Assembly (NCBI RefSeq): GCF_002804125.1
Contig: NZ_CP024966.1
Coordinates: 372,001-436,000 of the forward strand
Direction: 5' to 3'
DNA: 64,000 nt
Origin: Mesoplasma entomophilum
Lineage (GTDB): Bacteria > Bacillota_I > Bacilli_A > Mycoplasmatales > Mycoplasmataceae
In this document: piece by piece, positions 1-64,000 of the stretch
Layout: every line of letters begins with the position of its first letter
How positions within the stretch are numbered: the stretch's first letter is position 1
Notes under the pieces: generated by a model
What the model was told of the DNA's origin: nothing
Databases searched by the model: none
What the model saw: only the letters and a program-made list of their open reading frames with translations
Program-made: the position numbers and the translations under genes

Positions 1-2477
1 AGTACCACCCACATGGTGATACATCAATTTATGATGCAATGGTTCGTATGAGTCAATGATGAAAACTAGGAATGCCTTTAATTGATATGCAAGGTAATAA
101 CGGATCTATTGATGGTGATAGTGCAGCTGCAATGCGTTATACTGAAACTCGTTTAGCAAAAATTAGTGATTTAATGTTAGATGACTTAAATAAAAATACA
201 GTTAAGTTTGCACCTAACTTTGATGATAGTGAAAAAGAACCAACTGTTTTACCAAGTTATTTCCCTAACATTCTAGTTAATGGATCAACAGGAATTGCTG
301 CTGGTTATGCTACAAACATGCCTCCACATAACCTTGGTGAAATTATTGATGCAACTATTAAATTAATTAGAACTCCAAATACTAGAATAGATACTATTTT
401 AGAAATCGTTAAAGGACCAGATTTCCCAACTGGAGGAACTGTTCAAGGTCGTAATGGTATTAAAGATGCATTTACAACAGGAAAAGGTAAAGTTATTGTT
501 AATTCAAAATGACATGAAGAAGATAATAACATCATTATTGATGAAATCCCTTATGAAGTTGTTAAACAAGATTTAGTTAAAAAAATTGGTGATGTTATTG
601 ACGCTAATCCAGGTTTAGGGATCTTAGAAGTAAGAGATGAAACTGATCGAAATGGATTAAGAATAGCAATTGATTTAAGTGATAAAGCTAATTTAGATAC
701 AGTTAGAAAATTTTTATTTAAATCAACTCCATTAAGTATTTCATATAACTATAACAATGTGGCTATTGTTGATTTACAACCTAAACAATTAGGAATTATT
801 GAATTAATTCATGCATATATTGCTCACTATAAAGAAGTATTTACATTTAGAACTCAATTTGATTTAAATAAAGCTGAAAAACGTTTAGAAATTATTTTAG
901 GTTTAATTAAAGCAATGAGTATTTTAGATCAAGTTATCTCAGTAATTAGAAGTTCAACAAATAGAAGTGATGCTATTGAAAACTTAGTTTCAAAATTTAT
1001 ATTCTCTCAACCTCAAGCAGCAGCTATTGTTGATATGAGACTATATCGTTTAACTTCAACTGATGTGGTTAAACTACAAAATGAAAAAGAAGAATTAGAT
1101 GTAAACATTGCTAAGTTAAAAGCTATTTTAAATAGTGAAGAAGTAATGGATAATGAAATTATTAATCGTTTACGAGAAGTTAAAAAACAATTCCAAACTC
1201 CAAGAAGATCAACTGTTGAAGATAGCATTGAAAACTTAGATGTTGAGCAAAAAGAAGTATTAGTTGAACATGAATATAACTTATGAATTTCAAAAGATGG
1301 ATATTTAAAAGCTATTGAATCAAAACTAATTAGTAAAAATGATCCTGCTGTATTTGGTAGAAAACCAAACGATATGTGAATTGCAGCTGGAGAAGTAAGT
1401 AACTTACAACATTTAATCTTAATCACAAATAAAGGAACATACTATTCAATTCCTTTATATAAATTACCAATGAGTAAATGAAGAGACATGGGAGTTCATG
1501 TTAACACTATTGCTACAATGGATCCAAGTGAACATATTGTTAGTGCATTTGTAGTTAAAGATTTTGCTGAAGCTTTACAACAAATCTTAATCACAAGTAA
1601 AAATGGAAACATTAAACGTATACCAGTTAAAGATTTAGAAACAAAAATCTTTACACGTGCATTTAGAATTATGAAATTAGATGCAGCTGATGAAATTGTT
1701 AGTGCTAGTCTAATTACTTCAAAAACTAGAACTTGTGGAATTATTACAAGAAATGGTTATGGGGTAAGATACCATATTGAAGATATTCCTGTTCAAGGAA
1801 CTAATTCAAAAGGAGTTAAAGCAGCTAATCTAAAAGAAGATTACATAGTTGCAGGTTTAGGATTAACAAGTGAAGATACTATTATGTATCTAACTGAAAA
1901 AGATGGAGTTAAAAAATTCAGAAATGAAGATTTACCAATCTATATTAGACCAAAACGTGGAGTAAGAGTATTACCAGAACGTAAACGTGGAACTGAATAC
2001 ATTACATTTGTATTTAACTTTAATGCAAATGAAGAAAACATTATTAAAACAATTGATACTCAAGATATGTATCAAGAAGTTAATGTAAACAAATATCGTC
2101 ATATTGAATTAACTAGTGTAACTGGTGATTTTGATATTAAAGATGTTGCATTTGCTAGTTTAAGTGAAATTAATAAGGTTAAACCAAACGATATGCCCCC
2201 AGGTGCTTTAAATGCTGATGATGATGCTGAAGGATATGTGTCTAAAGAAGAAATTAGAGCACGTCAAGAAGCAAACAAAGGTAAAGTGTCAGCTAAAGTA
2301 GTGGTAAGCAAAAATGTTAAAGAAGAAAGCGAAAAACGTATTCAATCATTAACTGGTGGTTTAAGTGATTTACTAGGAGATATTTCTTCAGTATTAGGAA
2401 CACCAAGTAAACCAAAACCCAAAAAAGAAGTTAAAGATGAATTTCAATTAGATCTAAGTGAACTACTAGAAGAATAA
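1..2477 (+). CDS. parC: DNA topoisomerase IV subunit A (3' part)
   Basis: Catalytic subunit of topoisomerase IV, which decatenates chromosomes with ParE. The reading frame is open from base 3, so the 5' end lies outside the window; about 824 codons remain. The first visible residues are the quinolone-pocket motif [13 protein letters not shown], followed by [18 protein letters not shown], whose Arg-Tyr pair (bases 135-140) is the DNA-cleaving site. The rest is the coiled coil and C-terminal beta-pinwheel region. Several Trp residues are TGA codons, so a standard-code reading breaks the gene into three pieces. Thr sits where most ParC proteins have the Ser80 equivalent, and Asp where Glu84 is usual. 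ParC is preferred over GyrA because of the short C-terminus and GrlA-like sequence, but GyrA cannot be fully excluded without the N-terminus. Confidence 0.93.
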
Positions 2478-2507
2478 AAAAATCAACTTTATAAGTTGAT
2501 TTTTTTA
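2478..2507. terminator. Bidirectional terminator after parC
   Basis: A-run, stem ATCAACTT/AAGTTGAT with a short loop, then a T-run. It directly follows the parC stop codon and overlaps the stop codon of the convergent minus-strand gene, so it can end both transcripts. Confidence 0.85.
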
Positions 2508-3197
2508 TTTAAATCATAATTCAAAAAATTCTTCAGGATTATTTTTCAAAAGTTTAGAATTTTCATTATAAAAATTTCAAAATTTAACTGCTTTTTCAAT
2601 TTCATCATTACAAATTTCAATTCTAACAATCAAATCATTAACTAATAAATTATTTTTTTTATCTTTTAAAGTATCAAGTTCTACTAAATTTTTTTGATAA
2701 ATAATTTGATATTTTTCTAATTGACTATCAGATTCAATTGAAATTGATTTCTCATACTTAATTGTGCTTTTATTGGCTCATCTTCATATTAAACTAAATA
2801 GTCCGTATAAAGAAGAAACTAAAAGTAAAATAAAACTTACTGTATCAAAAACTTGATTTAATGTTATGTTTAAAGAATTTTTAATGCCAAAGTTTGGCAA
2901 AATGAAATAAATTAAACTAATAAATAATATATTAATAAAAAACATTATAAAAAAAGTTAAAAATAAATAAGCTCAAGAATATTTTTCTCTTTTATTTCTT
3001 TCAATTTTAACAAGTCTTTTTAGTAAATCACTTGAATCATTAAACTTTGCTTTTTTACTTAAAATTATTTTGTACTTTTTTAATACTGTTTTTTCATTTC
3101 TATAAACAGATAATACAATTATACAAATAAAAAACGCTATTATTCAAATAAACATTAAAACAACTCAAATGCTTGTTATTCAACTTAGTATATTCAA
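2505..3197 (-). CDS. Membrane protein with coiled-coil tail, unknown function
   Basis: 230 residues, visible only when TGA is read as Trp. I chose a TTG start at 3197 because a strong Shine-Dalgarno sequence (GGGGGAG) lies 7 nt upstream and no ATG fits. The N-terminus has one hydrophobic segment (about residues 5-28). Two more lie in the middle (about 75-98 and 112-135), followed by a charged, probably coiled-coil C-terminal tail of about 85 residues. I recognise no family. It lies downstream of a small open frame with a tetranucleotide repeat and faces parC tail to tail. Cytoplasmic-membrane location is inferred from hydrophobicity only. Confidence 0.7.
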
Positions 3198-3217
3198 AAT
3201 AACACTCCCCCTTTCTG

Positions 3218-3421
3218 TTATTTATATGTAAATAAAATAGTTATTCTTTTTCAAACTAAATATATAGAGTTCAGCAAATGTTTTTTTGTGTTTTCTTTAT
3301 CACCTATATAAAATGGATTTGGATTTGAACTTCATGTTGAAGTTAAATAAATAAATAAATAAATAAATTCGTTATCTATAGCAGCAAAAACTTTGTTAAG
3401 TAGAAGTCTTCTGCAAATCAT
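3218..3421 (-). CDS. Small open frame spanning a tetranucleotide repeat (doubtful gene)
   Basis: 67 codons with TGA as Trp, from an ATG at 3421 to TAA at 3218-3220. The stop lies just upstream of the Shine-Dalgarno of the next gene (TTG start at 3197), which suggests coupling. The frame runs through an (AAAT)n tract, read as a Phe/Ile/Tyr/Leu-rich hydrophobic stretch (about residues 17-26). It then continues into a more ordinary hydrophilic sequence that includes SSNPNPFYIGDKENTKK. No Shine-Dalgarno is visible before the ATG and no family is recognised. It may be a gene remnant, or the open phase of a slippage-prone gene. Confidence 0.3.
3345..3367. repeat. Tetranucleotide microsatellite (AAAT)n
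   Basis: Nearly six perfect AAAT units (23 bp) inside a minus-strand open frame. Gain or loss of one unit changes the reading frame. The 3422-3617 stretch beyond it shows no gene, only a weak stem near 3436-3460. Confidence 0.9.
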
Positions 3422-3617
3422 AAATTATTTACTATTGCTTATTCACTTTCATGTGAGCAATATAGCTGAGCCCTTATTTTATTTTATTTTTAAAATACCA
3501 TTAGATTAAATATTTTATTTAGAATTGTAACAATATTTTTTGTAAATTAGAAGTATATAAAATATAATCTAATATTAATATTTTTTATTAATAAGTTAAA
3601 TATCTATCACATTTATT

Positions 3618-5486
3618 CTAAACTAATTCTCAATCACCTGAGAATACTCTTGTAAAGTCATATTCATTAAGATATAAAAGTCCATGTGAAGTTTGAGATT
3701 TATTTGCTGGTTGACCTCCAAACACTCCTCCTGGATAATTAGGATCATCATAAATTGGATAGCTTAAACCTCTATCATCATTAATTGATCACATAGAAAT
3801 ATAATCAATACCAATTGTGTGACTTCAATTGTAAAAATCTTTAGCGTCTTCTAACGTGAAAACACCTTTTTCAGTATCATTAACACCAATCATTGGAGTT
3901 GAACCCATCATGGCATAAGTTTGAGCATCAGTTATTGTTTGATGAAATTCAGTTTTAATAATTGATTGAATTTGTCGCATTGTCGATTCAGTTGCTTGTT
4001 TAGCTAAATCAAAGTTTGTTTTTCCTTCAGCTATTGCTTTTTCATAAATATCATTACCATAATCCATAACCATAGGATTAAATTTAGGTAAATCATTAAC
4101 ACTTAAACCAACTTTTGCATATTCTTGAATAAATGTTTCAACAACTTGCATTCCTTTATTAGGGCCACTTATTAATCCATCATTTAATACAGCTACAGTT
4201 ACTGAAAAGTCTCATTCTTTATCAGCCTTTTTCATTCCAGCTATTGTTCTAGCTAATAAAGCAGTATCATTTTTATATTTATCATCTTGGGCTCCACCTT
4301 CGATATCAAAGTCTATCTTTTTAACCATTTTTTGACCAACTAAATTAGCCAATTCTTGTTGGTAATCAATAAATGCTTGTTCTAACATCTTTTGTGCTTT
4401 AACTTGATCATCTGGAGCTAATTTTGTTGCTAAAATTCAAGGTAAATTTTTTTCTGGAGCTTCTCCAGCATTATAGCCTCCATAAGAAACTCTTGAATTT
4501 TTAAATAAATCCCTACTTGCTAAGGGTTTTAAAATGTCAGGCAATAGTTTATGTTCAGTATATCATTTATATCCTTCAGTAGTTTTGTCTAAACCAGCAA
4601 ATGATATTGATAATTTATCTTGATTTTTGTTATCTTGATTCGCAAAAGCAAAAGTTAAACCATCTATATTTTTGTTTTGTTGTAGAATATCTTCAACTTT
4701 ATCACCATTGTATAAAGCAGCATCAATATAAGGAACAAATTTTGTCTTACTATTAGTTTTAACTTGTTCTATGTATTTTTCTTTTCTATTTGGATTAGCT
4801 TCTTGTCAATCATAATAATGACTTTTGCCTTTACCTATTGGATTCTCAATATATTTTTCTTCATAAACACTAACTTTAAATTTGACAGGTTCATATCTAC
4901 CAACATTAACAGTAATAATATCTTGACCTTTGTTTCCTAAAGATTTTATTTTTAAAGTTCTTCCTTCAACAGTTACATCAGTAACATTTGATTTTTGAGG
5001 ATAGTTATTTGCATTTCCCACGGAAGGAATATAGGCTTCTGACTTAGCAGTTATTTTTAAGTTTTCATTGTAATTAGTAATATCTAACTCAATTTCTTTT
5101 TCTCATTCTTTTGCTAAGTCTAGTCTCTGATCTTTTATTTTTGAAATTACAACTTGTCCAGTTATTGGTTTAATAAGTGCATTTTTGATAATAAAAGTAT
5201 TAGAATCAATTTTATAGTTTTGTTCAATTGTTACTTTAACAGTAACATCTGTTTGATTCGAATTTCTAGTAGCAATTAATGAAACAACTCCATCATTTTT
5301 TTTTGTAATTTTTTCAAGTTCTTTGTTAACTTCATTTATGTTTTCTAAATTTTTAATTGCGGTTGTTTGATTTGCAATATATTTAACTCTTAAAAAATTT
5401 GATTCTTTAGCGCTACATGCAATTATTGGTAGTGGCGCAGCAGCTGCAATTGTTAAAGAAGATAATATAGCAATAAGTTTTTTCAT
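3618..5486 (-). CDS. Chitinase-like (GH18) surface lipoprotein
   Basis: 622 residues. The lipoprotein leader begins MKKLIAILSS and has its lipobox Cys at position 24, so the protein should be anchored outside the membrane. Residues about 25-225 resemble the beta-rich lipoprotein-associated repeats seen in the third GH18 gene (45420-48086). A glycoside-hydrolase-18-like domain follows from about residue 248 (FVPYIDAALY). It contains KKIDFDIEGG, in which D392, D394 and E396 match the family DxDxE catalytic motif, and later VMDYG and YISMWSINDDRG. The likely role is hydrolysis of chitin or a related beta-1,4-GlcNAc polymer, for example insect-derived. The start has an AAAGGA-type ribosome site. 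A perfect palindrome centred on AACGTT lies about 80 bp upstream. The domain is most like the C-terminal half of the 8577-11957 gene. Substrate is unproven. Confidence 0.85.
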
Positions 5487-5555
5487 TTTTCTTTTTTCCT
5501 TTTCTATTTATTCACTATAGTATGAATTTAGCAAAATTAAAAAATAAAATCAATG

Positions 5556-5577
5556 AAAAATGAAACGTTTCATTTTT
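5556..5577. promoter_or_regulatory. Palindromic operator TGAAACGTTTCA with A/T arms
   Basis: A perfect 22-bp inverted repeat centred on TGAAACGTTTCA, in the divergent intergenic region between the GH18 lipoprotein (minus) and the helicase-nuclease (plus). The same core lies before the GH18 gene at 8577, and a one-base variant occurs twice before the BspA-like gene. The centre and symmetry suit a LacI-family-type repressor; no such regulator is encoded in the window. Confidence 0.7.
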
Positions 5578-5723
5578 TAAATTTATTTTTTTTATTTTAT
5601 ACTTTGTATAAGTTTAAAAAAGATAAAAAATAAAGTTTAAAATATTAAATATTTTTAAAAAATAAAACATTATAAGTGTTAAAATTAAATAATATTATTT
5701 TTTATTATCTTTAAGGAGTTAAT

Positions 5724-8312
5724 ATGTTAAAAGTAAAAGAAAAATTTAATTACTGAGTTAGAGTTGCAAATGATCTTTATAATATTGCAGAACAAAACAA
5801 TATAAGTATGGACTTACAAGAACAATGAGAAGAATCTGATTTTAGTGATGAAGAAAAACACAAAAAAAACCAAGACAAACAAAAAATAAATCCTTATTCA
5901 AATATTGAATACTTTATAAATAAAACTTTATTAAGAAAATATGAATATATAAACAAAGAATCAATTCTTTATTATTTTTTAAATGCAAAGCATAAAGAAT
6001 ATAAAAATTGAAATGAAAAAACGTTTATTTATCCATTCGGAATTAATAATAGCCAAAGAAAAGCAGTTGAAAATGCATTTAAATCTAATATTTCAATAAT
6101 TCAAGGCCCTCCAGGAACAGGTAAAACTCAAACAATTTTAAACATATTAGCAAATATCTTAATGGAAAATAAAACAGTAGCTGTGGTTTCTAATAATAAT
6201 TCAGCAATTGATAATGTAATAGAAAAATTACACTCAAAAGTTAATAGTGAAGGTAAAAAAATAAATGTAATTGATGATATTTGATTTTTAACAAGTTTTT
6301 TAGGTAAAAAAAGTAATAATGAAAAATATTTTTCAAAAGAAAATCAGCAAGAAATCTTAAATACTCAAGAAATTTGAAGAAATACTTTAGAAAACTCTGA
6401 TTATTGAGTTAGTAAAAAAGATTTCGCTAAAAATAAATTCAAAATTGATGAATTAGTTTTTGAGATTGAAGAAGTTCAGAGACTAAATGAAGTTATTCTA
6501 GAAAATAAAAATGAATTAAATAAAGTTTTAAAAGAATTAGAACTACTTGTATTAAACGTTCAACTAAGCATGAAAAATGATAAGAATTTAAAAAAACTTT
6601 CACTTAAAAAGCTTAAGAAACTTCATTTAAATTTAAAAATGTATAGAAAAGAAAAATTTACTTGATGGTTTAAATTTAAAACCCGATTTATATATCAAAT
6701 AAAAAAAGAATTTTTTGAAAGTGATTTTATTGCCGAATTGTATTTTCATATTTTAAACAAAAAGCATGAAGGATTAGAATTAGCAATTAAAAATGATAGT
6801 AAATACTTGAAAAAAATAGGAAAGAATAAAATTGAAGATTTAATAAAATTATCAAAACAAAATTTATTAACACATATTTATAAAAATTTTATGTTAGAAG
6901 ATGAAATAAAATTAACTTCTAGCAATTTTAATACATTTCAAAAGGTTTCTGACTTTCAAAACTTTATTAAAAAAAGACCAATCATACTAAGCACCATCTA
7001 TTCCATAATTAATTCAAAAAATAGTTCAGTTTTATATGATTATTTAATTATTGATGAATCTTCACAAACAGATATGTTAGCTTGTATTGGGGCTATGGCA
7101 TGCGCAAAAAACATAATAGTTGTTGGAGACCTTAAACAATTACCACAGGTTGAGAATAAAATATTTAAAAAATATTTTGAAATGCATAATTTTGAAATTG
7201 AAGATGGTTATAAATATTTTGGAAATAATATTTTAAAATCTTTATTAACAATATATAAAAATAAAGTACCAAATCAACTGCTAAGAGAACATTATAGATG
7301 TCATCCAGGAATCATAGGATTTTGCAACAAAAAGTATTATGATAACAAACTAATCATCATGACAGAAAATAGTAAAAATACAAATCCTTTTGAAACAATT
7401 ATAGGAGAATCATTACATTATAATGACACTTCAAAAACAAGCAAAAAAGAAATTCAAAATATAAAAGAATATTTGGATAAAAATAAAATTGATGAGATTG
7501 GTATTATTAGTCCATTTAGAAATCAAGCAAATTTGTTGGCAAAAACCTTTAGATCTGAAAAAATAATAGCTAACACAATTCATAAATTTCAAGGACAAGA
7601 AAAAGACACAATTTTATTTGCTGTAACAAAAGCTAAAATAAATGGTAGAAAAGATTTTGTTTCTAATCCTAAACTTATTAATGTTGCGGTTTCAAGGGCA
7701 AAAAACAAATTTATATTAGCTTATGCAGGCAATTTAGAACAAACACCTGATAATGATATTAAGGATTTATTAAAATATATAAATTATAATTATCCGGATG
7801 CAATCAAAAACATCGCTAAAAATTCTGAATTTTATATATTATCAAAGGAATTTAATAATGATCTTTTAAAACTTATAGTTGATTATAATTTATCTCATAG
7901 TAATGGCACAAAAGAGCCTAGTGAAATTATTATTCATAATATTTTAGAAGAAATTATTAAAGAAGAAAATTATCAACATTTAGACATAACTTTATTTAAG
8001 AAACTTAGCTTGTTAGTTCCTGATGCAATTGAGTCGAAAGAATTTAATCAAAAAGAATTAAGTTTTTTAAAACATCATTGAGCTCATGTTGATTTTTTAC
8101 TTTATGATAAATTTAGTCATGCCCCTGTTTTAGTTATTGAAGTAGATGGTTTAACATTTCATAAAAAGCAAAAACAAACTTGAAGAGATGAAATAAAAGA
8201 TAAAGCTTTAAAAATGCAAAATATTCCAATAATTAGAATCTCAACAGCAATAACAGAAAATATAAAGTCAAAAATTAAAAATGAGCTTTTAAAAATAAAA
8301 GAAAAAACGTAA
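5724..8312 (+). CDS. SF1 helicase fused to a PD-(D/E)xK-type nuclease domain
   Basis: 862 residues with an AAGGAG site 7 nt before the ATG. The motifs are those of a Dna2/Upf1-like superfamily 1 helicase: Walker A GPPGTGKT (128-135), Walker B DESSQ (444-448), GDLKQLPQ (about 468), REHYRCHP (about 521), HKFQGQEKD (about 620) and INVAVSRAK (about 653). A coiled, Lys/Glu-rich insert separates Walker A from Walker B. After residue 785 comes a short domain with D790, then IEVDG (E806, D808) and a following Lys/Arg-rich helix. This fits a Vsr/DUF2726-like PD-(D/E)xK endonuclease. Helicase plus C-terminal Vsr-like nuclease in one chain recalls the Hhe defence architecture, but the DUF4011 part is absent and the protein is shorter. 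Phage defence is inferred. It stands alone, in an accessory region. Confidence 0.85.
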
Positions 8313-8446
8313 AATGAAATAAATATTATATGACTTAATATAAAAAAATAGTGGCAGCTAAAAATGGATTTACAACAAGAATACATTTTTTCAAAAAAAA
8401 GTTAAGAATAAAGCAAAAAGTATTCTTTTAAAAAAAGAATATTATT

Positions 8447-8482
8447 AAAAATGTTAACTATGTCAGTTAACATTTTTATTTT
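8447..8482 (+). terminator. Terminator after helicase-nuclease
   Basis: Stem AAATGTTAACT/AGTTAACATTT with a 5-nt loop and a T-rich tail. A second, weaker stem with a T-poor tail lies just before it (about 8418-8443). The 8313-8446 stretch holds no gene. Confidence 0.75.
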
Positions 8483-8495
8483 GTTTTTCATTTTT

Positions 8496-8525
8496 TTGTT
8501 TTTTTAAAAAAAGTTTTGGTAATAT
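8496..8525 (+). promoter_or_regulatory. Candidate sigma-70-type promoter of GH18 gene
   Basis: TTGTTT and TAATAT separated by 18 bp. The predicted start of transcription (about 8532) lies just upstream of the palindrome at 8538-8557, a position suited to repression. Confidence 0.45.
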
Positions 8526-8537
8526 TGATATTAGAGA

Positions 8538-8557
8538 TTTTTGAAACGTTTCAAAAA
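8538..8557. promoter_or_regulatory. Palindromic operator TGAAACGTTTCA
   Basis: A perfect 20-bp inverted repeat: five T, GAAACGTTTC, five A. It lies between the candidate promoter and the Shine-Dalgarno (AAAGGAAAGG) of the GH18 lipoprotein. Its core equals the site at 5561-5572. Confidence 0.7.
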
Positions 8558-8576
8558 GGAAAGGATATAAAATAAA

Positions 8577-11500
8577 ATGAAAAAACTATTAAGTCTTTTA
8601 GCAGCTGTTACACTTACTGCTACTTCAGCTTCGGCTGTAATTTCATGTGGTACAGGGAAACCAGGTAAGATAAATTTGATAGACTTATCAACTATTGAAT
8701 TGGATATTAAATTATTAAACAAAATCACTGAAAATGATATCTTAAATTCACTGAAAAGAATTGAAGGATTAGAAAATATTGAATTGAATATAGATGTCAC
8801 TATAAAAATTGAACCATCAGATCAAACAAAAGAAGGCTTGATTATAATCAAGTCTGTAAAAGGGTCAAAATATATCAAAAATGATTCTTCAAAAGTAATA
8901 ATTATTGAAAAAATAAGAGAAGAACTTGACTTAGGCGAAGTTGATAATAATAATGATGAAACAATAATTTCAGCATTTAAATCAAAAGTTTCAAACTTAG
9001 ATGGTGATAATTTAAAAATTTTAAATAAAACTTCAACTTTAGCTATTATTTTAGATAAAAAAACAAAAATTGAGTATAAAGTTTTGTTTATCATTAAAAA
9101 CGAAAGTAAACTTGGAGAATCTAAAACAAAATCAGTTAAAAATCAAGATTGACAAAAAGTTTTAAAAACAGATTATTCAAATTCAGTCAAAAATTATTCA
9201 TCTTACTCATTGTTAGATAATGATCAATCAACATTAGGTTCAAAAAATGTAATTAATAATCATTTATCAAAAAATTTACAATTTACGCCATACGCTGATA
9301 TGGGTATTGTAGAAGACACATCTGAATATTTATTAAAAAATAAAGGTGTAAGTCAAGCATCAAGAAATATAGCAATGGAATCATTAAAAGACACAAATGC
9401 AGTTTATAATGATTTAGGTGAATTAGCAGGTAATAAAAACATTTTTACACAAGATACTGAGATAACTTTAGGTTTCATGCAAAATGCAAGTGATACAGGT
9501 GAATTAGTTCCAATGTGAAATGCAGCACCTTCAAATGGTGGTAATGGTATTTTAGATGATAAAGGTTCAGAAACAGAATATGCTAAGTGATTTAATGATA
9601 GATACAGAAATTGAACTTCTAAATCAAATGCAAATCAATCAAGATGAGAAGGAAATAAAAAAACAGGTAATTTAAATCCTAAAGATGTCAGAATATCATT
9701 TGGTCCATTTGCAAACTCATTTTGACATACAGCATGACAAAATAATAAAACTCCTGAAGAATTAGCTTCTGTATTTGAAAAAATTGGAGAAAAATATCAA
9801 ACTAAAAAATTAGATTTTTATTTTGCTGCACCATATTTATCTGCATCAGGACAATATGCTGATTCTCAAAGACTTTTAGCTTCAGCATTAAAGATTTTAA
9901 TAGAACGTGATTCTGCATGAGATATTCAATTATCATTAGTTACTTCTTCAAAAGATGGAGTTTCAATTAATAGCGGTTTTTTTAGTAATAATCCAAATGA
10001 AAAAGGAAACTTAAAACTAATTGGTGATGAGGCTTTTCCACTATATAACTTTACAAAATATCTAGGAATGAATTTTAAACTAAATATGGTTTATGGTTAT
10101 TCTGAAAAACAAATAAATGATGATGAAAATTGGGAATTGAAATTAATTCAGGAAGCTTCAGTTAAAACAAGAGATAATTGAATTAAACTTAACAACGTTT
10201 TAAATCCAAGCGCTGAAATTACAGCTAATTCTACATGAGGAAATGATGGTTCAGGTGTTGTTAATGGAATTTCTGCAGAAGATAAAAAATCAGTTTCAAA
10301 GAGAATGAAAATTACTCCTTGAATTGGTAGAAGAGCAGAAGTTCCAAATTGAAGTTTTACTACTAAAGATGCTGAAAACTTAAGAAAATTTGCTAGTGAA
10401 GAAAATTTTGGAGCAGTTGGAATGTTTTACCTATCAAGAGATATTCCAAGTGAATATAAACCTAATCACAACAATACAGGAGATTTAAATGCTCTTGATC
10501 AAAACATTAGGTCAGGAATGGGATTTTCAAAATACTCATTTGCTGGAGCTTTAAATGGAACAAAAGAAGATATTAAAGAAGAAGATACTAATGATATAGA
10601 AGAAATTATCAAACGTGGTGGAATTGATTATGATAAACAAATTAGAAATAATAATGCTTTAGATCAAGTTAATCAACAACCTGGACAAGGTTGAGATGGA
10701 CCAAGTATTGGTGGAGAAAACGGCGGATCTGGTGCTGGTGGTTCTGAAAGTGGTGGAAACATAGTTTCGCCACCACCAACTGGTAAAGGTAAAAGTGCTT
10801 ATAAAACATGAGATGAAGCTAACCCGAACAGAAATGGTAAAAAGATTAAGGATAAACATAAAGCGAATAAAACTACATATTTTTCACCTTATTTAGATGC
10901 TGGTTTATATGAAGGTAATAATATTTCAGAAATGAAACATTTAGATCATTTAACTTTAGCTTTTGTTCAACAAGTTAATGAACATAGTAATCATTTAGAA
11001 TTATCTATTGCTGGACAAGCTAAGAATAATGCTTCATATCAATGATGAGAAGAAACTCAATTATGAGGTAAAATGTTAAAACCTATTTCTGATGCTGGAA
11101 ACTTTAAGAATATTAAAGTAGCTTATGGTGGTGCAACTACAGGTGGATATACTGAAAAAAATCCTTGAACATTAGCAAATAAATTACATCAAAATAATTC
11201 TCAACAAGCTCAAGAAGATTTAAGAAAAGCTTTAATAAATTATCAAAAGGAATTAGTTAAAATTGCTGAAAAATATGGTAATAAAAAATACGAAATGCCT
11301 AAATCAATTGATTTTGATATTGAAGGAAATGCGCAAAATTTAGGTAATGATAATATTTTATTAGCTAAAACTTTGGCTAAAATGAAAAAAGCAGACCCTG
11401 CATGAAATTTTTCAGTAACCTTACCAGTTTTACCATCAGGTTTAACAAGCGTAGGATATAATGTAATGAATATATTTGTTAAAGAATATAAAGCTGCAGG

Positions 11501-11957
11501 GCTTTCAATTTCAGACTTGCCAGTAATTAACTTAATGTTAATGGACTATGGTGACCCTATTTATTTATCAGCTTTAGCTGATCGGAAAACTAATTTTGAT
11601 TTGGCAAAAGATGCTATTGATAATACTGTAATTAATTTAAAAAGATCAATTTTAGAAAACTTTAAAGAGTCAGTCAATGAAAATCAATTATATAGCTTAA
11701 TTGGTGTAACTCCAATGATTGGTGTTAATGATACTGTTGAAGGTGTGTTTACAGATGAAGATGCTAAAGAATTATATAACTGAGCACAAGAAAAAAAACT
11801 TGCTTACTTATCAATGTGATCAATGAATGATGATAGAGGAAAATCATTAGATGGAAAAGAAATTAATAAATCTTTATTAACTCATGGTCTATGATACTTA
11901 AATCAATATGATTTTAGTAAAATATTTGTTGGTGATTGATCATCAATTCAAAAATAA
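8577..11957 (+). CDS. Two-domain GH18 surface lipoprotein, one domain degenerate
   Basis: 1,126 residues with a lipoprotein leader (lipobox Cys24). Residues about 25-200 are lipoprotein-associated repeats. Two GH18-like domains follow, separated by a Gly/Ser/Pro/Asn linker (about 690-755). The C-terminal domain starts at YFSPYLDAG (768) and keeps the catalytic DFDIE (D912, D914, E916), LMLMDYGD and YLSMWSMNDDRG. The N-terminal domain starts with the equivalent FTPYADMG (236), but where the catalytic motif belongs it has LDFYFAAPYL (D413), so the general acid Glu is lost. Its later part ITPWIGRR...VGMFYLSRDIPSE matches VTPMIGVN...LSMWSMNDDRG. It is probably an extracellular chitinase with a non-catalytic, perhaps sugar-binding, first domain. 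One Trp is a rare TGG (near 10130). Function is inferred from motifs. Confidence 0.85.
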
Positions 11958-11960
11958 CTT

Positions 11961-11994
11961 AAAAAAACTAATCAGCTCAATGATTAGTTTTTTT
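11961..11994. terminator. Bidirectional terminator
   Basis: A-run, stem ACTAATCA/TGATTAGT, loop GCTCAA, T-run. It lies between the convergent GH18 gene and the HEPN-motif gene. Confidence 0.85.
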
Positions 11995-13126
11995 ATTCAT
12001 ATAAAGAAAGTTTTTGAAAAATTAGTTCAATGTCAAAAGCAGTAAAATTACTTACTATTTTGTTTACTTTTTCAATTCTCTTTTCATCCTCGTCTTCAAA
12101 ATTTATAATAACATATAATAATTGTGAAATAATTTCGCTATCTTTATCAGTTAGATAACAAAAATGAAAATAATTATTTCTTATTATTTTCAAATTTTTA
12201 TTATTTATTTTAAATTTATATTTTTTGTTAAAGTTATTACAATTTATTTTTCTAGAATTTAATTTAAAAATTAATTTTAAAATATTTTTGTTTTTTTTAA
12301 TTTGAAATTGATTAATAAGTGTATTATATTCTTCAATTGTAAATTCTTTTTTATTTTTAAATATATGTTTATTAAGTCCATAAGGTTTAATTTTTTTTAT
12401 ATCTGTTATTTTATTTAATATAATAAATATTTTTTTGTTTTCTCAGTTCTTAAAATTAAAACAAACTTTCATTTTTTCATAATCAAAAGTTATTTCTAGA
12501 TTATTTTTTTCATTTAAATTAAATTTAATTTTAAAAAAATAATTTATTATAATTGATATTTGTTCATTTTTTGCTAAGTCTCAAATATTTTTATTTGTTG
12601 ATAGTTCTTCGGAGAATGAAAATATTTCTTTTAGTCCATTATTATTGTTATTGTTAAGTCAGCTAAAAAAAACAGTTAAATATCTATCTAAAAATTCATC
12701 ATTTAAACTTGAAGTTAATTGAGTGTGTTTTTTATTTAAAAAAAGCCTCAAATATTCGCTTTCATTAGTAGATTTATCTAAATTTTCAATTAATAAAAGA
12801 AGTTGTTCTTTGTATAAAAATAAAGATAATAGTTCAATTAAATTACTTTCACTATAATTATTTAAATTATTAAATTTCTTTTTTCTTTCAGGGTGAAAAA
12901 TTAAATGCCTTAATTCTATAATATTATCGATTTTATTTTTAATTTCATTTTCTGAAATTTCATATAATGAATTAATTAAAATGAATTTTTTTAAAGCTTT
13001 AGAAAAATCTAAGTTTTTTATTATTTTAAAATTAAATTTATAATCATTAAAAATAATTCCGTTTAAAATACATATATTATTTAAGGCACAGTTGATGAAA
13101 GGGATAAATCTATGTCATTTTGTCAT
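11993..13126 (-). CDS. Protein with two HEPN-type RX4H motifs, candidate RNase
   Basis: 377 residues, contiguous when TGA is Trp, and unusually rich in Asn, Lys, Ile and Phe even for this genome. Two motifs fit the HEPN ribonuclease signature R-[N/H/D]-x3-H: RHLIFH (R73-H78), in the helix IIELRHLIFHPE, and RNNYFH (R316-H321), in KIIRNNYFHFCYLTD. HEPN proteins are common toxin and abortive-infection RNases. Two motifs in one chain could form an intramolecular active site. I recognise no named family. The start ATG has only a weak ribosome site (AGG about 10 nt upstream). It lies in the region with the other HEPN genes and an IS30 element. RNase activity is inference; chance occurrence of one motif is possible. 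Confidence 0.65.
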
Positions 13127-13156
13127 TTTAAAACCTATTTTCTATTTAACATACGC

Positions 13157-13191
13157 AAAAAAAGGACCCTTTTTAGTTCAGAGATCCTTTT
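13157..13191 (-). terminator. Terminator upstream of HEPN-motif gene
   Basis: On the minus strand AAAAGGA pairs with TCCTTTT around a 17-19 nt loop and is followed by more T. It would end the transcript of the membrane-protein remnant before the HEPN-motif gene. Confidence 0.5.
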
Positions 13192-13237
13192 GTACATTAT
13201 TATAATAACTTTTAAAAAATGATAAGTCAAGTTTATT

Positions 13238-13438
13238 TTATAATTTTTTATTAAAAAATGTAAAACTTATAAAAATGGATAATACTATTGCAAATATGAA
13301 TTCAAAATAATATATTATTGCGAAAAAATTAGCTCCACTTTTTTGAATAAAATTATAAATCTTTCCATTTTTTAAATTTATGAAATGTTTTGAATAGCTA
13401 ATATATTCATCTGTAAAACTTTTTAAAAGTTGAACTTT
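13238..13438 (-). pseudogene. C-terminal remnant of a membrane protein
   Basis: A 66-codon minus-strand frame with no start codon. It contains KNGKIYNFIQKSGANFFA, then one hydrophobic segment of about 25 residues (IIYYFEFIFAIVLSIFISF) and a short basic tail. Upstream the frame is closed by TAA at 13439-13441, about 45 bp from the left end of the IS30 element. No continuation is seen on the far side of the element. It is most simply the leftover 3' end of a gene lost when the IS arrived or later. Confidence 0.4.
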
Positions 13439-13485
13439 TTAATCTTCAATATTATTTGCATCTTTAATTTTAAATAATATTTACG

Positions 13486-14587
13486 AATTAAAATTGGAAC
13501 TACAACACTTATGAGAAAATAATCTCATAGGAATTGCAGTTTTTTTGATACAAAAAAGCAACCCCTTGACCGACTAAAGCCCAAAGGAGTTACCATGAAT
13601 AATTATAAACAAATTTCTTTAAAAGAAAGAACATTAATTGAATATCTTATTAAATGTTCAAAATAAATCAGTTTCTTTCATAGCTAAAGAACTAAATAGA
13701 AATAGATCAACGTTTTACAGAGAAATCAAAAGAAATAAAGCAGCTGTAATTTATAAAGCTAAAGATGCGCAATTTACTAGAGACATTAATAACACCTTAT
13801 CTCATCTAAATGAAATAAATAAATATAAGGAATTCTTAAGATTTCTTTATGCAAATTTTAATCCAAAAAGCTTTAGTATTGATGTTTGCGTTTTTAAGGC
13901 CAAAGAACTTGGAATCAAAATCCCAACAACTCAAACTGTTTACAATTGAATTAAAAATAAACAAATAAAAATAAAATCAAAAGACTTGCTTAGACCTAGG
14001 TTTTGATGAAGAAAGTCTAGTAAATATAAGAAATATATATGAGAAATTTCAAAAATGAACTCTATTCCAATTACTTATAGACCTAAAAATATTAATAAAA
14101 GAAAAGACGTAGGTCATTTTGAAATAGATTTGGTTGTGGGTGCAGGTAACACTTCAAAAGCAATAATTACGCTTGTTGAAAGAGTTACCAGAAAAGGTTT
14201 TGCGATTAAGTTAGAAAACAAAACCATGAAGCATACAAATGAAAAGTTAAAAGAGTTAATTGCAAAAGAAAATTTAAACATTAAATCAATTACAAAAGAT
14301 AATAGAATGGAGTTTAATCTTTTACATGAAGTTACACAAGAATTAAATGTTCCACTTTATACATGTAATACGTATGTTTCTTGTGAAAAAGGCACTAATG
14401 AAAACTTTAATGGATTAATCAGAAGATATTTACCTAAGAAAACAAATTTTAGAAATTTAAAAGATGATAATATAATAGAAATATTAAATGAAATAAATAA
14501 AATGCCTCGTAAAATTCTGAACTATAAATCAGCTTTGGAATTTTATGAGACATTCGGTTAGAAGTGTTGCACTTCCAATTTTAATTT
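13486..14587 (+). mobile_element. IS30-family insertion sequence
   Basis: About 1.1 kb. Imperfect terminal inverted repeats read AATTAAAATTGGAACTACAA at the left and, complemented, AAATTAAAATTGGAAGTGCA at the right, followed by a shared CACTT. Inside is a single transposase reading frame of IS30 type with one frameshift. No clear target duplication is visible outside the repeats, so the exact ends are uncertain by a few bases. Confidence 0.85.
13595..14561 (+). pseudogene. IS30-family transposase, frameshifted
   Basis: A good ribosome site (AAAGGAG) precedes the ATG at 13595, giving MNNYKQISLKERTLIEYL, but this frame stops at 13663-13665. The rest continues one base ahead (from about 13640): LNVQNKSVSFIAKELNRNRS, the typical helix-turn-helix of IS30 transposases, which ends TFYREIKRN. 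The DDE residues are present: D in VGHFEIDLVVG, D in ITKDNRMEF and E in KGTNENFNGLIRRY. It is about 320 residues if joined, a normal length for the family. IS30 elements normally use one frame, so a one-base indel is the likely cause. Programmed shifting cannot be excluded from one copy. Confidence 0.85.
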
Positions 14588-14660
14588 ATACAGTTAATTC
14601 TGTATTTTTTAATTATAATTATATTATTTAAGTATATTAAAACGAAAGGGAATATTAAAA

Positions 14661-15705
14661 ATGGAAAACTTAAAAATTGACAATATAATTTATTTTGACT
14701 AAAATGATAAAGTAAATTTTCAAAAATATAATTTTTTAAGAAGCAAAGAATTATATTTTTCTATAGCTAAATTTTGTTTAGATAATTACGAAGAAGAAAC
14801 ATTAATTAATAATAAAATATCTTATAAAGTTGTAAATGATTTTATAAGAATGGATAAAAAATTTAAATTAATTAATTATAAATTTTTAGCAACTTATGAA
14901 GAATGATTTAATAATGTAATTATAGAAAATTATACATTTAAGATAAAAATAGAAAAAAGACAAAAGGATAACGATATCTTGGTAAAAAAAATCAAAAAAG
15001 AAAGCTTAGATATTGAGACAAGAAGAACATTAGATGATTGAAATAGTCTTAAAAAATATAGATTTCTTAAAGTTAAATATTGCTTTTCATTAATCAGCTT
15101 TGTTGTGAATAATGAGTCCAAATTTGTTATCAGAGATTTTAGTTTAAATAATAAAAAGAATGATAGCGAAATCATTAAGAGCTTAAAAAAATTATTAAAC
15201 TTAGAAACATTGTTATGCATCATTCAAATCTTATTCATACTGATCTTAAAAAAACCTATCTTCAATGAAAGTTTTATACCTAAACTTACCAAAAGAATGA
15301 AATATCAGTTATAAAAAAGAACTATTAGATAATATTAAAAAAAGATTAGATATCCCTAAAAAGATAAGAATGAAATTTATGGTGGAAATAGAAAAATGAT
15401 AGAAAAAACTTAAATGAACATTACGAAATAACTAGAGACAAAAATTTCAAAATAAAAATACAAGAAGCTAAAAGTGAGCTTTTTAAAATTATCAAAAATA
15501 TTTATGAGTATAAACCTCATAATGAAATAATTAGAAAAAATATTTAAAATTTCAATATTTAATCGTTGCAAGTAGTAAAAAATATGGAGTTATATTAAGA
15601 ACTAATTCAAATGAAAGTTTTGATATAGATTGCCAACTGGTTATTTCTCAAAAGGAATCTGTTTTTTTATTTTATATATTTATTAACTATGAGAAAATAT
15701 TTTAA
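14661..15705 (+). pseudogene. Decayed Abi-family (Abi_2-like) HEPN gene
   Basis: An ATG with a GAAAGGG site starts the frame. A TAA interrupts it at 14700-14702, and the frame then stays open to an A7 run at 15185-15191. Adding one A there opens KLRNIVMHHSNLI, a near-perfect copy of the Abi_2/HEPN motif RN-x3-HH (R at 15203, H at 15218). A second A7 run (15247-15253), a site near 15400 and an A6 run near 15540 need similar corrections. The rebuilt protein is about 345 residues and ends at TAA 15703-15705, with the RX4H at about residue 181. Length and motif position suit AbiD/AbiF-type proteins. The stop touches the ribosome site of the PLD-DEAD helicase, so the two probably once formed an operon. 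Confidence 0.65.
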
Positions 15706-15718
15706 AAGGAATCAAATT

Positions 15719-18436
15719 ATGAAAGAAAAATTATTTACAAATAAAGATGAACAAAAATTATTAGAAGAAATAAATAATGAAATATTAACTTCCAATGAGG
15801 TTTATTTAATCTATCCTTTCATATCTAAAAGTGTTCTTAACAAAATAGCTTCTACTTTTGAATTCTGTGCTAAAAACAATATTCAAATTAAAATTATCTC
15901 AACAACGTTCGATGATCTAGCTCAATATAATAATTTAAATGAACTTAAGCTATTAGCTGATAAGTATTCTAATATCAAAATTAAAATAGAAGATAACTTA
16001 GAAAGAACTAGTGAAAGAATTCATATTAAAGCTTCAATCTTTAAAAGAAATAATGAATTATCAACAGTAATTATTGGTTCTTCTAATTTAACTGTTAAAG
16101 GAATGATTTCTGGAAGAGAATGAAACATTAAATTATCAGAACAAAACAATAAAGAGTTAATTAATAAAATGATTAATGAATTTGATAGTTTATGAAATGA
16201 AGAATTTGTTGATTTTTCAGATGAATTTCAAAGAGAATTATTAATTCAAAAGATTAAAGAAAACCAACAAGCTGTAGTTCAATCAAAAATAGAATTATTA
16301 TCAAATAACTTAACTAAAAAATACTTATATAAATTTCAAAAAGAAATTATTGATAAACTAAGTTATCGAAGACATATTAATAAAAATAAGAACTTAGTAA
16401 TTATGGCCACAGGAACGGGCAAAACACTAGTTTCTGCATTTGATTACAAAAGACAAACAGAGCAAGCTAAAAAGGACCTTAAAATCCTATTTTTAGCACA
16501 TCAAAGAGAAATAGTTGATCAAGCAATCAAAACTTATCGTCATGTGCTTGAGAATAATGAATTTGGTGAAGTTATGTATGATGGAAGTATTAATAGTGAT
16601 AAACCGAATCATTTATTTGCAACAATTCAAACTTTATCTACAAGATTAGATAAATTTGAACCAGATGATTTTGACATTATTGTATATGATGAAGCACATC
16701 ATATAGCAGCTAACACTTTTGATAAAGTATTTAACTATTTTAAACCTCAACAAATTTTAGGTTTAACAGCAACTCCAGAAAGAGAAGACAATAAAGATAT
16801 TAAAGCATATTTTGATGATGAATATGCTACTGAATTAAGACTATGAGATGCTATTGATCAAAAACTATTATGTCCATTTGATTATTATTGTATAGATGAT
16901 ACTAATACTAATTTACAAGGAGTTGATTTAAACTCTGATAAAGATATTTTTAAAGTAGTTAATACTGAATCTAGAAATGAATTATTATTTGAAACAATAA
17001 AAAAATATTTAGGTGTTTATGCAAGACCAACAGCATTAATTTTTTGTGTTACTGTTGAACATGCTATTAATATATCAAATTACTTAAAATCAAAAAATTT
17101 AAAAGCAGAAGCCTTAACTTCACAAAACACAAAAGATCGAAAAAGAATCTTACATGAATTTAGTACAGGAAGAATTAACTATTTATGTGTAGTTAATATC
17201 TTTAATGAGGGAGTAGATATTCCTGAAATTAATACTATTATTTTATTAAGACCGACTAATTCTAAAACTGTATACTTACAACAACTAGGTAGAGGTTTAA
17301 GAAAAACTGAACTTAAAAATAAACTGGAAGTATATGATTTAATATCTAATATAGATAATAAATACGATATTACTTTAGGAATTAGAAATTTATTTAATCC
17401 AGCTATTAGAAGTAGTAAGTCAATTAGTGCTAAAGAAGGTTTACCTTATAATTGCACAATTAACTTAGAAAAGCATACTGAAGAAATTATTATTAATAGT
17501 ATGAAGAGTTGATATTTAAATAAAAACTCAATGAAATCATATATTGTTGAATATTATGAAAGATTTAAAGAAAAAGCACTTAATAATATGTTGAAAGATT
17601 ATGATTTAACTTTAATTGATTTTTATAATAACTTAGATAACTTATTTATGCCAATTGCTAAACAAATTAATAAGTTTAAAGATAATGAAAATAATACAAA
17701 TAGAAATAAGAACATTTTAAAACAGTTTTTATTTTTAAATAACCATAAAATCATTAATTATTTTTATAAGCGCTTAACAAAGCAACTACCAAGCAATGAA
17801 ATTAATTTAGACTTAGATAACTTATTAATTACTTCATGTTTATATGAAATAACTAGTATGGAAAAATTTTTAAATGTTTATCCTAACTATTTAGAAATTA
17901 ATGATTTAGTCGAAAATTTTATTGATGAGCATAAAGTGATTGTTGAAGAGTTAGTAATGATTCTTAAATACAAATTAGATAATGAAACTTTAATTTTTGA
18001 AAACGAGTATGAAACAGGATTGAATGTAAGTTCAACATATACTGTAAAGCAAGTTTTATCCTTAGTTAATCGTACTAACTTTTTACATTATCGAACTGAA
18101 ATGAAAGTTTTGACATTTCAAGCAGGCTTTTTAACTTTTGATAATTCAAAACAAATTATTTTAGCTGATGAAGAAAGCGAGAACTATGGTAAAAAGACTA
18201 AACATGATGATATTAATAATTTATTTTATTGATCATTACCTGAAAAAATGACAATTAAAAATAAAATAATTAAAGATTTTGAAAATGAAAATATTAAAAA
18301 ATACTTATTTATTCAAGACAGGCAAAATGTAAAGAAAAAGAACTTATATTTAAAACTGTATAAATTTACAGGTATAGGAAAATTTGAAGAAATGTTGTTT
18401 GATGATTTCCTTACAGCTAAATTTAAGTTAAAATAA
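15719..18436 (+). CDS. DEAD-box helicase with N-terminal PLD-like and C-terminal DUF3427-like domains
   Basis: 905 residues. I chose the ATG at 15719 over 15689 because AAAAGGA lies 7 nt upstream. The N-terminal PLD-type domain has H102-x-K104 and GSSN (120-123); the Asp of the classical HKD motif is not in place, as is usual for this family as I recall it. The superfamily 2 helicase core has ATGTGKT (230-236), DEAHH (324-328), GLTATPER and QQLGRGLRK. The C-terminal third, with FLHYRTEMKVLTFQAG, resembles DUF3427. Such PLD-helicase-DUF3427 chains are widespread, and some related helicase-PLD proteins act in phage defence. A role here is inferred from its place behind a decayed Abi gene. The hydrolase gene follows after 33 nt. 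Confidence 0.85.
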
Positions 18437-18469
18437 ACTAAATTAAAGTATTAAAGGCGGAAACAAATA

Positions 18470-19486
18470 ATGAAAAATATAAATTTCAGAAAATCAAAGA
18501 AGCAAATTAGAAAATATAAGTATACTTTTTTAAAAGTTTTAGGAACATTTATCTTATTTCCAATAGTATTTATTGTTAGTGCGATACTATCAAAATTCTT
18601 TACTCCATACTTATTCAAGTATCCAAGAGTAGGAATTGATGAAAACGGACAAGAAGTTAATAATTTAAATCATTATTTGGCAGACATCAAAGAAAAGAAA
18701 CTAAAAAACTGAGAACTATCAAAAGATCAAATTGAAGAATTTGAAATTGGTCCAGATGAAGCAAAAATCAGTTGCTTAATTTTAAGAAATAATTCAAATA
18801 AATGAGTTGTTGCATTACATGGATTTAAAAGAAATAAATATATGGGTGTAAGAAATGCAATTCAATTTTATAAAAAAGGATATAATGTAATGTCATTTGA
18901 TGCTTATGCTCATGGTAAAACATATGGTAAATATTCTGATTTAGGAGTTACTAATTCAAAGGTATTAAATGAAGTGATTAACTGAGTTAAGAATAATAAT
19001 CATGTTGATGAAATAGGTGTTATTGGTGTAAGTATGGGAGCAGCAACAGCTGTTTATTGAGCACAGCAATACTATCAAGTAAATAAAATCGATTGATTAA
19101 TTTCAGATTGTGCATTAACTCAGCCAGTAGAACAAATTAGATTTTTCCTTAAAAAATATTTTAAGTGACTGCCTTGGTGAATTGCATCTTTTAAAATTAA
19201 CTTATTTTTTAAGAAATATTCTAGAACTAATTTAAAAGATATGAATTTACAAAAGAATTTAAATTCATTTAGAGATTTGCCAGTTTTATTTATTCATGGT
19301 AAGTTAGACTCATTTATTGACTACAATAACTCAATAATAATGTATTGCGAAAAATCAAAAGATTCTGATAATACTAAAATTAAAATATTTGATGATTCAG
19401 AACACAGCAGTTCAATAGTTGATCATCAAGAAGAATATGTATTAATAACAATAGACTTTGTAAGAGAAATAATGAGAAACAAATAA
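18470..19486 (+). CDS. Membrane-anchored alpha/beta hydrolase
   Basis: 338 residues. One transmembrane segment near the N-terminus (about 20-45) follows a very basic start, so the catalytic domain is probably held at the membrane. The nucleophile elbow is GVSMGAA (S188); D280 in HGKLDSF and H312 in DSEHSS complete the expected triad. VVALHGFKRNK supplies the oxyanion-hole region. The family (COG1073-like serine hydrolases) covers esterases and lipases, and the substrate is unknown. It lies 33 nt behind the PLD-DEAD helicase and may be cotranscribed with it. The ribosome site is AAAGGCGG. Confidence 0.85.
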
Positions 19487-19665
19487 AAAATATTTTTATC
19501 CTAACAACTCAAGAGAAAGAAAATATAGTGAAAGAACATTTTAAAAAGAATGACCTTTTCACAATTATCAAAAAATATGAAGTTTCAATTTTTGAATTTG
19601 TTTGTCAATTAAATAAAAGTACAAAAAAAGACGCAATTTCGCATCTTTTCCAATATTTTATTTAA
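19487..19665 (+). other. Possible helix-turn-helix gene scrap
   Basis: After the hydrolase stop another frame reads IFILTTQEKENIVKEHFKKN, then DLFTIIKKYEVSIFEFVCQL, ending at 19665. No start codon with a ribosome site is seen. The pattern resembles the N-terminal DNA-binding part of a transposase but is too short for a firm call. A terminator lies inside it. Confidence 0.2.
19623..19650. terminator. Terminator between convergent genes
   Basis: AAAAGACGC and GCATCTTTT pair with one mismatch around AATTTC, flanked by A- and T-runs. It separates the hydrolase gene from the BspA-like gene. Confidence 0.55.
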
Positions 19666-19678
19666 TACTTTAATATTT

Positions 19679-22522
19679 TTATCTTTGTCTTCCATTTATT
19701 TTAACATCAAAAGAAAACGGTGAATAAAAAGTGCTTGTTGTATCTCAGTCATATCAATGATATTTTTTATTAAACTGACCATAGAATGTTATATATTGAA
19801 AGCTGCTTTCCATTTCAAACACAACTTCATTTATTTCAAATTTAGTTGAATTATAAGAAAATAAATCACCGTTATCAAGATCTTTTTTAAAATTTAAACC
19901 TACAAATTTTTTAATGTGAAACTTATTTTTTAAAGTTGTATTATTATTTAGCATTTCTTTAAAGTAGTTTTCCACATTAACTTTTGATCAATTAGATTTT
20001 TTTCATTTTTTAGAATGATCATTGTTAATAAGCTCTATAATTTCTGAAGAAAGATCTGTCCATTCAATAGATTTTTTATTATAAATGTTAACTTTAAAGT
20101 TTGCAGTACCTTCATACATTTTGCTTGTACTTTTAGCAGTAAGTTTTATAGTTATTGGTGTATAACTAAGATCACTACTTAAATTTTCGTCTCTTGTTCA
20201 AGTTCTTTCAAATTCATCAAAATTATAATAATTTCAATTTAAATTACGTATAACACTTCTAAAAGCATTTTCTGGGTCAAGGCTAAAAACCGGATTTTTT
20301 TCAATTGTCATGTTAAAAACATTTTCTAAAACTTTAATATTAGTTTTTGCATGAAGAGAACATGAACCAGTATAATATTCAGAATTAGTTGAAGTTATTG
20401 TAATTGAAGACGAATATAGACTAGGTGAATTTTCAACAGGCATAGATGGTGGTAAATTATGTTGTAAGTTTATATATCTTTCTGTAATGTTAATTCTTTT
20501 TGTTTCATAGAGTCAATTAGATAATGTTGTTTTTGTAATACTTTCAAATTTATAATTGTTTATAGGAAAATCTTCAAAAAGATCTTTTAAATCTCTTGTT
20601 TTTGCACGTATATCATTTTTACTTGAATTTATAAAGTATTTTGAATCTTGATCCGCATAAGTTTCTGTGTAGCCTCATTGACCTTCATAACTTGGTTTAA
20701 CTATATTAAAATTTAATTTACTTAATTCTAAATCATCAATGTTCTCTAACTCAGGATAAGTGTCCTTTAAATAATTTAAAATGTCAGATTTAGTATCATT
20801 TTCTTTAGCAGAATAGTTTTTAAGGGCTTCATTTAAATCAATTTTAATTGAAGGGTAAGTTTTTGATCAAGAATTTTCAATAAGAGAAGAACTAGGAGAA
20901 GAATTAATTTCTATTTTGCCTTCTTTCCCTAATTCTTCTATTTGTCTTGAAATAGATAAATCTTCTTTCGTAACTTTTTGCCCTGTTTTAATATTCATAT
21001 TAATTATTGTAATTATTTGTTCGTCAGTTGTTTTTGTTGATATTATTGATTGATTCTTTTCTAATAAAGATGCTATATCAACTTTACCTAAAGGATTTAA
21101 TGTTATAGTTTTGCTACCAAATACTAATTTTGAATTTTCTGCTCCACTAATTGTAATTGAACTATATTCACCAATTTTTGAATTTCCTCTACTTGAAATA
21201 ACTATATCATCATTGGCTTTAACATCACAACCATTATTTTCTTTTATGTAATTAGAGATTGAATCTAAAATTTCTTCATCTGTTGAATCAGTATCTATTT
21301 TATCTATTTTATATCCTACTAAAACCTTAGATAAATCTAATCTTTCTTTAAAATTAGGTTTTGCTTCAATTCAACTTTTTGCCCCTGTACTAAAATTTAA
21401 AAAATTTGGATATTCGATTTGTTCCACATTTCATGAAGAAAGATCTTGGTTAAATGACTCAGCATTTAAAAACATTTCTGACATATCCATTACTTTATTA
21501 GTTTTTCATGTTTTTAAACTTTCAGAATTAAAAGAAGTAGCTCCTGCAAAAGTTTTTTTAGTTGAAATTAAGTTGTCAAAAGAAGCTAAATCACCATTGA
21601 ATTTTGTAGCATTTTCAAAAGTTGAATTTAAACTTTTTACATTTGATACTTTTCACTCCGAAAGATCTTGATTAAAATTTAAAGCTCCTTTAAACATGTC
21701 ATCAAGACTTGTTATTTGTGGCGGTAAATGGTTAGATATTTTCAAAATGCTAAAAGGCATTTTTGCAACTTTTCCATCTTCGTTAAAACCTATTTGATAA
21801 ACTATTTCTGATTTTATTAAACTTAAATCAGAATCACTTGTAGAAGCTAATTCGTGATTTTCATTTAAATAAACTGTATCTTGAGTAGTTGCAACTGAAT
21901 AATTTTGATTTTTTATAGTTTTGTTACTTAAAAAATCTTCTTTTATATTAACTGGTGAAGTTAAAAGTTCTTTATTTTCGTCTTTAACAACTATTTCTAA
22001 AGAATTTAATTCAAGGCTTATATTAACTAAATCTTGATTATCACCTAAATCTTCTTCAATTATATATTTTAGTGTTTTAACAACTTCGTCTTCGCTACTT
22101 ACATTTATTTTTAAATTATTATATTGTTCTACTTTTGATATTAAAGACTCTGTATGTATTATTTTTCTATTATCTTTACCTACTACAATTTCAAAAGTAT
22201 TTTTATCAATAGTATAATTTTTTGAATCTATTTCAACTGTTATTTTAAAAGTTCTTGTTTCTTGGCTATTTTCTTTTTCTTCCTTAACAGCTTGTATTTT
22301 TGTTACTCCATCTCACTCAACTTGATTTAATGCAGCAATAATTTCTTCATCTTTCATCATTCAACTTTCTTTTGAAGAACTAATATCTTCAAATTTTTGT
22401 TGTAGTCCATTTGAATCTATGGCTGTTTTGCTTGCTTTTGTTTTGCTACCACATGAAATGATAGTAGAAGATGCTGTTGCGCTTATAGTCACAGCAGCTA
22501 AAATTGACAATAATTTTTTCAT
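19679..22522 (-). CDS. BspA-like surface lipoprotein with DUF285 repeats
   Basis: 947 residues, one frame with TGA as Trp. The start at 22522 has an AGGGGGA site and begins the leader MKKLLSILAA with lipobox Cys24; an upstream in-frame ATG lacks a ribosome site. After lipoprotein-associated beta repeats, residues about 275-400 hold the DUF285 pattern: ITSLDDMFKGALNFNQDLS, then DMSEMFLNAESFNQDLSSW. DUF285/BspA-like repeats are found on surface proteins of M. florum and relatives and are linked to adhesion. The C-terminal half is a further beta-rich extracellular region that I do not recognise. Two palindromes of the shared operator type lie over and upstream of its promoter. Confidence 0.85.
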
Positions 22523-22556
22523 AAATATCCCCCTTATAAAATTAATGTACAACAAT

Positions 22557-22608
22557 AGTATAACAAATAATTGAAACATTTCAAAAATAAAATTGAAACA
22601 TTTCAATT
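22557..22608 (-). promoter_or_regulatory. Promoter with double operator TGAAACATTTCA
   Basis: On the minus strand TTGAAA and TATACT (22557-22562), 16 bp apart, form a promoter for the BspA-like gene. Two palindromes, 22572-22583 and 22594-22605, lie 22 bp centre to centre, about two helical turns; the nearer one overlaps the -35 box. They differ from the GH18 operators only at the centre base. Confidence 0.6.
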
Positions 22609-22938
22609 ATTTTTACTCTTTTAAAAGAATATTTAAAGTTTATTATTATCAAGAAAATAAATAATGCAAAAAGCAAAGAAAATTCTTTATAAAAAATTTA
22701 CATTCTTAAAAAAACTTATTATTTTTAATTGTATTGTAAGTATAAATTTTTATTTCTAAATAGTGTTTTTGAAAATAGTTCTTTCTAAACCTCACTTTAA
22801 TAAATAAAACGTTAAAATTTCAAAATATACTTAATAAAAAAATAAGCATTTTAATAAAATAGAAGATTACTGCTATTTCAATTAAATACTTACCATTTTG
22901 TTATCACTACAAATAACTTCTATTTTTTATATGTTTTT
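22609..22938. other. Gene-free stretch with a long inverted repeat
   Basis: No gene is seen. AAAATAGAAGATTA (22856-22869) is almost exactly complementary to TAACTTCTATTTT (22914-22926), enclosing 44 nt. In the minus direction it follows the PadR gene by 12 bp and ends in T-rich sequence, so it may be a large-loop terminator. Confidence 0.5.
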
Positions 22939-23247
22939 CTACTCTAATATCAAAGAATTAACTTTATCTGAAATATCTTTTCACGCATTTTTTTGATTGA
23001 TTAACTGTTCTCTACCAAGTGAAGTTATCTTATAACATTTTCTCATTGGCCCACTTGATGATTCTTCAAAGAAGTGTTCACAAAATCCTTTATCAACTAA
23101 TTTCTTAAATATTGCATAAGTTGTTGATTCATTAGTTTCAACAACTTCATTAAGTTTTTTATTTAATTCATAAGCGTAGAAGGTTTTTTGTGATAGAAAG
23201 TTAAGCACCAACATTTCCAATATACCTTTTTTAAGTTCTTTATCCAT
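22939..23247 (-). CDS. PadR-family transcriptional regulator
   Basis: 102 residues. The N-terminal winged helix-turn-helix follows the PadR pattern: KGILEMLVLNFLSQKTFYAY, then ESTTYAIFKKLVDKGFCE and a beta wing with GPMRKCYKITSLG. It ends soon after the wing, so it is the short PadR-s2-like form. The start lies 4 nt after the stop of the HAAS-domain membrane protein and lacks a clear Shine-Dalgarno, so translation is probably coupled. PadR regulators next to HAAS/DUF1700 membrane proteins are a common pair in Firmicutes. Here the regulator is the second gene. Confidence 0.85.
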
Positions 23248-23251
23248 AACA

Positions 23252-24388
23252 CTAAAATCTTACAATAATATTTTCAACAGGTGTATTATTAATTTTAAAG
23301 TTGTATGATATTTCGTATTTAATTGGTGTTATTGAAAGAAATTTAGCATTTCAAGGTGCTGATATATGAAATTTTAAGTATAAGGAACCATTATCATTAA
23401 CATTGTTTTTAACTCAATAACTTGATTCAGGCTTTTCTGATATCTTAAATTCACTACCTAAACTTTCTTTAAAGTTGAAATGTTTTTGAATTGATATTTG
23501 ATTTTGATTTAATTCAGAATCTTGTTTTGCTTCAAAAGTTGTTCAAGGAGATAAACCTCAATCAAAATCAAGATATACTTTTGAATCCTTAGAAAACTCA
23601 GATTCTTTATTTTCAAGGACTTTACCAATTGTTGCGTTTAAATTAAAGGTTTCAGATTCAGTTTTATTTAAATAGTTACCAGATAATACTGATCCATATA
23701 TGCTATTGTTACCAACTATTGATGTGACAGCTCCAATTCCAGCCATGCTTCCACCAATAATTATCATTACTAACATTAATCTACTTCAAATTCTTCTTTT
23801 ATTTTTTGTAGCAACAGAAGTTTTAGAAAATCATTTGTTAAATATTGCTTTAACAGTTGAATAAGAAGAACTACTTAGAAAAAAGAAGAATATTGCAACA
23901 ATTATACCAATACCCATGACCCCAATCGCTAGTGGTAATACCACCAAGAATTCATAATTTACAAATGCTAAAACTAATGCTACAGGAATAGCTACAATTA
24001 TTGCAACAAAAGTTAGAAATAATACAAGTGATAATAAAATAGCTGTTATTGAATATATAAATCCAAAGAATTTTAAACAAAAATTATTAAAATTTTTAAT
24101 TCATGAAGAAGTAACTTCAGATTTGCTATTAACTATTTTTATTTTGGTAACATCTGATTTTGTATTTTTAATAACTCCAAATTCTTCATAAAGTTCTTTA
24201 GCTATTTCATTAATAGGTCTTAAACTTAAAAGAATTTCATTTACTGTTTTACCTTCAGAAAGTTCTTCGCTTCATAAATCTTTATAGTTTTCAATTATAT
24301 CTTTGCGATCTGAAGTTTTTAATCCAGAAAGTTTTTTTGATAAAAGATTAAGTCATTTATCCATTTGCTTAGTTGTTTTTTTATTCAT
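23252..24388 (-). CDS. HAAS/DUF1700-like membrane protein
   Basis: 378 residues with an AAAGGA site. The N-terminal 65 residues fit the HAAS (DUF1700) helical domain: repeated Leu/Lys helices, DRKDIIENYKDLWSEELSEG and ELYEEFG. Two closely spaced hydrophobic segments (about 105-175) and one more (about 200-225) cross the membrane. The remaining 150 residues are beta-rich, probably outside, and lack a lipobox. Genes of this type sit with PadR regulators and are thought to take part in envelope-stress sensing. That role is inferred here from the neighbour. Confidence 0.7.
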
Positions 24389-24527
24389 ATTTTTATTTTC
24401 CTTTTGCTTTCAAGGATAATCGTATACTAACTACTCTATATTATCAAGTATTACAAATTAAAAAAATAAAAACTATTTGCAAATTAGAAAGAACGAGAAT
24501 TCTTTATTAATTTCATTAATAAGTTTT

Positions 24528-25082
24528 TTATATATCAAATTTAATTTTTACTTGATCAACTAAATCTATTTCATTACCTGCCATATTTATTTCATTTTTA
24601 AAATTAGATTGATAGTTTTTAGTTAAGTTATTGTATAAAAAATTGATGTTCATTTGATTTTCAAAAATATTGTCTAAAATGATTGGTTTAAAGTGAGAGA
24701 TCTGATTTCTTAATTCACGTATACCATCAAATTCATTTCTAGGTATTAAAGGTCTATCACCATATTTGGTTTGTATTTTATTAATATGTTTATAATATAA
24801 GTTTTGCGCTTCACTCATATTAACATTTTCTTTTAAAAAGAATTCAACATCTTTAATTTCGCAATTCATTAATACTGCTCTAATGTATTCTTCAAAAAAA
24901 CAAATATAGCGATAAAGAATATATTTAAGTCTTAGATCATATTGAATAACAGCTGCTATTTTAGAATATTCATCAGTGTTTAAGTATTTAGCAATATATT
25001 GATGATATTCAATACCTTTAAGTTCTTTATATTTATTATATGAATCTATTTCATTTTGATTTTTAAATTTTATTTCGATCAT
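24528..25082 (-). CDS. Abi-like HEPN protein
   Basis: 184 residues with a GGAGA ribosome site 5 nt before the ATG. Helix-rich, with YRYICFFEEYIRAVLMNCE as in Abi_2-type proteins, then GIRELRNQISHFKPI, where RNQISH (R125-H130) is the HEPN RX4H catalytic motif. It is shorter than AbiD/AbiF (about 300) but the order of elements is the same. Abi-family HEPN proteins are RNases, or presumed RNases, of phage-exclusion systems. No antitoxin-like partner (MNT or similar) lies next to it. It stands alone between the HAAS gene and recD2. Confidence 0.75.
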   Translation of the reverse strand: MIEIKFKNQNEIDSYNKYKELKGIEYHQYIAKYLNTDEYSKIAAVIQYDLRLKYILYRYICFFEEYIRAVLMNCEIKDVEFFLKENVNMSEAQNLYYKHINKIQTKYGDRPLIPRNEFDGIRELRNQISHFKPIILDNIFENQMNINFLYNNLTKNYQSNFKNEINMAGNEIDLVDQVKIKFDI

Positions 25083-25194
25083 AGTTTCTCCGATAACATA
25101 ATTATCACATATATAATTAAAATTTATTTAAAAAATAATTTGTTAGTTTTAATAAACTTTTGTTATAAAATATATAAATATAAAAGGTGAGAAG

Positions 25195-27426
25195 ATGAAC
25201 GAAATATTAACTTTTAGAGGGTATGTTGTTAAATATGGTTTTTCAAATGATGCTGGGTGAGGAACTGGTACATTTGCAAGTGAAGATAATTTAAAACAGC
25301 ATATGAGCATTAAAGGCTCAATAACTAGTATGGATAAAAAAACTTTATATGAAATAACTGGTTATTTTGAAGAACATCCACGTTATGGTAAAAGTTTCAA
25401 CGTTCAAACTTATCGAAAAGCACCTATTCATTCAACTAAAGAACAAGTTAAATTTTTAGCAGGTCCAGCATTTCCTGGAGTAGGAGATAAAACAGCTGAA
25501 ATCATAATAAATCATTTAGGTGATAAAGCTATTACTAAGTTAGTAAAAGATATTAATTTATTAAATGAAATACCTGGTTTAAATCCAATTTATATTCCAA
25601 TTATTAAAAAAGGTATTGAAGAAAACATTAGACAAGAAGGGCAAGAAAGATTAAGATACATCTTTTTTGAAAACAATCTTAAAACTTCAATTCTTGATTG
25701 AATGGATAATCACTTTGATCAAGATAATGATATTATTGAAAATATTTTTTCAAATTCATTTTTATCATTTGCAAAAGACAAAGAAATAGCTTCATTTGAT
25801 GAACTTGATAAAGTTGCTGTTCATTTTGGTTTAGAATTACATTCACCAGAAAGAATTGCATATTGAGCATGAAAGTTAGCGGATGACTTTTTGTTTTCAT
25901 CTGGAGATAGTTATACAAATAAGGATTACTTATCAAGAAGTTTAATGCGTAAGTTAAAAATACAAGATACAGAACTTTTATTTGAAGGTATTTTATACGC
26001 TAAAGAAAAAGGTATTTTAAAATTAACTAAAAATCGTATCTACACAGAAGAATCATGAAGAGAAGAACAAATTATCGCAGATAACATAATTAAGCTTAAT
26101 ATACCCACTAAAAACGTGAATAAAGAGGGTATATCATGAGAAATAGATCAAATAGAACAAGAAATTGCTTATGAGAATAAAATTAAAGATTTTAAGTTTG
26201 ATGAAAAACAAAGAGAAGCCTTAGAGTTATTTGCTAATAATAAACTTTCAATTATTACTGGAGGACCAGGGACAGGTAAAACAACTTTAATTAAAGGAAT
26301 AGTTAAGTTATTTAATCGTATGAGTGGAACTGAAGATTATGCAATAGCCACTCCAACTGGAAGAGCAGCAGCAAGAATCAGAGAAACATACAAAAAATCA
26401 TATGCTACAACTATTCATAAATTACTAGAAGCTAAAGAATTAAATAAATTTCAAATTACACAAAACAATCCTTTAAATCAAAAATTAGTAATTTTGGATG
26501 AATGTTCAATGATTGATAATAAGTTATTTGCAAGTTTCATTCAATCATGTGATCGTGTTTGAAAAGTTGTATTAGTAGGAGATGCTAATCAATTGCCAAG
26601 TGTAGGTTATGGAAATACTTTTGCTGATTTATTGGAATTAGATTTTTTAAAAACAATTAAACTAGATACAGTGCATAGACAAAAAAATGGAAATGGGATA
26701 GTTGATTTAGCATATAAAGTTTTAAATGAGACATTAGAAATAAGCGATTTAGAATCTATGAGCAATGTTGAAATTAATTTTGATTACAATAATCAAAATA
26801 CAATGAATAAAGTAACTGAGTTGGTAGGTCAACATTGAGATGAATTAGAAAAAAAAGCTAACCACTTACAAGTGATATGTCCAATGTATGGTGGTAGTTT
26901 AGGAATTGATGAAATTAATGCTCAAATTCAAAATGAATTTAACGAGAATGTTAAAGATAAAAAGAAAGTATATGATCGAGGAGATTATCGATTTGTAGTT
27001 GATGATAAAATTATGTTCTTGAAAAATGATACTGATTTAGATTTAGCTAACGGTGATGTTGGAAAGATTATTAAAATAAACTATAACGCAATTGGTAAGT
27101 TAAAAGATGTTTTAACAGAATTTAATGATAAAGAAATATTATTACAACCTAAAAACTTTAGTGATGTAAAATTATCTTATGCAACTAGTGTGCATAAGAC
27201 TCAAGGTAGTGAATATAATAATGTTTTATTAGTCATTGATAATCCTAAATATAATTCGGGTTTTATTAATAAAACATTGATATATACTGCTGTAACAAGA
27301 GCCAAAGATAAAATTGTAATTTTAGGTGATAGTGATTTATTCTTTAATGCAATTAAAATAACTCCACCAAGAAGAAATACAACTTTAATTGAAGCAATTT
27401 TAGAAAAGAGAGAAATAAATGGGTAA
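25195..27426 (+). CDS. recD2: RecD2-type ATP-dependent DNA helicase
   Basis: 743 residues with a GGTGAGAAG site. N-terminal beta domain and helix-hairpin-helix region (FPGVGDKTAEIIINHLG) are followed by the SF1B helicase core: GGPGTGKT (356-363), LDECSMID, VGDANQLPSVGYG, and a C-terminal YATSVHKTQGSE and YTAVTRAKDK. This is the RecD2 (YrrC) layout without RecB or RecC, a 5'-3' helicase in DNA repair and replication. The stop overlaps the next gene by 8 bp, so the two form an operon. Confidence 0.93.
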
Positions 27427-28054
27427 AAAACAAACATACTTAAAATACTTAGCAACAACTTCAGGATTATTTTTCTTAAGCACGTTGCTTGTTAAATATT
27501 TTGATTTTAAAAAAGGCGTTTTTAATGGAAACACAACAGGTTTATTAGTAACTGAAATAATACTATTTTTAATTGGTGGCTTATTATTAGGTTTTTATTG
27601 ATTTGTTAAATTCTATGATCTGAAAAAAGAAAAAGAATACGTAATGAACAAAAAAGAAAAAATTTACTTTATGAGTGCTTTAGGGCTTTATACATTAAGT
27701 TTTTTATTAACTATGATATTTATTATAGTTGCTCATAGCATGGCAGAAATAACTGTACTATTTTTTGTAATGTTAGTTTTTATTTTATTAGGTTTAATAG
27801 TTGGTTCGGTATTTGAAATGATTAGTCGTTTAGGATATCAAAGTCATATGGCTAGAAAAGAATATGAAGAATCACAAATCCTTAAAAAAGAACGCATCAA
27901 AAAAATGATTTCAGAAGATAACACTATTACTGAGGATGAAGCAAAAATGATAGTTAATACTAATAAGAAAAGAACAAAAGAAGCAGAACAATTATTAAAA
28001 GCAGATATTGTTAAAAAGAAAAAAGAAAAAGACACTAATCCTTTTAAAGATTAA
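27419..28054 (+). CDS. Four-helix membrane protein with charged tail
   Basis: 211 residues. The ATG overlaps the last codons of recD2. Two hydrophobic segments lie in each of two blocks (about 12-30, 42-62, 85-108, 112-140), then a 70-residue Lys/Glu-rich cytoplasmic tail, likely helical. I recognise no family. TGA as Trp is needed at residue 61. A terminator overlaps the last codons. Confidence 0.75.
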
Positions 28055-28064
28055 TGTCTTTTTT
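28029..28064 (+). terminator. Terminator after recD2 operon
   Basis: AAGACACTAATC pairs with GATTAATGTCTT (one mismatch), followed by a long T-run. It overlaps the end of the membrane-protein gene and faces the convergent MOLPALP gene. Confidence 0.75.
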
Positions 28065-28073
28065 TTATTGTGC

Positions 28074-30092
28074 TTATTTCATACTAATTGCTGTTATTGA
28101 ATATTTATTTTTTACTACATCAATTTTAATAGTTATAGTTTTATTATTAATTATATATTCAAATGTATTATGATCTATTTGTTTTTCACTACTTACCTCA
28201 ACTGAATTAAATTTTGCTTGCATATCTTCTTTTAATTTTGCTTGCATGTCTTTAAATTCTTCAGTTTTTACATTAAGTGCATTAAACAATCCATTGCTTC
28301 CTTTTGTATCATTTAAAATTCTATTTAAATAATCAAAAAATGAACCTGATTTAATGAATACGTCTTCATCATTTTTTGAAGGTCTTATATAACCTAGTTT
28401 AGTTAGCAATTCTTTTGGATTTTCTTGAGCAACCTTAATAACACCTTGTAATTGATTAATTAAATCAGATAAATTTTTAAAATCTAACTTCAATGAATCA
28501 TTATTTTCTGTTGTTGTCAAATATGTTAAACGGTTTAGTAGTGTTCTTATTGTGTAATCTCCGCTTATAGGAAATCCTAATATATTAACTTTTTTGCCTG
28601 GATTTAGTTGTTTATCCATAAAAGGATTTAAAAAACTTTCTCAAGTAACATCTCACGGATTTAATAAGACACCTTTGTTCATTAAATCAATAATTAAATT
28701 TGCTGTTTTTTCATTAATCGTTCCTACAGCTACTGCAGCTTTTAAAGCTGTTATAATTAAAGGTTTAATTACTTTTTCACTAAGTTTACCAACAATATTG
28801 TTATTTGAACTTACTAATCCTAAACCACCAACTAGCATACTACCAATTGGTTTTTCTGAAGTAGATGTTCCGTTTAAAATGGCTTTAAATACTCCACTTA
28901 GTCCAACATCATCATAAACTTTATTAGTAAAGTTTGAAATAAATCCATCTATATCTGGAATAGGTAATGAACCAGCTACTTGTTTATAGTTTTTTTGCCC
29001 TCTAAATAAAAATTGTAGTAAGTTTTGTAATTCTTTACCACTTTTATCGTTAAAAGCTTTGTCTAAATATTTAATAAAATTTTTAATATCTAATTCATTA
29101 TTTACTTTTTCATATTTAGTATTTCTAATTTTTTGTAATTCATCTCATGATAATTCTTTAATTGTACCTTGTGTATTTTCAATAACTGTAAGTCTTTGTG
29201 CAGCAAAATTATTTAGATAAATAACCATAACTCTTGCAAAGTTTATTACTCCAGATAAAGCATCCCAGTTATCTACTATGTTTAAATTTATATTAGATTG
29301 TTTTGGTAGGTCTTGCATAGCAAGAACAACTCCGTTTAAAGCAGATGCTCTTCATTTATTTGCCTCATCAGATGACGAATTCTTGTATCTTTGATCTTTA
29401 CCTGCAAAAATATTTAAAGCATTTCCAAAATCTACAATAGCTGAATTTAAAACTTCTTCCATTGTATAATTTTTGTATTTATCTTTTGGAGGATTTAAAG
29501 CTTCGGCTAGTTTTTTAATATTAGCATCTGGTAATAAAGCAGCAGCATAATCTAAAATTCCCTGATCTGAAATTATTTGAGGCATTACATTAATACCTAA
29601 ATCTACCAAATATAAAACCAATTCAATAATTTGACCATTATTTATAAATGAAATTAATGTCGGATAAATACCTGATAAGTTCATTAATAAATTTGGATTT
29701 TTAGGAGCTTGACCTGCTACTATTTTTATTTCACTTTTATCTTTTAATTTACTATTTATAATTTGATCACCAAAATAAACTGACTGAATATCTGAAATAC
29801 GTGATGTATTATCAATTCCATTTTTTCCAGAAGCTTCAGCTGACTTATCTAATTCCTTAATTCATTTATTTTTAATCATATTTTCATAAACAAAATTAAA
29901 ATCATAATTTATTGTTTTGTCAGAATTTAGATAATAAGCTTTTGAAACTTGTTTTAATAAAATATTTATATCTTGTGAATCATAAACAGCAGGTTTTTTT
30001 GCTTTAGGTTGTATTTGACTACAAGCAATAAGAGAAGCTGAAGCTGAAGCTGTTAAAGTTATTGCAGCTAATAAAGAAATTAATTTTCTCAT
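28074..30092 (-). CDS. MOLPALP-type mollicute lipoprotein
   Basis: 672 residues. The leader begins MRKLISLLAA and has Cys24 as lipobox Cys. The mature part is mostly helical with many Leu, Asn and Ile residues (ISFINNGQIIELVLYLVDLG; DLINQLQGVIKVAQENPKEL) and ends in a small beta segment. The layout fits the mollicute paralogous lipoprotein (MOLPALP) family of unknown function. Its ATG lies inside the end of the GDSL lipoprotein gene (13-bp overlap), so translation is coupled. It is the last gene of the operon. Confidence 0.75.
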
Positions 30093-31387
30093 TTTTTACT
30101 CAACTCCTTTGCATAACCTAAAAGAATATCAGAAACTAATCTATGAACTTCTTTAGTTGGGTGAACAAAATCAGTAAAGAAATAATTTTTCATTGCTTTA
30201 TCACGATCTGAGATTGTAGTATGATTTCTGGTTGCTGAAATTGTTATATCTAAAGTATTTTTAGCACCAAATACAATGTCACCTTTAAATTCATTAATGA
30301 CTCCACTAATGTTTTGTAACAAATCAACATTAGGATTAGTATTAAATTTTACTTTTTCATTATTTAAATTAACCTCAATTGATTGACCATTACTATATGC
30401 TTCATTAATAATCGCTTCTGAACCATCTAGTGCAACTAAATCTTTAAATTGTTTCTCAAGTTCATCAGTTTTTTTGAATAAATCATATAGTTGAATTGAA
30501 TCTGGATAATAAAGTTCAACTTCATTTAAAACATTCATTATTTTTGAATAGTATTCATCACAAATATTAATTATAAAATTAGCCTTTTTTTGTGCTTCAA
30601 GATTTTCAGGTTTTTTTGCATCTTCAAAAACATGACGATATCTAGGAGGAAAATCCATTCTTGGAGGAGTCATAAAAATAATGTTTTTAATTCCGTTGTT
30701 TAAAAGATTAAACAATGCTGTTCTAACTCTATCAACGCTATCTTTCATGAATTCTGTTTGTTTTGCTTCATTTCCATAAAATCCAATTAATGAAAATAAA
30801 TCATTTCCTCCAATTTCAAAGAACACTAAATCATTATTATTAATTTTGTGTTGAGATATTAATGCTTCTGTTTGTCTATCAATTGTAGCATCATTTAATA
30901 ATATTCCTGTAGGTAAATCAAGCTTGGCTGCAGTAGCTCCTCCAACTGAATAATTTTTACCATAATTACTTTCTTCCTTTTTAGATAAAAAGTTACTTGG
31001 TTTCATTTCACCAAAACCTAGTTTTTCTGAAAGAATAGTTCCAGCTGTCATACCATTACTAAATGCAGAATAGTGAGTATTATTTTTTTCATACCCATAG
31101 GCACCAGATAATCTCACATTAAGATCAACCAATGAATTTGCAAACTTAGTTTTAATTAAATTTGAAATTCCATCAGTATCACTTAAACTATCACCAACAA
31201 TATAAAAATTAGTAAATCCATATTTACCTGGTTGACTATCATCAATAGCTTTTGATTTATCAATGCCTTTTCCAATTAATAATGGATTATTACGCATTGA
31301 TTCTTCAGTTTCACCACAACTAACTACACTAGTTACAACAGGTGTAATTAGTGCAGTAGCTGCCAAAATCGCTAATAATTTTTTCAT
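30080..31387 (-). CDS. GDSL/SGNH-hydrolase lipoprotein
   Basis: 435 residues. I chose the ATG at 31387 because AGGTG lies upstream and it begins the standard leader (Cys24); a GTG three codons earlier is less likely. Block I is FYIVGDSLSDTDG (S67 nucleophile), block III FFEIGGNDLF and block V DFVHPTKEVH (Asp and His of the triad). GDSL enzymes are esterases or lipases, so a secreted lipid or glycolipid esterase is likely. The codon that would be the stop in an ATGA overlap is TGA, read here as Trp. The protein therefore ends WEN at TAA 30080, overlapping the MOLPALP gene by 13 bp. Confidence 0.85.
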
Positions 31388-31388
31388 A

Positions 31389-32309
31389 CTATTCACCTGC
31401 GCCTTCTTGAGCTTCAGTCTTTTCTCATTTTTTATATTTTCATATTCCTATACCTAAACCTGTAGGAGTTATTATAATAGCTGACAACATAATAATAAAA
31501 GTTGCCTGTGCCATTGTTATTCCTCTTGTAAAGTTAGGATGATATAAATCATCAATAGTTACATAGTCCGCAACATCATCGGCTTTAAGATTTTTGTTTA
31601 CAAAAGGATTTTGTAAAGTCTGAATACTAATTGCGTATTTAATTGAATCAATTTGTTCATTTAAAAATCATACTTTATTATTTACCAATTTTGTTCCTGG
31701 TGATTGTTTAACTTTCATTCCTGTTAAACCAGGTCCAGTACTCTGTATTAATTCTTCGTAGTCATCTTGATTTCAAACAGATTGTTGCTTAATTGCATTT
31801 TGCTTTAAATCACTTGAAAACATTTCTTTAATTCCATTTTTATGGAAAATTCATTGTGTCCCAGTATTAACATAACCATATGATTGGAATTCTTTTGCAA
31901 TTGCTTGGTCAAATTTAATCATGTCCATAGCTATGTCATAAAAATCAATTTCTTGCTTTTGATCAATAACAGGTTGTCATTTCTTAGTAAATCATTGATT
32001 TGTAAAATCAGTATATAAGGGTGTAAATTTTTCTTTTTCTGCTATGTTATAAGAATCAATTGTTGATATTGCGTCAGCTAAATATGAGCTTTTAATTACA
32101 TTATCCATGATTGGTTCGTATAATGGACTTTTAGGATCTAAAACATATTTATCTTTAGGCATTATGACCTGTAATTGTTTTTTAACTGAATTAATAAATC
32201 TAATTGATTCAATTCCCACTCCAGGTACTGTTGAAGCAACTGCTGCAATTCCATATAAAGAAGACAACACAATAAGTGTTATTCCTTGTTTTTTAAGTCC
32301 AAACTTCAT
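31389..32309 (-). CDS. Membrane protein with one N- and one C-terminal helix
   Basis: 306 residues with TAGGAG before the ATG. A hydrophobic segment near the N-terminus (about 9-30) and another near the C-terminus (about 266-290) bracket a soluble, probably extracellular, domain of about 230 residues. The C-terminus ends with the basic/acidic tail WKYKKWEKTEAQEGAGE. I recognise no family. Its stop lies 1 nt before the start of the GDSL lipoprotein gene (TAGTATG), so the three genes of this operon probably work at the same surface. Confidence 0.75.
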
Positions 32310-32367
32310 AAAATTTCTCCTAATCCTGATTAGTTACTTCATTTTTTATATTAATTATTATTATACA

Positions 32368-33480
32368 TTAAATAATTATGTTTTCAAAACTTTGCTGTTT
32401 TACCAATTTGTCTTTTTCTAGTAAATTTGTTACCCCAATACCAATTAATGATATAGATTCACCTTCATAAATATCATCTAAAACTGTTTTTACTGTTGAA
32501 TAAATTTTTTCTAAACTATCAGTATATTCTATAAAAGTTTCACTATATGATTTTCGTTTCTTATGCTCTTTTTTATCAAAATTTATTTCTTGATTATAAA
32601 ACTTTATTAATAGTGAAACAGTTTTAGCAAGTAGGTTATTTTTTTGCATTCTAATGACTACTTTTTCAGCTAAACTAAATAAAACTTCTTCAATTTCTTC
32701 AATAGACATATTTCTTTTTTCAAAAGTCTTTTCTTTTGAAATTGATTTCATCGATGTATCTCAATAAGCTATTTCGTTATTTTTTATTCCGTTAAGTTTT
32801 TGAAACATTTTTTGTCCAACTAATCCAAAAGTATTTTCAATAATTTTTTCATCAAGTTTAATAAAGTCATTTACAGTTTCTACATTTAATTTTTCCATTT
32901 TTTCTAATGATGAAACTCCAACTCCAATAACATCTTTTATTGGTTTATTTCAAATTAGAGTTTTGTAATTTTCTTTAGTTATAATAGTAATTCCATTTGG
33001 CTTTTTCATATCACTACCCATTTTTGCAAATAATCTAGTAAAACTAACACCAATACTACATGTTAAACCTGTTTCTTGATAAACTGCAGTTTGAATAGCC
33101 AAACTAAGATTTTTAACATTACCATATTTTTTTCAAATATTAGTAGCATCAATAAAACATTCATCTATTCCTAGTATTTCGACTTTATAAGTAAATTGTT
33201 CTTTAATTAAGTTAAAAATTCTTTCACTATATTCTTCATATAAATCTCTATTGCCTTCTTTGATAATTAATTCTCCATAAGCTAATTTTTTTGCTTCAAA
33301 AATAGGCGTTCCTGCTTTTATTCCGTATTTTCTAGCATCATATGAAGCAGCAACAATAATGCTTTTATCGTTATTACGTGCAACAACAACTGGTTTATTT
33401 TTTAATGTTTTATCATGAGCTTGTTCACAACTTGCAAAAAAAGCATCCATATCAAGATGCAAAATAACTTTTTGATTCAT
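32368..33480 (-). CDS. dinB: DNA polymerase IV (Y family)
   Basis: 370 residues, normal for DinB. The start is fixed by GGGAGG 8 nt upstream. The palm has HLDMDAFFASCEQ (catalytic Asp), AASYDARKYGI and LGIDECFID (the paired acidic residues). The thumb shows IKDVIGVGVSSLEKM, and a little-finger domain follows. It bypasses DNA lesions in replication. It lies 16 nt after tlyA, at the end of a repair-rich operon. Confidence 0.93.
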
Positions 33481-33496
33481 GTGGATGCCTCCCTTT

Positions 33497-34300
33497 TTAA
33501 GTTAAATATTTTCAAGATTGATTAACAACCTTATTCAATTCTTCTTCTTTTCAATTTTTTTGATTTTCTGTTTTAGTTAAATAAGCTAAATACTCAATAT
33601 TTTGCTTTTTATTACCAACAATTGGTGAATAAGTTAATCTATCAACTGAAAAACCGTTTTGCTTAGCATAAAATATAAAATTTTTAATAACTTGCAGATG
33701 AGTTGATTTTAAATTTACTTTTCCATTTTTAGCTAATTCACTTCCTGCCTCAAATTCAGGTTTTAATAATACAACACCATATGTTTGTTCCTTAATTAAA
33801 CTATTTAAGGCCGGTAAAATTTTGTCTAGTGAAATAAAACTTACATCACAACAAAAAAAATCAATTGTTTGATTGAAATCTTCTTGTTTTGCATATCTAA
33901 AATTATATTTTTGCATGTCTTTTACTAAAGGATTATTTTTTAAAGAAGAATCTAATTGATCAGTTCCTACATCAACTGCATATACTAAACTTGCCTTGTT
34001 TTCTAAACAAACTTCTGTAAAACCACCAGTTGAAGCTCCGATGTCTAAACATATTTTATTGTTTAAGTCTATTTTTCAATCTTTAATTGCTTTTTCAAGC
34101 TTTAAACCAGCTCTTGAAACAAAAGTGCTTTGTTTCAATTTTATTTCAATTAAGTCTGTTTCGTTTACCATAAAACCAGCTTTTGTTACTAAAGTATTAT
34201 TTACATATACTTCTTTTCTATTAACGATTCGTTCTTTTGCCTTGCTTCTTGTAGAAACTAATTCTTTTTCTACAAGAACTTCATCTAAACGTTTTTTCAT
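33497..34300 (-). CDS. tlyA: TlyA-family rRNA 2'-O-methyltransferase
   Basis: 267 residues. The N-terminal S4 RNA-binding domain ([20 protein letters not shown]) is followed by an RrmJ-like SAM-binding fold with CLDIGASTGGFTEV and the DFFCCDVSFISLD strand. The family methylates ribose in 16S and 23S rRNA. The start codon overlaps the xseB stop (TAATG). It is linked to xseA/xseB and nusB as in many Firmicutes. Confidence 0.92.
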
Positions 34301-34506
34301 TAATTAAATTCTTCGATTTTATTTTCTTCTAAAACTTTGTTAATAGTACCCTTGTATTCAGTTAGTTTTTCTTTTGCTAATTGAATTCTTTTAATGTTTT
34401 CTTCAAATATTTTCATTGCTTGTTCCATTGAAATTTCACTTGATGATAACTTTAATGTTTCTTCTTTTAATTCAGTTATTAACTGATCATATGTTTTATT
34501 TTCCAT
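34300..34506 (-). CDS. xseB: Exodeoxyribonuclease VII small subunit
   Basis: 68 residues, all helical, matching XseB in length and pattern ([19 protein letters not shown], then [13 protein letters not shown]). It forms exonuclease VII with XseA. The start overlaps the xseA end by 11 bp and the stop overlaps the tlyA start. Confidence 0.9.
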
Positions 34507-35710
34507 TTTTCTTTACTCCTTTAATAATAGTTTCGATTTCTCCATCTTTTAAAACCAATTTAATTTCTTGATTTATAGCTACCTTATCAATTGAATTGAT
34601 TATTTGCTTATCTTTACTCATTATTAGTCCAAATCCTTTGTCCATAGGCTTTTTAGGGTCTAACAAAGCTGTTTTTGATTCAATGTTTTCAATAAACATT
34701 TCATTGCGTGCAATTATGTTTTTAATATTATTAATAAAACTTTTTTCAATGTAATTTAAATCGAGTGATTGCATATCATATTTATTATTAATCTTTAAAA
34801 CATTTTGTTTTTTAAGGTCTTCTAATTTTAACTGATGATTGTTATAAACATTTTTAAATAATCGAATTTGGTTTTCATAATTATATGCTAATTCTTTTAA
34901 AAGTTCTTCAGTACTAATTGAAGCTAGTTCAGCTGCCGCTGTTGGTGTTGCTGCTCTTAAATCAGCAACATAATCACTTAATGTAATATCAGGTTCATGA
35001 CCAACCGCACTTATAACTGGAATAGACGAATCAACTATTGCTTTTAAAACTTCCATTTCATTGAAAGTTCATAAGTCTTCATAGCTTCCACCACCGCGAC
35101 CAACAATAAGAATATCTAGTTTAGGTTCAAATAGATTTGCTTGTTGTATTTTTTTAGCTATATCAAACTTAGCTGTTTCTCCTTGAACCATTGTAGGAAA
35201 TAAATAAATATTAACTGAAGGCATTCTTCTTTTTAAAGTTGTTATTAAATCTTTAATAGCAGCTCCTGAATCAGTTGTAATTAAACCTATATTTTTAGCA
35301 AAGCGATTAATTGGTTTTTTTCTTGATTGATCTGTTCAACCTAAAGCAGTTATTTCTTTTAAACGTTCTTCAAAAATAGCTTGAAGATCGCCTTTTCCTT
35401 CAACACTTACATCAACAGCTTCAAAACTTACTCTTCCATTAGGTACATAATATGTTAATCTTCCATAACATGTTATTTCCATTCCCTCTTTTACATTTAG
35501 GTTAGTGAGTTTATGTGCATTGCTTTTTCATATCATTGCAGCTATTGTACTTTGATTATCTTTTAAAGAAAAATATACATGTCCTGATTTGTTAAAAGTT
35601 AGATTACCTACTTCTCCTCTGACATATATATTTTTGAAATAATTACTGCCTTCAATAGCTTCTTTAAATATTTGACTTATTTCAGCTACTGAAAATATTT
35701 TGTTTTCCAT
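34496..35710 (-). CDS. xseA: Exodeoxyribonuclease VII large subunit
   Basis: 404 residues. The N-terminal OB fold ([20 protein letters not shown]) binds single-stranded DNA. The catalytic part has [14 protein letters not shown] and [18 protein letters not shown] long coiled region holding XseB follows. With XseB it degrades single-stranded DNA from both ends. The ATG overlaps the nusB stop by one base. Confidence 0.95.
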
Positions 35711-36114
35711 TATAGTTTTATAACCTTATCTAAACATGCATTTACAAATTTGTAATCAAAATCAACTTCGTTTTCTTTTACTAAATTAACTAATTCATTA
35801 ATTGTTACAGCTTTTGGAGTTGGAGTAAAGATAATTTCATAAGCACCAATAATTAAAACTGATTGAATATATGTTGGAATTCTATCTCATTTTCAATTTG
35901 AACTTAAGTGCTTTTTAATTTCATTTTTTAGATCTGAAAGTTTTTCAGCAATATTATTTGCTATTAAAGTTGTTTCAACATCCAATTTTTCTTGTGTTTC
36001 ATCCAATATATCTTGCTTGATGTAGTTAACATCATTATCCATTAATAAATATCTGTAAAACATTTGCACTAAATATGTACGTCTTTTAGTCATGCTTAAT
36101 TTTTGTTCGCTCAT
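35710..36114 (-). CDS. nusB: Transcription antitermination factor NusB
   Basis: 134 residues, all helical, with the NusB opening KRRTYLVQMFYRYLL and the C-terminal PKAVTINELVNLVKE...DFDYKFVNACLDKV. It acts with NusE (S10) on boxA in rRNA transcription. It is followed directly by xseA (TAATG overlap) and preceded by nfo (36-nt gap). Confidence 0.92.
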
Positions 36115-36150
36115 AATATCACCTTCCCTTTTGTTTAATTATCTCATATT

Positions 36151-37032
36151 TTATTTAACTTTTTTTGTAAATTTTTTATTAAGTAAGTTTTCAATTTCTT
36201 CTTTATATGGAGCTTTATTTTCTACATATGGAGTTTCTAAAATTTTTGGTACATCAATATATTCTTCATCTCAAAGCACTTTTAAAAGATTATCAAATCC
36301 AATATAACCATATCCGATGTTTTCATGTCTATCTTTATGTGCTAATAAAGGGTTTTTTGAATCATTTAGATGGAAGCAAATAACTTTTTCTTTACCAATG
36401 GTATTATTAATATCTTTTTTGATTGAATCTCAATCATTGAAATCATAACCTGCATCATGCATATGGCATGTGTCTAAGCAAACTGCTACTTTATCTGGTT
36501 GTTCAACATTATCAATTACATATTTAAAATCGCTTAATGATAATCCAACCTCAGTACCTTTTCCAGCCATTGTTTCTAAAGCAATAACTACATTATTTTG
36601 AGTTGCAGCAACAGCATTTAATCCTTTAACTAATGCATTTAATGCATCTGTATAATCACCTTTTAGTCTAGCTCCTGGATGTAAAACTAAAATCTTAACT
36701 CCAATTTCTTCACATCTTTTAATCTCTTGTTTTAAAAAATCAACACCAAAATCTCAAGTAGTTTGGTTAACTGGATTTGAAATATTGATAATGTAAGGTG
36801 CATGAACTACTAAATGATCTTTATTAATATTATTTTCTTTCAAGATTTGATCAAATTTTTCAATATGTAATTTCTCTGTTGCTGTACGCACTGAATTTTG
36901 AGGTGCTCCAGTATAAAACATTAATGTATTAGCATCATAACTTATTGCTTCATTAACACTTCCGATTAAATATTCACCATGTTTATTAGTTTTGCTCATT
37001 CCAACATGACTACCTAAGATTGGTTTTTTCAT
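36151..37032 (-). CDS. nfo: Endonuclease IV (AP endonuclease)
   Basis: 293 residues. TIM-barrel Nfo signatures are present: GSHVGMSK at the start, [50 protein letters not shown] and [20 protein letters not shown]. These supply the Zn-binding His, Glu and Asp residues. It cuts at abasic sites in base-excision repair. One nt separates it from ribF (TAAAATG). Confidence 0.95.
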
Positions 37033-37033
37033 T

Positions 37034-37858
37034 TTATTCTCCTTTAAAATGCTTTATTGCGCATTCTTTATCTTTGTTCAATAACTCTTTTAATTCTTCT
37101 AAATTATTTACTTTAACACTCTCACGAATAAAATCTATAATTTCAACTTCTATTCCTCAACCATAAATGTCTTGGTCAAAATCTAAAATATGACTTTCAA
37201 AAACATTAACTCCATTTTTATTTGTTCAATAAGCACTAATACTTGGGTATAATTTTTCATCATTTGGTAATTTAGTTGTTGTTAAATAAACTGCTTCTTT
37301 TAATTTCAATTCATCATTAATTACGATATTTGCTGTTGGATAATCAATTGTTCTACCAATATGGTTACCATGCTCAACAAATCCCTTAAATCCAAAATTA
37401 AATCCATTTAATTGCTTATATTCTTTTATTTTCCCTTCTTTTAAAAGAATTTCACTTTTTATAATTTGCTTATTAAGATTTTGATCATAACTAATTACCT
37501 TATTTTCCATAAAAGCAGATTTTATTTTGTCTAAATCAATATTATTGCTCAAAATATAAGCTTTTTTTATATTTAAATCCTGTTTAATTCTTTCATAATT
37601 AAACTCTTGATTAAATGAATGTCATAAAACAACTTCACAGTCTAATTCAGTTGCCTTTTGTTCTATTCCATTATTTGGAATAATATTTTTAAAGTTACTT
37701 GTTTCTTTTTGAACTAAAATAACTTTCAAATTCTCTTCCTTTGCTTTTTTAATTATATTTGTTTCATTCTCATCTCATCTGTCAAATTCTGCAAAAACAG
37801 CTACTGTTTCAGGTAGGTTTCATAGCATCATTAGCATTTCATTATAATGTATAGCCAT
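37034..37858 (-). CDS. ribF: RibF-like riboflavin kinase with degenerate FAD-synthetase half
   Basis: 274 residues with AAAGGAG before the ATG. The C-terminal half is a clear riboflavin kinase: GFVEHGNHIGRTIDYPTANI (about 159-178) and ILDFDQDIYGWGIEVEIIDF. The N-terminal half has the size of the FAD-synthetase domain, but I cannot find the nucleotidyltransferase motif G-x-F-D-G-x-H-x-G-H. It opens WNLPETVAVFAEFDRWDENE instead. FMN synthesis is likely; FAD synthesis by this chain is doubtful. It heads the leftward repair operon. Confidence 0.82.
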
Positions 37859-37986
37859 TTCTTTACTCCTTTTATTTATTTACAAATTAATTTAATTATA
37901 TTTCTAAAAATCAAATTATTGTTGTACTAAATTATTTTTTATTTCTATTTTACATTATAATTATAAAATGTGAAAAGGAGAAATTT

Positions 37987-38997
37987 ATGGCTGAAAAAAA
38001 ACAAGCTAAAAGCAAAATTAAAGTTGTTAAACCGCTAAAAAAGGAAACTAAACAAACTAAAGAATTACTTTCTGATTTAAATAGCAAAATTAACAATAGT
38101 GAAGTTTCGGAAAAAGAAAAAAGATTGACTTTAATCAAAACTCATAAAAAAATTACAAATCTTTTATTAAAAACTATTCCATACTTATTATTCTTATTTA
38201 TATTAGACGTTGCAATGTTGAGTGTGATTACAGTGTTATTCGTTCTTTCAGCATTTGTACTTGAAGGAACAGCAGCTACTGTTGTTAGATACATATTATT
38301 AGGTGTTTCAGCATTCATGCTTGCAAAATTTACTTACATGAACTGATTTTCAAAAAACCTATATTTTAAAAAAATTATTGTATTTAAATACAAATCAAAA
38401 GTTGATAGACAAAAATTTAGAGCAGTTAGAGAAATCTCATTTACACCAATTTGATTCTTGATTTTCTTTGTTGCATCAAATTTTTACATCACTATTTTAG
38501 TAAACTTTGAAATTCAACAAAACTTTGTATCAACTGGTGATAATAAAGTTTTAATCTGAGCTATTTTAAGAACTACTATTGATATGATGCTTCTTCCATC
38601 ATTCTTAAACTCATTTAACAAAATTGCTGATAAATCTAAAGCAATTGATGCAAACTATGTTAAATTGATTAAAGATCAATATTTCTCAAATAAATCATTA
38701 TTTGAAGATGTAGAATTCGAAGATAACTATTTAAACTTAAAATTTAGTAAAAACAGTTTAACTTCAAAAAATGGATTATTTATTTTAGTTAATAAAGATG
38801 ATTTAACTAGACCTGATCAAGGAAGAATGATTGAAATTAATAATGAGATATTAGATCGTTATAAAGAAATTTGAGAGAGTTATGTTGACTTACTTGAAAA
38901 TAGAATGAAAGCTAAATTCAATAAGGCTACTGTTCATAAACTTTTCTGATTAGAAAGAATTTATGACACAATTTTCTTAGATTTATTCGAAATTTAG
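37987..38997 (+). CDS. Polytopic membrane protein, unknown
   Basis: 336 residues with AAAAGGAG before the ATG. A highly basic N-terminus of about 55 residues is followed by two strong hydrophobic segments (about 62-90 and 95-120), two more (about 155-178 and 195-215), and a 120-residue soluble C-terminus with Lys/Asp-rich sequence. No recognised family. It is transcribed alone, divergent from ribF and closed by a strong terminator. Confidence 0.75.
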
Positions 38998-39008
38998 TAT
39001 TTATATTT

Positions 39009-39041
39009 AAAAAACCTCATGAATTAACATGAGGTTTTTAT
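39009..39041. terminator. Bidirectional terminator
   Basis: Stem AAAACCTCATG/CATGAGGTTTT with a 6-nt loop and A/T-runs on both sides. It lies between convergent membrane-protein genes. Confidence 0.85.
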
Positions 39042-39346
39042 TTTTTATCTTCAATTAATTTCTCATTATAGATAATTTGAAATTCATTTTTTGCTATTTT
39101 TTCTTTAATAGGTAAAACTTGATTTAAATACTTAGGATTTGCTTTTCTTCCTGCCATTAAAGCATTATAAATAACTCATCCTAAGATTGGAACAAATCAT
39201 AATAATCTTAATCATCCAGCTGTTTTGCTATCAATTTTACTTACTTGTTTGTAAAAATCTTTGTTTTCTACTTTCAGTTGAGCATTTTGCTTCACAAGCT
39301 CTTCAATTGGTAAATCTAAATTTCTTTTTAAAATTTGTTCACTCAT
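39038..39346 (-). CDS. Small membrane protein, unknown
   Basis: 102 residues, too short for easy detection and interrupted by three TGA-Trp codons. An N-terminal coiled segment with Leu/Glu/Lys, one hydrophobic segment with several Trp (AGWLRLLWFVPILGWVIYNA, about 43-62), then a basic tail. AGGAGA lies 4-5 nt before the ATG. The family is not recognised. Confidence 0.75.
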
Positions 39347-39447
39347 AGTTTCTCCTATATATCTGTTTTTAACTACAATAAATTTTAACATAAAAATCTA
39401 ATATACTATTTGATATAATAAATTTATTAATGAAAGGAGTTGATTAA

Positions 39448-40224
39448 ATGTTTCCCTATTTAGGAATTATTATTGCTTCTATCTTTGGTTATTTATTAGG
39501 TAGTGTTCTTTGATCAGTTCCTGTTACTAAATGAGTTAAAGGTGTAAGTATTTACGAAGTTGGTTCAAACAACCCAGGAGCCACTAATACAGTTAGAATT
39601 TTAGGAAAAAGATGAGGTTTAGCAGTTGCTTTACTTGATGGTTTTAAAGTTTTAATTACTGCTGCATTTGCTATTGGTCTTTCAATGATACCAAGTGAAT
39701 TATTCAGCAAAACAAGTTATTTTATTCCTTGTATCTTTGTTTTAATTGGACACTGTTGACCAATTTGATTTAAATTCAAAGGTGGTAAAGCAGTTAGTTG
39801 TTTCTTAGGATTATTAGTTGTAGTTAATTATTTATACTTTTTAATTTTCTTTATTGTTTGATGAATATTTGCTTTCAAATATCGTAAAGTTAGTTTATCT
39901 TCAATTATTGGAACAGCAACTATCTTGCTATTAATGTGATTGCCTTGAACATATGGAGTAATGGGTTATAGTTTATTTAATGGTTATGATTCATTCATTG
40001 ATGCTTGAGATAATAATATTGTTTTTAGTTTTTATAATTTTTTCCATAAGTTTTCTTCTGAAATACACGGAATTAACTATGCTGATGGAATGTTAACAGG
40101 TCAAATTATTATTTTAGTCGGAATGATTATTTTAGTTGTTAGACATAAAACAAACATTGTTAAATTAAAAAATAAAACTGAAGAACCAATTTACCCTAAA
40201 AAACAAAAGAATACTAAAATGTAG
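39448..40224 (+). CDS. plsY: Acyl-phosphate:glycerol-3-phosphate acyltransferase
   Basis: 258 residues. PlsY motifs are present: GSNNPGATNTVRILGK, GHCWPIWFKFKGGKAVS and the later membrane segments. It adds the first acyl group to glycerol-3-phosphate in phospholipid synthesis, working with PlsX. AAAGGAG precedes the ATG. The C-terminal tail is longer and more basic than in many homologues. Confidence 0.93.
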
Positions 40225-40243
40225 CAAAAATTGCTACATTTTT
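40217..40243 (+). terminator. Terminator at plsY end
   Basis: ATGTAGCAA/TTGCTACAT stem with a tight loop and T-run. It includes the plsY stop codon. Confidence 0.8.
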
Positions 40244-40275
40244 ATTTGTTATAATATCAAAAAGGAGATGTTGAT

Positions 40276-40767
40276 ATGAGCAAAGCTTTAATAATAGTTG
40301 ATTATCAATTTGATTTTGTTGATCCTAATGGAAAATTGTATGTACCAACTGCTGAAACTAAAAAAGAATATATTGAAGAATTAATTCAAGAATTTAAAGC
40401 AAATGATAATCTTGTTTTTGCAACTAAGGACGTTCATCCCGTTGATCATTACTCTTTTTCTGAATGAGGTCCACATTGTGTTGTTGGTACAATTGGAACT
40501 GATTTATATTTTAATGATTCACAAGTTGATATGGTTATTAAAAAAGGAACTAATAAAAATACAGAAAGTTATAGTGCTTTTTTTGATGAAAAAGGTAATT
40601 CAAATAATCTAGATGAATATTTAAAAGCAAATAAAATAACTAGTTTAACAATTGTCGGAGTTGCTTTAGAAGTATGTGTAAAAGCAACTTTTGATCATGC
40701 AATTGAATTAGGATATGAAACAGTGATAGATTTAAAAGGTTGTGCTGGATTTCAAGATAAAAAATAA
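40276..40767 (+). CDS. pncA: Nicotinamidase-like isochorismatase-family hydrolase
   Basis: 163 residues with AAAGGAGA before the ATG. The cysteine-hydrolase fold of this family is seen: IIVDYQFDF (Asp), FATKDVHPVDHYSFSEWGPH (Lys and metal-binding Asp/His) and GVALEVCVKAT (nucleophile Cys). The DVHPxDHxSF and WPxH-like segments point to nicotinamidase, which feeds NAD salvage. Slightly shorter than typical PncA; other amidase activity of the family is possible. Confidence 0.85.
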
Positions 40768-40895
40768 AAACTACAAAATTTTAAAAGTAATTGATATAAT
40801 AAAGTTAGTATTTGAACAAATCGAATCTTAAAATTTTAACATTACAGTTCATAATTTTATCTATTTGATCAGTATTATAGAAAGTAGACGACAAA

Positions 40896-41132
40896 ATGAA
40901 CAAAGTTATCTCAGTTAAAATTTCTGATATTGCTCCTTTTGGTGCATTTGCTATTTTTGAATTAGACGGTAAACAATACAAAGGTTTAATTCATATTAGT
41001 GAAATTGCTAACACTTTTGTAAACGACATTAACGATTTCGTTAAAGTTGGTCAAGATGTTGAAGTTCTAATTTTAGAATTAAACGACGAAAAAGCTCAAG
41101 CAAAATTATCAATTAAAAAAGTTAACGCTTAA
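40896..41132 (+). CDS. S1-domain RNA-binding protein
   Basis: 78 residues, essentially one S1 domain: VKISDIAPFGAFAIFELDGK, then GLIHISEIA and VKVGQDVEVLILELND. Similar to the single-S1 proteins (general stress protein 13/CvfD group) of Firmicutes. The leader of about 90 nt between a TATAAT at 40795 and the ATG lacks a strong ribosome site. A terminator follows directly. Confidence 0.85.
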   Translation: MNKVISVKISDIAPFGAFAIFELDGKQYKGLIHISEIANTFVNDINDFVKVGQDVEVLILELNDEKAQAKLSIKKVNA

Positions 41133-41150
41133 TTAATAATTAACGAACTA

Positions 41151-41179
41151 AAAAAGAGAACTTATTGTTCTCTTTTTTT
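41151..41179 (+). terminator. Terminator after S1-domain gene
   Basis: AAAAAGAGAAC/GTTCTCTTTTT stem with loop TTATT and a T-run. Confidence 0.85.
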
Positions 41180-41206
41180 ATAATTAAAATATTTTTGTAT
41201 TTATTA

Positions 41207-41236
41207 TTGAATATAAATACAACTATAATATATAAT
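41207..41236 (+). promoter_or_regulatory. Candidate promoter of the guaA-guaB unit
   Basis: TTGAAT and TATAAT separated by 18 bp. Transcription would start near 41243, just before the riboswitch aptamer. Confidence 0.5.
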
Positions 41237-41259
41237 ATTTTAAATAATTAAATATAAAA

Positions 41260-41324
41260 AACTTATACATGGCAGCATAATGGGCTGCCGACCTGCCTCT
41301 GGACCTATCCTTAGACTATAAGCG
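41260..41324 (+). promoter_or_regulatory. Purine riboswitch aptamer (Mesoplasma-type variant)
   Basis: Three-way junction: P1 CTTATA (41262-41267)/TATAAG (41317-41322), P2 GGCAGC/GCTGCC with loop ATAATGG, and P3 around loop CCTAT. The loop and J3/1 (GACTATAAG) equal, as I recall it, the 2'-deoxyguanosine riboswitch described from M. florum. The specificity base C74 equivalent (41316) is C, so a guanine-type ligand is expected. The U51 equivalent (41294) is U, whereas the deoxyguanosine riboswitch has C there. Guanine is therefore the better guess. It precedes guaA, the last step of GMP synthesis, which fits feedback control. Confidence 0.88.
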
Positions 41325-41325
41325 T

Positions 41326-41358
41326 GAGGTTTTTTGATACACAAAAACCTCTTTTTTT
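41326..41358 (+). terminator. Riboswitch expression-platform terminator
   Basis: GAGGTTTTTTG/CAAAAACCTC stem with a seven-T run, starting right after P1 and ending 20 nt before guaA. Ligand binding would be expected to favour it (OFF switch). An A-run at 41256-41262 could pair with the T-rich arm as antiterminator. Confidence 0.8.
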
Positions 41359-41377
41359 ATTTAGAAGGAGATATAAA

Positions 41378-42919
41378 ATGAAAAATACTCAAATCTTAAT
41401 TTTAGATTTTGGAAGTCAATATACACAATTATTAGCTAGACGAGTTAGAGAAGCTAATATTTACACAGAAGTTTTACCTTTTGATACATCAATTGAAAAG
41501 ATTAAAGAATATCCTTTATTAAAAGGAATTATTCTTTCTGGTGGACCTTCAAGTGTTTATTTACAAAATGCTTATAAAATTCATCCCGAAATTTTAAATT
41601 TGGATATTGCTATTTTAGGTGTATGTTATGGAATGCAATTGTTAACTCAATATTTTGAAGGGGCTGTTGAATTAGCTGATGAACAAGAATTTGGTAAAGC
41701 TATTATATCAATTGATGATAAATCTAATCTTCTTTTTAAAAATGTTGATGAAAGCTCACAAGTTTGAATGAGTCATGCTGATCACGTAACTAAATTACCA
41801 AAAGATTTTAAACAAATTGCACATTCTAATGCGAGTATTGCTGCTATTTCTCATAATACTAAACCAATTTATGGTATTCAATTCCATGCTGAAGTTACTC
41901 ATTCTCTACAAGGTAAACAAATGTTAGAAAACTTCTTATATGATATAGCAAAATGTAAAAAAGACTGAAATCTTGATGATTTTATTGAACAACAAATTAA
42001 AGAAATTAGAGAAATTGTTCAGGATAAACAAGTTATTTTAGGATTAAGCGGTGGGGTTGATTCATCTGTTGCTGCAGCAATCATTGGTAAAGCAATTGGT
42101 AAACAATTAACTTGTATTTTTGTTGATACAGGTTTATTAAGAAAAAATGAATCTGTTGAGGTTATGAAAGCATATGAAACTAACTTTGACATTAATATTA
42201 AATTAGTTGATGCAAGTGATCTTTTCTTTTCTGAATTAAAAGGAATTAAAGAACCTGAAGCTAAAAGAAAAATTATTGGTAAATGTTTTATAGATGTTTT
42301 CACTGATGCGGCTAGACAATATAAAGATGCTGATTTCTTAGCACAAGGAACTATTTATCCAGATGTAATTGAATCTTCTTCTCATGGAGCTAGTTCTAAA
42401 ACAATTAAATCTCATCACAATGTTGGTGGATTACCAGAAGATTTAAAATTTAAATTAATTGAACCTTTAAGAAACTTATTTAAAGATGAAGTTAGACAAG
42501 TTGGTTTTAAATTAGGGTTACCTGAAGAAATGATTAATCGTCATCCTTTCCCTGGACCTGGGTTAGGAATTAGAGTCATTGAAGAAGTAACTAAAGAAAA
42601 AGTTGAAATTTTACAAGAAGTAGATGCTATTTTTATTAAAAAATTAAGAGAGTGAAATTTATATAATTCAGTTTCACAAGCCTTTGTTACATTATTACCA
42701 GTTAAAACAGTTGGTGTAATGGGTGATAATCGTACTTATGATTATGTTGTTGCTTTAAGAAGTGTTAATACAATTGATTTTATGACAGCAACTAGCACAC
42801 ATCTTCCTTGAGAATTTTTAGATGAAGTAGTAAATGAAATAATAAATAAAGTAGATAATGTTAACCGAGTAGTTTATGATGTTACATCTAAACCTCCAGG
42901 AACAATAGAATGAGAATAA
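41378..42919 (+). CDS. guaA: GMP synthase (glutamine-hydrolysing)
   Basis: 513 residues. I chose the ATG at 41378 (AGAAGGAG upstream), not the longer frame that would run through the riboswitch terminator. The glutamine amidotransferase domain has [10 protein letters not shown] and the catalytic GVCYGMQ, with H/E in QFHAEVTHS. The synthetase domain has the ATP loop LSGGVDSS, and [12 protein letters not shown] and KPPGTIEWE at the end. It turns XMP into GMP. Controlled by the purine riboswitch in its leader; guaB follows directly. Confidence 0.96.
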
Positions 42920-42921
42920 AT

Positions 42922-44050
<1,129 letters not shown>

Positions 44051-44052
<2 letters not shown>

Positions 44053-44090
44053 AAAACATGGCATCTTTTAAGGGATGTTATGTTTTTTAT
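44051..44090 (+). terminator. Terminator after guaB
   Basis: AAAAAACAT with CATC pairs with GATG and ATGTTTTTT around a small internal loop, then T-rich sequence. The following 170 nt hold only the promoter region of the next gene. Confidence 0.65.
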
Positions 44091-44259
44091 TTAATTAAGA
44101 ATAATCTAGTTTGAAGTCATTAAGTTCACTTAGTTCCTAGTTAGTATTTATAAATTTTAAAGTTAGAAATATTTCATAATATTTGTTTGTTTAAATAATT
44201 TGTTACCTAATTTAATTTTTGAATTTTACACTTTTTTTATTGCAATGTTAAAATTTAGG

Positions 44260-44281
44260 TGTAATAGCTTTTGTTATTACA
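44260..44281. promoter_or_regulatory. Inverted repeat in leader of bacteriocin-like gene
   Basis: TGTAATA and TATTACA, 8 nt apart, just downstream of a TTAAAAT -10-like box (44248-44254) and upstream of the AAAGGAAAGAGG ribosome site. It could be an operator or RNA stem. No regulator is encoded nearby. Confidence 0.4.
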
Positions 44282-44311
44282 AAAGGAAAGAGGAAAGGCA
44301 AATTAAGTATT

Positions 44312-44863
44312 ATGGAAAAAGAACAATTTAAAAAAATTTTAGATAATATTGACAAAAAATATAGAGATTTTCAATTTATAGGTTCTTATGAGGAATTGCA
44401 AAAAAATAAAGATTGAATAAAAATTTCTGAAGTTATAGAAAATCAAATAAAACCAAATTTAAAAGATGATAATTTCGAGTTTTCAGACATGATAAATCAA
44501 TACTCTGATGCTAAGTTTGAATATATATTAAATAGAAATAGAAAAACAAACTATATTTCGTGGCATTGATGAGGATTCAGATGACATATTGGCTATGAAG
44601 CATTTGTTGAAATGGTTAATAGTGTGCGTGAAGGCCCTAAATTACCTCCTGGTTCAATACCCGTTACTACAATGATTTCTTTACTAACTACACAAGCTCC
44701 TGTTTTAGCAGCAGCTATTGGCGCTACGATGGGAGTTGCTGCTATTCATATATCACAGGCAGCAATATGTATTTGCTCAAAAGAATTTTGAAATTCAGAT
44801 AAAAATGTGGTTGTTGGATTTTCTTATTTCATAACTCCTTTAGTTAATTGTTATTTAGAATAA
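44312..44863 (+). CDS. Trp-rich hydrophobic protein, bacteriocin-like
   Basis: 183 residues. The first 80 are charged and helical, without a signal peptide. Then comes YISWHWWGFRWHIGYEAFVE, five Trp/aromatic-rich residues ahead of an amphipathic helix. A long Gly/Ala-rich hydrophobic hairpin follows (SLLTTQAPVLAAAIGATMGV and on), and the end reads KNVVVGFSYFITPLVNCYLE. The combination WWG, helix, Gly/Ala hairpin and final GFSYF recalls a group of small hydrophobic, presumed bacteriocin-type polypeptides of Gram-positive bacteria. This is my pattern recognition, not a database match. A small membrane protein gene follows after 15 nt, as an immunity gene would. Trp at TGA makes the core unreadable to standard-code hosts. 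Confidence 0.65.
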
Positions 44864-44878
44864 TAAGAGCCAAGTAAA

Positions 44879-45346
44879 ATGTTTTGAAGTATTTTATATT
44901 TTTTATCATTAATGCCTAGTATTATAGGTTTAATACAAATACATAATTTAGAGATTAAAAAAGATACCAACGATTATAATGATCATGATGAAATTAAAAT
45001 TTATATTGTTTTAGTTTCTATTTTGGATCTTTTCATAACTTTTTGATTAATTTTAAATTTAGCTTTATTGATGGTTATTGTTTTAGATAGTAATTCAAAA
45101 CTACCAAGTCCTGGATTTTATTACTCAATAGTTTTATTAATTATTTTAATTATTTTTAAATTTTTAAATATCTTATTTATTTCAATTAGTAAAACATTTA
45201 AAAATAAATTTAATAATGAAAGCTTATTTAATCAAAAGAGCAAAAAAATAATCTTTAATTTATTATTTCTATTACCTTTAGTCAACGTTATTTGATTATT
45301 TATTATACTTGTACCAATAATAAAAGAAGAAGGAATATGAAAATAA
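44879..45346 (+). CDS. Small polytopic membrane protein, possible immunity partner
   Basis: 155 residues with four predicted membrane segments (about 3-20, 40-70, 78-100, 122-146) and short charged loops. It starts 15 nt behind the Trp-rich protein, so the two share a transcript that ends in the terminator at 45358. No family is recognised. A self-protection role for the upstream gene is inference from layout. It begins with MFW, with only a weak ribosome site (AAGAG). Confidence 0.6.
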
Positions 45347-45357
45347 CTGTTTATATT

Positions 45358-45387
45358 AAAAAAACTCATTTTAAATGAGTTTTTTTA
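45358..45387. terminator. Bidirectional terminator
   Basis: AAAAAAACTCATTT/AAATGAGTTTTTTT perfect stem with almost no loop. It lies between the bacteriocin-like unit and the convergent GH18 gene. Confidence 0.85.
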
Positions 45388-45419
45388 ATTATTAATTACT
45401 TGCTATTAAATTTTACACT

Positions 45420-48086
45420 TTATTTTACATTTTTTAATTTACCAAAACTTTCATCAAATCATTTACTGTATGATCATCTATATCACATAATTTTTGGCTC
45501 TGTCCCTCCATAAGTATCTGGTATCATACCCTCAAACGCATCAAAAAGAATTGATCATGTCATTAATCCTCTAATTTTAATCCCATCAGAATTTAATAAA
45601 TTATAAGCTTTATTGAAAGCTTCTTTTGAACCTGCTCCTCTTCCTGCTGGTTCATTTGTTGAAGCACCAATAATGAATTTATCTGCTGGTATTTGATAAA
45701 AACCATTTTGATTATTAGGCCTTGAAGTAATGTATTTTGACATTAAATAATAAAATTCACCACGTTTATCAACATTGTCATTTGTAATATATGTGTTTTG
45801 TTGAACACCTGTTTTTGCAGCATCATCACTTGTTTCTACTTGAACACCATCTCCTCAACCATTATAAAATTGGGGATTTATTCAGTCATAATAACCATCA
45901 AGCCCATCTAAAAATTCTTTATAGTTTCTACCTTCAGTGTTTTTTCTAAGGTAAGGAAATTCAGGGGCCATAGTTATAATGAAATCTTTTCCTTCAGATT
46001 TATATTCATCTTTTAATTCTTTAAGAGCTTGAGCTGTTACATTTTTACTTTCTGAACTATTTAAAGAAGCAGATTCTCAGTCTATGTCTAATCCATCAAA
46101 ACCATATTCGTTAATCACACTTTTAATCGCTGCTTTTAATTGTTCTTTTTGATCACTTCTAAATTTCATATGTTCAGCAGTAGCTCCTCCCATTGATATA
46201 AGTACTCTTTTACCTTGAGATTGTAACGCTTTAATTCCTTCTTTTATTGCGACAGGATTATTAGGGTTATAAGTTGGCATTTGATATTCTACATTAGAAT
46301 ATAAAAATGATAAATTAATAACATTATAAGAAGAAGTTAACAAATCTTTATCATTTAATGCAATTTTATTTTCAAAATTTCCTCCTCAATCATAATGATA
46401 TCCAACTAGGGTTTTTACTTCATATTGAACTTCTACACTGCCTTTATATTTGGCTAAATTATTAGATTGAATCGTTGCTAATTCATTTGTTTTATTGATT
46501 ACTTTTAAATCTTTTTCTTGAATTGTTGTAGCTGGGTTAAATTTTAAAATATTTCTGATTATTCCTGAGTCTAAGTTGTCAGATATACCTTTTAAATTCC
46601 TTTCTTTTATTAAAGTGCTTAAATCAACTGCATTTGCTGTATCTATAATATATTCTATTTCAACCGATCCACTATATTTTGTTGGATCAGTTGATTTAAC
46701 TAATGCGTTTGATGTAGTAATTGATTGTGCATCAATTTCTATTGCATTAATATCTATACTTGGATTTTTTGATTTAATTGCTTGTTTAATTGTATCTTCA
46801 TCAGTTGAGTTTAATGTTCCTAAACTAGTTTGTTTTAATACTGAAGCTAGAGGAACAGCTTTTGAAGTATCAAGTTTAAAAATTATGTTTACACTTCCTT
46901 TATATTTGCTTGGATTATTTGATGTAACTGTTGCTGATACTTCAGTTATATTATTAATATCTACGTAATTAACTTCCAAATTAGGATTCAATTTTGCTAA
47001 TTGACTTTTAATAGTTATTTCATCTAATTTATCTAAAGTACCTAAATTTGTATTTATAATTACTGATGCTAAATCAGTAGCTAAAAGATTTTCATCTACT
47101 TTAAAAGTTAAATCAAGATAACCTTCTTTTGGATTGATATAAACATTTTCATCAGTTGAAGTAACTCTAGCTCAACCTCAGCCACTTGAAGAATTAAAAC
47201 CTGCGTCATATATTCTTACATAATTAGAATCTAACTTAGAATTATCTTTTACTAAAGCATTTAATATTATATCAGGATCTGCATTTGGTAAAACAGTTGT
47301 AATATTTTGATTAGTTATAACATTCGCTAAATTAGTTTTTTCTGGTTTTGTTCCATTGATAGTAAATGTAACATTTACAAAACCTGTATATCTTCCAGAT
47401 GATGTTGAATTAACTTTTGCTGATGTTTGAGTTATAGAAGTGATACTAATATCTTTTGATGTTAACTTAGGATTTAATTTAATGACTGCTTGTTGAATTG
47501 TTAGCGCGTTGTTATCAGATAAAATCCCTAAATCTTTTTCAGTGATAACACTACTTAAATTTGGTTTTTTTGCCTGTATTGTAAAAACAACTGTGACTGA
47601 GCCATTATATATAAAATCATCACCTATTATTAATGCTGATGTTGAATCTATTTCTGTAATTTCAAAACCATTAGTATTAATATCTGGATTTTTTGATAAT
47701 ATCGCACTTCGAATTGTACTTTCTGTTTTGCTACTTATAACGCCCAATTCAGTATTTATGAGATTGTCTTCTAAAGCTGGGACAATGTAAAAAGAAACTG
47801 TAACTTCGCCATTATATTTATCCTGACCAATTAATCTTGCAGTTCCTGAACCTTCACTTATATTAATATTTGTTATTTCAAAATCTGATGTAAATAACTT
47901 TGGATTATTTAACAAAACAGCTTGTCTTATTTCATATTCTGTTGATTTATTTATAATCCCTAAATTCTTTTTTTCAATGATTGTTGCAATATTAATTTTT
48001 TTAGTATTAGTACTACATGATACTGTTAAAATTGTTGTTGGTACTATCAATGATATCGTGCCTAATAAACCTAGTAATTTTTTCAA
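45420..48086 (-). CDS. Chitinase (GH18) lipoprotein with tandem N-terminal repeats
   Basis: 888 residues from a TTG start at 48086. AGGAGA lies 6 nt upstream, inside a longer ATG frame (48101), and TTG begins the usual MKKLL-type leader with Cys24. About seven repeats of some 75-80 residues follow, each with the pattern LG...I..A....NP....I.I..I...SA.V.....Y.GSV.V.F.I, matching the mollicute lipoprotein-associated domain. The C-terminal GH18 domain begins near VGYHYDWGG. It has LISMGGATAEHM and the intact catalytic DGLDIDWE (D664, D667, D669, E671), then NPQFYNGW and RGLMTWSILFDAFEG. This is a classical chitinase motif set, more conventional than the two GH18 genes at 3.6-12 kb. No copy of their operator lies upstream. 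Confidence 0.92.
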
Positions 48087-48244
48087 AATATTTCTCCTCA
48101 TTTATTTTATTTACAAAATATTATATTTTATATGAAATTGTTAATAAATAAAGGATAAGTGTGATATGTGAGTTTATTTTTGAGTAAATTTAGAAAGTAA
48201 TTTTATTAGTGTTTAAAAAATGCATTTATTTGAAAATTTAAAAC

Positions 48245-48286
48245 AAAAAATATGTATTTGGTGCTTGCATCAAATACATATTTTTA
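48245..48286. terminator. Terminator after yneF
   Basis: AAAAATATGTATTTG/CAAATACATATTTTT stem with a 10-nt loop. It ends the leftward tkt-yneF operon before the GH18 gene. The gene-free rest (48087-48244) is AT-rich with no clear site. Confidence 0.8.
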
Positions 48287-48334
48287 ATTTATTAATTATT
48301 TTTTTATATGTTGAAAAAAATATTTCACTTATAA

Positions 48335-48586
48335 TTATTTTTTAGCTTGCTGCATTGCACGCATTGTTTTTTTAATGTCTGATTCACTTGGTTTTCTTCC
48401 CATACTCATGTACATTGCACGAATTTGTTTTTCTGTAACAGGCGGGTTATCTTTTAATTGTTTTTTAACCATTGCTCTAGTAATGAAAAAGCCAATAATT
48501 GCTCCTAAGATAATTGCTCCTAAGATAACTCCGATTAACATTCCTGCTAATTCTCCTGCCTTAAATTCTGTTGTAAATAATATCAT
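48335..48586 (-). CDS. yneF: YneF-family (UPF0154) small membrane protein
   Basis: 83 residues. One N-terminal membrane helix (GMLIGVILGAIILGAIIGFF), then the family tail with NPPVTEKQIRAMYMSMGRKP and KKTMRAMQQAKK. This is the UPF0154 signature of Firmicutes and mollicutes, function unknown. It follows tkt by 37 nt, as in Bacillus. Confidence 0.9.
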   Translation of the reverse strand: MILFTTEFKAGELAGMLIGVILGAIILGAIIGFFITRAMVKKQLKDNPPVTEKQIRAMYMSMGRKPSESDIKKTMRAMQQAKK

Positions 48587-48623
48587 AATTTCACTCTATT
48601 CTATTTTTTTTATTTTTAAATTC

Positions 48624-50591
48624 TTACTTTATAACCTTTTTAATTTTATTAAAAATTTGTTCACTTGTAAATCCATATTCACTAATTACTGTATTAGCTG
48701 GTGCACTTGCTCCAAAAATATCGATTCCAATGTTTAATCCATCATCACCTGTATATTTACTTCATCCATAAGTTGTCCCCATTTCAATTGAAACTCTTAA
48801 TGTTGATTTATCAATAACTTTGTCTTTGTATGATTGTTCTTGTTGATCAAATAAGTTTGTTGATGGCATTGAAACTACTTTAGCAATAATGCCATCTTCT
48901 TTTAATTTGTTAGCTGTTTCCATTGCTAATCCAACTTCACTACCAGTTGCAATTAGTGTTACTGTTGCATTTGGTTGGTCTAACATTACATAAGCTCCTT
49001 TTTTAACTTCTTCATAAACATCATTATGAGGTAATTGAGTTAAATCTTGTCTAGTTAAAACTAAAGTTGATGGACAGTTTTTTAAATCTTGTAATGCTAT
49101 TTTGTATGAGGCTAATGTTTCAGCATAATCAGCTGGTCTAAATGTAATATGATTTGGAATACTTCTAATCATTGCTAGTTGTTCGATTGGTTGATGAGTT
49201 GGACCATCTTCTCCAACTGCAACTGAATCGTGAGTAAAGATAAATAATTGTTGAGTATTCATAATTGATGATAAACGCATTGCTGGTTTCATGTAATCTG
49301 AGAATACAAAGAATCCACTTGAGAATGGTATTAACCCTCCATGTTGGTGAATACCATTGTTGATTGCGCCCATTGCAAATTCTCTAACACCATAAAGAAT
49401 GTTTCTTCCACTTCTATTATCAACGTCAAATTGACCATCAGCACCTTTAATTCTTGTTGATGAAACTAAATCAGCTGATCCTCCAATTAAGAATTTAACT
49501 TGAGCATTTATGCTATCTCAAATATTTCCTGAACTAACTCTAGTAGCTTCTGCTTTTTCTGGAGTTTTACCTTTTAATGCTTCAAAATCAAAATTAATTT
49601 CTTTGTTAATAGCATCTGTGAATTGTTTTCATAATTCAGGATTTACATCTTTCAATTTATCTAATTCTTGATTTCACTTTTCTTCAATAGATAAGTTTTT
49701 TGAAATATTTTCATTTCAGTGTGCATAAACTTCTGTAGGTATTTCAAAATCATTATATTTTCATTCAAATACATTTTTAACAGTTTCAATATCAGCACCA
49801 ATAGGAGCTCCGTGCACAGCACTTGTTCCTTGTTTTGAAGCTCCAATACCAATAATTGTTTTAACTTCGATATATGTAGGCTTTTCTGATAATTTAGCAT
49901 CATTAATTGCTTTTTCAATAGCAACTAAGTCTTCACCATCAGTTACTTTTAAAGTATTTCATTGAGCAGCTTTAAATCTCTCATGCATGTTTTCACTCTG
50001 AGCTTTTTCTACTTTGTCGTCTAATTGAATGTCATTTGAGTCGTGAATTAAAATTAATTTATTCAATTTTAATCTACCAGCTAAACTAATTGATTCTTGA
50101 GCTACACCTTCTTGTAAGTCTCCATCACCACATAAAACAAATGTATGGTGATCGACTAAATTAATTCCTGATTGATTGTAAACTGAAGCAGTATGAGATT
50201 CAGCAATTGCTAATCCAACACCCATCGCAACACCTTGTCCTAAAGGTCCAGTTGTTACATCAACACCTTCAGTTAAATGAGATTCAGGGTGACCTGGTGT
50301 TTTACTATTTCATTGTCTAAAATTTTTGATTTCATCCATTGATAAATTATACCCTGCTAAATGTAATGCTGAATATAACAATGCACTTCCATGCCCTGCT
50401 GATAATACGAATCTATCTCTATCAAATCATTTTGGATTTTTAGGGTTATGTTTCATTATCTTGTTAAATAATGTATAGACAACTGGAGCAGCACCTAAAA
50501 CTATACCAGGGTGCCCTGAATTTGCTTTATTAATAGCTGAAACTCCTAAAATTCTTAAAGCATTTAAGTTGTTGTTATTTTTGTTTATCAT
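48624..50591 (-). CDS. tkt: Transketolase
   Basis: 655 residues with a GGAGAG site. The thiamine-diphosphate motif is [14 protein letters not shown]. The opening shows [16 protein letters not shown], and [12 protein letters not shown] and [13 protein letters not shown] follow. The pyrimidine domain has the [14 protein letters not shown] loop, and the C-terminal domain [17 protein letters not shown]. It runs the non-oxidative pentose phosphate pathway. The start overlaps the end of the DUF896 gene by 17 bp. Confidence 0.96.
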
Positions 50592-50829
50592 GTTTCTCTC
50601 CTTCTTTTTTTAGTTTGCTTGGTGTAACATCATTTCCATTTGCATCAATTACTTTTGTACTTTTTAGTTGTTGCTCAAAACCACTTCTAAAGTATTTTAA
50701 GTAAAGCACTTTTAGTTCTTCTCTATAAGCACTTTCTTTTGCATTTAACTCACGCTCTTTTTTGATCTTTGCCAAACGGTTTATTTCTTTTATAACCTCT
50801 GGCATAGTTAATTCTTTTAATTCACTCAT
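50575..50829 (-). CDS. DUF896 (UPF0291) protein
   Basis: 84 residues, helical: ELTMPEVIKEINRLAKIKKE, then ESAYREELKVLYLKYFRSGF. This is the YnzC/UPF0291 family, function unknown. It starts 28 nt after yqeH and overlaps tkt. Confidence 0.88.
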   Translation of the reverse strand: MSELKELTMPEVIKEINRLAKIKKERELNAKESAYREELKVLYLKYFRSGFEQQLKSTKVIDANGNDVTPSKLKKEGEKHDKQK

Positions 50830-50857
50830 CTTAATACTCCCTTAAGTTTATTTTATA

Positions 50858-51955
50858 CTAAACCAATGGTTTTCTTAATGTTGTTTCAACTTCAACATTG
50901 TCAGTTGGAATATTTATTGTTATTTTCATAGAATTTTTAACTTTAAAATTAAATCACCCTAATCCTGAAATAGATATTTCAAATTCTTTATTAATATCTT
51001 TTTCATTAAAAATAAACTCTCTTTTTATAAACTTTGTATTAAAGTTATACGGAACTATATTTTCCTTATTTCTATTGTAGTAATCAAATGCATTTTTTAT
51101 ATTTGTTCTGTGTAATTTAACTTCCTTATTATTAAAGAAATGAAAACTATTAATTTCTTCCTCTATTCATTCAAAATCAACTCAAGCTATTCCTGCATAA
51201 AAAATGGTATTGCCAGGTTTTAATTGGAATGTATTTTGGGCAACCTCTTTATTAAAATAAATGTATTTTCAATCTTCTTTATTTAATAAATTTGCTGTTG
51301 AATTACTTCTAGCTATTCCTGGAGTGTCAAATATTATGTCATCACTTGATAATTTAATTTGAATAAAATCTAGTGTTGTATTAAAGTATTTTGATTCAAC
51401 AATTTGTGGGATCAAATTATTTGCTTTTAACAGAGAATTAATAATTGATGACTTACCAACGTTTGAACTACCTATAAAATATTTTTTAGTTTTAGTTTTT
51501 TTAATTTTGTTTAATAGACTATTTGTGAAGTTATTTTTGAAACTAGTGTTCAATATAATATTTGCATCAAGTAAATCGCTTTTTGCAAATAGGTCAGTTA
51601 TATATCTTCTTATTTTGGCTAACTTAACTGCTTTTGGAAGTAAATCTATTTTATTAACAACAATTGTCACAGGGTATTTTTTAATAGCTGCTTCAATCTC
51701 TTTTACTCTGCTTCCTTCTAAGTCAAAAATATCAATAATATAGAAAAATTCAATGTCTTTTGGTCTTTCATTTTGAATTAAAGTTTTTAATTTTAAAATA
51801 AATTCTTCAGCATTTATTTCTTGATTAATTAACTCGTTGTAATTTTTAATTTTAAAACATCTTAAACAGTATTCATTTTCAGGTTTAATAACATAACCGG
51901 CCTTATTTTGATCACTATTTTGTTTTAAAATTCCACAACCTATACACTTGCTCAT
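50858..51955 (-). CDS. yqeH: Ribosome-biogenesis GTPase YqeH
   Basis: 365 residues. N-terminal zinc finger (C4, C7, C30, C33), then a circularly permuted GTPase: VVNKIDLLPK (G4) precedes IGSSNVGKSSIINSL (G1) and FDTPGIARSN (G3). The C-terminal RNA-binding part follows. It assists 30S subunit assembly. The ATG lies within the end of the upstream gene (16-bp overlap). Confidence 0.93.
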
Positions 51956-52851
51956 GTTTCCCCCATTTGTTTATTCATAATATAGCTTAAGAATTTGATT
52001 AAAACTAATATTTTTAGAACATCATCATAACAATGCGATCTAGCTTCTTTTAAACTTTTTGATAATTTATCATGTTCACTTTGTGATACTTTTTCTAAAC
52101 TAAATAGTTTTAATGCTCTGCTACATAAGAACGTAATATTGTCTTCTTTAAAATTATATTTACTATGTAGTTCTTCTGTATAGTCAAAGAATTTTTTCAA
52201 GCTTCTAATTTTAATTGAATCTTCAATATCACCCTTTTTAAGATTTTGTTCATTATAAAATTTTGTCCCATCTTTTAAATAATTTGCAAAACTTAAGTTT
52301 TGTTCTAATGCATCATAAATATCAAAACTATTTAGTCTATATTTTTTTGTATCTTTGTTAAAAATAAATAAATCTGTTTTTTTATTTTTAAATAATGCTT
52401 TATAAGTATTGATTCATTGTTCAATTATTTTTTTATCATTGTCTTGTCCAGCAAAAATAATAGTTCTAATGTTTTTATTAATACACATATTTATAAAACT
52501 TTTGATCATTGATTGATATTGACTTTTAAAGTCATATTTGTCATCATTTACTTTTCTTTTTATGGATAAACTATTAATTGACTTATGATTGTTTCTTGAT
52601 TGAATCTCATTAAAGCTCTTAGCAAATGAATAGTTCATCAAATAAACTATGTCTTTTTCTTTTTCCCCATATAATTTTGGTTCAATATTGTCAAAGTCAT
52701 GACTACGATTAAAAAACTCTGTATCTAAAATTAAAACTGGAAACTTAATTTCTTTTAATTTACTTTGTAAACCCTCAAAGTTAAAGTAGATTGATTGGTA
52801 TTTATTTAATTTAACTGAATTATTTTTTATTTCCAAATTTTTATACTTCAT
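51940..52851 (-). CDS. Putative DEDD-type exonuclease-like protein
   Basis: 303 residues. FPVLILDTEFFNRS (D43, E45) looks like motif I of DnaQ-type 3'-5' exonucleases. IIFAGQDNDKKIIEQ (D137, D139) could be motif II, and ARSHCYDDVLKI (H273, D276, D277) resembles motif III, though the His-Asp spacing is one short of the usual H-x4-D. A nuclease role is therefore only suggested. The ATG at 52851 has GAAGAGA upstream. TGA at 51952 is read as Trp, so the protein ends WASV and overlaps yqeH. It is the first gene of the yqeH-tkt operon. Confidence 0.6.
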
Positions 52852-52954
52852 AGTTCTCTTCTTTTCCTTTTTATATTTTAACAAATTAATATAGTATTTC
52901 ATTGTTGTATAATATTATTTATAGGTTATAAGACGTTAAATGGAGGTTTTTTTC

Positions 52955-53671
52955 ATGATATTAAGTAAATTAGTCAGCAACATATTAGTTGATGAAATAA
53001 TTGATGATGTTAATGCGTGTATAAAAAATATTAATTTAGTTCAAGAATTAAATGAATCAAACGAATATAATTTTGATTCTCTGTATAAAATGTATGATAA
53101 AAATTTAATTAAATTAGTTAATTTAGAAAAAGAATTATCTAAAATTGATGAGTTCATTGATGAGTTCATTGAAGAAATAAGCAAACTACTAATTGAAGAA
53201 AAACAAAGATTTAACGAAACTAATAAAAAAGAGCAAGAAAATAAAAAAAGAATATTTGAATTTATTATTTTTGTTCAAAATAAATTAATGAATTATAAAA
53301 AAGTAATTATTTCTTTTAACTGAATATTAGACAAAATGGGCTTAGATATTGAAATAAATAAGCAAAATGAACCAGAATTTTACTCTCTAATTGAATTTAA
53401 TATTAGCAAAAGATTCAAAACCATAAGAGAACATGTTGGCATAAATATAAGCATACTGGATTCATCTGATATATTGCTTGAAGAATTTGAAACATTCTCA
53501 TTAAATGATAAAAAGAAGCTCTTGGAAAAAATTTTAAGAGATATAAATTTTGATTCTATATTAGAAATGAATGATGTTGAAGAAATTATAAGAATTTCTA
53601 AAATGTCCACTTCAATCAATTTTTTAATAAAATTTATAGATGTTGTAAATTTTATTAAAAAATCAATTTAA
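52955..53671 (+). CDS. Helical coiled-coil protein, unknown
   Basis: 238 residues. GGAGG lies 8 nt before the ATG at 52955; an earlier in-frame ATG overlaps that site. Strongly helical, with Glu/Lys/Ile heptad-like stretches (IDEFIDEFIEEISKLLIEEK) and no signal or membrane segment, so probably cytoplasmic. One Trp at TGA (53321). I recognise no family. Transcribed alone, divergent from the exonuclease-like gene. Confidence 0.75.
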
Positions 53672-53674
53672 TAT

Positions 53675-53705
53675 AAAAAAATACTTCATATTTGAAGTAT
53701 TTTTT
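53675..53705. terminator. Bidirectional terminator
   Basis: AAAAATACTTCA/TGAAGTATTTTT with loop TATT. It lies between convergent genes. Confidence 0.85.
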
Positions 53706-53706
53706 C

Positions 53707-56259
53707 TTATTTAATTTCTACAATTAATTCAATTGAGTTGTCTATATCTCCGTTTTCACTAACTAAAATAGTTTCAACAATTTCACCAAAATTATCAGTT
53801 TTTTGACTCATACCTACAACTATATAGTCTGAGTTATTATATTTTATAATTTCTCCAACTTTAGCAATGTGATCAAGATTTATTGAGTCAATTTGATCAA
53901 CTTCTTCATCAGATTGTCAGTTTAAGTTATCAATAGTTCCAATTTCATCTTCATCCATTGATTCAAATAGTTTTGAGTATTTATCTTCGACTTCGTCAAG
54001 AAATTTTAATGCATCCATTGTTGAATCTTCACGTGCATCATTTAGCATTTCTTCATCTAAATTATTACTTAATAAACTTTCATATTTATCTTCGACTTCA
54101 TCAAGGAATTTTAATGCATCCATTGTTGAATCTTCACGTGCATCATTTAGCATTTCTTCTTCCAAATCAACACTTAGAATATTTTCATATTTATCTTCGA
54201 CATCATCAAGGAATTTTAATGCATCCATTGTGCTAGCTTCTTGATCAATACCAGACGATAATGTTACATTTTCAAACATTGTATCATCAACGTCTAATTC
54301 CTCAGATTCAAATTCAAATAATGTTCTTTCCTCTTCACTAAAAAATAAATCATCAATTTCATTATTGACTTTTTCAGTGTAACTTTCAAGATTGCTAATT
54401 GTTTCTTCAATTTGATTTAATTCTTTTTCGATTTCATGATCAAAGTTTTCATCAATTTCACCATATTGAACTTTATTATCTATTAAATGATTTGCTGATC
54501 CATCTTTAACTTCAGTTTCATTGCTTATTTCTTCAATATTATTGTAACCGTTATCGTTAAATTGAGTTTCACTTATAATTGATATTTCTTTTTCCTCAAA
54601 TGTATTAAATTCAAAGTCTTTTAAACTATCTTCATCAGTTTCTAATAAACTTGCAGTTGTCATTTTTTCTAATTCTTCATAGTCTTCAGTTTTGATTGCA
54701 TCTTGATCAAAGTCAAAGTTTATTTCATTTTTTTCTTGCATTATATCAGTTGATTTAAATGGCTTATTAAATCCTTCTTTAATATAATCTTTTTCATGTA
54801 AAAAATGAACTTTATCTTCTTCTGAATTAAATCTAATTTCTTTGTTAGGTTCTTCAAATGATAATGCTTCACCATCTAATTCATTGTAATCAGCAGTTTG
54901 AATTGAATCATCACTTTGTTCATTTAATTCAGCTGTATTTAAGAAAGTATCATCATGTTGTCTTTCTTCTGTTTCATCAAATATAGTTAGTGTATCTTGT
55001 TTTAATTCTTTATAGTCTTCAGTTTTGATTGCATCTTGATCAAAGTCAAAGTTTATTTCATTTTTTTCTTGCATTATATCAGTTGATTTAAATGGCTTAT
55101 TAAATCCTTCTTTAATATAATCTTTTTCATGTAAAAAATGAACTTTATCTTCTTCTGAATTAAATCTAATTTCTTTGTTAGGTTCTTCAAATGATAATGC
55201 TTCACCATCTAATTCATTGTAATCAGCAGTTTGAATTGAATCATCACTTTGTTCATTTAATTCAGCTGTATTTAAGAAAGTATCATCATGTTGTCTTTCT
55301 AGCGAATTTTCTAAAATTATTAATTCTTCATCTTCAACATATTCAATTTCTCCAAGAATATCAATTGTTGAGTAATCATTAATTTCATCATCAAATAATG
55401 CTATTGTCTTTTCATCTTCTGGTAATTGATCATAGTTTTCAAAGATTAAATCATCATTATCTATATTTTCAGAAACTGGATCAGTTTGATCATCACTATA
55501 TTCTTCATAAAATATTTCTTTTTTATCTGCTTGTAATGTTGAAGAAATAATTTCACTAATTGTTTTTTCATGGGTATTAATGGTTCCACTAGTTTTTAGT
55601 TCTTCAAAAGTTGATGTTAAATCAATTAAGTCCTCATCAAAATCTAATTCTTCTGATTTATCAAAGTTTTCACTAATTGTTTTATTAATTGATTCAATCA
55701 ATTCAGAAGCGTCTTGAGATTGCTCTTCATCATAAGTTGGGATTGTATTTTCTTCTGTAATATCTTCAATTGTTTCATTTGTTAAATCATTATCAACTGT
55801 TTCAGCATAGATGTTAGTAATTAAAATCTCTCCTTCTTTTGAAATAACTTCTTCAAAAGCAATTTGTTTTGGTTTTTCTTCCTCTTGTTTTTTTCATAAG
55901 TTATTGGATAAAGAATTTAATCTACTGCGTTTTTGTTTGTTTTGATTTATTTTGCTAAAAGGATCTTGTAGGTCTTTAATTAACTTCTCAGTTTGTTTTT
56001 CATTAACTAATTTAACATTATTCTTAGCTTCTAAAACCTCAACTCTAGCAACATATTTTTCTCATGCTTGAGATGCATCTTTTTTGTTATCATCAAGTCA
56101 AATTAAATATAGTGTATATTTTTTAATATGTTCTTGAGTTGCCTTGTCATAATTTAAAAGTTCCTTATTTAAGATTGCCAATGTTGCATCAGCTGAAAAC
56201 TTTTGTTTTAGAATGTAATTATTTATTTTATTTATTAAATCTATTGAAATGTTTCTCAT
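53707..56259 (-). CDS. Highly acidic repeat protein
   Basis: 850 residues with AAAAGGGG before the ATG. The first 120 residues are basic and helical (KKYTLYLIWLDDNKKDASQA). Residues about 150-790 are extremely rich in Glu and Asp and probably unfolded. Inside are two copies of a 96-residue block (about 320-416 and 431-527), and near the C-terminus three copies of a 37-39 residue unit with STMDALKFLD-VEDKY. The last 55 residues form a small beta-rich domain (VGEIIKYNNSDYIVVGMSQK). No signal or membrane segment. Cytoskeletal or scaffold proteins of mollicutes can look like this, but no homology is claimed. It lies between valS and a terminator. Confidence 0.8.
53950..54245 (-). repeat. Three tandem 37-39-codon units
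   Basis: Each unit encodes STMDALKFLD(D/E)VEDKY followed by a variable LLS..L(E/D)EEMLNDARE part. The middle and last copies are nearly identical in DNA, the first has diverged. Confidence 0.85.
54679..55300 (-). repeat. Near-identical 289-bp direct repeat in acidic gene
   Basis: Bases 54679-54967 and 55012-55300 match over their length at an offset of 333 bp (111 codons), so frame is kept. The 44-bp spacer differs from the flanks. The identity at silent positions points to a recent duplication or ongoing gene conversion. Confidence 0.9.
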
Positions 56260-56319
56260 ATTAACCCCTTTTAAATAAATTATACTTTATTTACAACTGT
56301 TTTATTATTTCAAAATAGC

Positions 56320-56348
56320 AAAAAAAACGGTGTTTTTACCGTTTTTTT
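56320..56348 (-). terminator. Terminator after valS
   Basis: AAAAAACGGT/ACCGTTTTTT stem with a 6-nt loop and T-run, overlapping the valS stop codon. Confidence 0.8.
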
Positions 56349-58968
56349 AGATTTTACTTAACTTATCTTCGATTAGTTGCAATTGTTGCTTATATAATTC
56401 GTATTTTTCTTTTTCTTCTTCAATTTTTGAAGGAGCTGCTTTAGAAATAAAATTATCATTATTCAGCATTCTTTCTGATCTAGTTATTTCATTTTGGAGT
56501 TCATTTTTCTTGTTGATTAATTCATTTAGCATTTTCTCTTTATCAATAAAATCATTATTAGGAATTTCAATAAAGAAATCAAGAACTGATAAGCTTGTTG
56601 TTTGAGTTAATATATTTTCATTAATTGTTAAATTTGCATTAACAAATTCATTTAAGAAATTATTAATTTCTTTAGTATATTTACTTATGATATCTAAATT
56701 ACCATTGGTTGCATTTCAATTTAACACTACACTATTTTTAATATTGTTTGTTGCTCTAAATTCTCTTATTGAATTAATTAATTCAATAACAACATTAATA
56801 TAATCTGTTTCAAAAGCAAATTCTTTATCAAATCATGATTCTTCTAAAATAGATTTTTTCATATCCAATGTTTTGTAAATATGTTCTGTTACAAATGGTA
56901 GATATGGATGCAACATAATTAAAATATTTTTTAATAAATAAACTATTGTTTGTTGAGTTGCTTCTTTTGTTTCTAGATTGTTTAAATTTACTTTTGCAAA
57001 TTCAATGTATCAACTACAGTATGTATTTCAAACAAAATCATATAACATTTTTCCAGCAATCGCAAATTCGTATTTATCAATTAAATAGTTAACTTGTTTT
57101 GAAACTTTACTAAATTCAGTTAGAACCCATTTATCAGTTTCATTTAGTGCTGCTGAATTTAAAATCTCTTCTTCAGTTCAAGGCTTAAAGTTTTCTTCTA
57201 AATTCATTAAAACATATCTTGAAGCATTTCATAATTTATTAATGAAATTTCATGCTGATTTAACTTTAGCATCACTATATCTAATGTCTTGCCCTGGAGT
57301 AGAATTGGTTAATAATGAAAATCTCAATGAATCTGAACCGTTATTAGCAATAACATCCATTGGATCAATTCCATTCCCTAAAGACTTACTCATTTTAGTT
57401 CCGTTTTCATCTCTTACTAAACCATGGATTAGAACATCATTAAATGGTATTTGCCCTGTATATTCAATTGTTTGGAATATCATTCTTGAAACTCAAGAAA
57501 AAATAATATCATGCCCTGTAACTAATACACCATTTGGTAAGTATTCTTTAAAATATTTTGATTCAAAACCTTCACCACGCATTAATGTAGCAAAAGGTCA
57601 TAAACCTGATGAGAATCAAGTATCTAAAACATCCTCATCTTGAGTTCAATTTTCAGCATCATTTGGTGCTGTCATTCCAACATAAATTTTTGTTTTATCA
57701 TCTTTGTGATATCAAGCAGGAATTCTATGTCCTCATCATAACTGTCTAGAAATAGTTCAATCATGAATATTTTCCATTCATTTTTTTAATACTTGATCAA
57801 AACGCTCAGGAAAGAATTTAATGTGTTTATCGCTTTCTTGAAGTTTTAAAATCATATCTGCAAAACTATCCATTTTAACAAATCACTGATCACTTAAATA
57901 AGGTTCAACAATAGCATTGCTTCTTTCGCTAAAACCAACTTGGTGAATTATAGGTTCTGCTTTAATAAATGTTTTTTCCTTTGTTAGGTTTTCAATGATT
58001 TTAGTTCTAGCATCAAAACGATCTAATCCTTCATATTCACTTCCACCCATTTCATTTATTGTTCCATCTTCATTCATACAAATAGGTTTTGCTAAATTAT
58101 GACGAACAGCGATTTCAAAGTCATTTAAATCATGTGCTGGAGTACATTTCATAACTCCAGTTCCAAACTCTAATTCTACGTAATCATCAGCAATAATTGG
58201 TATAGCTTGATTATTAACAGGATTAATAGCATTTTTACCAATAAATGTTTCATATCTTTCATCTTTTGGATTTACCACTAAACATTGATCAGCAAACATA
58301 GTTTCTGGTCTTGTTGTAGCTACACTTAAAAATTCATTAGTTCCTTCAATCATATATTTAAAATGATACATAAAGCCTTCAATTTCTTTGTAAATAACTT
58401 CTACATTTGAAATTGCAGTTTTTTGAATTGGATCTCAGTTAACAATTCTTTTTCCTTTGTAGATTAAACCCTTATTGTAAAAATCTACAAATATTTCAGT
58501 AACAATTTTATTAATGTCCTCATCTAATGTAAATTTTTCCATGCTGTAATCAAATGCTAAACCTAATTTAGCTCATTGCTGTCTAATGATTGATGCATAT
58601 TCATGTTTTCATTTTCATGCTTGCTCTAAGAACTTTTCTCTTCCTAATTCAAAACGACTAATTCCTTGTTCTCTTAGTTTAGCTTCAACCTTAACTTGAG
58701 TGCTAATTCCAGCGTGATCCATACCTGGTAAATATAAAACATCAAATCCATTTAATTTTTTAAATCTAATAATTGCGTCTTGCAAGCTTCCATCTCATGC
58801 ATGACCAATGTGTAATTTACCTGTTACATTAGGTGGAGGTAAAACAATTGAAAATTTTGGTTTTTTAGAATCTGGGTTAGCTTTGAAATATTCATTTTGA
58901 ATCCATCAATCATATCTATTTTCTTCAACTATTTCATAACTATATTTAGCTTCTAATTCTTTTTTCAT
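56347..58968 (-). CDS. valS: Valyl-tRNA synthetase
   Basis: 873 residues with GGAGA before the ATG. HIGH-type motif in [18 protein letters not shown] and KMSKS in [13 protein letters not shown]. The editing domain has [18 protein letters not shown] and [10 protein letters not shown]. The anticodon-binding domain is followed by the C-terminal coiled coil typical of ValRS. It charges tRNA-Val. Many Trp are TGA, so a standard-code reading shows only fragments. One nearby TGA-TGG pair near residue 20 uses both codons. Confidence 0.96.
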
Positions 58969-59052
58969 TATTCATTTCTCCATTTCAATATATTAATTTT
59001 ATAATATTTAGTCTTTAACAAAAAGTAAAATCATATTATTTATGTACAAATA

Positions 59053-59085
59053 AAAAAAATAATGAGTTTACTTCATTATTTTTTA
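59053..59085 (-). terminator. Terminator after P-type ATPase
   Basis: AAAAAATAATGA/TTCATTATTTTTT stem with a short loop. It overlaps the last codons of the ATPase gene and ends the leftward operon before valS. Confidence 0.8.
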
Positions 59086-61991
59086 CGCTTTTTATTTTGT
59101 TCTTTTACATCTTGATTAATCATTTCAGCAATTAACATTTGATTTTTTTGTCAATTACCAACTGATAAATGATATGAGTAAAATACAATTGCATCAATTA
59201 ATAAAATTAAGAAAAATGGGACAACTGAAATTGCAAATGCTACAAACATAATTCAAATATTATTACTTGCTCATTTTGCTGTTTCTTTGGAATATCCTAC
59301 TAATCCTAAAATGTCACTGTTTAATCCAGGAATTGTAATAACTCCAATTGATAAAACTAATGCAAATAAAGATGCAAAAATTAAAGGTTTAGATACTTGT
59401 AATTTAATTTTTTTAGATGCTTTTCAATTTGATATTTTGATTAAATGTGCAAAAAATAAAGGTGACATAACTATGGTTATAAACATTGCTGTTCTTCCAA
59501 ATACGATATATTCATCTAGTAATTTATTTCTATCAATAGCTGATAAACTACTATTCATAATTGCATGAATTTGGTCTAGTCAGTTATTTGAATCTAAACT
59601 TATTTTTCCAACATATTCACCTGATTTAAATATATTGTTTCAAGCATTGACGTCTGTAGCCATCATTCCTATAAAGAATGAACCGATTGAACATAATGCT
59701 GATAGCACACCAATTTTAATAATAGGGATTATTAATCCTTTTAATAATCCATTTTTACCAACTTGTGGTTTAAGCTTCATTAGAGTGTCATCTAATGGAC
59801 CCATTCCAATAGCAATAGCTAAGCATGATTCTACAATTAAGTTAATATATAAAATATTTGTTGCTTCTAATGGTGATATTTTAAATATTAAAGAAATAAT
59901 TAAAATTGACAAAACATTTGCTAAGTTGAATCCCATTAATAAAGTAATTGCTCGTTTAATTTTTTGATAAACGTTTCTTCCTTCATTAACTCCAGTCATA
60001 ATAGTTGCAAAGTTATCATCAGTTAAAATAACATCACTGGCTTGTTTAGCTACATCAGTACCTGTGATACCCATAGCAACACCAATATCAGCTTTACTTA
60101 AACTTGGTGCATCATTTACTCCATCACCAGTCATTGAGACAATATATCCCTTTTTCTGCAATGTTGCAACAATTTTAACTTTGTGTTCTGGATTAACACG
60201 AGCAAACACTCTTATATTGTCAATGATTTCTTCCAGTTCTTCATCAGACATTGTATCTAATTTATCTGATGAGATAACTTGTTTAGCGTCATATGCTAAT
60301 CCTAAATCTCTAGCAATTGCTAAAGCAGTAATGGCATGATCACCTGTAATCATACATACTTCAATTCCAGCAGCATGAGCTTCTTCAATAGCTTGAACAG
60401 CTTCTTTTCTAACTGGGTCAATCATAGCAACAGCTCCAATAAAAGTAAGTCCTTTTTCCTCAAACTTTTCATTTTTAACTTCTTTGTATGCAAAAGCTAA
60501 AACCCTTAAAGCATCATCACTTAAATTAGTACTTGCACGCATAATTTCATTTTTATGTGATTCAGTTAATTTAATAACTTCGTTTTCAATCATTATATGA
60601 TCACAAATACTTAACAATTGATCAATAGCACCTTTAGTAAATGCTAATGATTTTTTTCCAACAGTATTTAATGTACTCATCAGTTTTCTTTCACTATCAA
60701 AAGGTATTTCGGCAATTCTTTCAAATTTTTTACGATAAACTAATTCATCAACACCCATTAATTCAGCAAAGTCAACTAATGCTAATTCAGTTGGGTCACC
60801 AATTCTTTCAGTTCCCTCAGTAATACTATCATTGGGTAAAACTAATGCTTTTAACAATAATTCTTTTTGAATGCTTTTATCTAAATCTAAATATTCATTA
60901 GAATCCATTATTCTATTGTTATCAATAACTTTTTTAACAGTCATTTTATTTTGAGTTAAAGTACCAGTTTTATCTGTACAAATAACATTAACTGATCCTA
61001 AAGTTTCAACACTAGCTAATTTTTTAACAATAACGTTATTTTTAGCCATTCTTTTTGTTGAAAAACTTAATGTAATAGAAATAACAGCAGCTAATGATTC
61101 AGGAATAATTCCAATTGCTAAAGTAATAGCAACCATTAAGTAACTTGCTCAGGCTTCAAAACCACCAACTAATGATAATAATAAAAATACAAGAATACCA
61201 ATGAAACCAGCAACACAACTAATTAGATATCCAAATTTGCTAATTTTTTTCTCAAGTGGAGTTTCACTTTCTTCGTTTTTGTCAATTGCCTCTGAAATTT
61301 TCCCAATTTCAGTGTTTAATCCAGTTGCAATAACAATCCCAACAGCTCTACCTGCAGTTGTAAACGTTGACATGAAAGCAATATTTGTTTTTTCAGCTAA
61401 TATTGTAGTTTCTTTAATAGCTTTCTGAGATTTTTCAACAGGCACAGATTCACCAGTTAAAATTGCTTCATCAATCATGAAATCAGCTGATTCAATAATT
61501 CTCAATTCAGCAGGCACATATTTTCCAGCTTCAAGAACTACAATATCACCAATTACTAAGTCAGATGCATCAATTTCTTTTTGGTTATGTTCTCTTAATA
61601 CAATTGCTTTTGGTTTAGAAAGTGATTTTAAAGCATCTACACTTTTTCTTGCTTTTACTGTTTGAACTGTTTCTAAAACAGCATCAACAATAACTATAAG
61701 CATAATAACTATAAAGTCAATAAACTCATGAAAGCCTATTTTTTGACCAGGCGATGAAATTAATGGCGCTACAACTGAAATAACAGCAGCAAACATTAAT
61801 ATTAGTTGTAATGGTTCAAGAAATGCATGCAAAAATGTAACTCATCAAGGTGTTACTTTTGCAGTTGGCAATTCATTTTTGCCATTTTCTAAAAGCCTTT
61901 TTGCAGCTTCTTCTTCTGTTAAACCTACTCTTACGTCAGTATCTAACTTATTTTCAATCTCTTTTATCTGACTACTCTCTCAACTATCCAT
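59076..61991 (-). CDS. P2-type cation-transporting ATPase
   Basis: 971 residues. N-terminal cation-ATPase domain (VGLTEEEAAKRLLENGKNEL), actuator loop ILTGESVPVEK, phosphorylation site VICTDKTGTLTQ, MTGDGVNDAPSLSKADIG hinge, and C-terminal membrane segments. Layout and length fit calcium-type (PacL-like) P2 ATPases. In the fourth membrane helix the usual PEGL is PESL; the Glu that binds the ion is kept. The exact ion is not certain. The ATG overlaps the engB stop by 8 bp. Confidence 0.93.
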
Positions 61992-62580
61992 TTTCTACCT
62001 CTATTAATCTAATTAAAGCATCATAACTTTCTTTAATATTTATTTTATCTAAATTTGAAACTTTAACAAACACATCATTTTGATTAAATTTCAAAGTTTC
62101 TTTTATTAATTTTTCATTTTTGACGATTTCATTTCTTTTTAACTTATCCAACTTTGTTCCAATCATTAATACTGGAATATCATTTGCTTTCAAAAAGTCA
62201 TACATTTGAATATCATCATTTGTTGGTTTATGTCTTAAATCAACTAACATACAAACTAGTTTTAGGTTTTCTCTTGAGGTTAAATAATCTTCCATCATAA
62301 TACCAAACTCAACTTTCATCGAGTTAGATATTTTAGCATATCCATAACCAGGAGCATCAACAAGTCTAAAACTACCATTATTTATATCAAAAAAATTTAA
62401 TAATCTTGTTTTACCTGGTGTGTTAGCTACTTTTGCTAATTTTTTCTTATTTGCTAATGTGTTAATAAAACTAGATTTACCTACATTACTTCTTCCTACA
62501 AAACAAACTTCTGGGATACTATCTTCAATTCATCCAGACTTATTTGCTGCAGACTTTATAAATTCACTTTGTTTAAACAT
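61984..62580 (-). CDS. engB: Ribosome-biogenesis GTPase EngB (YsxC/YihA)
   Basis: 198 residues with GGAGGT before the ATG. G1 is CFVGRSNVGKSSFINTLA, then the TPGKTRLLNFF switch region, G3 LVDAPGYGYAK and G4 GTKLDKLK. It acts in 50S assembly. It starts 9 nt after the upstream membrane-protein gene and overlaps the ATPase gene. Confidence 0.95.
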
Positions 62581-62589
62581 ATTTACCTC

Positions 62590-63126
62590 CTATATAAATT
62601 CTGTTTTTATTTTTAATTCAGTTAAAAAATCTTTTAACTCTCAGTGATATGAAACCTTTATGAAATCATAACCTTCAGCTTCTTTAACTTTGAATATTAT
62701 TTTTTTACGATTAACATCATTTTTAATAACTTCAATTTCTTCAAATTCAAAAACTTTATTTCAAATAACCATTTTATTATTTTTAACAACTACATAAATT
62801 GATTTAATTTTGTTTTGAATCAAAGTTATTCAAAGAATTAACATTAGCATGTAAATAATACAAACAACTGATTGTATTAAAATCAATGTATTGCTCATTA
62901 TTATCAAGCAAATAATTGTTAACACAACAAAAGCTAAACTCATCAATAATATGCAAATAAAGAAAATCAAACAGATATTAAATATTTTTTTATTTTTGTA
63001 GTGTTTACTTTCTTGGTTTATTAATTTCTTGATTTGATTAAAATATTTATAGTCTTTAGCAATTATATAAAGTGAGTACGACATTAGAAATATAGTAATT
63101 ATTAAAGGAAACATAATTATTTTCAT
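62590..63126 (-). CDS. Membrane protein with C-terminal soluble domain, unknown
   Basis: 178 residues. I chose the ATG at 63126 because GGAG lies 9 nt upstream; an ATG three codons earlier is too close to it. One hydrophobic segment at the N-terminus and two close together (about 49-72 and 77-100) are followed by a 75-residue beta-rich tail (FEFEEIEVIKNDVNRKKIIF). The tail may be a PH-like fold, as in the gene before it. The family is not recognised. It abuts the neighbouring gene (TAGTATG). Confidence 0.7.
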
Positions 63127-63127
63127 A

Positions 63128-63736
63128 CTAATCATTCTCCATTCTAAAACTTGTAATAATAGAATTTAATTTTAAATCATCTGTAACAAAATAAATTTCT
63201 TCATTTTTTGTTTTTAAATAAGTTGCTTTTAAATATTCTCCACCAAAGTTCAAAATGAAATATTCTGTTAAAAGTATATTCTCTAATTTTATAATTTTGA
63301 ACTCTTTACCATCATCTAAAACAATTCTTTTATTACTTATATAAATAAGTGATTTTTCAAGATCATTTTGTTTTGGTTTAAATTTAAATAATGAATAATT
63401 TTTCTTTAAGTTCTTAATGTATTGATCATATTCATCATCAAATTCTTTTTTCTTGTTTTTTTTAATTTCAAATTCATTATAAGAAACATTTAATTCATCT
63501 ATAAAATAAACATTTTCATCTTCTGATAGTTTGAATTTTGTTTTGATTGGTTTTAAACTTTTTAAAACTTCTGCTTCATTTTTTTTATACTCTGCTATTT
63601 CTTTCAAATATTCATCATTAACTTTTTTATAAGGTTTATGTTTAATTGAATACATATAAGCTAAAATTCCTACAATTAAAAGTATTAATCCATATAAACC
63701 TATTATGCAAATTGCAATTATAAATTTTGAATCCAT
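63128..63736 (-). CDS. Single-helix membrane protein with PH/GRAM-like tail
   Basis: 202 residues. The start at 63736 (MDSKFII) has AGAAGAA upstream and abuts the previous stop (TAAAATG); a longer frame lacks a ribosome site. One membrane helix (about 5-28), a charged coil, then FKLSEDENVYFIDELNVSYN and LIYISNKRIVLDDGKEFKII. This pattern of lipid-binding or bacterial PH domains (display strand, then NKR-IVL) suggests a membrane-surface protein. Function unknown. Confidence 0.7.
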   Translation of the reverse strand: MDSKFIIAICIIGLYGLILLIVGILAYMYSIKHKPYKKVNDEYLKEIAEYKKNEAEVLKSLKPIKTKFKLSEDENVYFIDELNVSYNEFEIKKNKKKEFDDEYDQYIKNLKKNYSLFKFKPKQNDLEKSLIYISNKRIVLDDGKEFKIIKLENILLTEYFILNFGGEYLKATYLKTKNEEIYFVTDDLKLNSIITSFRMEND

Positions 63737-63737
63737 T

Positions 63738-64000
63738 TTATTCTTCTTCAAAATCAATTTCGTATTGTGATCAAATATCAATTAAATTAATTAATGATTC
63801 AGCTTTGTTTAGAATTGCTAGAATTTCATATTTTTTTTCTTCACTAACAGTTCTTTCAATTTTTAGTAAATTAATCATTAATTTGCTTGCTTCTCTTAAA
63901 TCATTTAAGTTACTTTCATCAGTTGCAATTTTTAAAACTTTCATAAATTCATTTTCATTGTCATAAATATTTTTCAATTTAGAAATAGCTTCTTTGTAAA
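63738..64000 (-). CDS. Helical protein, unknown (5' end outside window)
   Basis: The frame is open to the window edge, with 87 codons visible, ending in SQYEIDFEEE at TAA 63738-63740. Helical with Leu/Glu/Lys content (ASKLMINLLKIERTVSEEKK) and one TGA-Trp. It is the first visible gene of the operon that runs to the P-type ATPase. No family recognised; only the C-terminal part is seen. Confidence 0.6.

What the first reader, a model, noticed from the sequence alone, without database searches (positions are those of the whole stretch)
44312..45346. Bacteriocin-like protein with a linked small membrane protein in a mollicute
The WHWWGFRW segment, amphipathic helix, Gly/Ala-rich hydrophobic hairpin and final VVVGFSYF segment resemble a group of presumed hydrophobic bacteriocins. 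The four-helix protein 15 nt downstream is placed like an immunity gene. I know of no described bacteriocin of this kind in wall-less bacteria. An 80-residue charged leader without a signal peptide is unusual and hints at a dedicated export or processing step.
Basis: inference. Interest (0 to 1): 0.66.

Follow-up and report, generated by a model that had tools for sequence, protein, structure and literature searches.

The report
Bacteriocin-like toxin–immunity pair in Mesoplasma
Two neighbouring genes in a wall-less insect- and plant-surface bacterium look like a membrane-attacking toxin and the membrane protein that protects its owner, belonging or closely related to a toxin family that is in none of the protein-family libraries searched and that also occurs in other wall-less bacteria and in Paenibacillus.

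Summary
In detail: window 44312-44863 encodes a 183-aa protein (code 4) with a charged 80-aa leader, a WHWWGFRW segment, a hydrophobic stretch and a C-terminal VVVGFSYF; 15 nt later lies a 155-aa four-TM protein. Neither matches Pfam, NCBIfam, PHROGs or PADLOC convincingly. Comparative work supports toxin plus immunity. In three related genomes (two losses) the toxin core is deleted or decayed while the partner stays open. A fourth has only a 5' relic, with a same-anatomy gene (P0003) inserted. P0003 belongs (hhalign E 4e-11) to a family found in 24 Paenibacillaceae loci and more than 20 mollicute genomes, usually beside a small multi-TM gene. In one Paenibacillus relative the domain is the C-terminal tip of an RHS protein with a 4-TM gene behind it; a Spiroplasma-like genome has three copies interleaved with five TM genes; others have ABC transporters alongside. 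The window's own protein joins the family only weakly (24-residue match; BLASTP 2e-4 to P0003). Best reading: a membrane-acting antibacterial toxin with membrane-bound immunity. Activity, export and processing are untested. Kind known, family apparently undescribed.

The parts
44225..44254 (+). promoter-like site (TTTACA-N18-TAAAAT, TG before -10) of the two-gene unit
   Evidence: consensus scan; the stretch from here through the RBS is conserved at the same site in G008, G009, G010. Not above chance by count
44312..44863 (+). P0001, putative membrane-acting toxin, 183 aa (code 4)
   Evidence: relics in G003, G008, G009, G010
44312..44551 (+). leader, residues 1-80, charged, no signal peptide
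44552..44860 (+). putative toxin core, residues 81-183: WHWWGFRW, amphipathic segment, hydrophobic stretch 115-157 with AxxxGxxxG, final DKNVVVGFSYF
44879..45346 (+). P0002, putative membrane immunity protein, 155 aa, four TM segments
   Evidence: intact in G009 and G010 (91-92%) and G003 (36%), decayed in G011
45360..45386 (+). terminator-like AT-rich hairpin followed by T-run
   Evidence: sequence read directly; scan did not list it because the stem is AT-rich

Best explanation
P0001 is most likely an antibacterial toxin whose C-terminal ~100 residues insert into the cytoplasmic membrane of competing (probably related) cells and permeabilise or depolarise it; P0002, translated from the same unit, sits in the producer's membrane and blocks insertion or oligomerisation. 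Shown: gene pair, its repeated linkage, selective loss of the toxin core, the same anatomy in a wider family, and use of the family domain as the tip of an RHS protein. Inferred: toxicity, membrane target, immunity role, and how a protein without a signal peptide leaves the cell (a type-1 ABC exporter, lysis, or non-classical export).
For: (1) Toxin core lost, partner kept: in G009/G010 and G003 only the N- and C-terminal ends of P0001 remain while the P0002 orthologue is open. The same asymmetry is seen in relatives: L299, L301, L305, L296, L292 (Paenibacillaceae) and G034 (stop in core, intact 140-aa TM gene). (2) The same site in G008 holds a same-anatomy gene, P0003, plus a 131-aa TM gene. 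P0003 matches a profile built without it: hhalign prob 97, E 3.7e-11, none of 114 real decoys near. (3) The family is beside small multi-TM genes in about ten of fourteen mollicute lineages against 5 of 47 background genes in the window. (4) In L297/L360 the domain is the C-terminus of an RHS protein (RHS_repeat E 1.9e-65) with a 143-aa 4-TM ORF downstream, the polymorphic-toxin layout of PMC3482391. (5) G029 has three paralogues interleaved with five TM genes. (6) ABC transporters adjoin members in G037 and G003. (7) P0001 to P0003 BLASTP E 2e-4 across the core, with partial leader resemblance. (8) P0001 core beats 114 decoys and 150 shuffles against the family.
Against: P0001's direct match to the family covers only 24 residues (E 4e-4 to 2e-3; prob 16-36), and against the eight mollicute members alone it is not significant (E 0.02). 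Its terminal motif is NVVVGF rather than GxGV. Selection on P0002 is only weakly purifying (w 0.36-0.58, few changes), so retention could be drift. Some subfamilies (Spiroplasma-like g7, G311/G312, G005) have no TM partner. No signal peptide. AlphaFold models without an alignment were uninformative (pLDDT 41 and 38). No activity data.
Confidence: 0.7

Rival explanations
1. The pair is an intracellular toxin-antitoxin or abortive-infection module: P0001 stays inside and attacks the cell's own membrane when P0002 fails or a phage infects.
For: No signal peptide in P0001, P0003 or G053; cytoplasmic EsxX can also depolarise membranes (PMC12744356).
Against: Most relatives have signal-peptide-like N-termini, and one sits on an RHS protein, a secreted-toxin chassis. 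No PADLOC match.
Confidence: 0.14
2. P0001 and P0002 form a membrane complex with a housekeeping or transport role; losses are neutral.
For: Weak selection on P0002; absent from several congeners.
Against: Repeated core deletion with partner kept, replacement by P0003 at the same site, RHS-tip use and paralogue arrays are not expected of a housekeeping complex.
Confidence: 0.1
3. P0001 is a secreted or surface effector towards the insect or plant host rather than other bacteria.
For: Insect/plant-surface lifestyle of the genus (PMC6117150).
Against: A linked membrane-bound partner and occurrence in soil Paenibacillus fit self-protection better.
Confidence: 0.05
4. P0001 resembles the family only by convergence (a WWG segment and a hydrophobic stretch) and is an orphan of unrelated function.
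For: Direct profile match limited to 24 residues.
Against: Same chromosomal site as P0003, BLASTP 2e-4 over the core, partial leader resemblance, same partner logic.
Confidence: 0.15

Closest known systems
Glycine-zipper LXG toxins TelE, EsxX and TspA with TipE, ExiCD, TsaI (PMC10434224, PMC12744356)
   Same: C-terminal Gly/Ala-rich hydrophobic toxin segment, membrane depolarisation (there shown), membrane-protein immunity in EsxX and TspA, orphan immunity genes
   Different: No LXG domain or T7SS link; core begins with a Trp-rich WWG segment; organism has no cell wall
RHS and other polymorphic toxins (PMC3482391); Tse5 as an RHS-borne depolarising toxin (PMC12744356)
   Same: One relative (L360) carries the domain as an RHS tip with a membrane gene behind it; arrays resemble polyimmunity loci
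   Different: P0001 is a small stand-alone protein; the only pore-forming tip catalogued there, Tox-WTIP (two TM helices, RxxR and Wx[ST]IP), is confined to proteobacteria and has another signature
Class II bacteriocins with Gly-Gly leaders and small immunity proteins
   Same: Short hydrophobic effector, adjacent small immunity-like gene
   Different: No Gly-Gly anywhere in P0001, long 80-aa leader, multi-TM partner of 155 aa

Membership tests
WWG-GxGV toxin-like family defined in this report (no database name found) | significant full-length profile match of the core | tested here: inconclusive
   P0001: 24 residues, E 4e-4 to 2e-3, above all decoys; P0003 from the same site clearly met, E 3.7e-11
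WWG-GxGV toxin-like family defined in this report (no database name found) | Trp-rich start (WWG/WxxW) at the head of the core | tested here: met
   SWHWWGFRW aligned with TWYEWWGLVW and YWWGVAI
WWG-GxGV toxin-like family defined in this report (no database name found) | GxG[VI] followed by a beta-like hydrophobic end | tested here: not met
   P0001 has DKNVVVGFSYF in that place; no GxG
WWG-GxGV toxin-like family defined in this report (no database name found) | adjacent small multi-TM partner gene | tested here: met
   P0002, 15 nt downstream
WWG-GxGV toxin-like family defined in this report (no database name found) | N-terminal Sec signal peptide (most members) | tested here: not met
   by eye and hydropathy; also lacking in P0003 and G053
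LXG glycine-zipper toxins | N-terminal LXG domain | tested here: not met
   no Pfam match at E up to 10
LXG glycine-zipper toxins | glycine zipper (G/A/S)xxxGxxxG near the C-terminus | tested here: met
   A133xxxG137xxxG141
Class II bacteriocins, double-glycine leader | Gly-Gly cleavage site | tested here: not met
   no Gly-Gly in the sequence
Any antibacterial toxin | demonstrated toxicity neutralised by the partner | not testable with these tools
   needs expression experiments

The most novel reading that the evidence does not exclude
A previously undescribed, horizontally mobile family of membrane-acting toxins (WWG core) with multi-TM immunity proteins serves interbacterial competition across mollicutes, including as stand-alone bacteriocins in near-minimal wall-less cells, and shares its toxin domain with RHS polymorphic toxins of Paenibacillaceae.
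Probability: 0.55. Interest if true: 0.75.

Novelty: new variant of a known kind. Interest (0 to 1): 0.62.

Why it matters
Searches of the held open-access papers for bacteriocins in mollicutes, Mesoplasma and Spiroplasma returned no title or abstract describing such a system. A family of toxin-immunity pairs there would show competition systems kept in near-minimal genomes that lack a cell wall, explain a set of 'hypothetical' membrane genes in M. florum and Spiroplasma, and give a domain to add to the polymorphic-toxin catalogue. M. florum L1, a laboratory chassis, keeps the orphan partner gene and would be a natural protected or unprotected test host.

Tried and rejected
Direct searches with P0001 in genome contigs, plasmids and phages gave nothing; weak hits, apart from the G003 relic and the G008 gene, were taken as chance (those on reading). 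A first motif scan of genome contigs was mis-framed by one base and returned chance hits, but one locus (L140) happened to carry a true member 5 kb away, which opened the family. A probe sequence written from memory found nothing. AlphaFold without an alignment was uninformative, so no fold search was run. PDB matches of the family profile were designed coiled coils and are ignored.

Full report
What is there. Window 44312-45346 holds two co-directional genes read with code 4: P0001 (183 aa) and, 15 nt later, P0002 (155 aa). They lie between guaB (42910-44052) and a GH18-chitinase-like lipoprotein gene on the other strand (45420-48101; both named from their sequence and from knowledge of the families, not tested). 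Neither gene has a convincing match in Pfam, NCBIfam, PHROGs or PADLOC. The genome (847,966 bp, one contig) belongs to a genus that contains a 793,224-bp genome, the size of M. florum L1 (PMC5893858). By size the window's own genome fits M. entomophilum, 848 kb (PMC6117150); that identity is inference.

The gene pair in relatives. P0002 is intact in G010 and G009 (92% and 91%) at the same site and in G003, another genus, at another site (36%); it is decayed in G011. P0001 is intact only in the window's genome among 320 genomes of the order. Relics are real: G003 keeps the N-terminus, residues 56-77 and the last 26 residues (73% identity, tblastn E 8e-9), with the core missing and the frame broken; G009 and G010 keep short pieces of both ends; G008 keeps only the degenerate 5' end (blastn 3e-35). 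G009 and G010 share one event, so there are at least three independent losses, in two of which the partner was kept. P0002 evolves with w 0.36-0.58 on very few changes and has an in-frame 7-codon deletion in G009; this is compatible with, but does not prove, purifying selection.

A replacement at the same site. In G008 the interval between guaB and the chitinase also holds, on the opposite strand, P0003...TWYEWWGLVWRLEMDNEF...(hydrophobic)...NKGNGVLIRF..., which has no usual start codon in frame upstream of the core and is probably broken there, with a divergent 131-aa multi-TM gene. P0001 and P0003 match at BLASTP E 2e-4 over the core, and MAFFT also lines up parts of their leaders.

The wider family. 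A motif scan led by chance to a Paenibacillus secreted protein with a C-terminal YWWG...NNGRGVTLNLH core and a small TM gene downstream; a P. peoriae plasmid has the same pair. A profile of such cores found 24 loci in 19 of 197 related genomes. Typically: signal-peptide-like N-terminus, ~100-aa leader, ~90-aa core at the C-terminus, then 9-80 nt downstream an 80-92-aa three-TM protein. L299, L301, L305, L296 and L292 have a damaged toxin and an open TM gene. L297/L360 carries the core at the end of an RHS protein (RHS_repeat E 1.9e-65) followed by a 143-aa four-TM ORF.

Members in mollicutes. The 16-sequence profile found members in other mollicutes, and a broadened 11-sequence profile matched 37 of 317 genomes at E below 0.01, more than 20 of them at E below 1e-4; the weakest are not trusted. 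Genomic settings: G029 has toxin-TM-TM-toxin-TM-TM-TM-toxin; G047/G048 have a divergent 198-200-aa TM gene (the two related, E 1e-21); G053 a divergent 122-aa four-TM gene; G034 a toxin with a stop in the core and an open 140-aa TM gene; G003, G057, G027, G004 and G037 a TM gene directly downstream, in G037 followed by an ABC ATPase (PF00005 E 8e-25) and another membrane protein; in G003 a 507-aa ABC exporter (PF00664 E 6e-11) is divergent to its intact family member. The Spiroplasma-like g7 genes, G311/G312, G005 and probably G316/G317 have no such partner. In the window, 5 of 47 other genes would score as having such a partner.

Does P0001 belong? P0003 is a secure member (hhalign prob 97, E 3.7e-11, profile built without it). 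P0001 itself scores above 114 real mollicute proteins and 150 shuffles of itself, but only over 24 residues (E 5.6e-4 to 9e-4), is not significant against the eight mollicute members alone (E 0.02), and lacks the GxGV motif. I take it as a divergent relative, about 0.75 likely; what it works like does not depend wholly on this.

How it most likely works. The anatomy (Gly/Ala-rich hydrophobic stretch with an AxxxGxxxG zipper, dedicated multi-TM partner) fits a membrane-inserting toxin with membrane-bound immunity, as shown experimentally for EsxX/ExiCD and TspA/TsaI (PMC12744356) and, with a soluble immunity protein, TelE/TipE (PMC10434224). Those toxins are LXG proteins, which P0001 is not. 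Export is the least supported step: P0001 has neither signal peptide nor Gly-Gly. Structure predictions gave no usable model.

Novelty. Toxin-immunity pairs are a known kind. This family is absent from the libraries searched, and the one pore-forming tip in the 2012 polymorphic-toxin survey, Tox-WTIP, has a different signature and is confined to proteobacteria (PMC3482391). Literature searches for mollicute, Mesoplasma or Spiroplasma bacteriocins returned no title or abstract describing a related system in the held library; absence there is not proof of novelty.

Noticed in passing
L352 (G029:C1:525500-534000) 1280-6122: Spiroplasma-like genome with three family members interleaved with five 98-118-aa TM genes, resembling a polyimmunity array.
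   Followed up: partly
L360 (G680:C1:2018000-2023500) 7-3562: Paenibacillaceae RHS-repeat protein whose C-terminal tip is the same WWG-GxGV domain, followed by a 143-aa four-TM ORF.
   Followed up: yes
L034 3429-4049: At the homologous site in G009 (size of M. florum L1) an extra 206-aa four-TM ORF sits between guaB and the toxin relic, with weak similarity to P0002 (BLASTP E 0.007), possibly a second immunity-like gene.
   Followed up: partly
window 45420-48101 (-); L034 4779-8120: GH18-chitinase-like lipoprotein with tandem ~75-aa repeats whose number differs between species (893 aa here, 1113 aa in G009).
   Followed up: no
L355 (G048) / L354 (G047): Homologous 198-200-aa TM genes encoded divergently from the family member, no Pfam match for the one scanned.
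   Followed up: partly
L313, L314, L316, L334 (G021, G022, G023): Spiroplasma-like subfamily (GNGVGINLIG) with signal-like N-terminus in several copies but no TM partner; function of this branch may differ.
   Followed up: no
L055 (G011:C1:447500-454000): guaA and guaB appear broken in this genome, which by size (845 kb) fits the pseudogene-rich E. melaleucae of PMC6117150.
   Followed up: no
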